Below, piece by piece: positions 1 through 35,145 of a stretch of 35,145 nucleotides of DNA. Numbering within the stretch: position 1 is the first letter of the stretch; every line of letters starts with the position of its first letter. Under the pieces are notes generated by a model that saw only the letters and a list, made by a program, of their open reading frames with translations, did no database searches and was not told the origin of the DNA. The stretch spans positions 1 to 35,145 of the forward strand of contig JAAYPR010000052.1 in assembly GCA_012519705.1 (NCBI GenBank), given 5' to 3'. Origin of the DNA: Campylobacteraceae bacterium. Lineage in GTDB: Bacteria > Campylobacterota > Campylobacteria > Campylobacterales > Campylobacteraceae. A program made the position numbers and the translations under genes.

Positions 1-21
1 ATTTTTCATCCTTGAAATCAT
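1..21 (-). CDS. 5' end of a minus-strand gene leaving the window
   Basis: On the minus strand an ATG at 21-19 is preceded by AAAGGAG (positions 37-31) with a 9-nt spacer, a very good ribosome binding site. The frame reads M-I-S-R-M-K-N and is open to the left edge. Only seven codons are visible, so no product can be named. The gene would be divergent from the lipoprotein gene at 390, which makes 22-389 a two-way promoter region. A chance ribosome binding site in AT-rich DNA is possible. Confidence 0.4.
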
Positions 22-389
22 AGTTTAAAGCTCCTTTGTTAGAGCTTAACTTTAATTGAGCCTTTATTTAATTTTAGCTGAATTCTAGTTTAAACTATCT
101 ATATTTTTAAAGAATTTTATTTAAATTTTTAAATTTATATATTTTACTAATAATTCTTGTTAAATATCCTAGATACCTAGTTTATATGTTACATTTACGT
201 AACTATTCAAGATAATTATTATATATAAAAATATTATAAATAATATAAATTATAAATATACAACATCTGTTTACTTAAATTTAACAAATTTAACAAATTT
301 TTAAGTTATATATAAGTAATAAAAGGAGATAATCTATTCTACTAAATTAATCATTTAGTAAATTTTATTATAGTAAAAGGATTTGTTAA
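22..389. other. AT-rich divergent intergenic region
   Basis: This stretch holds no convincing gene, tRNA or stable RNA. It is extremely AT-rich, with runs such as TATATAAAAATATTAT and two copies of AAATTTAAC around 277-296. GTTAC (188-192) and GTAAC (199-203) form a short inverted repeat. A TATAAG at 311-316 could be a -10 element for the lipoprotein gene. An AAAAGGAGA at 320-328 looks like a ribosome binding site but no start codon follows it at a useful distance. The region probably holds the promoters of two divergent genes. Confidence 0.5.
340..360. promoter_or_regulatory. 8-bp inverted repeat upstream of the lipoprotein gene
   Basis: TACTAAAT (340-347) and ATTTAGTA (353-360) are perfect inverted arms around a 5-nt spacer, 30 nt before the start codon at 390. 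The site could be an operator or a small leader hairpin. In DNA this AT-rich an 8-bp match may be chance. Confidence 0.3.
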
Positions 390-821
390 ATGCGTAAAAA
401 AATAGTTTCAGCACTAACCTGTGCTCTACTTTTAGCTGGTTGTGGTAGTAAAATAAACGAGGAAGACCCTATTGATGTTTTATATAACTTCATCTTACTT
501 TGCGAAGAAGGAAAGTTAGAAGATGCTGAAAAACTTCTTGCCGAAAATCATAAAATCGTCAATCTTAGAGTATTTAAAAGAGAGATGGATAACCCAAAAG
601 ACCTTCTATATATAGACTATGACTATAAAGGAAACGACGATGTTTTAGAACTCACCTTTGAGCATCTAAAAGAGATGAGCAGTCCAACTATAGCAGTAGT
701 TAAAATGAACTCTAACTATAAAAAACAACGCCATCAATTTGAAAAAAATGTAGTTCTTCATATGGAAAATGCAAAATGGAGAATTTATGACTTCAAATTT
801 GGCCCTGTTAGAGTTGATTAA
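390..821 (+). CDS. small putative lipoprotein, DUF4878-like
   Basis: This is a 143-residue protein with a lipoprotein signal: K/R-rich start, hydrophobic stretch, then the lipobox LLAGC with Cys18 as the predicted lipidated residue. It should be anchored to a membrane on the periplasmic side. After the lipobox, the segment around residues 27-48 (VLYNFILLCEEGKLEDAEKL) and the aromatic C-terminal end (KWRIYDF) recall the NTF2-like DUF4878 lipoproteins, a family of unknown function. That match is from memory and is weak. The start is supported by AAAAGGA at 375-381. The gene lies alone, 85 bp ahead of ccsBA in the same direction and without an obvious terminator between, so cotranscription is possible. 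No function can be assigned. Confidence 0.8.
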   Translation: MRKKIVSALTCALLLAGCGSKINEEDPIDVLYNFILLCEEGKLEDAEKLLAENHKIVNLRVFKREMDNPKDLLYIDYDYKGNDDVLELTFEHLKEMSSPTIAVVKMNSNYKKQRHQFEKNVVLHMENAKWRIYDFKFGPVRVD

Positions 822-906
822 TATAATTTAATGTTTGTAAATATTATATTTTAGATTTTATATTATTATACCGATTTATTTAGTACAAAACTTAAGGAAA
901 AAAGTA

Positions 907-3900
907 ATGCCGAAATTTTTAAAGGTTTTTTTTAGTATGGGTTCTATGGTAGCCCTAATTATAGTCTTTGCTATTGCTTCTGCTGCCGCGACGATAGTTG
1001 AAAGCTTGCAAGGAACTGACGCAGCTGTTGCATACATATATGGAGCTAGATGGTTTCATGCGATAATGCTGCTTTTAGTTATAAATTTAGTTTATAACTT
1101 CTTTAAATTTAAGATGTATAGTCCAAAAAAGCTTCCATCTTTTATTTTCCACTTTAGTTTTGTTGTCATCTTTATAGGTGCTGCTATGACTCACTTCCTA
1201 GGTAGAGAAGGTTCGATGAGGATAAGAGAAAACTCTCAAACAAACTTAGTTTCTACTAGAGAAATTTACATCCAGCTTATGGGTAAAGATAATAAAGGCA
1301 ACAGAATTTCAAGTGATTTACAAAAATATATAGCTACAAATGAGAAAAATAGCTTCTCTTTAGAGCTTGATACAGGCGATAAAGAGGCTAAGCTAGAGTA
1401 TAAAGAGCTTGTTTTAAACGCTGAAGTTGGCTGGGTAAGTGCTAAAAATGGCGAGCCGATTTTAGAGCTACTTTTCTCAGACTCAAAAAACAGAAGAGAT
1501 GTTTTGTTTAAAGATAAGCACGTTATCCCAATCGGCGATTTGGACATCGCTTTTAACACTGAACCAAAACAACGCCACTTTATAAAAATAGCTGTAAAAG
1601 ATGATAAGTTTTACATAAGCACAAACCAAAGCATAAAATACTTTGAAATGGCAACAGGCAAAGAAGGCATGCTTCCAAGAAATGAGGAAGTTCTTTTTGA
1701 TGATAAAACACTATATACAATAGATGGTGTAAATTTCTCACCAACTACAATGCTTGCTTCTGGTGCGTTGGGAGTAAAAGAGGTTCCTATGAGCGTTCAA
1801 GGAAGCAACGCTATAGTGGCGGATTTAACATATAACGGCGAAACAAAAGAGGTGTTTGCACTATTTGGGCATTTCCCTAGAAACTTTGAAGTTGGGGGCG
1901 AGGAGTTTGGCTTTGGCTGGGCACCTAAGATACTAGAACTTCCATTTACTATCTATCTAAAAGACTTTATAATGGAGAGATACCCTGGTTCAAACTCGCC
2001 ATCTGGATATAAAAGCCAAGTGACAGTTATAGACGGGGATGAGAAATTTGACTATGAAATTTATATGAATAACGTACTTGATTATGGCGGATATAGATTT
2101 TTCCAAAGCTCATATGATCAAGATGAAAAAGGAACGATTTTGTCTGTGAACAAAGACCCGGGTAAAATACCTACTTATATAGGATATATTCTTCTATCTT
2201 TAGGTATGTTTTTAAACTTCTTTAACAAAAACTCAAGATTTTTAAAACTTGCTAGACTTATCGATGAGAGTAGTGCTAGAGAGAAAAAACCAAAAGCACC
2301 AAAAGAGAACAAAGGTGCTAAAAAAGCGTTAGCATCTATCGCTATAGCTTTTGTTGCTTTGTTTAGTGCGAGTGACTTAAGTGCAAATGAGCTTCCAAAC
2401 ATAGACAAAGCTCACGCTGAAAAACTAAGAACCCTTGTAGTTCAAGGCTTTGATGGAAGAATGGAGCCACTTGATACTATGGCAAAAGACGTTCTTAGAA
2501 AAGTGTATAGAAGTGATAATTACGAAGGGTTTAACCACACTCAAACTATACTTTCTATAATGGTAAACCCAGATAAATGGAGAGATAGAGAGTTTGTAAG
2601 CGTAAAAGATGATGAGCTTAAAAAACTTCTTGGGATGAGAGAAGACCAAACTCACGCATCATTTGATGACTTTTTTGGCATAGATGAGAATGGTAAGTCA
2701 TTTTATAAACTAGGTCTTGCGGCGGAAGAGACTCATAGAAAAAACCCTAACTCAAGAAATAGATTTGATAAAGAGTTAGTTAAAGTTGATGAGAGATTTA
2801 ACATCTACTACGCAACTTTAATGAGATCTATCTTTAAAATCATGCCAAAAGAAAACGACCCAAATAACGCTTGGTACTCAACTTACGGCGTTATGCTTGA
2901 CTTTAGTGGCGAAGAAGAGAAAAAAGTTAGAATGATACTTCAAAACTATATGGATCAAGTAACCCTTGCTCAAGCAAGTGGAAACTGGGTCGAGGCTGAT
3001 AAAGCACTAGATTTAATAAAAGCATATCAGAAAAAGGTCGGTGCAGCGGTAGTGCCATCGGATAATAAGCTTAAATTTGAAGTTATGTTTAACGATATGG
3101 AAATTTTCAAACGCTTGATGCCTGTGTATTTACTAGCTGGTTTTGCACTTCTTATCTTTGTTTTCTTAAGGATGATGAGTCCAAACCTAAACCTAACCTT
3201 TGCGGTTAAAAGCGTTTACCTTGTAAATATACTAGCGTTTTTAATGCACACATTTGGGCTTGGGCTTAGGTGGTATATAGGTGGATATGCTCCTTGGTCT
3301 AACACTTATGAGTCTTTGGTCTATATAGCGTGGGCGTTGTCGCTAAGTGGGATAATATTTTCTAGAACATCGGCGATTTCACTCTCGCTTACATCTATAA
3401 TGGCGGGTATTACGCTATTTGTTGCACATTTAAGTGGAATCGACCCGCAAATTACAACGCTAGTTCCGGTTCTTAACTCATACTGGCTGACAATCCACGT
3501 TTCTGTCATCACAGCAAGCTATGGATTCTTTGGTTTAAGTATGCTACTTGGTGGGTTTACCCTGCTTCTGTTTATCTTGAAAAAACCAGGAACGGATGGG
3601 GAGCTTTCAAGAAATATCTTAGAAGCAACTAGGATAAATGAGATGAGTGTAATACTTGGACTTTGTCTTCTTACAGTTGGAAACTTCCTTGGTGGAGTTT
3701 GGGCGAATGAGAGCTGGGGAAGATACTGGGGTTGGGATAGTAAAGAGACTTGGTCACTGATTACTATCTTAGTTTACACAGTAGTAACTCATATGAGATT
3801 TTTAAAAGGTGCAAACTCGCAGTATTGGTACGCAGTAGCTTCTATGTTTGCATTCTGGAGCGTTATGATGACATACTTTGGGGTTAACTTCTACCTTGCA

Positions 3901-4026
3901 GGACTTCATAGTTATGCAAGTGGGGATCCGATTCCAGTGCCTACTTCGATATGGGTAACTATGGTTGTCATGGTAATCCTAGCGGTGCTTGCATTCTTTA
4001 AAAGAAAAGACGCAAAAAGACTCTAA
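907..4026 (+). CDS. ccsBA: cytochrome c synthase CcsBA (fused ResB/ResC, System II)
   Basis: CcsBA exports haem and attaches it to the CXXCH motifs of c-type cytochromes at the periplasmic face of the inner membrane. The 1039 residues are a ResB/CcsB half fused to a ResC/CcsA half, the arrangement usual in Campylobacter and Helicobacter. Three helices lie near residues 10-30, 50-68 and 78-98, followed by a large periplasmic ResB domain and a helix near 422-438. A Lys-rich cytoplasmic loop follows, then a signal-peptide-like helix at about 473-493, a second periplasmic domain, and a helical bundle from about 739. The tryptophan-rich haem-handling WWD motif (ESWGRYWGWDSKETW) is at about 931-948. 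Start supported by AAGGAAAAAAGTAATG. The gene ends at a strong hairpin. It has full family length and no frameshift. Confidence 0.95.
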   Translation: MPKFLKVFFSMGSMVALIIVFAIASAAATIVESLQGTDAAVAYIYGARWFHAIMLLLVINLVYNFFKFKMYSPKKLPSFIFHFSFVVIFIGAAMTHFLGREGSMRIRENSQTNLVSTREIYIQLMGKDNKGNRISSDLQKYIATNEKNSFSLELDTGDKEAKLEYKELVLNAEVGWVSAKNGEPILELLFSDSKNRRDVLFKDKHVIPIGDLDIAFNTEPKQRHFIKIAVKDDKFYISTNQSIKYFEMATGKEGMLPRNEEVLFDDKTLYTIDGVNFSPTTMLASGALGVKEVPMSVQGSNAIVADLTYNGETKEVFALFGHFPRNFEVGGEEFGFGWAPKILELPFTIYLKDFIMERYPGSNSPSGYKSQVTVIDGDEKFDYEIYMNNVLDYGGYRFFQSSYDQDEKGTILSVNKDPGKIPTYIGYILLSLGMFLNFFNKNSRFLKLARLIDESSAREKKPKAPKENKGAKKALASIAIAFVALFSASDLSANELPNIDKAHAEKLRTLVVQGFDGRMEPLDTMAKDVLRKVYRSDNYEGFNHTQTILSIMVNPDKWRDREFVSVKDDELKKLLGMREDQTHASFDDFFGIDENGKSFYKLGLAAEETHRKNPNSRNRFDKELVKVDERFNIYYATLMRSIFKIMPKENDPNNAWYSTYGVMLDFSGEEEKKVRMILQNYMDQVTLAQASGNWVEADKALDLIKAYQKKVGAAVVPSDNKLKFEVMFNDMEIFKRLMPVYLLAGFALLIFVFLRMMSPNLNLTFAVKSVYLVNILAFLMHTFGLGLRWYIGGYAPWSNTYESLVYIAWALSLSGIIFSRTSAISLSLTSIMAGITLFVAHLSGIDPQITTLVPVLNSYWLTIHVSVITASYGFFGLSMLLGGFTLLLFILKKPGTDGELSRNILEATRINEMSVILGLCLLTVGNFLGGVWANESWGRYWGWDSKETWSLITILVYTVVTHMRFLKGANSQYWYAVASMFAFWSVMMTYFGVNFYLAGLHSYASGDPIPVPTSIWVTMVVMVILAVLAFFKRKDAKRL

Positions 4027-4034
4027 TACTAAAA

Positions 4035-4080
4035 GCCAAATTTAAGCAGTCCAAAAGCTTAAATTTGGCACTCTCTTTTT
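4035..4080 (+). terminator. rho-independent terminator of ccsBA
   Basis: GCCAAATTTAAGC (4035-4047) and GCTTAAATTTGGC (4057-4069) form a perfect 13-bp stem with a 9-nt loop, followed by CTCTCTTTTT up to 4080. The T run touches the aat start codon at 4081, so the hairpin occupies the place where an aat ribosome binding site would be. Confidence 0.85.
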
Positions 4081-4743
4081 ATGATTTACAAATTTCCAAA
4101 CCCAAACTTAGCTCCTAAAAATGCTCCAGCCTGCATGGGCGGAAACTTAAGTCCTGAAATGCTAATAAGTGCTTATAAACAGTCTTATTTCCCTTGGTTT
4201 TTAGAAAACGAGCCAATACTTTGGTGGACTCCAGACCCAAGATGCGTTATCTTTCCTAATGAGATAAAAGTTAGAAAAAGCACAAAACCATATCTAAAAA
4301 AATACGAAGTTAAGTTTAGTTCAAATTTTGAGAGTTTGATAAATTTATGTTTTGAAGTTAGAAAAAAAGAGGGGCTTACTTGGCTAAGTCAAGATATAGT
4401 TAAAGCTTACACAGAGTTAGCAAATTTAGGCATCGCTCATAGCGTTGAAGTTTATGATGATGGCGAGCTTGTAGGCGGGCTTTATGGGCTGATTTTTGGT
4501 AAGATGTTTTGCGGAGAGAGTATGGTAAGCATAAAAAAGGAGGCTTCAAAAGTAGCTTTGATCTACTTATGCAAAACTTTAGAAAAATATGGGTTTTTAA
4601 TAGACTCTCAAGTTACAAATGAGCACTTGCTTTTTATGGGGGCAAGGGAGCTAGAAAGAACTGATTTTTTAAAACTTCATAAAACTCTTATAAATGACTC
4701 ATTAAATTTGGATTTTAAAAACTTAAAACCTATTTATAACTAA
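4081..4743 (+). CDS. aat: leucyl/phenylalanyl-tRNA--protein transferase
   Basis: Aat moves Leu or Phe from aminoacyl-tRNA to the N-terminus of proteins beginning with Arg or Lys, which marks them for ClpS/ClpAP degradation (N-degron pathway) in the cytoplasm. The 220 residues match the family in length and in signature stretches: GGNLSPEMLISAY, YFPWF, WWTPDPRCVIFP near the N-terminus and GELVGGLYG, FCGESM, DSQVTNEHL further on. The ATG at 4081 gives the expected N-terminus. An in-frame TAA at 4060-4062 blocks any longer version apart from an unlikely ATT. No Shine-Dalgarno sequence precedes the start: the 12 bases before it are the tail of the ccsBA terminator. Translation may be leaderless or start weakly. 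ftsI follows after 49 bp with its own promoter. Confidence 0.93.
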   Translation: MIYKFPNPNLAPKNAPACMGGNLSPEMLISAYKQSYFPWFLENEPILWWTPDPRCVIFPNEIKVRKSTKPYLKKYEVKFSSNFESLINLCFEVRKKEGLTWLSQDIVKAYTELANLGIAHSVEVYDDGELVGGLYGLIFGKMFCGESMVSIKKEASKVALIYLCKTLEKYGFLIDSQVTNEHLLFMGARELERTDFLKLHKTLINDSLNLDFKNLKPIYN

Positions 4744-4761
4744 ATTCTAAGAATAAATTTA

Positions 4762-4788
4762 TATAATACTTCCATTAAATTTAGGAAA
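4762..4788 (+). promoter_or_regulatory. promoter -10 and ribosome binding site of ftsI
   Basis: A perfect TATAAT lies at 4762-4767 and AGGAAA at 4783-4788, 4 nt before the ATG at 4793. A start about 7 nt after the -10 would give a leader near 20 nt. No clear -35 is seen, which is usual for Campylobacter sigma-70 promoters. Confidence 0.6.
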
Positions 4789-4792
4789 TCAG

Positions 4793-6595
4793 ATGGATAA
4801 AAAAAATAGACTAAGAACAGTTCTTATCGTAGGCTTTACAATTCTTACTTTAACTATGTTTTTAATGGCTGCATTTTACTGGTCAAGTGCTAAAAGAAAT
4901 TTACCAAAACTAGAAAGTAGCGATAGAAGCAGTGCTATAAGAGGAAGCATTATAAGTAAAGATGGATTTTTAGTAGCAAACTCTCAAAAACTTTATAAAG
5001 CTGAGATTGACACTAGAAGCATTGATAGAGATAAACTTGATCTTTTTGTAAAACTCTACACTATATACACTAACGATAGTCCAAAAAGAGTTTTGGATTT
5101 AATTAAAAAAACAGAAGGAAGGGTTGTTTTATCCTACAAAATAAGCCCAAAAGTAGCTATGCAGTTAAAAGAGCTTGCTAGGCTTCTTTATCAAAAAAAG
5201 GTTTTTATCTCATTTCCTACAAAAGATGGAAGATTTAACCCGCCTATTGGTATGAGCATAATCGAAAGCGGGGAAAACAGAGAGTATATCGCAAAGGATA
5301 GCATGAGTCCATTTCTAGGCTATACAAAAAAAGTAGAAGTTGATGGTATAACTAGAGCTCACGGGGTTAAAGGCGTTGAGGAGTTTTATGACTACTATCT
5401 GTCTGCTTCTAAAGATAGCATAACAAAAGGTCCTAGAGATATAGCAAATAACATCATTTTAGAAAAAAGCTCTATTAAATCTAAGAAAATAGATGGCTAT
5501 AACGTTGTTTTAAATATCCCTCTAAATTTCCAAACAAAAATAGAAATTCTACTTAGCCAAAGAGCTAAACAGTATGATGCTGAGGAGATCGTAGTAGGCA
5601 TACTAGACTCAAAAACTGGTGAAATTTTAACCCTAGCGACATCAAAAAGATATAATCCTGAAAAGATTAGAAAAGAAGACTATAGTGCTATGAACCTAAC
5701 AGCTACTGAACATGCTTATGAGCCAGGCTCTATCATAAAACCTATTATGTTTTCCATAGCTTATGAAAACGGCTTAGTTAGGCTAGATGAGAAGATAAAC
5801 ACTCATAATGGTAGATATAAATTGGGCTCTAGAACTATAACCGACACAAACCCACAACCAAGCCTTAGTGCGATGGATGTTATAGCAAAGTCATCAAATA
5901 TCGGAATGATAGAGATAATAAATAGAGTTGATAATATGACTCTTTATGAAGGACTTGTAAATTTCAATCTATCTAAAAAAACAGGGATTGATCTAAACCA
6001 CGAACAAGTTGGAAATATCCCAAGCTTAAGCTCACTAAAAAACGTCTCAAACAAAGCAACTATAAGCTATGGATATGGTTTACAAACAACTTTTATGCAA
6101 ATTTTAAGTGCCTTTACTGCATTTAATAATGACGGCATTATAACAACACCAAGAATTGCGATAGGACTAGAAAAAGATGGAAAACTCTACCGTGTAAACG
6201 AGCCAACAAGTAGGCAAGTTATCTCTAAAAAAACAGCTGATGATCTAAAACATGTTTTAGTTCAAGCAGTTGAGACTGGAACAGGCAGAAAAGCAAGAAC
6301 TAAAGGGCTTGAAATCGGTGGCAAAACCGGAACTGCTAGGATAGTAAAAGACGGCGAGTATGTAAGACTCTATAACAGCTCTTTTGTTGGTTTTATCAAT
6401 GACGAACATAGAAGTTTAACAATGGGGGTTTTAGTAAGAGAGCCTAAAAAAGGAAGCTATTATGCAGCTCAAAACGCCCTACCCGTTTTTAAAGAGATAA
6501 TTGATATGCTTATTCACGATGGCTATTTAACACCTAAAAAAGAAGAAGACTTTAAAGAAGTAGACCAGCAAATTCTAGATAGTATAGAAGACTAG
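4793..6595 (+). CDS. ftsI: peptidoglycan D,D-transpeptidase FtsI (PBP3, class B PBP)
   Basis: FtsI cross-links septal peptidoglycan as part of the divisome in the inner membrane and periplasm. The 600 residues have a short cytoplasmic N-terminus, one membrane helix (about 9-28), a PBP dimerisation domain beginning at RGSIISKDG (50-58), and a transpeptidase domain carrying the three active-site motifs: SIIK (Ser313-Lys316, in EPGSIIKP), SSN (367-369) and KTGT (511-514). There is no glycosyltransferase domain, so this is a class B enzyme. The motif spacing and single N-terminal anchor fit FtsI better than the elongation protein PBP2 (MrdA). It is not in a mur/dcw cluster here but stands alone behind its own promoter, between aat and hdeD. 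The last 20 residues are very acidic. Confidence 0.92.
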   Translation: MDKKNRLRTVLIVGFTILTLTMFLMAAFYWSSAKRNLPKLESSDRSSAIRGSIISKDGFLVANSQKLYKAEIDTRSIDRDKLDLFVKLYTIYTNDSPKRVLDLIKKTEGRVVLSYKISPKVAMQLKELARLLYQKKVFISFPTKDGRFNPPIGMSIIESGENREYIAKDSMSPFLGYTKKVEVDGITRAHGVKGVEEFYDYYLSASKDSITKGPRDIANNIILEKSSIKSKKIDGYNVVLNIPLNFQTKIEILLSQRAKQYDAEEIVVGILDSKTGEILTLATSKRYNPEKIRKEDYSAMNLTATEHAYEPGSIIKPIMFSIAYENGLVRLDEKINTHNGRYKLGSRTITDTNPQPSLSAMDVIAKSSNIGMIEIINRVDNMTLYEGLVNFNLSKKTGIDLNHEQVGNIPSLSSLKNVSNKATISYGYGLQTTFMQILSAFTAFNNDGIITTPRIAIGLEKDGKLYRVNEPTSRQVISKKTADDLKHVLVQAVETGTGRKARTKGLEIGGKTGTARIVKDGEYVRLYNSSFVGFINDEHRSLTMGVLVREPKKGSYYAAQNALPVFKEIIDMLIHDGYLTPKKEEDFKEVDQQILDSIED

Positions 6596-6703
6596 ATTTT
6601 ATTTAAATTTGAAAATTTAACGCTAATTTTGGTCTCTAAATTCAAAGTGTAATTATAAATACATATTTTTCTTAAAATTTACTTTTTATTTGTGTATAAG
6701 GCG

Positions 6704-6738
6704 TATAATCTTGAGTAATATAAATTACACTTAAGGAG
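6704..6738 (+). promoter_or_regulatory. promoter -10 and ribosome binding site of the HdeD-like gene
   Basis: A perfect TATAAT lies at 6704-6709 within GGCGTATAATC. A strong AAGGAG at 6733-6738 is 6 nt before the ATG at 6745. The leader would be about 30 nt. No good -35 is seen at the classical spacing. Confidence 0.6.
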
Positions 6739-6744
6739 AAAAAA

Positions 6745-7359
6745 ATGAAAGTTTTTGAGGGAAGGTTTTTAGACATTGTTGCAAAAGATTGGTGGGTTAT
6801 CCTACTAAGGGGTATAGTTGCTGTACTTTTTGGTATAGCTCTATTTTTTGTGCCTGAAGCTGGGGTTCTTACTTTTGTATTTCTTTTTGCCTTTATGGCT
6901 CTTTTTGATGGGGCTTTGGGAATTTACATAGGTATAGACTCAAGGAAGGAAGTTAAAAAATGGTGGGTCATACTCTTAGGCGGGATTGCAGGGGTTATCG
7001 CTGGAATATTAAGCCTAATTTTCCCTATAAATGCCGCTTTGGTTCTGTTTCTTTTCATATCTGCTTGGATAATAGCAGTTGGAATTTCTCAAATAGTTGC
7101 TGCGATAGAGCTAAGAAAAGAGATAGAAAATGAGTGGCTTATAATAATTTCTGGAGCTCTATCTATAATAGCAGGTATAATTTTAATAGCAAACCCGCTC
7201 TCTGGAACCTTGGCTCTTGTTTGGTTGTCTGCTGGTTTTGCTGTTGCTTATGGAATCATGCTAATAATAGCTTCTTTTAAGTTTAGAAAAATCAAAAAAG
7301 AGCTAGATAAAGAAAGAGATAACGGTCCTGTTGAGGTAAATATACATAAACAAGATTAA
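6745..7359 (+). CDS. HdeD-family (DUF308) membrane protein
   Basis: This 204-residue protein has six membrane helices arranged as three similar helix pairs, each introduced by a W-rich edge (DWWVILLRGIVAVLFGI, KKWWVILLGGIAGVIAGI, NEWLIIISGALSIIAGI). Such internal repetition is characteristic of the DUF308/HdeD family. E. coli HdeD is an inner-membrane protein linked to acid resistance at high cell density; the molecular mechanism is unknown, and the role here is inferred from the family only. The C-terminal 25 residues are charged and probably cytoplasmic. The gene is monocistronic, with its own -10 (6704-6709) and an inverted repeat directly after the stop codon. It borders the repeat-rich region that follows. 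Confidence 0.85.
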   Translation: MKVFEGRFLDIVAKDWWVILLRGIVAVLFGIALFFVPEAGVLTFVFLFAFMALFDGALGIYIGIDSRKEVKKWWVILLGGIAGVIAGILSLIFPINAALVLFLFISAWIIAVGISQIVAAIELRKEIENEWLIIISGALSIIAGIILIANPLSGTLALVWLSAGFAVAYGIMLIIASFKFRKIKKELDKERDNGPVEVNIHKQD

Positions 7360-7364
7360 AAAAA

Positions 7365-7392
7365 TTAGGGTGTTTGCTTTATAACACCCTAA
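7365..7392 (+). terminator. hairpin after the HdeD-like gene
   Basis: TTAGGGTGTT (7365-7374) and AACACCCTAA (7383-7392) form a perfect 10-bp stem with an 8-nt loop, 5 nt past the stop codon. The T content downstream on the plus strand is modest. On the minus strand the stem is followed by TTTTTTT, so the hairpin may also stop transcription from the right. Confidence 0.7.
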
Positions 7393-7424
7393 ACTTAAAT
7401 TTTAAAAAATTTTATCTACTAACC

Positions 7425-7465
7425 TCGTCATTGCGAGCTGGACGAAGTCCAGCGTGGCAATCCAT
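7425..7465 (+). repeat. 41-nt palindromic repeat, copy 1
   Basis: The repeat runs from TCGTCATTGCGAG through the hairpin GCTGGACGAAGTCCAGC to GGCAATCCAT. Its reverse complement matches 7915-7955 at 40 of 41 positions by direct comparison. The CGTCATTGCGAG...GGCAATCC layout is a REP-like pattern I recall from many unrelated bacterial genomes. Confidence 0.8.
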
Positions 7466-7612
7466 TTAGATAAAGCTTTAGTTAAATTTATGGTTTTTTG
7501 TTTTTAAATTTAGAATTAAAATTTTAGTTAAATTTAATAGTTTTTTCTTTTTGAATCTATAATTAGAATTTATCAAAGTAGAAATCTTATAAATTCTTTA
7601 AACTTTTGTTTG

Positions 7613-7694
7613 ATGGATTTTACTTCGCTACGCTCGTAACTGCCGAGACGCATTCGCTGCAGACGCTTCGTCACTTCGCTCCTCGCAATGACGA
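7613..7694 (-). repeat. palindromic repeat, copy 2 (long interior)
   Basis: The repeat is in inverted orientation: ATGGATTT at 7613-7620 and TCGCAATGACGA at 7683-7694. The 62-nt interior is richer in G+C and contains several CTTCG/CGCT motifs, unlike the compact copies. It may be a nested or rearranged copy. Confidence 0.6.
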
Positions 7695-7783
7695 CTCTGA
7701 TGGATTTAGAGTTCTTTTTACTTGTAGAATTTTTATATTCTATATAAAAACCTTGATTCTATTATAAATTTTATCTACCAACA

Positions 7784-7815
7784 TCGTCATTGCGAACGAC
7801 AGTGAAGCAATCCAT
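7784..7815 (+). repeat. palindromic repeat, copy 3 (short)
   Basis: The copy reads TCGTCATTGCGA then ACGACAGTGAA then GCAATCCAT. It keeps both conserved ends but has a short interior in place of the hairpin of copy 1. Confidence 0.7.
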
Positions 7816-7914
7816 TTGAATAAATTTTAAATAAAACTACTGGTTGATTTTTTATAAAATCATCTACAAAATTTTCTCAAGTAGAAAACTTGTAAATTTA
7901 TCAAGTTTTTATGT

Positions 7915-7955
7915 ATGGATTGCCACGCTGGACTTCGTCCATCTCGCAATGACGA
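7915..7955 (-). repeat. 41-nt palindromic repeat, copy 4
   Basis: The copy reads ATGGATTGCCACG, GCTGGACTTCGTCCA and TCGCAATGACGA. It is the inverse of copy 1 with one mismatch, so 7425-7955 is a segment flanked by long, nearly perfect inverted repeats. Confidence 0.8.
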
Positions 7956-8012
7956 TGGAAGCTGTTTTTTAATGAATTTAGCTTTAAATCACTCTAAAAT
8001 TTCAAAAACTAG

Positions 8013-8047
8013 ATTGCCACGTTTGCTACGCAAACTCGCAATGACGG
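8013..8047 (-). repeat. palindromic repeat, copy 5
   Basis: ATTGCCAC (8013-8020), the hairpin GTTTGC-TAC-GCAAAC and TCGCAATGACGG (8036-8047) make an inverted-orientation copy with a different stem from copies 1 and 4. A decayed sixth copy may lie at 8072-8098 (TTCTTATAATGACGA). Confidence 0.7.
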
Positions 8048-8142
8048 TGGAGAGTGGTCACTACAAGAAGCCAAAGACTTCTTATAATGACGATAGAAAT
8101 TGTTTTTATAAATTTACACAGTAAATTCTATAACAAAACCGC

Positions 8143-9075
8143 CTACACTAAAGATAAAATAAACTCCACAAACTCATCGCTATCATTTGGGCATTTGCAA
8201 ACTTCATACCATTTAAAATTATTTTCTTTTGCAACTTCTCTATACTCGATATCAAGCTCATAAATAGTCTCTGAGTTGTCGATACAAAACGAAAGTGGCA
8301 CAATAAGAGCTTTTTTAGAAACACATAGCGGAAGAGAGAAACTCAAATTTGGTCCAAGCCATTTAACAGGCCCTAAGCGAGACTGATAAGCAAGCTTTAC
8401 TTCCTTAAAGAAAATGCCCTCTTTTTCTAGCATTTTTGTTAAAATTTCCACATGCTCCTCTTTGTGTTTTTGATATAAATCGCCTTTTTTTATAGTGCTT
8501 TCAGGCATAGAGTGAGCTGAAAAGATAAGGCTTGTGTCTGAAATTTCATCTTCACTTAAGCCTTTTATCTTATCTTTGATTAAATTTAACTGCAAGTTGT
8601 TATACTTCTCATTTTTATAAAAAACATCTATAACTCTAACTTTTGCACTCATACCTAGGTTTTGATACTCTCTTTTTGCATCATCAACGCTTGATTTTAC
8701 TGTTGTGATTGAGTGGTGTGGATAGAGCGGTAAGAAAACTATCTCATCATAATTTTTATATTTATGTAGCACATCGCTTGCAAAAGGCGGGGTATATCTC
8801 ATGATGAAATCAACATCGTAGTCGGTTTTAGCTGAAATTTTATCTACCAAACTTTGAGTGATTTCGACTATGGGAGATTTATCTCCGATTTGTTTGTAGT
8901 TACTAGTAGCTGGTTTTACTCTTAAAGTTGTGATTATCTTTGCTACAAAGCTTCTTAGTTTTTCATTTTTTATGCCTAAGATATAGGGGTCATTGAACAT
9001 ATTATCCAAAAAAACTTTAACCTCATCAAGGTTGTTTGGTCCACCCATATTTAGTAAAATCAATGCTTTTTTCAT
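8143..9075 (-). CDS. hemH: ferrochelatase
   Basis: HemH inserts Fe2+ into a porphyrin, the iron-insertion step of haem synthesis, at the inner face of the membrane. The protein is 310 residues, the normal bacterial length. It starts with ALILLNMGGP, and the family's metal-site residues are present: His188 in FSAHSMPE and Glu269 in DNSETIYELD. The YQSRLGPVKWLGP segment (230-242) is also typical. The start is supported by GAAGGAAAAAAATG. The gene lies 27 nt behind the Gfo/Idh-type gene and is probably cotranscribed with it. Haem made here is the substrate of CcsBA, encoded 4 kb away. The repeat region begins about 95 bp past its 3' end. Confidence 0.95.
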   Translation of the reverse strand: MKKALILLNMGGPNNLDEVKVFLDNMFNDPYILGIKNEKLRSFVAKIITTLRVKPATSNYKQIGDKSPIVEITQSLVDKISAKTDYDVDFIMRYTPPFASDVLHKYKNYDEIVFLPLYPHHSITTVKSSVDDAKREYQNLGMSAKVRVIDVFYKNEKYNNLQLNLIKDKIKGLSEDEISDTSLIFSAHSMPESTIKKGDLYQKHKEEHVEILTKMLEKEGIFFKEVKLAYQSRLGPVKWLGPNLSFSLPLCVSKKALIVPLSFCIDNSETIYELDIEYREVAKENNFKWYEVCKCPNDSDEFVEFILSLV

Positions 9076-9102
9076 TTTTTTCCTTCTGTTTTCTTTTAAA
9101 TT

Positions 9103-10005
9103 TTAAAGCTTTAACGCTTCCCTTGCTTTAACAGCGTCTTCTATACTAGCAATCTCTTCAAACTCCCCTGTTTCACAAACTTTTGCAAAACATCTATGCT
9201 GATGCCTGATAGAAAAATCTTCACTATCAACTCTTAAATTTACCCTGCCGTTTTTTGTTATTTTATAGAGGTTAAAATCTACAAAGTCAGCCACATAAAC
9301 GCCGTTTTTAGCTGAAATTTCCATATATGCTCTCTCTTCTGGATAGAAGCTATTTGAGCAGATATTTACTAAAACTCCATTTTTTGTTTTAAGACTTGAG
9401 TGGATGATAGAGGGAGCATCGTCAGAGCACTGAATGCTATTTTTACTATTTTGAACTGTTTTTTTCATATCAAAACTAGAAATTTCTGTTTTTAAAAGAT
9501 ATCTAACTAAATCTATATCTTTTATAAGTAGATCATCCACTAAATTTAAACTCTCACTGTAAGGACAAGCTCTAATTATACTCATAGCATAAATTTGCTC
9601 TTCTTTTTCAAACTCTCTAAGAAGTGAAAAAGTAGCTGGGTTAAATCTCTGGCTAAACCCAACAGCAACCTTAACATTGCTTGTAGAAGTTGCATACTTC
9701 ATCTCTCTAACCTGCTCTAAACTCTCAGTACAAGGCGACTCTACGAAGATATTTTTAACATATCTCATAGATTTTAAGATAATCTCTTTATGAGTTTTTG
9801 GAGGAGTTGCTATGATAACAGCGTCTGGTTTTGAAGCAGAAAACATTGAGTCTATGTCGTTAAAAAACTCAAACCTCCCAAACTCCTCAAGGCTACTATC
9901 TTTGTCACACACCCCAACAAGTTCAAAATAGTCAGACCTTCTAAGCTCGCTTAGATGTTTTTTACCGTATTTTCCAAGTCCTATTATGGCGATTTTTTTC
10001 TTCAT
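9103..10005 (-). CDS. Gfo/Idh/MocA-type protein with altered active-site residues
   Basis: This 300-residue protein has an N-terminal Rossmann fold (IAIIGLGKYG, residues 5-14) and the layout of the Gfo/Idh/MocA oxidoreductases, which use NAD(P) to oxidise or reduce sugars and related compounds. Two hallmark residues are changed. The usual EKP lysine motif reads ESP (Glu89-Ser90-Pro91), and the usual HDID-type histidine reads KDID (Lys162-Asp163). The family's catalytic Lys and His are therefore both missing from their places, although a Lys stands where the His should be. The protein may be a non-catalytic dinucleotide-binding protein or use different chemistry. Substrate unknown. The start is supported by GAGGT seven nt upstream. 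It is the first gene of a probable two-gene unit with hemH and is divergent from alaS. Confidence 0.85.
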   Translation of the reverse strand: MKKKIAIIGLGKYGKKHLSELRRSDYFELVGVCDKDSSLEEFGRFEFFNDIDSMFSASKPDAVIIATPPKTHKEIILKSMRYVKNIFVESPCTESLEQVREMKYATSTSNVKVAVGFSQRFNPATFSLLREFEKEEQIYAMSIIRACPYSESLNLVDDLLIKDIDLVRYLLKTEISSFDMKKTVQNSKNSIQCSDDAPSIIHSSLKTKNGVLVNICSNSFYPEERAYMEISAKNGVYVADFVDFNLYKITKNGRVNLRVDSEDFSIRHQHRCFAKVCETGEFEEIASIEDAVKAREALKL

Positions 10006-10104
10006 TTATAACCTCGGCTTTTGATTAATCTTTTATTATATTATAAAAAAATAAATGCAAGATTTTAACTCCCGTTTTAAAAGCTAAAATTTAACAAATT
10101 TAGA

Positions 10105-10133
10105 TAAAATAATACCTATTTTATGAATAGGGA
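10105..10133 (+). promoter_or_regulatory. possible -10 and ribosome binding site of alaS
   Basis: TAAAAT at 10105-10110 within GATAAAATAAT resembles a -10 element, and AGGGA at 10129-10133 lies 8 nt before the ATG at 10142. The 136-bp divergent gap also serves the minus-strand Gfo/Idh gene. Confidence 0.4.
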
Positions 10134-10141
10134 ATTTTTAT

Positions 10142-12682
10142 ATGGATATTAGAGAAGAATTTTTAAATTTTTTTAAAAGTAAAGGTCATGAGGTGATGCC
10201 TAGCTCGCCTTTAGTGCCTGATGATGATACACTACTTTTTACAAACGCTGGAATGGTTCCTTTTAAAGATATTTTCACAGGAAAAGTTCCTCGCCCTACC
10301 CCGCCGGTAAGAACGAGTTGCCAAACATGTATAAGAGCTGGTGGAAAACACAACGATCTTGATAACGTAGGTTATACAGCAAGACACCATACATTTTTTG
10401 AAATGCTTGGAAACTTTAGCTTTGGCGACTACTTCAAAGAAGAGGCGATTTCTTATGCGTGGGAGTTTATAACAGAAGTCATAGCTCTACCAAAAGAGAA
10501 GCTTTATGTAACAGTTCACGAAAAAGATGATGAAGCTTATGAAATTTGGCAAAAACATATAGAAAAAGAGAGAATTTACAAATTTGATGACAAAGATAAC
10601 TTCTGGGCTATGGGAGATACTGGGCCGTGCGGACCTTGTAGTGAGATTTTCTACGACCAAGGCGAAGAGCATTTTAACTCACCAGAAGATAAGATGGGCG
10701 GAGATGGAGATAGGTTTTTAGAAATTTGGAACTTAGTTTTCATGCAGTTTGAAAGAAGTGCGGACGGCACTATGACCCCGCTTCCAAAGCCATCAATTGA
10801 TACTGGAATGGGGCTAGAGAGAGTCACAGCGATAAAAGAGGGAGTTCTTAGTAACTATGATAGCTCACTTTTTATGCCTATCATAAAAGAAGTGGAAAAA
10901 CTTGTTGGTAAAAAATATGAGTATAAAACAGGAGCAAGTTATAGAGTTATAAGCGATCATATCCGCTCAGTTACCTTTCTATTAGCACAGGGAACTAGCT
11001 TTGATAGAGAGGGTCGTGGGTATGTTCTAAGAAGGATTCTTAGACGTGCAGTTCGTCACGGATACTTGCTTGGCTTAAAAGAGCCGTTTATGTATAAGCT
11101 AGTAGATAAAGTCTCTGAACTTATGGGCTCACACTACGCTTATCTAAATGAAAAAAAAGAGTATGTAAAGGAGCTTATTAAGCTTGAAGAAGAGAGATTT
11201 TATACAACTATAGAGTCTGGAATAGAGCTGTTTAACGATGAGCTTAAAAATACAAAAGATGTCTTTAGCGGAGAAGTTGCATTTAAACTCTATGACACTT
11301 ACGGTTTCCCGCTTGATTTAACTGCTGATATGCTTAGAGAGCTTGATTTAAAAGTTGATGAAGAGAAATTTGATGCCTTGATGCAGGAGCAAAAAACCCG
11401 CTCTAAAGCTAGCTGGAAAGGAAGCGGAGATAAAGCAAAAGAAAGCGGCGACTTTAAACTTCTAATAGAGAAATTTGGTAAAAATGAGTTTATCGGATAT
11501 GACAACGTTTCTTCAAGCTCAAAAATTCTAGCTATTTTAGATGATGAGTTTAAACTAGTTGACGAGCTAAAAAGTGGCGAAAATGGCTGGATAATGCTAG
11601 ATAAGACTCCATTTTATGCACAAAGTGGAGGGCAGTGCTCTGACATAGGATTAATCAATAAAAGCGAAGTTTTAGATACTCAAAAATTCTTTGATTTAAA
11701 TTTATCAGAGGTAAAAGCAAAAGAGAGTTTTAAAGTAGGCGACATAGTAGAGTGCAAAATAGATAGCTCAAGAGAGATGATAAAGCGTCACCACAGTGCT
11801 ACTCACCTACTTCACGCAGCCTTAAGAGAGGTTTTAGGCTCTCATATAACTCAAGCTGGAAGTAGCGTTGAGCCTGATAAGTTAAGGTTTGACTTCACTC
11901 ATCCAAAAGCTCTATCTGGTGAAGAAATTTCAAAAATAGAGAGTTTAGTAAATAGAGAAATTTATCTTGCAAGAGAAGCAAAAACTGAGATTATGGACGT
12001 GGAAGAAGCTAAACAAAGTGGCGCTATGGCGTTGTTTGGCGAGAAATATGACGCAAAAGTTAGAGTTCTAAGCTTTGGAGAGTTTAGTAAAGAGCTTTGC
12101 GGTGGAACACACGTTAGAAACACAGCTGAAATTGGAGCGTTTATCATCCTAAAAGAAGGCGGTGTGAGTGCTGGGGTTAGAAGAATCGAGGCGATTTGTT
12201 CAAACGAAGTTGTTAAGTTTACAAATGAACTAAGACAAGAGCTTGGCTCTATAAATGAAGAGCTTAAATCAAACGACCCACTTCACGCAATACACAAACT
12301 AAAAGATGAGATAAAAACTCTAAAACAAGAGCTAAAAAACGCATCTAGTGCCAAAGCGTTAGAAATTTCAAAAATTGGCGATGTTGCGGTAGTGGTAAGT
12401 GAGTTTGACGGCGATATAAAAACAAAGATTGACGAAGTTAAAAACTCATATGAAAAAGCAGTTATCCTACTAGCAAATGTTAAAGATGACAAAGTTAGCC
12501 TTGCAGCTGGAGTTAAAAACGCTACCATAAAAGCTGGGGATTTGGTTAAGCAAGTTGCAGCCATTGTAGGTGGCGGAGGTGGTGGAAGAGATGACTTTGC
12601 CACAGCTGGCGGGAAAGATGCTAGCAAGCTAGAAGAGGCTCTAAGCTTTGCAACCAGCTATATCAAGGAAAAGCTATCTTGA
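10142..12682 (+). CDS. alaS: alanine--tRNA ligase
   Basis: AlaRS charges tRNA-Ala in the cytoplasm and clears mischarged Ser and Gly. The 846 residues show the family order: class II catalytic core from residue 1 ([13 protein letters not shown], then [13 protein letters not shown]), tRNA-recognition region, editing domain with the zinc motifs HHSATH (His550, His551, His555) and CGGTH (Cys653, His657), and a C-terminal C-Ala domain with the glycine-rich [15 protein letters not shown] near the end. Length is near the bacterial norm of 870-880. The start is supported by AGGGA eight nt upstream. Its stop codon overlaps the TTG start of the next gene (TTGA), which begins a run of overlapping genes through pbp1A, so alaS probably heads an operon. 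Confidence 0.97.
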
Positions 12683-13173
12683 GTTATGAGATAGACAGCT
12701 CTTTTGCAAGAGTGGAGCATATTTTACCCCTGCTTCATATAATATCAGCTATTTTTATCATCTCTAGTCAAGTGGTGCTTATCTGCTTGACTAGGTTTTT
12801 TACATTTTATGTTGATAAAAACTATGGCGAGCTTTTTAAACAGATAAAAAGAATAGTAGTTGTGATTTTGACTCTTCTACTTTTGTTAGTTCTTACGGGG
12901 TTTTTGCTCTCAAATGGGGATGATTTTAAATACTCAGACCCGATGATGCAAAGCGTTATACATACCAAATACGCTATATCTATTTTGATTTTTTGTAATT
13001 TTGGATATGTGCTATACCGCTTCTCATTAGCAAAAAAAGCGTGCAAAGATGCAAATTTAGAAGAGATGAAAGAGCATCTAATCATAGCGATAAATTATTT
13101 TGTAGTTTTGGATATTTTTATACTTTTAATAAGTGTTTATTTAGGTGTAGTTATGGCGGAGTTTAGATGGTAA
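12679..13173 (+). CDS. four-helix membrane protein, possibly CopD/HemJ-like
   Basis: This is a 164-residue inner-membrane protein with four predicted helices (about 13-37, 58-77, 94-112, 136-158). The start is TTG at 12679, overlapping the alaS stop as TTGA and preceded by AAGGA at 12665-12669; no ATG in this frame fits. Conserved-looking polar residues sit in helices: His14 and His20 in helix 1 (HILPLLHII) and H-T-K at the start of helix 3. A histidine in helix 1 plus an HxK in helix 3 recalls the CopD/DUF2269/HemJ group of small four-helix proteins, some of which bind haem or copper. This resemblance is weak and from memory. The gene is wedged between alaS and maf, which I recall as adjacent in C. 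jejuni, so it may be a lineage-specific insertion. Function unknown. Confidence 0.8.
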
Positions 13174-13721
13174 ATTTAGCTTCAAACTCAGTTACAAGAG
13201 CAAAAATTTTAAAAACCGCTGGGATAGAGTTTACTCAAATTCCTTTTGACTATGATGAGAGTTTGGTTAAAAAAACAAACCCTCTAACTTACGCTTATGA
13301 GATAGTTAGTTTAAAACACAAGCAGTTTAAAGCCGTTCATAAAGAGCTTTCAAATTTACTTTTTGCTGATAGCTCTGTTGTGGTAAATGGTGAAATTTTT
13401 GGCAAAGCAAAAGATGACGATGAAGCTTACAAAATGCTTTTAGCTCAAAGTGGAGCTAAATCAAGCGTTGTAACGGCGATGATTTTTGAGACGGATAAAT
13501 TTCTACTTTCAAATTTAAGCATAACAACTTATGAGTTTAGCGAATTTGAGACAAAAGATTTGGAAAATTACATTAAAAACAAAGAGTATGTTGGCAAAGC
13601 TGGAGCGATGATGATAGAAGGGTTTAATAAAAAATATATCAAAAGCCAAATTGGAAACACTAGCACGGCTATGGGGTTAAATTTGGAAGTTTTAAAGGGT
13701 TATTTATGTTTATTAGGATGA
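13167..13721 (+). CDS. maf: Maf-like nucleotide pyrophosphatase
   Basis: Maf proteins hydrolyse canonical or modified nucleoside triphosphates to monophosphates (house-cleaning of the nucleotide pool). The 184 residues follow the family plan but with the loose motifs typical of Campylobacter: [13 protein letters not shown] for the usual SxSPRR loop, FADSSVVV with Asp68 in place of AADTxV, and GKAGAMMIEG for KAGAYGIQG. The ATG at 13167 overlaps the previous gene by 7 nt (ATGGTAA), and the 3' end overlaps pbp1A by 16 nt, so translation is probably coupled across all three. Substrate preference cannot be read from the sequence. The drift from the classical motifs makes the dTTP/UTP-type assignment uncertain. 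Confidence 0.88.
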   Translation: MVNLASNSVTRAKILKTAGIEFTQIPFDYDESLVKKTNPLTYAYEIVSLKHKQFKAVHKELSNLLFADSSVVVNGEIFGKAKDDDEAYKMLLAQSGAKSSVVTAMIFETDKFLLSNLSITTYEFSEFETKDLENYIKNKEYVGKAGAMMIEGFNKKYIKSQIGNTSTAMGLNLEVLKGYLCLLG

Positions 13722-15646
13722 TTTTTAGTTTTTTTATTATGTGCGTTTTTGCAGCTGGCGGGATATTTATGCACTTTTATACTGAAGTTAAGTATGATAT
13801 GGATGCGATTATCAACTACTATCCACGCCTTACAACTCAAATTTACGATAGAAACGGCGACTTAATAGCTAATGTTTTTGATGAAGAAAACAGAGTTTAT
13901 GTTAGATATGAAGATATCCCAGGGCGTGTAATAGAGGCTTTAGTTGCCATAGAAGATACAAACTTCTTTGAGCATGAGGGGATAAACGTTGAGGCAATTA
14001 TCAGAGCTTTGATAAAAGATATCCAAGCTGGTGGATTTGTGCAAGGTGCATCAACCCTAACCCAGCAGCTTATAAAAAACATAGTTCTAACAAGTGAGAA
14101 AAAGATAGATAGAAAGATAAAAGAGGTAATCCTAGCTCTAAAGCTTGAAAACGAGCTTACAAAAGAGGAAATACTGGAACGATACCTAAATGAAGTCTAT
14201 TTTGGACATGGATATTACGGTATAAGAACTGCGTCACTTGGCTACTTTAGAAAAGAGCTTGATGAGCTAACCCTAAAAGAGATGGCTATATTAGTTGGAC
14301 TTCCAAAAGCTCCAAGTAGTTATGACCCAACAAGACATATGGATTTATCACTATCTCGTGCAAACAGAGTAGTTGAGAGGATGTATGAGATAGGCTGGCT
14401 TGGAAAAACTGAGTATGAACTAGCTCTAAGAGAAGAGCCAACTGTATATGATGATAGCTTAACTCAAAACAAAGCTCCTTATGTAGTGGATGAGGTTGTT
14501 AAAGAGGCTTCAAGGTTTCTACCAGAGTTTAAAACAAGTGGGTATAAAATTTATACAAGTGTGGATTTATCAGTTCAAAACATGGCACAAGAGGCTCTTA
14601 TTTGGGGGCATAATGAAATTTTAAAAAGAAACAAAGATGCAAACGCTTCAAACCTAAACGGAGCTATAACTGTCACAAATCCTATAACTGGAGATATTTT
14701 AGCTATGGTTGGGGGAGTTAACTATCAGGAGAGCAACTTTAACCGTGCAACTCAGAGCACCAGACAGACAGGATCTAGCTTTAAGCCTTTTATATTCCAG
14801 CTTGGTCTTGACTCAGGGCTTTCACCTGCAAGTGAAATTCCAGATATCCCAAGAACTTTTGATGATGGGACAACTGTTTGGACGCCTAAAAACTACTCAA
14901 ACAACTATGATGGCTATATCTCTATGAGAACAGCATTAGAGAAATCAAGAAACCTAGCAACTGTAAATTTAATGTACTCTTTAGGTATGAAAAATGTCGT
15001 TGATGAACTTAGAAGTATAGGGTTTAGAAATATGCCTTATGCTCTATCAGTCTCACTTGGAAGTTATGGAATTTCCCCGCTTGAGTACTCAAGGTTTTAC
15101 TCCATCTTCCCAGGTGGTGGGGTTGCTACAACACCTAAGTTTATAGTTAGAGCTGAGAGCTTTGCTGGGGCAAAAACTCTATTTGAAGCTGAAAAAGTAG
15201 AAGCTACAAAGCCAGAACAAGCTTATCTTATGGTTGATATGATGAAAGGTGTTGTGGCAAAAGGAACTGGTAGAAGTGCTAGAGTTGATGGTATCGAAGT
15301 AGCTGGAAAAACTGGAACTTCAAACAACAACATTGATGCTTGGTTTTGTGGATATACGCCTGAACTTTTAGTTATGGTCTGGTATGGAAATGATGACTAT
15401 ACTCCGATGAGAAACGTTGAAGTTGGGGGAAGAAGCTCAGCTCCTGTGTTTAAGAAATTTATGGATGATTATTTAGTAGCTTTCCCTGAGACAAAAAGAG
15501 TATTTGACGTCCCAGAGGGAGTTTATCACCGCATTTTTAGAGGACAAGAAGAGCTATATACTAAAACCTCACCTCTTCCATACCAAGAGACTCTTCCAAG
15601 AGATTTAAGATATGACGAGGGAACTGGTGGTTCGCTTCTTTTCTAA
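13706..15646 (+). CDS. pbpA: bifunctional penicillin-binding protein 1A (class A PBP)
   Basis: This enzyme polymerises glycan strands and cross-links peptides in the periplasm, anchored by an N-terminal helix (about 5-24). The 646 residues contain a GT51 glycosyltransferase domain with EDTNFFEHEG (catalytic Glu83) and GASTLTQQL (114-122), then a transpeptidase domain with SSFK (Ser357-Lys360), SRN (414-416) and KTGT (535-538). All active-site motifs are intact. The start at 13706 overlaps maf by 16 nt and has AAAGGG a few bases upstream; Met5 is a less likely start. Homologues in Campylobacter are called pbpA; in E. coli the matching enzyme is mrcA. A hairpin with T run lies about 140 nt downstream. 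Confidence 0.95.
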   Translation: MFIRMIFSFFIMCVFAAGGIFMHFYTEVKYDMDAIINYYPRLTTQIYDRNGDLIANVFDEENRVYVRYEDIPGRVIEALVAIEDTNFFEHEGINVEAIIRALIKDIQAGGFVQGASTLTQQLIKNIVLTSEKKIDRKIKEVILALKLENELTKEEILERYLNEVYFGHGYYGIRTASLGYFRKELDELTLKEMAILVGLPKAPSSYDPTRHMDLSLSRANRVVERMYEIGWLGKTEYELALREEPTVYDDSLTQNKAPYVVDEVVKEASRFLPEFKTSGYKIYTSVDLSVQNMAQEALIWGHNEILKRNKDANASNLNGAITVTNPITGDILAMVGGVNYQESNFNRATQSTRQTGSSFKPFIFQLGLDSGLSPASEIPDIPRTFDDGTTVWTPKNYSNNYDGYISMRTALEKSRNLATVNLMYSLGMKNVVDELRSIGFRNMPYALSVSLGSYGISPLEYSRFYSIFPGGGVATTPKFIVRAESFAGAKTLFEAEKVEATKPEQAYLMVDMMKGVVAKGTGRSARVDGIEVAGKTGTSNNNIDAWFCGYTPELLVMVWYGNDDYTPMRNVEVGGRSSAPVFKKFMDDYLVAFPETKRVFDVPEGVYHRIFRGQEELYTKTSPLPYQETLPRDLRYDEGTGGSLLF

Positions 15647-15650
15647 AAGG

Positions 15651-15806
15651 AATTTGAGCCATAAATTTGAGCCAAATTTATATAAATATCAATACTTTGT
15701 AGTGATTTAAAAATAACTCTTTAGTTTTGGTTTATTAGAAATAAAAGAGATAGAAATAATAAATAAATTTAGAAGAAATTATTAGAAGAATTTGAGCCAA
15801 ATTTAT
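15651..15806. repeat. direct copies of an AATTTGAGCC motif between convergent genes
   Basis: AATTTGAGCC occurs at 15651-15660, 15664-15673 and 15789-15798. The longer AATTTGAGCCAAATTTAT is identical at 15664-15681 and 15789-15806. The last copy is the left arm of the terminator hairpin. The 105-bp AT-rich stretch between copies contains no gene. Confidence 0.6.
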
Positions 15807-15828
15807 GGCTCAAATTTTATATTTTTTT
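15789..15828 (+). terminator. terminator of the alaS-pbp1A operon
   Basis: AATTTGAGCC (15789-15798) and GGCTCAAATT (15807-15816) form a perfect 10-bp stem with an 8-nt loop, followed on the plus strand by TTTATATTTTTTT. The T run lies inside the 3' end of the convergent hydro-lyase gene. On the minus strand the stem directly follows that gene's stop but lacks a T run. Confidence 0.7.
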
Positions 15829-16374
15829 GTAAGGTGCTTGACCTACTTCATAAAAGTCATTTCCTTCACAGTCAATCGCAACTATCGCTGGGAAATCTAC
15901 AACTTCAATTTTTGCTAACGCTTCAGGTCCAAGTTCAGGATAAGCTAAAACTTCATAACTTTTAATGCTCTGACTTATCAACGCCCCAGTTCCGCCGATT
16001 GCCACCATATAAACAGCACAGTTTTTCTTCATACTCTCAACAACTTCTTTACTTCTATAGCCTTTACCTATCATGCCACTAACGCCGATATCAAGCATAG
16101 TTGGAGTGTATTTATCCATCCTGCCACTTGTTGTTGGCCCAGCTGAGCCGATAGCATATCCTGGAAGTGCTGGAGCTGGCCCTACATAGTAAATCACTTG
16201 GTTTTTAAACTCCATCGGAAGCTCTTCGCCTCTTGCCAAAGTTTCAGTTAAAGCTTTATGAGCTGCGTCTCTTGCGGTTATTAAAGTTCCAGTTATTAGC
16301 ACGTTATCCCCTGCTTTTAGGGACTTTACAACATCTTTATCAAAAGGTGCGGTTATTCTTTTAACTTCTGACAT
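15817..16374 (-). CDS. class I fumarate hydratase (Fe-S hydro-lyase), beta subunit
   Basis: This is the C-terminal-domain subunit of a two-subunit [4Fe-4S] hydro-lyase that interconverts fumarate and L-malate, or dehydrates tartrate in TtdB relatives. The 185 residues carry the family stretches TGTLITARDAAH (28-39), GPTTSGRMD (about 80-88) and GGTGAL. It is encoded 9 nt downstream of the alpha subunit with TAAGGAG before the ATG, so both are made together. The closely linked dcuB (C4-dicarboxylate antiporter) favours fumarase over tartrate dehydratase, but the two cannot be separated by sequence reading. Cytoplasmic. An oxygen-sensitive fumarase fits a microaerophilic or anaerobic organism. 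Confidence 0.9.
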   Translation of the reverse strand: MSEVKRITAPFDKDVVKSLKAGDNVLITGTLITARDAAHKALTETLARGEELPMEFKNQVIYYVGPAPALPGYAIGSAGPTTSGRMDKYTPTMLDIGVSGMIGKGYRSKEVVESMKKNCAVYMVAIGGTGALISQSIKSYEVLAYPELGPEALAKIEVVDFPAIVAIDCEGNDFYEVGQAPYKKI

Positions 16375-16383
16375 CTTATCTCC

Positions 16384-17229
16384 TTACAGTTCTAAGTCAG
16401 CATGTCTTGCTGCGTGACAGTTTATGTTTATAGCCACAGGAAGACCAGCTATGTGGGTTGGATACCACTCGATATTTACTTTTACAGCAGTTGTTGTTCC
16501 GCCAAGTCCTTGAGGTCCAACTCCTGTTTTATTAGCTAGTTCTAAAAACTCCTCTTCAAGTTTTGCATATCTTGGGTCGCTATTTTTGCTATCCACATCT
16601 CTAGCGGCTGCGTATTTGGCTAGTAGAGCGGCTTGCTCCATAGTTCCGCCAATTCCAACACCTATAACTAAAGGAGGACAGGCATTTGGTCCAGCAAGCT
16701 TTACAGCTTCTAAAAACAGCTCTTTTACGCCCTCTAGCCCATCAGCTGGAACTAGCATTTTTAAAATACTTTTATTTTCACTTCCAAAACCTTTTGGAGC
16801 AAGTCTTATTTTAAATGTGTCGCCTTTTACTATCCTAGTGTGAATGATAGCAGGGGTATTATCACCTGTGTTTTTTCTATCAAATACTGGATCATTTACA
16901 ACTGATTTTCTAAGATAACTCTCAGTATATCCTTTTGCAACACCCTCATTTATAGCATCCTCAATGTATCCGCCTTCAATTCTTACATCTTGACCGATTT
17001 CTAAAAACACAACAGCCATTCCAGTATCTTGGCAAATTGCAATGCCAGAGTTTTTTGAAATTTCAGCATTTTTTAGGATTGTGTCAAGAATGCTTTTACC
17101 AAGCGGTGACTCTTCACTCTCTTTTGCATCTTCAAAAGCTTTTTTTAAATCAGGTGCTACTACACAACACGCCTCTTTGCAAAGCTTCGCAACCCCTTCT
17201 ACGATGTCGTTATATTTAACTACTTTCAT
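16384..17229 (-). CDS. class I fumarate hydratase (Fe-S hydro-lyase), alpha subunit
   Basis: This is the catalytic, cluster-binding subunit of the two-subunit hydro-lyase. The three cysteines expected to hold the [4Fe-4S] cluster are present: Cys66 (AICQDTGMAV), Cys184 (GPNACPPLVIG) and Cys271 (ININCHAARH). The segment GVGPQGLGGTTTAVKV (236-251) is also a family signature. The 281 residues are normal for the split form, where single-chain FumA-type enzymes have about 550. The start is supported by AAGGAAAAAGATG. The gene follows dcuB in the same direction with a strong hairpin between, so expression with dcuB may depend on read-through. TtdA (tartrate dehydratase) is the main alternative. Confidence 0.9.
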   Translation of the reverse strand: MKVVKYNDIVEGVAKLCKEACCVVAPDLKKAFEDAKESEESPLGKSILDTILKNAEISKNSGIAICQDTGMAVVFLEIGQDVRIEGGYIEDAINEGVAKGYTESYLRKSVVNDPVFDRKNTGDNTPAIIHTRIVKGDTFKIRLAPKGFGSENKSILKMLVPADGLEGVKELFLEAVKLAGPNACPPLVIGVGIGGTMEQAALLAKYAAARDVDSKNSDPRYAKLEEEFLELANKTGVGPQGLGGTTTAVKVNIEWYPTHIAGLPVAININCHAARHADLEL

Positions 17230-17248
17230 CTTTTTCCTTTCTCTATCT

Positions 17249-17280
17249 AAAAAGTTGTGGTAAAACTACCACAACTTTTT
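17249..17280 (-). terminator. hairpin between dcuB and the fumarase genes
   Basis: AAAAAGTTGTGGTA (17249-17262) and TACCACAACTTTTT (17267-17280) form a perfect 14-bp stem with a 4-nt loop. On the minus strand it starts 4 nt after the dcuB stop codon and ends in TTTTT. It should stop or reduce transcription from dcuB into the fumarase genes. Confidence 0.85.
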
Positions 17281-17284
17281 AATC

Positions 17285-18673
17285 TTAAAGATAGCCATAC
17301 ATTTTAGCTAAAACATATCCAACAGCACACGCTGTAAATACACCTATTAATCCTGGGATAATAAAGCTGTGGTTTATAACGTATTTTCCAATCCTTGTTG
17401 TTCCACTTCTATCGAACTGGATAGCAGCTAAGTCGCTTGGGTAAGTTGGAAGGATATAGTAACCATAGTTAGCCGCAGCAAACGCGATAACGATACCTGG
17501 GTCAACTCCTATACTTAAAGCTAATGGAACAAATGTAGCAACTGATGCTGCTTGAGAGTTTAGGAATTTACTAATTAAAATACCAATGATAACATATGCC
17601 CAAGGAACTGCTCTTAGCCACTCACCTAGAGTTGCTGTTAGAAGATCCATATGAGCTTTAAACATAGTATCAGCCATCCATGAAATTCCATAAATCGCAA
17701 CTAATGCAACCATACCGCTGTGGAAAATCTCATTTTTAGCAATCTTTGATGATTTGATTCCTGAAACTATCATTATAATAGCTGCCGCAAAAAGCATAAA
17801 GATTTGAATAGTCGGAGTCATTCCAAGTGGTTTCATATCGCCTTTTGCATTAGGCCATGCAGGGCGAAGTTCATCGAAGTAACCAACAATCGCAACAATT
17901 GCAATCGCCGCTAGGAATATCCACATACAAACCCAGTTAATTTTTGGAAGTTTTTTATCTAGAACAGTAGCAGTTTCGCCGTAAACATATTTTTTAAACT
18001 CAGGATCTTTGATTTTTTCTTGGAACTCTTCGTCTTTATCAAGGTCTTTTCCTCTAAACATAGACCAAAATCCTATTGCCAACACACCTATTAAAGTAGC
18101 TGGGATAGTAAGTTTTAGTAAGTCAACATAACTATTAAACCCTTCTATTACTACACCGTGGTTTAAAATAATAGTAACCATAGAAACACCAGCAACTGAA
18201 ACAGGGCTTGCTATAATAGCTAGCTGTGATGAAACTGTCGTAGCCGCCATCGGTCTTTCAGGTCTAACGCCATTTTTGATAGCGATGTCATAGATAATTG
18301 GAAGCAGAGTATAAACAGTATGTCCTGTTCCGCAAAGTATAGTAAGAAGCCAACCGATAACTGGAGCTAAGATACAGATATATTTTGGGTTATTTCTCAA
18401 AATTCTCTCTGAGATTTGAAGCATAACGTCAAGTCCACCACTTGCTTGCAAGGTCGCACTTGCGACAACAACCGCTAAAATAGTAAGAATAACATCGGTA
18501 GCTGGTTTTCCTGGTTGTAAGTTAAATCCAAAAATTAGGATTATAAGACCAATACCCCCTAAAATACCAAGTGCCATACCACCTTTTTTAGCACCATAAA
18601 ACAAACACCAAAGCACTATAATCAGTTGTATTAAAAACTGAGTGCTCTCACTAAGTCCAGTTAAAAGACTCAT
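17285..18673 (-). CDS. dcuB: anaerobic C4-dicarboxylate transporter DcuB
   Basis: DcuB exchanges external fumarate, malate, aspartate or related C4 acids for internal succinate across the inner membrane during fumarate respiration. The protein is highly hydrophobic with about 10-12 helices. It matches E. coli DcuB, as I remember it, far better than DcuA in several blocks: [39 protein letters not shown] and [19 protein letters not shown] place the start at the ATG at 18673 (462 residues). A frame with an earlier ATG at 18691 exists, but AAAGGAG lies between the two ATGs and the TATAAT at 18696-18701 would put the RNA start near 18689, after the first ATG. The gene is divergent from larA and upstream of the fumarase pair, a C4-dicarboxylate module. 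Confidence 0.95.
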
Positions 18674-18695
18674 ACCTTCTCCTTTTATCATAAAG

Positions 18696-18701
18696 ATTAT
18701 A
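18696..18701 (-). promoter_or_regulatory. promoter -10 of dcuB
   Basis: The minus strand reads TATAAT at 18701-18696, 22 nt before the chosen dcuB start. The predicted leader is under 20 nt and includes AAAGGAG. No clear -35 is seen. Confidence 0.6.
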
Positions 18702-18731
18702 GGTGTTATCTTACTCTTTTTTATGTTAAAA

Positions 18732-18758
18732 ATAAATAAAATTTTAAATTTTATTTAT
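18732..18758. promoter_or_regulatory. 27-bp palindrome between dcuB and larA
   Basis: The arms ATAAATAAAATTT (18732-18744) and AAATTTTATTTAT (18746-18758) are perfect inverses around one central T. The site lies 30 bp upstream of the dcuB -10 and 65 bp upstream of the proposed larA -10. It could be a shared operator. AT-richness raises the chance of coincidence. Confidence 0.4.
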
Positions 18759-18822
18759 AATTTATCAACTTTATTAATGATTTAAATTTTAAGCCACTTA
18801 AAAGCTAAAAAAAGTGATAATA

Positions 18823-18848
18823 TATAACTTATATAAATCATAAAGGGG
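18823..18848 (+). promoter_or_regulatory. promoter -10 and ribosome binding site of the lar operon
   Basis: TATAAC at 18823-18828 (or the overlapping GATAAT at 18816-18821) is a plausible -10. AAAGGGG at 18842-18848 is a strong ribosome binding site, 6 nt before the larA ATG at 18855. Confidence 0.5.
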
Positions 18849-18854
18849 CTATTT

Positions 18855-20105
18855 ATGGACATTACACTACCTTATGGAAAAGATGAAAAACTAACTTTAA
18901 ATTTAAATGAAAAAAACTTAATTGGCATTTTTGAGCCAAATGAAGTTGATAAATTTGATGAGGAAAAACTTATAAAAGATGGTTTAAACACTCCTCTAAA
19001 TCAAGCAAAATTTGATGAGTTTATAAACACCAATGAAAAAATAGTTGTGATAGTAAATGATGGCACTCGCCCTACTCCAACTGCAAAAGTTTTAAAGCAA
19101 ATTTATCCAAAAATTAAAGATAAAGATAAAGTTTTTATCATAGCAAATGGCTGTCATAGAGACCCAACTTTGGATGAGTATGAGATGATATTTTCTAAAG
19201 AAATTTATGAAGAGATAAGCAAAAAAGGCGAAGTTCATAGCCATAACGCTAAAGATGATGAGATGGTTTATTTAGGTGAGTCAAAAAACAAAACTCAGAT
19301 GTATCTAAATAAAATCGTTGCAAATGCTAAAAAAGTTATCGTTATAGGCTCTGTTGAGCCACACTATTTTGCTGGTTATACTGGCGGTAGAAAAGCATTT
19401 TTGCCAGGAACTGCTGCGTATGATACTATAACTCAAAACCATAAACTCGCTCTTAGCCTTGATGCAAAAGCTTTAAAACTTGATGGAAACCCCGTGCATG
19501 AAGATATGGTTGATGCGATGAAAGTTTTAAGCGGTATCGACATCTTTGCCATAATGAGCGTTTTAGATAGAGACCATGGCATTTATCATGTAAGTTCTGG
19601 GGATTTAAACGACTCATTTTATGACTGTATAAAAAAAGCCGATGAAGTTTTTTGCGTTGAGATTCCCAGAAAAGCCGACATCGTCATCTCAGTAGCTCCA
19701 TATCCTATGGATGTGGATTTGTATCAGTCACAAAAAGCTATGGACAATGGGAAGCTTGCCCTAAAAGATGGAGGGATTTTGATAACCGTTGCAAAGTGTA
19801 GAACCGGAATTGGCCCAAAAACATTTTATGATTTGATGGCATCAGCCCCAACTCCAAAAGAGGTTTTAGAAAAAATAGAAAAAGAGTATAAACTAGGGTA
19901 TCACAAAGCCGCTAAAATGGCTGAAATTTCACTTTGGGCTAAGACTTGGGCGGTGAGTGATTTAAGCGATGAAGAGATGAGAGATGTGCATTTCAAACCT
20001 TATCATGACTTGCAAAAAGCAGTTGATGATGCGTTTAGCGAGCTAGGAAGTGATGCTGAAGTTATCATTTTACCAGCTGGTTCTATGACAGTTCCAAAGG
20101 TTTAA
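18855..20105 (+). CDS. larA: LarA-family nickel-dependent 2-hydroxyacid racemase
   Basis: LarA racemises lactate, or related 2-hydroxyacids in other family members, by hydride transfer to a nickel-pincer nucleotide bound covalently to a lysine. The 416 residues keep the residues known from L. plantarum LarA: NDGTRPTP (Asp69, Arg72), ANGCHRDPT (His101), the SVEPHYFAGYTGGRK block with His170 and the cofactor-attaching Lys180, and NHKLA (His196). The protein is cytoplasmic. It opens a four-gene operon with the three cofactor genes; larC begins 1 nt after its stop. No larR regulator or larD lactate channel is present. The divergent neighbours are dcuB and a class I fumarase, which suggests a C4 hydroxyacid such as malate as an alternative substrate; this is inference. 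The start has AAAGGGG at ideal spacing. Confidence 0.93.
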   Translation: MDITLPYGKDEKLTLNLNEKNLIGIFEPNEVDKFDEEKLIKDGLNTPLNQAKFDEFINTNEKIVVIVNDGTRPTPTAKVLKQIYPKIKDKDKVFIIANGCHRDPTLDEYEMIFSKEIYEEISKKGEVHSHNAKDDEMVYLGESKNKTQMYLNKIVANAKKVIVIGSVEPHYFAGYTGGRKAFLPGTAAYDTITQNHKLALSLDAKALKLDGNPVHEDMVDAMKVLSGIDIFAIMSVLDRDHGIYHVSSGDLNDSFYDCIKKADEVFCVEIPRKADIVISVAPYPMDVDLYQSQKAMDNGKLALKDGGILITVAKCRTGIGPKTFYDLMASAPTPKEVLEKIEKEYKLGYHKAAKMAEISLWAKTWAVSDLSDEEMRDVHFKPYHDLQKAVDDAFSELGSDAEVIILPAGSMTVPKV

Positions 20106-20106
20106 A

Positions 20107-21300
20107 ATGTCAAAAGTTCTTTACTATGATTGCACTTCTGGGATAAGTGGCGATATGAATATCGCTGCTTTGCTTGACTTAGGCGTTGATTTTAAGCATT
20201 TGCAAAACGAACTTAAGAAGCTAAATTTAAATCATAAAATTTCACACAAAAAAGTTTTAAAATCAGGAATTTTAGGCATAAAATTTGACGTAAGTTATGA
20301 TGACCACACTCACGCTAGAACTTTCAAAGAGATAAAAAGAATTATAAATAGTTCAAATTTAAGCAAGTTTGTAAAAACTCTCTCAATAGAAATTTTCACA
20401 ACCATAGCAAAGGCTGAAGCTAAAGTTCATGATATTAGCGTAGAAAATGTTCATTTTCACGAAATTGGAGCAGTTGATTCCATCGTAGATATCGTGGGAG
20501 CGGCAGTTTGTTTGGAGTATTTAGGAATTGAAGAAATTTACAGTTCAAAAGTAGAGCTTGGTGGCGGGGTTGTAAAGTGTGACCATGGCGAGTTGAGCGT
20601 CCCTGCTCCTGCTACTTGCGAAATTTTAAAAGATATTCCTGTTAGTTTAGGTAAAGCAAACTTTGAACTTACAACTCCAACTGGGGCTGGGATTATAAAA
20701 ACCATCGCTAAAAGCTTTGATGAAAAACTAAGCTTTAAAATTCACAAAATTGGCTACGGAGCTGGCACAAAAGATGCTAGTTTTCCAAATTTACTAAGAG
20801 TTATGATTTGCGAAAAGTTGCAAAACAGTAGCGAAGAAACTCAAACTATTATAGAAACAAATATAGATGATATGAACGCTGAGGAGTTTTCTTTTCTTTG
20901 TGAACTGCTTTTTGAAAATGGGGCTTTAGATGTATATAGCTCGGCAATTTTTATGAAAAAAGGAAGAATCGGCTATAAACTAAGCGTTTTGTGTAAAAAT
21001 GAAGATTCTCTAAATTTAGAGAATCTAATCTTTGAAAATAGCTCAACCATAGGGCTTAGAAAATATGAGATTACAAAAGTTGAACTTCCTAGAAAAAGTG
21101 AAACTATCCAGACAAAATACGGCGAAATTAGTGTTAAAATTTCAAAAACGCCTCTTGGAAATTTAAAAGTAAAACCTGAGTTTGATGAGTGTAAAATCCT
21201 AGCTAAAAAACACGGCAAAACCATAAAAGAGATAAAAGAAGAAACTTTAAATGAATACGGCAAAACTAGAGCAGATAAAAGCTCAAATTTCAAAGCTTGA
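20107..21300 (+). CDS. larC: LarC, nickel insertion enzyme for the NPN cofactor
   Basis: LarC inserts nickel into the pyridinium-dithiocarboxylate mononucleotide by CTP-dependent cyclometallation, the last step of cofactor synthesis. The 397 residues form one uninterrupted frame. In L. plantarum the protein is made from larC1 and larC2 by programmed frameshifting. Family stretches include YYDCTSGISGDMNIAALLD (6-24), VHFHEIGAVDSIVDIVG (about 114-130), PAPATCEIL and ETNIDDMNAEEF. The histidine-rich loop of many LarC proteins is reduced to DDHTHA (His67, His69). A 24-bp perfect DNA palindrome lies in codons 299-307. The gene follows larA by 1 nt with AAAGG near the larA stop, and its last 50 nt overlap larE. 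Confidence 0.93.
   Translation: MSKVLYYDCTSGISGDMNIAALLDLGVDFKHLQNELKKLNLNHKISHKKVLKSGILGIKFDVSYDDHTHARTFKEIKRIINSSNLSKFVKTLSIEIFTTIAKAEAKVHDISVENVHFHEIGAVDSIVDIVGAAVCLEYLGIEEIYSSKVELGGGVVKCDHGELSVPAPATCEILKDIPVSLGKANFELTTPTGAGIIKTIAKSFDEKLSFKIHKIGYGAGTKDASFPNLLRVMICEKLQNSSEETQTIIETNIDDMNAEEFSFLCELLFENGALDVYSSAIFMKKGRIGYKLSVLCKNEDSLNLENLIFENSSTIGLRKYEITKVELPRKSETIQTKYGEISVKISKTPLGNLKVKPEFDECKILAKKHGKTIKEIKEETLNEYGKTRADKSSNFKA
21003..21026. repeat. 24-bp perfect palindrome inside larC
   Basis: AGATTCTCTAAA (21003-21014) is followed directly by its exact reverse complement (21015-21026). It encodes E-D-S-L-N-L-E-N-L in larC. As RNA it could only form a hairpin with unpaired bases at the tip; as DNA it is a possible binding site. 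It may be chance, since leucine, asparagine and glutamate codons here are AT-rich. Confidence 0.5.
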
Positions 21301-22021
21301 TAACTTAATAGTTGCTTTTTCAGGCGGAGTTGATAGCTCTTTGTTAGCAAAAATCGCCGGTGATGTTTTGGGTAAAAAAGCTTTAGCTGTGACTATCAAA
21401 ACACACTATATGAGCGAGACAGAAGATGCCATAAGTTTTGCAAAAATGCACGGCATAAATCATCAAATTTTAGAACTTCCAATTCATAAAGAAATGAAAA
21501 ATAATCCAAATTTAAGGTGCTATATCTGTAAAAAATATCTATTTACTGAAATTTTAAAATTCGCACAAAACTTAGGTTTTTCAAATTTGGCAGATGGAAC
21601 AAATAAAGATGATTTAAACGAATTTAGACCAGGACTTAAAGCTTCTAGCGAACTTGGCGTTATTTCACCCCTTAAAAATTTAACAAAAGATGAAGTAAGA
21701 GCTTTGTCAAAAGAGCTTGGTTTAAGCACCTTTGACAAACCATCAAATTCCTGCGTTTTAACGAGATTTCCATATAACTATAAATTTAGCGAATGTGATA
21801 TAAACTTAGTTAAAAAAGTAGAGAATTTACTAAAAGAAAATAAGCTAAAAAACATAAGAGCAAGGTTTGATGGTGTAAATTTAAAGCTTGAGATGAGTTA
21901 TAAAGATATGGTTAAATTTAGTGCAAATTTTAAAGATTTAGTTAAAGAAATAGATGAAATTTTAGGTGGTGGGGAAATTTTACTTGACTTAAAAGGACTT
22001 AGAAATGAGGTCTTAAAATGA
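21251..22021 (+). CDS. larE: LarE, sulfur transferase for NPN cofactor synthesis
   Basis: LarE activates the carboxylates of the LarB product with ATP and replaces their oxygen with sulfur. The 256 residues have the PP-loop motif SGGVDSS (24-30) of ATP pyrophosphatases. Cys168 (SNSCVLTRFPY) aligns with the sacrificial Cys176 of the L. plantarum enzyme. A further CxxC pair, Cys90 and Cys93 (LRCYICKK), is present; this three-cysteine set fits the [4Fe-4S] type of LarE described for Thermotoga maritima, as I recall it. The ATG at 21251 overlaps larC by 50 nt; the N-terminal KLEQIKAQISKLDNLIVAF is the expected lead into the PP-loop, and the next Met is far inside the domain, so this long overlap looks real. 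larB follows with an ATGA overlap. Confidence 0.92.
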   Translation: MNTAKLEQIKAQISKLDNLIVAFSGGVDSSLLAKIAGDVLGKKALAVTIKTHYMSETEDAISFAKMHGINHQILELPIHKEMKNNPNLRCYICKKYLFTEILKFAQNLGFSNLADGTNKDDLNEFRPGLKASSELGVISPLKNLTKDEVRALSKELGLSTFDKPSNSCVLTRFPYNYKFSECDINLVKKVENLLKENKLKNIRARFDGVNLKLEMSYKDMVKFSANFKDLVKEIDEILGGGEILLDLKGLRNEVLK

Positions 22022-22758
22022 GAGAAGAAGAAATTTTAAACTTAATAAATCAAATTAAAAACGATAAAATCAGCGATAAAGATGTTATAAAAAAACTCAA
22101 AAACTACCCATTTGATGATGTTGGTTGTGCTAAGATAGACAAGCAAAGAGTGCTAAGAAATGGCAACTCTGAGATAATTTACGGGGCTGGCAAAACCAAA
22201 AAAGAGATTTTAAAAATAACTCAAAATATGAGAGATGAAAATATCCTAATAACTAGAACCTCAAAAGAGGTTTTTGAACTTTTAAAAAAGCACCATAAAA
22301 ACATAAAATTTAACAAAACTGCAAAAACTATAACTATCTTAAATCAAAAGATAAAACTTACAAAAAGTTATATTGCCATAGTTTCAGCTGGGACATCTGA
22401 TAGCTATGTTTTGGAAGAGGCTTATGAAACTTCCATTTTTTTAGGAAACAAAACTAAAAAAATAATTGATGTTGGCGTGGCTGGGATAAATAGACTTTTT
22501 CTAAACCTTGAAAAACTTCAAAAAGCAAAAGTTATAATAGTCATCGCTGGGATGGAGGGAGCTTTGCCAAGCGTGATAGCTGGACTTGTAAAAGCCCCTG
22601 TTATAGGCGTTCCAACAAGTGTTGGGTATGGTACAAGTTTTGGTGGCATCTCAGCACTTCTATCTATGCTAAATAGCTGCTCAAACGGCATAAGTGTTGT
22701 AAATATAGACAACGGTTTTGGAGCGGCATATAATGCAAGTATTATAAACCACTTATAA
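22018..22758 (+). CDS. larB: LarB, NaAD carboxylase/hydrolase starting NPN synthesis
   Basis: LarB carboxylates the pyridinium ring of nicotinic acid adenine dinucleotide (NaAD) at C5 and cleaves off AMP, giving the dicarboxylate nucleotide used by LarE. The 246 residues have a variable N-terminus and a PurE-like core: VSAGTSDSYVLEEA (122-135), DVGVAGINRL (151-160), IAGMEGALPSVIAGL (176-190) and PTSVGYGTSFGG (199-210). Cys221, in LNSCSNGISVVNIDNGFGAA, matches in position the substrate-adduct cysteine of the L. plantarum enzyme. Translation is coupled to larE by ATGA. Here larB is last in the operon, whereas it follows larA in L. plantarum. Its stop codon lies in the stem of a terminator hairpin. 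Confidence 0.93.
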   Translation: MREEEILNLINQIKNDKISDKDVIKKLKNYPFDDVGCAKIDKQRVLRNGNSEIIYGAGKTKKEILKITQNMRDENILITRTSKEVFELLKKHHKNIKFNKTAKTITILNQKIKLTKSYIAIVSAGTSDSYVLEEAYETSIFLGNKTKKIIDVGVAGINRLFLNLEKLQKAKVIIVIAGMEGALPSVIAGLVKAPVIGVPTSVGYGTSFGGISALLSMLNSCSNGISVVNIDNGFGAAYNASIINHL

Positions 22759-22774
22759 TACTTGCACCACTTTT
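22734..22774 (+). terminator. terminator of the lar operon
   Basis: TGCAAGTATTATAA (22734-22747) and TTATAATACTTGCA (22753-22766) form a perfect 14-bp stem with loop ACCAC, followed by CCACTTTT. The larB stop codon (22756-22758) is in the right arm. The T run is short. The gap to the convergent batD gene is only 14 bp. Confidence 0.7.
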
Positions 22775-24269
22775 AAATCTCTTCTTTTAGCTCTATAAAA
22801 TACTCTATTAACTCTTTTTTATCTATCTTATGAGAGCCGTTTTTATATAGGTTTTCTTCCAGTTTACGCAGAGTTTCATCTACAAGCTCACTACTTCTAG
22901 CATATGGCAGAAGTAGGCAAAATAGAGCTTTGTCATCTTTTGCTTTTTTTATTTTAGTTTCGATGTTTGCTTCTTTTTTAGCTTTTCTTTTTGGTCTATT
23001 TTTAAAAATGTCAAATAGATAAAAAGCTAAAATCCCAGCTATAAAGCCGATTAGTAAATTTAGATATGAGTTTTTCTCCACAACTACCTCTTTAACAGTT
23101 GGGGCAACTAAACTATCATTTATAGTTTCAACTTTTGGTAGTCCAGCATCTTTTGCTTGACTCTCTACCGCTATAAAATGACTGCTGCTTCTTATGGTTT
23201 TTACCACATCTAAATCTTTATCAAAATAGTTAAACTCAAAAGCTGGAATGGTAAAGTTACTATCTCCCACAATGGCAAATTTTTGCACAAATTTACCACC
23301 AAACTCAGTTCCAACCATACCTATCTCAATCTCTGGTTCTTTTGCATAAACAACCGCTTCTTGCAAGTTTAAGTCAAATTTAGGGATATCGTTGATATTT
23401 CCAACCCCTTTTATAGTTAGAGTTAAATTTACAGGCTCATTCTCATCTGCTTTTACTTTATCAACTTCTGAAGAAATTTCAAACTTACCAATATTTACAA
23501 CTCCATTTGGAAGTGGTAAAACATCCAAATACAAAGTATTTGAAAACACCTTTTGCCACTCTACATCAACTGGGAAAAAACTACTAAAAAACGGATCATT
23601 AAACCCACTCTTAGCTTTACCAAATCTAGCGGTTAAAGGCTTTATCTCATAGTACCCTGACTTTTGCGGGAAAAGTAAAAAGCTAAGAGTATCTACTATA
23701 TACTCGCCCTCTGTTCTTTGACTCACCTCCCCAACAGGTCTTACAACAAAGTTTTCTAAGTCTGGATGGTCGTAGTCAAATCTATCATACCTAGCATCTA
23801 GCCTTCTTTTAAAATCTATATCAAGCCTTACGTTTCCACCAACGTGAACGTTGATTTTATTTAGTCTCATCTCCACTACAAACTCATCGCCACTTTTACT
23901 AACAACTGGCTCTAAGACATTTATAGTTGCTTCATTTGTAGTGTAAATTTGAGAGTCAACTTTAACTTCAAATTTAGGCAGAGTAACGTCTCCATCAGGC
24001 TTAAAATTATAACTTCTTGATAGAGTTTTTTCTCTTTTACCATTTATAACGCTTAGGCTTTGTGAGCTTGAAGTGCCGATAATCGGATATCCACCAACAT
24101 TTGTAATGCTTGGAAACTCTACATTTTCCCCATCAGCCGTTATAGTAAAAGTTGCCACGCTTCCTTTATAGATAGCTGGCGTATCAAGCTCTAAACTTAC
24201 TTTTGCGTTTAGGTTCAAACTTATAAATAGTATTAAAATTATCTTACCAAGGTTTAAGCTTTTTCTCAT
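22773..24269 (-). CDS. batD: BatD family protein
   Basis: BatD is the large periplasmic, membrane-anchored member of the Bat (Bacteroides aerotolerance) system; its biochemical role is unresolved. The frame is open further upstream, but I choose the ATG at 24269 (498 residues). It gives a clean signal peptide (MRKSLNLGKIILILFISLNL then NA-K) and has AGAGGA 8 nt upstream, while the upstream extension is unlike a secreted protein. After the signal come beta-rich repeats (LELDTPAIYKGSVATFTITA; a typical BatD opening), a C-terminal helix (YLNLLIGFIAGILAFYLFDIF) and a Lys-rich cytoplasmic tail. It overlaps batC by 26 nt and is last in the moxR-bat operon, convergent with larB. Confidence 0.88.
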   Translation of the reverse strand: MRKSLNLGKIILILFISLNLNAKVSLELDTPAIYKGSVATFTITADGENVEFPSITNVGGYPIIGTSSSQSLSVINGKREKTLSRSYNFKPDGDVTLPKFEVKVDSQIYTTNEATINVLEPVVSKSGDEFVVEMRLNKINVHVGGNVRLDIDFKRRLDARYDRFDYDHPDLENFVVRPVGEVSQRTEGEYIVDTLSFLLFPQKSGYYEIKPLTARFGKAKSGFNDPFFSSFFPVDVEWQKVFSNTLYLDVLPLPNGVVNIGKFEISSEVDKVKADENEPVNLTLTIKGVGNINDIPKFDLNLQEAVVYAKEPEIEIGMVGTEFGGKFVQKFAIVGDSNFTIPAFEFNYFDKDLDVVKTIRSSSHFIAVESQAKDAGLPKVETINDSLVAPTVKEVVVEKNSYLNLLIGFIAGILAFYLFDIFKNRPKRKAKKEANIETKIKKAKDDKALFCLLLPYARSSELVDETLRKLEENLYKNGSHKIDKKELIEYFIELKEEI

Positions 24270-25041
24270 CTTCTTTATCCTCTCCCTCGTTATATAGTGG
24301 CAACATAAATGTATTGAGCCTTCTGCTATCAAACTCTCTTTGCCATCTATTCTCTTCTAATTCACTTATTGGCTCGTTTTCTATCGTAACTTTTTTATCG
24401 CCACCTTGTTTGTCATCACTTGACTCTACAAAATCTTCCCTGTCGCTATCTTTATCGCTATCTTTTTCGCCTTGCTCTTCTGGGAAAGCTTCTCTTTGTT
24501 TTCCTGACTCTTCGGTGTCTTCGTACTCTTTATCTTCTTTTTTTTCTTGGTCTTTTTCATCATTTTCTTCTTTTTCTTTATCTGCTTTTTCCTCTTCATC
24601 CTGCTCTTCGTTCATCTTTTCATCTTCTTTTTTTTCTTCTTCTTTCTCTTGCTCTTCTTGTTCGCGTTTTAAAAGATTTAAATTAAACCTTGTATCTTTA
24701 TCTTCTCTTATAGCTAAAGCTTTTTCATAAGAGATAATCGCATTTTCCCTATCTCCTAAAAACGCATATGAGTTTCCCATATTGTGAAGTTTTTCAAACT
24801 CCAACTTTGTAGAGTTTACCTCGCTAAATTTCTCTAACGCCCCGCTATAATTTCCCATTTTATAAAGCGAAACGCCTTGATTATACAAAGCTTCATCGCC
24901 TTCTAACTTTGAGTAGTACTCATTAGCTGTGTAGTAGTCTTTTTCTTCTGCGGATTTTTCAGCCTTGTTGATATAGTAAAAGTCAAATAGTCCAGCAAAA
25001 CTTAAATTTAAAGATAGTAGTAAAAATAGTAAAACTCTCAT
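24244..25041 (-). CDS. batC: BatC-like TPR protein with a long acidic low-complexity tail
   Basis: The 265 residues start with a signal peptide or N-terminal anchor (MRVLLFLLLSLNLSFAGLF), followed by TPR-like helical repeats (about 22-125: DYYTANEYYSKL, ALYNQGVSLYKMGNYSGALEKF, LHNMGNSYAFLGDRENAIISYEKAL). A very acidic Glu/Lys/Asp-rich tract follows (about 126-216), then a distinct end (NRWQREFDSRRLNTFMLPL). TPR proteins of this kind stand between batB and batD in Bat operons and probably scaffold the complex on the periplasmic side. The start has AGGAGG and an ATGA overlap with batB. The acidic tract makes the DNA strongly homopyrimidine on the plus strand, prone to slippage. Confidence 0.85.
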   Translation of the reverse strand: MRVLLFLLLSLNLSFAGLFDFYYINKAEKSAEEKDYYTANEYYSKLEGDEALYNQGVSLYKMGNYSGALEKFSEVNSTKLEFEKLHNMGNSYAFLGDRENAIISYEKALAIREDKDTRFNLNLLKREQEEQEKEEEKKEDEKMNEEQDEEEKADKEKEENDEKDQEKKEDKEYEDTEESGKQREAFPEEQGEKDSDKDSDREDFVESSDDKQGGDKKVTIENEPISELEENRWQREFDSRRLNTFMLPLYNEGEDKEDEKKLKPW

Positions 25042-26003
25042 TTTGCCTCCTTTTTAAAATTTGGAAGTGAGAAATTCGCCATAAAAAAGAAAACTATAGA
25101 TAAAATAAGCGGATAGTAAAATAGCTCTTTTGTGTCTCTTATAACCTTTTCTTTCTCTTCTCCACTTTCAAATTTAGCACTTATCATCTCATTTAGTCTT
25201 GCCATATCAAGCCCATCAAGTGAGTGTCTCATATACGCCCCGCCACTTTTTAAAGCTAGGTCTTTAATCTCTTCATTTGCTTTTAGTAGGTTCATACTTC
25301 CGCTATCATCCATATAGAGCCCGCCTTTATTTGTCGCCACCATATATATAAAAACTGTGATATTGTGCTTTTTAGCAAAAGCTATCTCTTTTGTAAAATC
25401 AGCATTATCCCCGCCATCTGTGAAAATAACTAGAGCTTTTTTAGGCGTATCGCTGTAAAGGTCGCTTACTGACATTAGAAGCTCCATTATGCTTGTGCCT
25501 TTTAGGCTTAGATAGTCAAAATTTAGATTTTTAACAAGATACTTTAGCGAGCCAAAGTCACTTGTAAGTGGTGAAATCAAAAACCCTCTCCCACTAAATC
25601 CTACAACCCCTACTCTTTTATCATCTGCTGAATCTATGAAGTCAAAAATCTTTCTCTTGGCAAACTCAAAGCGGTTTGGAAAAAGGTCATCCACACTCAT
25701 AGATGCTGAGATATCAAGCCCAATCGCCACATCTATATAACTCTCATTTACTTCTATCTCGCCGTTGTCATTGATCGGTCTTGCAAGGGCTATGATAAGA
25801 AAAGCAAGGGATAAAATCAGCAAATACGCCCTAGTTTTTTTAGAAAAACCCTGTTTTTTAACATAAATTTCTTTTAAGACTTCCTTAGTAAATAAATTCT
25901 CTAATAAACTCGCCCTTTTTACTAAAAATAGCATTGCAAAAGGCACTACTAAAAGTGCTAAAACCCATAAATTCTCAAAACTAAAATTTGCAAAACTAAA
26001 CAT
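25038..26003 (-). CDS. batB: BatB, VWA-domain membrane protein
   Basis: The 321 residues contain two N-terminal helices (about 12-28 and 58-75), a von Willebrand factor A domain on the periplasmic side with the metal-ion (MIDAS) motif DISAS (Asp97-Ser101), later TDGGDN, and a C-terminal helix (FYYPLILSIVFFFMANFSL). VWA domains bind Mg2+ and partner proteins. It is paired with BatA, encoded just upstream with an 8-nt overlap, and probably forms a complex with BatA, BatC and BatD in the inner membrane. The start is supported by AGGAAAAAAGATG. The assignment to batB, as against batA, rests on gene order. The role in oxygen or envelope stress is inferred from the family. Confidence 0.88.
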   Translation of the reverse strand: MFSFANFSFENLWVLALLVVPFAMLFLVKRASLLENLFTKEVLKEIYVKKQGFSKKTRAYLLILSLAFLIIALARPINDNGEIEVNESYIDVAIGLDISASMSVDDLFPNRFEFAKRKIFDFIDSADDKRVGVVGFSGRGFLISPLTSDFGSLKYLVKNLNFDYLSLKGTSIMELLMSVSDLYSDTPKKALVIFTDGGDNADFTKEIAFAKKHNITVFIYMVATNKGGLYMDDSGSMNLLKANEEIKDLALKSGGAYMRHSLDGLDMARLNEMISAKFESGEEKEKVIRDTKELFYYPLILSIVFFFMANFSLPNFKKEAK

Positions 26004-26898
26004 CTTTTTTCCTATTTGTTACCAAAAACAAAACAACCATCAGCCCAAAAGCTATCCATAAAAAAGGCTCGAAATAGTAAGTTTTTTTACTATATCTATC
26101 CCCTTTTATCTCACTTTTTTCAAGTTTGTCAATATCATCATAAATTTCTTGCAAACTCTCAGCTGTGCCTGTTGAGTAGTAATGTTTACCGCCTGTATTT
26201 TTAGCTATAAAGCCAAGGATTATCGACATTGCTTCTGCTTGATAGTTATCCTCCGCTCCGATTCCTATAGTGTAAACTTTGATGCCGTATTTGTTCGCCA
26301 TAGCGATAGCTGTCTCAACTGGAACTGAGTTTACGGTGTTTACTCCATCTGTTGGTAAAATTATAATTTTATTTTTTGCGGTACTATCTTTAAATAAATT
26401 TGTTGTTAAAAAAAGCCCTTCATAAAGTGCCGTTTTTGTTCCAACCATCCCTAGTTTTATCCTATCAAGAAGCCTTTTTATGCTCTCTCTATCATATGTC
26501 AGAGGCACTGCTATATAGGCAAAGTCGCCGTAAACGCTAAGTCCTAGAACGTCATTTTCCCTTTTATCTATAAAGTCACTTAAAATCGACTTTACTATCT
26601 CAAAGCGGTTCATAGACTGCATAGACCCACTCATATCAAGCATCAAAGCTATCTCATATCCGCTACTTTCAGATGTGCTAATGGTATCTTTTTTGATAGG
26701 ACTTGCAAGAGCGGTGCTAAGGGCTAGGATGATTAAAAACTTTAGTGCTTTTACTAAAAATCCCTGCTTTTTAGTAGCGGACTTTAGCATCTTAACGTTT
26801 GAGAAATAAAACGCCTCTTTTTTTGGTTTGAAAAAAAATAAAGCTATAATATAAAGCAAAATTATGCCAAAGGCAAAAGGATACTCAAATGTTATCAT
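25996..26898 (-). CDS. batA: BatA, VWA-domain membrane protein
   Basis: The 300 residues have the same plan as BatB: N-terminal helix at about 6-24, the KxxFLVKALKFLIILALSTALASP helix at about 45-66, a VWA domain with an intact MIDAS motif DMSGS (Asp88-Ser92) and PTDGVNT, and a C-terminal helix (FLWIAFGLMVVLFLVTN). It was probably duplicated with BatB long ago. The start overlaps the 130-residue gene upstream by 14 nt and has a GGAGG site. In the MoxR-VWA scheme, the MoxR AAA+ ATPase acts on VWA partners to remodel or activate membrane complexes; the target here is unknown. Confidence 0.88.
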   Translation of the reverse strand: MITFEYPFAFGIILLYIIALFFFKPKKEAFYFSNVKMLKSATKKQGFLVKALKFLIILALSTALASPIKKDTISTSESSGYEIALMLDMSGSMQSMNRFEIVKSILSDFIDKRENDVLGLSVYGDFAYIAVPLTYDRESIKRLLDRIKLGMVGTKTALYEGLFLTTNLFKDSTAKNKIIILPTDGVNTVNSVPVETAIAMANKYGIKVYTIGIGAEDNYQAEAMSIILGFIAKNTGGKHYYSTGTAESLQEIYDDIDKLEKSEIKGDRYSKKTYYFEPFLWIAFGLMVVLFLVTNRKKDV

Positions 26899-27277
26899 TT
26901 ATGCCTCCTATTAAGCTTTTTATCTCATCTTTTAAGCTCTCATCTAGCTCTGGAACTATTTTTTTATATTTATACACTTCAAGTCTTTTTTCTAGCTCTT
27001 CAAATTTAGAGCTATTTTCTTCATTTAAAAAATAGCTGAAATTTTGTGTAAATTTATACGCTACCATCTTTGTATCGTTAAAATCTATACTTTGAAGCTC
27101 TTTAAAAGCTAGCTCTTTTAAAGTTGGTTTTTTTCTTTTTTTAGGAAGCTTGTTTTGATAAATTTTAAATAGAGAGTATAGTAAAACAGCAGTCAGCAAA
27201 AGAGCCAAACCTATCCAAAAATAGAGCCAGTTTGAGTGCATCTCTACGATGCCTTTTATATCTTTTAAACCTTCCAT
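26885..27277 (-). CDS. small membrane protein of the Bat operon, DUF4381-like
   Basis: The 130-residue protein has one helix (about 17-38, YFWIGLALLLTAVLLYSLFKIY), a basic patch (KLPKKRKKP) and a helical cytoplasmic domain ending around EIKSLIGG. A gene of this shape (often DUF4381) commonly lies between the DUF58 gene and the VWA genes of MoxR/Bat operons; the sequence match is too weak to be certain. It begins 2 nt after the DUF58 gene with GAAGGTAGAG upstream and overlaps batA. It probably links the cytoplasmic MoxR/DUF58 side to the membrane VWA proteins. This role is inferred from position only. Confidence 0.75.
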   Translation of the reverse strand: MEGLKDIKGIVEMHSNWLYFWIGLALLLTAVLLYSLFKIYQNKLPKKRKKPTLKELAFKELQSIDFNDTKMVAYKFTQNFSYFLNEENSSKFEELEKRLEVYKYKKIVPELDESLKDEIKSLIGGINDNI

Positions 27278-27279
27278 CT

Positions 27280-28107
27280 CTACCTTCTCATTATCTCTAT
27301 CAGTCTAAATAGAGCGTTTTCATCTGTGTAAATTTTACCATGGGCAACTCTATTTTCTAAAAAATGCCCTTTAGTTTTTTCATCATGAGCTTTTAAAAGT
27401 TCTTTGTATCTTTTAATGCTAGCTTTATCTAAATTTAGCTCAAATTTGTCTAAATTTGTTGTGTCAATAGCTTGAGCATCGCTTAGTTTGCTTAAATTCT
27501 CCTCAAACCTATCTCTTAAACAAATGGCATAAATATCGTTATGAAAGGAAATTTCAAGCAAATCTGGCTCATCTAAAAAGTCACTTATTATAAAAATCAT
27601 CGCTCTTTTTTTAATAACGTGATTTATAGTATCGCACATTTTATGATAGTCAAGCTTTTTGCCAAGTAGCTTTGCGTCTAAAGTGTCTTTTATAATCTCA
27701 TAAATTTCCCCTGACTCACTCATCGGCTCGTAAAATTTCTCTATATCATCACTAAAAATTAGTGGGAAAAAGAGGTTTTTAGAAGCAGTAGCAGCAAACC
27801 CTAAAAGCCCAAAAACTTCAGCCGCAAGATCAATTTTTTGTCTAAAGGTGCCAAATTTAAGCCCACTACTTAGCATCAAAACAGCTATGATATTCATCTG
27901 TTTTGTTTCATTATAAACATTTGCTTTTAGATGACCGCTTTTAGCACTGGCTTTCCAGTTTATTCTTTTTAAATCTTCAGCTTCATACTCTTTTATCTCT
28001 CTAAAATCAAGCCCTTCGCCTTTTACATGGCTCTCATTTAGACCAAAATTTGAGTTAAAAACATTTTTCTTAGCTTTGAAAAAAAGCTCTTTTGCTCTTT
28101 CTTCCAT
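27280..28107 (-). CDS. DUF58 domain protein of the MoxR-Bat operon
   Basis: The 275 residues show the DUF58 signature, where GEGLDFREIKEYEAEDLKRI and INWKASAKSGHLKANVY match the usual GxGxEF-RELREY-GDDxRxIDWxxSAR pattern. The C-terminal half is a VWA-like fold without a clear MIDAS motif (IIAVLMLSSGLKF, then IFIISDFLDEPDLLEI). The family almost always follows a moxR gene, as here with 3 nt between. It lacks membrane helices and is probably cytoplasmic. Its function is unknown beyond being a likely MoxR partner. The acidic YEAEDL replaces the commoner YxPGDD. Confidence 0.88.
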   Translation of the reverse strand: MEERAKELFFKAKKNVFNSNFGLNESHVKGEGLDFREIKEYEAEDLKRINWKASAKSGHLKANVYNETKQMNIIAVLMLSSGLKFGTFRQKIDLAAEVFGLLGFAATASKNLFFPLIFSDDIEKFYEPMSESGEIYEIIKDTLDAKLLGKKLDYHKMCDTINHVIKKRAMIFIISDFLDEPDLLEISFHNDIYAICLRDRFEENLSKLSDAQAIDTTNLDKFELNLDKASIKRYKELLKAHDEKTKGHFLENRVAHGKIYTDENALFRLIEIMRR

Positions 28108-28110
28108 AAA

Positions 28111-29049
28111 TTAAGGTGCCTTTACAGCTTCAACAATGTGCTCTATAACCATATCAGGTGTGATATCTTTTGCTCTTGCTTTGTAGTTTAGAATAATGCG
28201 GTGTCTTAAAACGCCTTTTATAACATTTGCAATATCAAGCGGGGTTACAAAATCTTTGCCATTTATCATAGCTAACGCACAGCTTGATTTATAAAGGTCG
28301 ATGCTTGCTCTTGGGCTTGCTCCAAACTCTATAAACTCACTAAACTCGCCTAAGCCATACTCATTTGGCTTTCTTGTAGCAAAGATTAAACTTACCATAT
28401 ATTTTTTAACTTCTTCATCTACGTGAACATTTTTAAGCTCTTCTCTTAGGGCTAAAATATCCTCTTTTTTCGCAACTTGTTCTATCTCGCCAAAACCTTT
28501 TACAACTACTCTATTTATGATTTCAAGCTCTTCATCATAAGTGTTGTAATCAACTAGAACTTTCATCAAAAACCTGTCTAGTTGAGCTTCTGGAAGTCTG
28601 TAAGCTCCTTCTTGTTCGATTGGGTTTTGAGTAGCCATAACTAAAAATGGTGGATCTAGTTTGAAAGTTTTTTCGCCTATTGTTATTTGCTTTTCTTGCA
28701 TAACTTCAAGTAGGGCTGACTGAACTTTAGATGGAGCTCTGTTTATCTCATCAGCTAAAAGTAGGTTTGTAAAAGCAGGACCTTTTTTTACACTAAACTC
28801 ACTTGTTTTAACGTTATAAACTTCTGTTCCTGTGATGTCGCTTGGAAGTAGGTCTGGGGTAAACTGAACTCTTTTAAAGTCAATCCCTAAGCTTTTTGCA
28901 AGAGCGTTAATAGCCGTTGTTTTTGCAAGTCCTGGCACACCCTCAACTAAAAGGTGTCCATTTGCGATAAGCCCTATAAGAAGGGAGTTTATAAGTTCTT
29001 CTTGACCAACTACAACTTTTCTAACTTCGTTTTTTATACTATTTATCAT
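28111..29049 (-). CDS. moxR: MoxR-family AAA+ ATPase
   Basis: MoxR proteins are AAA+ chaperone-like ATPases that act with VWA partners to mature protein complexes. The 312 residues contain Walker A GVPGLAKT (37-44), Walker B LLLADEIN (Asp100, Glu101), the sensor-1 region VMATQNPIEQEGAYRLPEAQ and the lid domain (FGASPRASIDL). It is the first gene of a seven-gene unit: moxR, DUF58, the 130-aa protein, batA, batB, batC, batD. The start is supported by AAGG eight nt upstream, and a TATAAT lies at 29079-29084 on the minus strand. It is a typical full-length member. Confidence 0.94.
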   Translation of the reverse strand: MINSIKNEVRKVVVGQEELINSLLIGLIANGHLLVEGVPGLAKTTAINALAKSLGIDFKRVQFTPDLLPSDITGTEVYNVKTSEFSVKKGPAFTNLLLADEINRAPSKVQSALLEVMQEKQITIGEKTFKLDPPFLVMATQNPIEQEGAYRLPEAQLDRFLMKVLVDYNTYDEELEIINRVVVKGFGEIEQVAKKEDILALREELKNVHVDEEVKKYMVSLIFATRKPNEYGLGEFSEFIEFGASPRASIDLYKSSCALAMINGKDFVTPLDIANVIKGVLRHRIILNYKARAKDITPDMVIEHIVEAVKAP

Positions 29050-29078
29050 AAACTGCCTTGTAATATTAATAATTTTTA

Positions 29079-29084
29079 ATTATA
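29079..29084 (-). promoter_or_regulatory. promoter -10 of the moxR-bat operon
   Basis: The minus strand reads TATAAT at 29084-29079, inside CGTATAATTAAAA and 30 nt before the moxR start. The gap between rplS and moxR (29050-29184) holds this and the rplS hairpin and nothing else. Confidence 0.55.
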
Positions 29085-29143
29085 CGATAAAGAGTTTAAC
29101 GAAAGGTTGATATATGTGGAAATGTGATTTTATATGATAAATT

Positions 29144-29172
29144 TAGCCAAATTTAGGGGATAAATTTGGCTA
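29144..29172 (-). terminator. hairpin after rplS
   Basis: TAGCCAAATTTA (29144-29155) and TAAATTTGGCTA (29161-29172) form a perfect 12-bp stem with a 5-nt loop, 12 nt past the rplS stop. Only a poor T run follows on the minus strand. The stem is built on the same GCCAAATTTA word as the ccsBA and pbp1A terminators. Confidence 0.65.
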
Positions 29173-29184
29173 TTAAAGGGGATA

Positions 29185-29541
29185 TTATTTTCTAAGCTCT
29201 CTAATTTTAGCAGCTTTACCTCTTCTACTTCTTAGATAGAATAGTTTAGCTCTTCTTACTCTTCCTCTTCTTAGAACAGTTATCTCTTCTAGGTTTTCAC
29301 CATAAATTGGGAAAACTCTCTCAACACCGATGTTGTTAGCACCGATTTTTCTGATGATGAAAGTTTCACTTGTTCCGCTTCCTCTTCTAGCGATACAAAC
29401 GCCTTCAAAGTTTTGGATTCTTGTTTTGTCGCCTTCTGTGATTCTTAAAGCAACTCTTAATGTATCGCCTGCTCTAAAATCAGGAACGTTTTTTTCAGCA
29501 ATTTGAGCTTGCTCAAAAGCTTCAATATACTTGTTTCTCAT
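29185..29541 (-). CDS. rplS: 50S ribosomal protein L19
   Basis: L19 sits at the interface of the ribosomal subunits. The 118 residues match the family: [16 protein letters not shown] (23-38), [18 protein letters not shown] (about 40-57), ERVFPIYGE and the basic end [20 protein letters not shown]. It is last in the rpsP-khpA-rimM-trmD-rplS run, and its start overlaps the trmD stop by 1 nt (TAATG) with AAAGGATAAA upstream. Confidence 0.97.
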
Positions 29542-30242
29542 TATTTATCCTTTAAATTTTTCGTTGATTTTGCTTTTTGATATAGGTCAGGACGAAAGTA
29601 TTTGGTTTTAAGTATCGCCATGCTATTTTTTAAAGACGATATTTTACCATGGTTTCCCTTTAAAAACTCTGAAACCACAAAAGAATTTTCAAATTCATTT
29701 GGTTTTGTAAAAGATGGTGCTTCAAGCAGATAGTTTTCAAAGCTCTCAACCTCTAGCGACTCAGCATTTCCTAAAACGCCCTCTATATTTCTACTTATCG
29801 CATCACTTAGGCAAAGTGCACCTAGCTCTCCACCTGTTAAGATAAAGTCACCTATAGAAAAAACTTCATCCACATATCTCTCTACAACCCTCTCATCAAT
29901 GCCTTCATACCTACCACAAATAAAAGTAATGTTATTCAGTTTTGCAAGTCTTTTTGCATCATTTTGGGTAAATTTTTTCCCAGCTGGAGTTAGGTAGATG
30001 ATGTGAGTTTTCTCTTTTTTAGCCTCGCAAATAGCTCCTTTTAACGGCTCTATCCCCATCAAAAGTCCAGCCCCGCCACCTATCATATAGTCATCTACTT
30101 TTTTATGCTTGTCTTTACTAAAATCTCTTGGATTTATAAAGCTTAGCTCAATTAAGTTTTTATCAACTGCTCTTTTTAAAATAGAGTCCTCGAAATAAGG
30201 ACGAACTAAACTCTCAAAAAGAGTTATAAAGTTAAATTTCAT
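29541..30242 (-). CDS. trmD: tRNA (guanine-N1)-methyltransferase
   Basis: TrmD methylates G37 of tRNAs with G at position 36 using S-adenosylmethionine, which prevents +1 frameshifting. The 233 residues carry the SPOUT trefoil-knot motifs: [22 protein letters not shown] (about 108-119) and [13 protein letters not shown] (about 129-141). The PKPNEF-type loop reads [10 protein letters not shown]. It starts with an ATGA overlap on rimM and ends with a TAATG overlap on rplS, so translation is coupled. Full length for the family. Confidence 0.97.
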
Positions 30243-30763
30243 GACTCTTCTAAGATAGCCTTAGCGTTTTTTGTTAGGATTTGCGAACTTTCAAGTGAAA
30301 TTTCACTCACAAAATTATCAAGATATGGGATATAAAAAGAGGTTGCAAAACCTTGTTTTACTAAGCTTTCATCTGTTTTTATACTAAACAAATCACTTCC
30401 GCCAATTTCTAAAATCTCATCAACCACGCCTAAAAGCTCATTATTTTCTACAACTTTAAGCCCGATAATGTCGAAATAAAAAAACTCATCTTTGTTTAAA
30501 TGACAAGTTTTTCTAGTTGTTTCCTTGTCTTGATAAATGGTTTTATTAACTAAAGTTGTGGCTAAATTTATATCTTCAAAATCTTTAAAAACAACCTGAG
30601 AAGTTGCTTTGTTAAAAGAGAGAATTTCTAAAATCGTCTTGTCTTTTAGGTAAAATTTAGCACCTTTTTTAAACTGAGACAGAAAATCACTTTTGTTATG
30701 GAGCTTTAAAGCTCCTTTTAGTCCTACTGTTCTGCCTATTTTGGCAACTTCAAGAAGCTCCAT
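30239..30763 (-). CDS. rimM: ribosome maturation factor RimM
   Basis: RimM binds the 30S subunit (S19) and helps mature the 3' domain of 16S rRNA. The 174 residues have the N-terminal RimM domain starting [19 protein letters not shown] (3-21) and a C-terminal PRC-barrel ([19 protein letters not shown], then [10 protein letters not shown]). The gene lies 4 nt after khpA and overlaps trmD by 4 nt. Position and sequence both fit the conserved operon. Confidence 0.95.
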
Positions 30764-30767
30764 AACT

Positions 30768-31007
30768 CTACTTTGCTTTTACTGTGACTTTGTATGAAGT
30801 TGGATCTTTTGCTCTATATCCTACGATGACAGTTTTTATAGCGTTTATCATCCTGCCATCTTTTCCTATGAGTTTGCCAGTGTCAGCTTTATTAGCATAA
30901 ACTATGATTTCGCAAAGATTGTTTTCAAGCTCTTTTGTCTCTATCTCAATCTCACTAGGATACTCAGCTATAAGCTTAGCATACTCTTTTATAAAACTCT
31001 CAACCAT
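30768..31007 (-). CDS. khpA: KH-domain RNA-binding protein KhpA
   Basis: KhpA is a small single-KH protein that binds RNA, often with KhpB, and affects cell size and mRNA/sRNA fate in other bacteria. The KH signature GKLIGKDGRMI with its GxxG loop is clear. I place the start at the ATG at 31007 (79 residues), 1 nt after the rpsP stop; a TTG at 31028 would add seven residues (RELQNK after Met) and overlap rpsP by 20 nt. The shorter form begins MVESFIKEYAKLI, the usual family start. The upstream ribosome binding site is weak either way, which suggests coupling to rpsP. Confidence 0.9.
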   Translation of the reverse strand: MVESFIKEYAKLIAEYPSEIEIETKELENNLCEIIVYANKADTGKLIGKDGRMINAIKTVIVGYRAKDPTSYKVTVKAK

Positions 31008-31008
31008 T

Positions 31009-31236
31009 TTATTTTGTAATTCTCTCAACCCTGTCGCTTAGTTTTGCACCAACGCTTTTCCAGTACTCAAGTCTTTCAGCGTCAAATTTGATAGTTTCAG
31101 GCTCTGTCATTGGGTTATAGTAACCAATGCTCTCGATATAACCACCATCTCTTCTTTTTCTACTATCCGTTACTACGATTCTGTAAAAAGGTCTTTTTTT
31201 GCGACCAGCTCTAGTTAGTCTTACAACTGTTGCCAT
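31009..31236 (-). CDS. rpsP: 30S ribosomal protein S16
   Basis: S16 is an assembly protein of the 30S body. The 75 residues begin [20 protein letters not shown] and include [21 protein letters not shown], all family signatures. The start has a strong AAGGAG. The 69-bp gap to ffh contains an AT-rich stretch that could hold a promoter, after a weak ffh terminator. Confidence 0.97.
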
Positions 31237-31291
31237 TATTTTCTCCTTAAATTTTTAATAAGCTTTTTTATAAATAAACTACTTTATTCAT

Positions 31292-31318
31292 AAAAAAACT
31301 CCCCATTATCTAGGGAAA
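31292..31318 (-). terminator. weak terminator after ffh
   Basis: On the minus strand, TTCCC (from 31317) pairs with GGGGA (to 31300) around a loop that includes the ffh stop codon, followed by GTTTTTTT (31299-31292). The stem is only five pairs with one G-T, so termination may be partial and allow read-through into rpsP. Confidence 0.4.
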
Positions 31319-32640
31319 TTTTGTCCACCCATCATGGACTCTAGCCCTCTCATACCACCTTTGTTTGAGAGTTTTTTTGCTAGTTTTGATGCGTTGTTAA
31401 ACTGCTTGATAAAGCGGTTTACTTGCATCTGTGATAGCCCCGCACCATCGGCTATTCTTCTCTTTCTTGAGTTGTTTAAAAGCTCTGGATTTTCTCTCTC
31501 TTTTGGTGTCATAGAGCTAATCATCGCTTTTATATGGTTTATCTCTTTTGAGTTTTCTAAATCCATATCGCCTATTTGACTTGCGATATTGTTCATCCCT
31601 GGAAGCATAGAGATAAGGTTTTTCATATTTCCAAGTTTTTTAACGCTTTCAAGTTGGCTTAAAAAGTCATTAAAGGTAAATGTTCCTTTTTTGATTTTTT
31701 TAGTCATTTTTTTGATATCTTTTTCATCAAAAACTGCACTTGTTTTTTCAGCTAAGGTTTGTAAATCCCCCTCACCCATAATTCTACCAACGATTCTATC
31801 AGGGATAAAACTCTCTATATCAGCTACTTTTTCACCAGTTCCGATAAAGCGTAGCGGAACTCCGATTTGATGAGCGATACCGATAGCTACCCCGCCTTTT
31901 GTATCAGCGTCAAATTTACTTAAAATTACGCCTGTTATACCAAGGCTTTCGTTAAAGCTCTCAGCTGTTCTAACCCCGTCTTGTCCGCTCATCGCGTCAG
32001 CTACATAGAAAACTTCATCTGGGTTAAGAGTATTTTTCATCTCTTTTAGTTCACTCATGAGCTCTTCATCTATAGCAAGACGACCCGCAGTATCAACAAA
32101 AAGCACGTCATAAAGCTCTTTTTTAGCTTTGCTTAACGCTTCTTTTGCAACTTTAACTGGGTTCTTTTCATTTTCTAAATAAAACAGATCAATGCTGTTT
32201 GCTTCGGTTAGTTGTTTTAGTTGCTCAACTGCTGCTAATCTTTGCAAGTCGCACGCTGCTACTAGAACTTTTTTGTTTTTTTGTTTTAGGTTGTTTGCAA
32301 GTTTAACTGTTGTAGTTGTCTTACCACCACCTTGAAGTCCTGTCATTAAAACTACCGTTGGTGGTTTACTTGCAAAAACAAAACCTTGATTTCCCGGAGC
32401 TTTTAAAACTTTAGTTAAGTTATCTTTTATAGCATCTAAAAACTGCTTTTGTCCAATACCGTTAGCCCTAACATCTGCTTCGATTAAATCAATCAGCTCT
32501 TTTGTTACTTTGTGATGAACATCTGACTTTAGAAGTGCTTTTCTAAGAGTTGTTAAAGCATTTTTAAGTGCTTTTTCATCATCAACAATTCTAAGTTTAT
32601 TAACCGCTTGTCTAAACGATTCACCAATTTGTCCAAACAC
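31306..32640 (-). CDS. ffh: signal recognition particle protein Ffh
   Basis: Ffh is the SRP GTPase that binds 4.5S RNA and signal sequences and delivers ribosomes to FtsY at the membrane. The 444 residues have the N domain, a G domain with P-loop GLQGGGKT (101-108; the commoner form is GLQGSGKT), DTAGRLAIDEELM, SKFDADTKGG and GTGEK, and a Met-rich M domain with LPGMNN, SRKRRIADGAG and a MRGLESMMGG end. Start supported by AAAGGTG. A TATAGT -10 lies just upstream at 32678-32683. The P-loop Ser-to-Gly change still fits the Walker A consensus. Confidence 0.97.
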   Translation of the reverse strand: MFGQIGESFRQAVNKLRIVDDEKALKNALTTLRKALLKSDVHHKVTKELIDLIEADVRANGIGQKQFLDAIKDNLTKVLKAPGNQGFVFASKPPTVVLMTGLQGGGKTTTTVKLANNLKQKNKKVLVAACDLQRLAAVEQLKQLTEANSIDLFYLENEKNPVKVAKEALSKAKKELYDVLFVDTAGRLAIDEELMSELKEMKNTLNPDEVFYVADAMSGQDGVRTAESFNESLGITGVILSKFDADTKGGVAIGIAHQIGVPLRFIGTGEKVADIESFIPDRIVGRIMGEGDLQTLAEKTSAVFDEKDIKKMTKKIKKGTFTFNDFLSQLESVKKLGNMKNLISMLPGMNNIASQIGDMDLENSKEINHIKAMISSMTPKERENPELLNNSRKRRIADGAGLSQMQVNRFIKQFNNASKLAKKLSNKGGMRGLESMMGGQNFPR

Positions 32641-32677
32641 ATTTCACCTTTCAAAATTTAATCAAAGCTATTATTTT

Positions 32678-32683
32678 ACTATA
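32678..32683 (-). promoter_or_regulatory. possible promoter -10 of ffh
   Basis: The minus strand reads TATAGT at 32683-32678, 38 nt before the ffh start, in the 68-bp gap after the pseudouridine synthase gene. Nothing else is seen in the gap. Confidence 0.4.
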
Positions 32684-32708
32684 AACTCTCTTAAACTTAG
32701 TTAAAGAA

Positions 32709-33452
32709 CTAAGCTATTTCAAAACCATACTCATTAAAGCTTCTATCAAGCGGGGTTGTAAATTTATATCCTAAAATTTCTGTCTCAAATGAGTGTAAAA
32801 ATAGTCTTTTTGCCACATTTCCACCGTATTTTTCATCGCCGATTACTGGAAACCCAGCATGTGCTAAGTGAACTCTTATCTGATGAGTTCTACCTGTTTT
32901 AATCTCTACTTTTACGATAGATCTTTTCCCACTTACCATAAATGGTGTAACTTTTGTTACTGCGGTTTTGCCACTTTGTGAGACTTTAGAAAATGCTTCG
33001 CCTTTACCTTTGATGGTAAGGATATTTTCATCTAAAACCATCTCTTCAGTAACAATTCCTCTAACCATAGCAAAGTATCTTTTTACTACATTTAAGTTTT
33101 TATACTCTTTTATCGCTTTTTCTTTAAACTCTTCATTTTTTGCTAGCAAAATTACCCCACTTGTCTCTTTGTCAAGCCTGTTTAAAAGTGGATAGTTATA
33201 CATCTCTTCTATCTTTGCACTTGGCATAAAAGCAGGTTTATTTACAGCTAAAATCTTCTCATCTTGGAAGATAACTTTTGGCTTACTAACTTTTAAAACT
33301 TTAAAAGTAGCTTTTGAGTCTAACAAACCCCTTGCTATCAAAATCTTTTTCCCATGAGCGTAAACTAGCCCACTATCTATCAAGCTTTTAGCTTCGTTGT
33401 TTGAAATTCCTTCTTGAATGGCAAGAAGTTTGTAGGCTTTTTCCTTACTCAA
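32709..33452 (-). CDS. RluA-family pseudouridine synthase
   Basis: The enzyme isomerises uridine to pseudouridine in rRNA or tRNA. The 247 residues have an S4-like N-terminal region (about 1-45), the catalytic motif LNRLDKETSGVILLAKN with Asp94, and the RluA-family stretch TGRTHQIRVHLAHAGFPVIGD-EKYGG near residues 190-215. The family is clear, but which RNA position is modified (RluA, RluC or RluD type) cannot be told from the sequence. The start overlaps waaA by 4 nt. Confidence 0.92.
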   Translation of the reverse strand: MSKEKAYKLLAIQEGISNNEAKSLIDSGLVYAHGKKILIARGLLDSKATFKVLKVSKPKVIFQDEKILAVNKPAFMPSAKIEEMYNYPLLNRLDKETSGVILLAKNEEFKEKAIKEYKNLNVVKRYFAMVRGIVTEEMVLDENILTIKGKGEAFSKVSQSGKTAVTKVTPFMVSGKRSIVKVEIKTGRTHQIRVHLAHAGFPVIGDEKYGGNVAKRLFLHSFETEILGYKFTTPLDRSFNEYGFEIA

Positions 33453-34579
33453 ATTCTTTCCTTTATTATATTTATTATTTCATCTAAATTTGCTCTATGT
33501 TTTATCGTAGTTTTTTCCAAATTTGAACTTAATAGCTCGTTTAAATTTGACAAATCGCTGAAATTTACCCCATCAACCAAACTAAAAAGAGCTTTTTGGT
33601 TGTGATAAAACTTGCCATTTATTATAGGCGTTCCAAACTGGGCTATCTCTATGGGGTTATGTCCGCCAATTCCTTTTATAAAGCTTCCGCCTAAAATTAC
33701 TTTGTCTGCTATAGCGTAAAAGTTTACTAACTCATTCATCGTATCTAAAAGTATGATATCTGAGTTAAGCCCTTGTGAGCTAGTAAATCTCTCAAATGTT
33801 AAACCCTGTTTTTTAGCAAACTCTTCGCACAGTTTAGAAACTTTGTCAAAACGTTCAGGGTGTCTTGGGGCTATAAGAAATTTCTGGTTACCACAAGGCT
33901 TTAAATTTGATAAAATAAGCTCTTCTTCGCCCTCGTGAGTGCTTGCTATAACTATAAACTCTTCTTTAAATTTCTTATAGTTTTTAGTTGGGGCTTTAAA
34001 ATTTGCACTTTTTATATTGCCAACTACTTTTATATTTTTAGCCCCTAAACTCTCAAGCCTAGTTCTATCAAGCTCGCTTTGAGCCAAAACTAAATCAATG
34101 TTTTTAAAAATCAGCTTATAGTAAAACTTAAATCTTAAATAGTTTTTATAACTTTTATCGCTTATCCTTGCGTTTAGAAGTATTACATAAGTGCCATTTT
34201 TCTTAGCATATCTTACTAAATTTAGCCAAAGTTCAGCTTCAAAAATAACTAAAACTTTACTTTTAGTAAGCCAAAAAGGAAGCAAGCTTTCAAATGGTAA
34301 AAACCGTGAGTTTTCAGTAATGCTTTTAGCTTTTTCAAATCCAGTCGCCGTTATAACGCTAAAAGCTTTGTTTTTGAAATTTGACGCTAGGCTTTCAAGT
34401 GCTACCACTTCGCCGTAACTACACGCGTGAAAGTGGATATCATTTGGCCCTAAAGGGCTGTTTTTATAGAGAAAAAACCTTGCAGGGATGCTTTTTTGAT
34501 ACTTCTTTTTAAAAGAAAATAGTATTAAAAACGGCAAAGCTACAAGCCATACAATAAAGCCAAATAGATTATAAAACAC
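33449..34579 (-). CDS. waaA: 3-deoxy-D-manno-octulosonic acid (Kdo) transferase
   Basis: WaaA adds Kdo from CMP-Kdo to lipid A precursor at the inner face of the inner membrane. The 376 residues have an N-terminal membrane-associating helix (about 3-22), the HACSYGEVVALESL motif with Glu57 in the place of the catalytic acid, ASTHEGEEELIL and IAPRHPERFDKV in the linker region, and GGSFIKGIGGHNPIEIAQFG (the CMP-Kdo site) in the second GT-B domain. It is somewhat shorter than the E. coli enzyme (425) but usual for Campylobacter. It starts immediately after the zinc-ribbon gene and overlaps the pseudouridine synthase gene. Confidence 0.95.
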   Translation of the reverse strand: MFYNLFGFIVWLVALPFLILFSFKKKYQKSIPARFFLYKNSPLGPNDIHFHACSYGEVVALESLASNFKNKAFSVITATGFEKAKSITENSRFLPFESLLPFWLTKSKVLVIFEAELWLNLVRYAKKNGTYVILLNARISDKSYKNYLRFKFYYKLIFKNIDLVLAQSELDRTRLESLGAKNIKVVGNIKSANFKAPTKNYKKFKEEFIVIASTHEGEEELILSNLKPCGNQKFLIAPRHPERFDKVSKLCEEFAKKQGLTFERFTSSQGLNSDIILLDTMNELVNFYAIADKVILGGSFIKGIGGHNPIEIAQFGTPIINGKFYHNQKALFSLVDGVNFSDLSNLNELLSSNLEKTTIKHRANLDEIINIIKERI

Positions 34580-35145
34580 TTATTCACTATCTTTATAAAG
34601 AATTCTTCCACAATGTGGACAAGTTACGATCTCATCTTTTCTTATAATATTTGCGTAAGTTTTGTCATTTATATGCATAAAACAACCATAACACGCTTGT
34701 TTTTTAACTTTTACAACCGCACTATTTCCAGCCCATTTGCGAACTTTTTCATAAAATGAGATAATTTTTTGATCCATCTCTTTAATAAGCTTCTCCTTTT
34801 TAGCACTAAACTCACTTTTTGACTCTTCAATGCTCTCAAACTCATCTTTTGTCTCGTTTTTAAGAGTCTCTAACTCACCTAAAAGAAGCTCTTTTTTCTC
34901 GCTTAGCTCTTTTTTAATGCCCTCTTTTGTATCTACAAGTTTTTCAAGTTTTTCTATATCTTCGTTAGCAGCTGCAAGTTGCTCTTTTGTAAACTCTTCT
35001 TCTGCTTGAAGCGCTTTCATCTCTTTTTCTGTTTTGATAGAAGCTGTTTTTTTACCAGCACTTTTTATTTTCGCACTAAACTCAGCGATGTGAGCGTTTG
35101 TGGCTGTTATTTGAGACTTTACATCATCTATCTCAGTTGCAACTG
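34580..35145 (-). CDS. coiled-coil C4 zinc-ribbon protein, HP0958/FlgZ type (5' end outside window)
   Basis: The frame is open from 34580 to the right edge, so the start lies outside; an internal Met at 35020 is not the true start. The visible part is a long Glu/Lys-rich coiled coil followed by a zinc ribbon with two cysteine pairs, CYGC and CPHC, about 25 residues apart. This layout matches H. pylori HP0958 (FlgZ), which binds and stabilises the flagellar sigma factor RpoN and affects flaA mRNA. The position before waaA fits C. jejuni Cj0706 as I recall it. A role in flagellar regulation here is inferred from these homologues. No membrane segment or signal peptide is visible. Confidence 0.88.
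   Translation of the reverse strand, partial: VATEIDDVKSQITATNAHIAEFSAKIKSAGKKTASIKTEKEMKALQAEEEFTKEQLAAANEDIEKLEKLVDTKEGIKKELSEKKELLLGELETLKNETKDEFESIEESKSEFSAKKEKLIKEMDQKIISFYEKVRKWAGNSAVVKVKKQACYGCFMHINDKTYANIIRKDEIVTCPHCGRILYKDSE

Follow-up and report, generated by a model that had tools for sequence, protein, structure and literature searches.

Results

Repeats in the gap between hdeD and hemH

The window, by which we mean the whole stretch of 35,145 nucleotides analysed here, belongs to a Campylobacter genome, assigned to that genus by Campylo_MOMP and available as a 52-contig draft of 1.72 Mb (G000), and it includes the ftsI-hemH junction (6596-8142), in which hdeD is followed by an array of short palindromic elements (REPs; Table 1). 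Two paired units, A and B, are joined by a recurring spacer and followed by one REP with flanks of another type and by a degenerate REP. Copies 1 and 3 carry flanks of types U2 and D2, and the flanks of copy 4 are untyped. Promoter-like patterns in the gap were no more frequent than in shuffled sequence (4 found versus 3.8), and no recombinase was recognised by eye among the window ORFs of at least 90 aa.

Table 1. Features of the hdeD-hemH gap, in window coordinates.
Feature	Position	Strand	Remark
Terminator-like stem-loop, 3' of hdeD, distinct from the REPs	7365-7392		Pattern match; 2 found versus 0.4 in shuffles
Recurring outer flank, type U2, of copy 1	7407-7425	+	7407-7436 matches 7766-7795 at 93%
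CGTC REP copy 1	7426-7464	+	Tag 7426-7429; stem base 7430-7434/7457-7461; tail CCA
CGTC REP copy 2, long form with second module	7614-7693	-	
Second module inside copy 2, between GC and AATCC	7620-7664	-	Edge ambiguous owing to an A run
Tags-in spacer linking units A and B	7694-7784		By eye; similar spacers in, for example, L065, L076 and L085
CGTC REP copy 3	7785-7814	+	
CGTC REP copy 4, near-identical to copy 1	7916-7954	-	
Unit A: copies 1 and 2, tags outward, AT-rich spacer of recurring type	7426-7693	+	
Unit B: copies 3 and 4, tags outward, spacer related to that of unit A	7785-7954	+	
CGTC REP copy 5, flank types U1/D1	8010-8046	-	
Degenerate REP, tag and palindrome remaining	8058-8092	-	Read from the sequence; partial match in the repeat search

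The original prediction had described the segment between copies 1 and 4 as flanked by 41-nt inverted repeats about 450 bp apart, which might recombine and flip the segment or fold into a long stem. Direct comparison confirmed the repeats: the arms (7425-7465 and 7915-7955) pair as inverse complements at 40 of 41 positions, the sole exception being 7438, and a repeat search extends them to 50 nt at 90% complementarity, 431 nt apart. In 20 dinucleotide shuffles of the window, no 41-nt inverted match exceeded 31/41, so the arms, taken as raw sequence, lie far beyond chance. The long stem is likewise predicted for the 531-nt segment as single-stranded DNA (-104.7 kcal/mol, z -14.1). As for the higher G+C content ascribed to these islands, it holds for the REPs themselves (48-57%) but not for the gap as a whole (31% versus 34% for the window), with 17% in the DNA separating copy 1 from copy 4.

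The arms belong to a repeat family multiplied in this genome

The head motif CGTCATTGCGA is far from unique to the gap: it occurs 140 times in G000 (73 forward and 67 reverse copies), and the same motif read backwards does not occur there at all. The 13 other genomes of the genus contain 0-6 copies each. The two arms are therefore members of a small DNA-hairpin repeat family that has multiplied in this Campylobacter genome, and the layout CGTCATTGCGAG...GGCAATCC, which had been described as widespread, is indeed so. We read the window and 54 further stretches around matches (189,280 bases covering 136 of the 140 exact heads); in these, 189 heads have no more than one mismatch, and both stem-base arms are intact in 142 elements, which comprise 89 distinct cores. 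A search of Rfam at gathering scores gave no match.

Against this family background, the near-identity of copies 1 and 4 loses its significance. Opposite-orientation pairs of elements no more than 1 kb apart number 76, and the pair of copy 1 and copy 4 is the only near-identical one (at most one mismatch). Any two elements are near-identical at a rate of 2.5%, by which approximately 1.9 such pairs would be expected among the 76, so no invertible segment is needed; the match is what chance within the repeat family would give and is no sign of a switch. It would follow if two neighbouring units happened to terminate in almost identical core variants. Moreover, copy 1 retains both the outer flank (tttatctac...) and the inner flank (catttagataaa) usual for its type, and the segment thus does not look inverted; its orientation is the same as in other copies of the unit. 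An interior flipped by recombination between the 41-nt arms, serving as a switch or hotspot, is a reading that the 40/41 identity and the spacing might invite, but these observations, together with the lack of promoter excess and of a recognisable recombinase, make it extremely improbable.

Anatomy of the elements

Each element consists, in order, of a CGTC tag, ATTGC, GA, a variable palindromic core, GTG or GAA, GCAAT, and CTA or CCA (59 and 55, respectively, of 119 tails). The stem base is thus a fixed 5 bp (ATTGC/GCAAT) followed by a small internal loop in which GA lies opposite GTG or GAA. That the REPs would adopt a hairpin form as single-stranded DNA was shown by covariation together with the sequence itself. 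In an alignment of 32 distinct elements with 22-nt cores (21 from G000 and 11 from other genomes), 58 cells were changed on both sides of a pair, versus 17.5 in shuffles, and 93% of cells pair; in 29 elements with 20-nt cores (11 from G000 and 18 from others), the corresponding values were 53 versus 16.3 and 92%, in both cases against shuffles that ignore the relatedness of elements. Two other measures were unexceptional: the number of pairs changed on both sides in the 22-nt cores was 6 versus 5.0 (reached by 89 of 500 shuffles), and further pair types in the 20-nt cores numbered 13 versus 13.4 (403 of 500 shuffles).

The ends of the elements appear to be constant, and between them the palindromic core is exchanged with compensatory changes. 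In the core alignments the ends are invariant because the rows were picked by exact ends; when sites were anchored on the tail instead, a perfect 11-nt head was present in 104 of 157 and at least 10 of 11 positions matched in 130 of 157, in stretches that were themselves selected by head. Most of these tail-anchored sites carry the unpaired terminal CGTC that characterises CGTC REPs. Folded as DNA and compared with shuffles, copies 1, 5 and 4 gave predicted z values of -3.6, -2.7 and -1.6, respectively, and copies 2 and 3 folded no better than shuffles (z about -0.1).

The loops follow a rule of their own. Among the distinct cores of G000, 56 of 81 tri- and tetraloops are of the form G..A (39 GNA and 17 GNNA), versus a mean of 10.0 and a maximum of 22 when the loop letters were shuffled over 2,000 rounds; in other genomes of the phylum the count is 69 of 119 (shuffle mean 11.8, maximum 21), although cores share descent, which overstates the independence of these counts. 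Taking one locus per genome, a G..A loop was found in 13 of 27 other genomes. The type expected on the opposite strand, T..C, occurs once in the G000 set and not at all in the other-genome set. GNA and GNNA loops are reported to yield DNA mini-hairpins of extraordinary stability (PMC4686876). This loop rule on the CGTC strand, with the opposite-strand type near absent, suggests that selection acts on the CGTC strand in its single-stranded DNA form.

Paired units, spacers and a second module

Among 125 pairs of neighbouring heads 10-420 bp apart, 53 are arranged tags-out, 49 in tandem and 23 tags-in. The tags-out distances are confined: 49 of 53 fall within 124-267 bp and none is shorter. The AT-rich flanks are of recurring types (U1/D1, U2/D2 and U3/D3), and in the 82 elements typed on both sides they are matched in 69 and mixed in 13. 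Same-orientation neighbours are near-identical in 7 of 72 cases, above the 2.5% rate for any two elements.

Copy 2 contains a second module of approximately 45 nt. A search for the core of this module gave 10 sites in the stretches read, distributed over the window, L054, L063, L065, L073, L076, L077, L140 and L147; all 10 lie in REPs with different cores, directly after the GC of the 3' stem base (GT in L076). The module is shorter in L076 and in the second site of L147, and has another right half in L063, L065, L073 and L140; related variants in L069 and L078 escaped the core search, the one in L078 lying inside the core at another GC/AA. The second module resembles a nested element with this GC/AA place in REPs as its target.

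Filled and empty sites in another genus

Traces of insertion were found in G355, a genome of the same family but a different genus. A 531-aa ORF there (L121, 37-1632), part of a 1,335-aa open frame, contains two tags-out REP dimers with heads at 596/691 and 1184/1279; both are in frame and encode SLRASKASVAIHK. When 150 genomes of the family were searched with this gene, 20 matched, G355 included. In 16 other genomes, residues 1 or 2 to 182 form one aligned block, with further blocks, where listed, at about 227-252, 345-378 and 427/437-531. In five aligned orthologues the FLYPN motif leads directly into the following conserved block, with no first dimer between them, and the second site is empty in the same manner. 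The relatives' genes lacking the dimers, parsimony shows that tags-out dimers would have inserted as units in G355; in the window's genome, dimers presumably inserted or moved in the same manner, although the spacers of the G355 dimers differ from those of the window's units. The original suggestion of mobilisation in trans fits these filled and empty sites. A third insert in the G355 gene is another G+C-rich repeat. Pfam gave no match for the 531-aa piece and DUF559 in the wider frame.

Gene context and sister loci

Gaps with REPs are convergent in 25 cases, tandem in 30 and divergent in 2, versus 5, 61 and 7 among the gaps without REPs in these stretches. Within the stretches read, no retained ORF contains a head, ORFs shorter than 150 aa with a REP in them having been dropped. 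The enrichment in convergent gaps and the rarity in divergent ones could be taken to mean that REPs persist for a role at RNA 3' ends, as terminators or stabilisers of mRNA, and are mobile in appearance only. Against this, runs of at least five T follow the tail in just 7 of 119 elements, a separate terminator-like stem stands 3' of hdeD, the GNNA loops are mostly not GNRA (GNRA in 3 of 17 in G000 and 3 of 19 in the others), and the elements occur sporadically and as inserts in coding sequence; we regard such a role as very unlikely to explain them.

ftsI was seen in 8 of 14 sister hemH loci, and this junction varies between species: it is empty apart from 1-31 bp, or it holds a 411-aa ORF or an hdeD homologue. 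The stops of ftsI and hemH are 20, 1, 31 and 30 bp apart in L032, L036, L042 and L043, respectively; in L034 and L037 an hdeD homologue (34-38% identical) lies between the two genes in the orientation opposite to that of the window; and in L038 and L040 they are separated by 1,269 bp, which in L040 contain the 411-aa ORF. None of the eight loci with ftsI has a REP at the junction. Heads with at most one mismatch are absent from 13 of the 14 loci, and the single head of L042 lies outside the junction and lacks the REP palindrome. The imported look attributed to the repeats is thus borne out by this REP-free junction and by the excess of heads in G000 over its congeners.

Distribution and the search for an enzyme

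The pattern CGTCATTGCGAGN{5,30}GGCAATC was found in 34 of 397 genomes of the phylum, in 14 of 68 genera, with the highest copy numbers in G237 (160), G000 (66), G088 (58), G355 (39) and G094 (38). Within genus g9 it is uneven (G088 58, G233 32, G149 7, other species searched 0-3), and the occurrence of REPs in the phylum is sporadic. G237, a 1.9-Mb genome of the same family, has 586 exact copies of CGTCATTGCGAG, an extreme burst. In other bacteria at least 117 stretches carry the motif, many of them from metagenome bins; the matches listed include Alpha-, Beta- and Gammaproteobacteria, Oscillospiraceae, Sphingobacteriaceae, Treponema, Fibrobacter, Dehalococcoidia, Melainabacteria, Eggerthellaceae, Opitutaceae, Rickettsia, Helicobacter canis and others. 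At least 120 stretches of viral contigs also carry it, possibly as prophage or mis-binned host DNA. The REPs of these viral contigs (L281-L400) are often tags-out pairs approximately 20-24 bp apart, far closer than in G000.

No enzyme could be linked to the repeats. The 52-contig draft has no match to Y1_Tnp (PF01797), Rpn (PDDEXK_2) or IS110, the last being a Piv-type family linked to Neisseria; the suggestion that a RAYT/IS200-type transposase might lie elsewhere in the genome thus found no support. Y1_Tnp is present in 124 of 397 genomes, namely in 8 of the 34 with REPs versus 116 of the 363 others, and in 2 of the 13 genomes with at least seven REP copies; Rpn is present in 14 of 397 (1 of 34 REP-bearing genomes, below its cut-off) and IS110 in 48 of 397 (1 of 34), the overlaps being intersected by hand. 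None of the three families shows a positive association with REPs over the 397 genomes, in keeping with the absence of an associated transposase in CGTC REPs. An autonomous partner was sought by eye in 4 REP-bounded stretches of G000 and 26 stretches of six other genomes, without a transposase being found; Pfam on three ORFs of REP-bounded stretches gave one C-5 methylase. Similarly, at 197 of 237 motif loci (117 from genomes and 80 of 120 viral), whose 1,483 ORFs were clustered and inspected by eye, no transposase was seen beside REPs in the clusters shown.

Discussion

CGTC-tagged REPs have been described as a superfamily lacking a dedicated transposase (Di Nocera 2013, PMC3733652), and in that paper how they multiply was left open and an early loss of CGTC REPtrons was offered as one possibility. 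The family described here agrees with those REPs in the unpaired CGTC tag, the A-T start of the stem, the lack of a linked transposase, the intergenic position between convergent or unidirectional genes, the predominance of tags-out among inverted pairs and a CCA tail in about half of the elements. It differs in its stem (5 bp, an internal loop and a variable core versus 8-9 bp), its loops (mostly 3-4 nt versus 4-5 nt), its tails (CTA as common as CCA versus mostly CCA) and its pairs, in which tandem arrangements are frequent, whereas in PMC3733652 HH, meaning tags outside, predominates, TT is rare and HT negligible. Unlike those REPs, its tags-out heads are at least 124 bp apart. The text of PMC3733652, figures apart, contains neither 'campylobacter' nor 'helicobacter'; the available text of PMC12306157 does not mention Campylobacter and contains CGTC once, in its reference list. 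A literature search with the letters of the motif returned a plant-microsatellite match and no bacterial-repeat title among the matches listed.

REPINs and GTAG REPs with their RAYTs resemble the present family in the tag, the hairpin and the tags-out dimers as a unit, but the tag here is CGTC and G000 has no RAYT. The REPs might nevertheless be relics of RAYT-driven REPs whose transposase has since been lost, a reading that this resemblance favours and with which the loss of REPtrons suggested in PMC3733652 would agree. The distribution of Y1_Tnp, which shows no association with REPs even where these are numerous, renders such an origin quite unlikely, although the enzyme may have been lost separately in each lineage. 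Additionally, the rickettsial palindromic elements RPE-4 and RPE-6, placed in CGTC-4 and CGTC-1, respectively, in PMC3733652, belong to the same superfamily and insert into genes in frame as in G355; they differ from the REPs of the window's genome, where no head lies inside a kept ORF of the stretches read.

A further comparison concerns the neisserial mosaics of dRS3 and RS, in which, according to PMC3898611, short intergenic palindromes in hundreds of copies bound recurring sequences of 30-160 bp. By analogy, the REPs could serve mainly as sites for homologous exchange or phage integration, with arrays growing by recombination rather than transposition. The shared layout, the assignment of dRS3 to CGTC-1 (PMC3733652) and its role as a prophage integration target (PMC3898611), the mixed flanks of some elements, the near-identity of same-orientation neighbours and the presence of the motif on viral contigs all accord with this. 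The palindrome and the spacers are different, however: the stem base ATTGC/GCAAT departs from the dRS3 signature ATTCCC(N8)GGGAAT that, with RS repeats, marks a NIME. IS110 is absent from G000 and from 33 of the 34 REP-bearing genomes, and the in-frame insertion of whole dimers in G355 is left unexplained. We therefore consider this explanation unlikely, if less so than a RAYT origin.

We believe it likely that the segment is a mosaic of CGTC-tagged REPs in a new form, which spread as single-stranded DNA hairpins by means of a putative trans-acting factor. Each REP, as single-stranded DNA, would form a hairpin with an unpaired 5' CGTC tag, a fixed base, an internal loop, a variable core, closed most often by a GNA or GNNA loop, and a tail. 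REPs often pair with their tags outward around recurring AT-rich spacers, the window comprising two such units and two more REPs, and the tags-out dimers would insert as units. Movement would probably proceed via the single-stranded hairpin, recognised at its tag and stem base by the trans-acting factor, which would be none of the Y1/RAYT, IS110 or Rpn enzymes detectable in G000. The elements may lie mainly between convergent or tandem genes since insertion would be least harmful there. Dimers moving as units do not explain the tandem pairs, which make up 49 of 125.

More broadly, we tentatively suggest, as a possibility that we still hold to be doubtful, that CGTC REPs in general move as single-stranded DNA hairpins and have no dedicated transposase, their spread relying instead on a host function that is widely shared. 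If true, this would explain why ends are identical in many phyla while bursts occur in single species, and also the insertion of dimers as units, the DNA mini-hairpin loops and the rewriting of entire cores, perhaps through copying from arm to arm. The tables of 397 genomes argue against any of the three enzyme families being the general driver in the phylum, and the loop rule and the filled and empty sites together point to the single-stranded DNA hairpin as the moving form. These results supply substrates for testing as well as REP-rich and REP-poor species for comparison.
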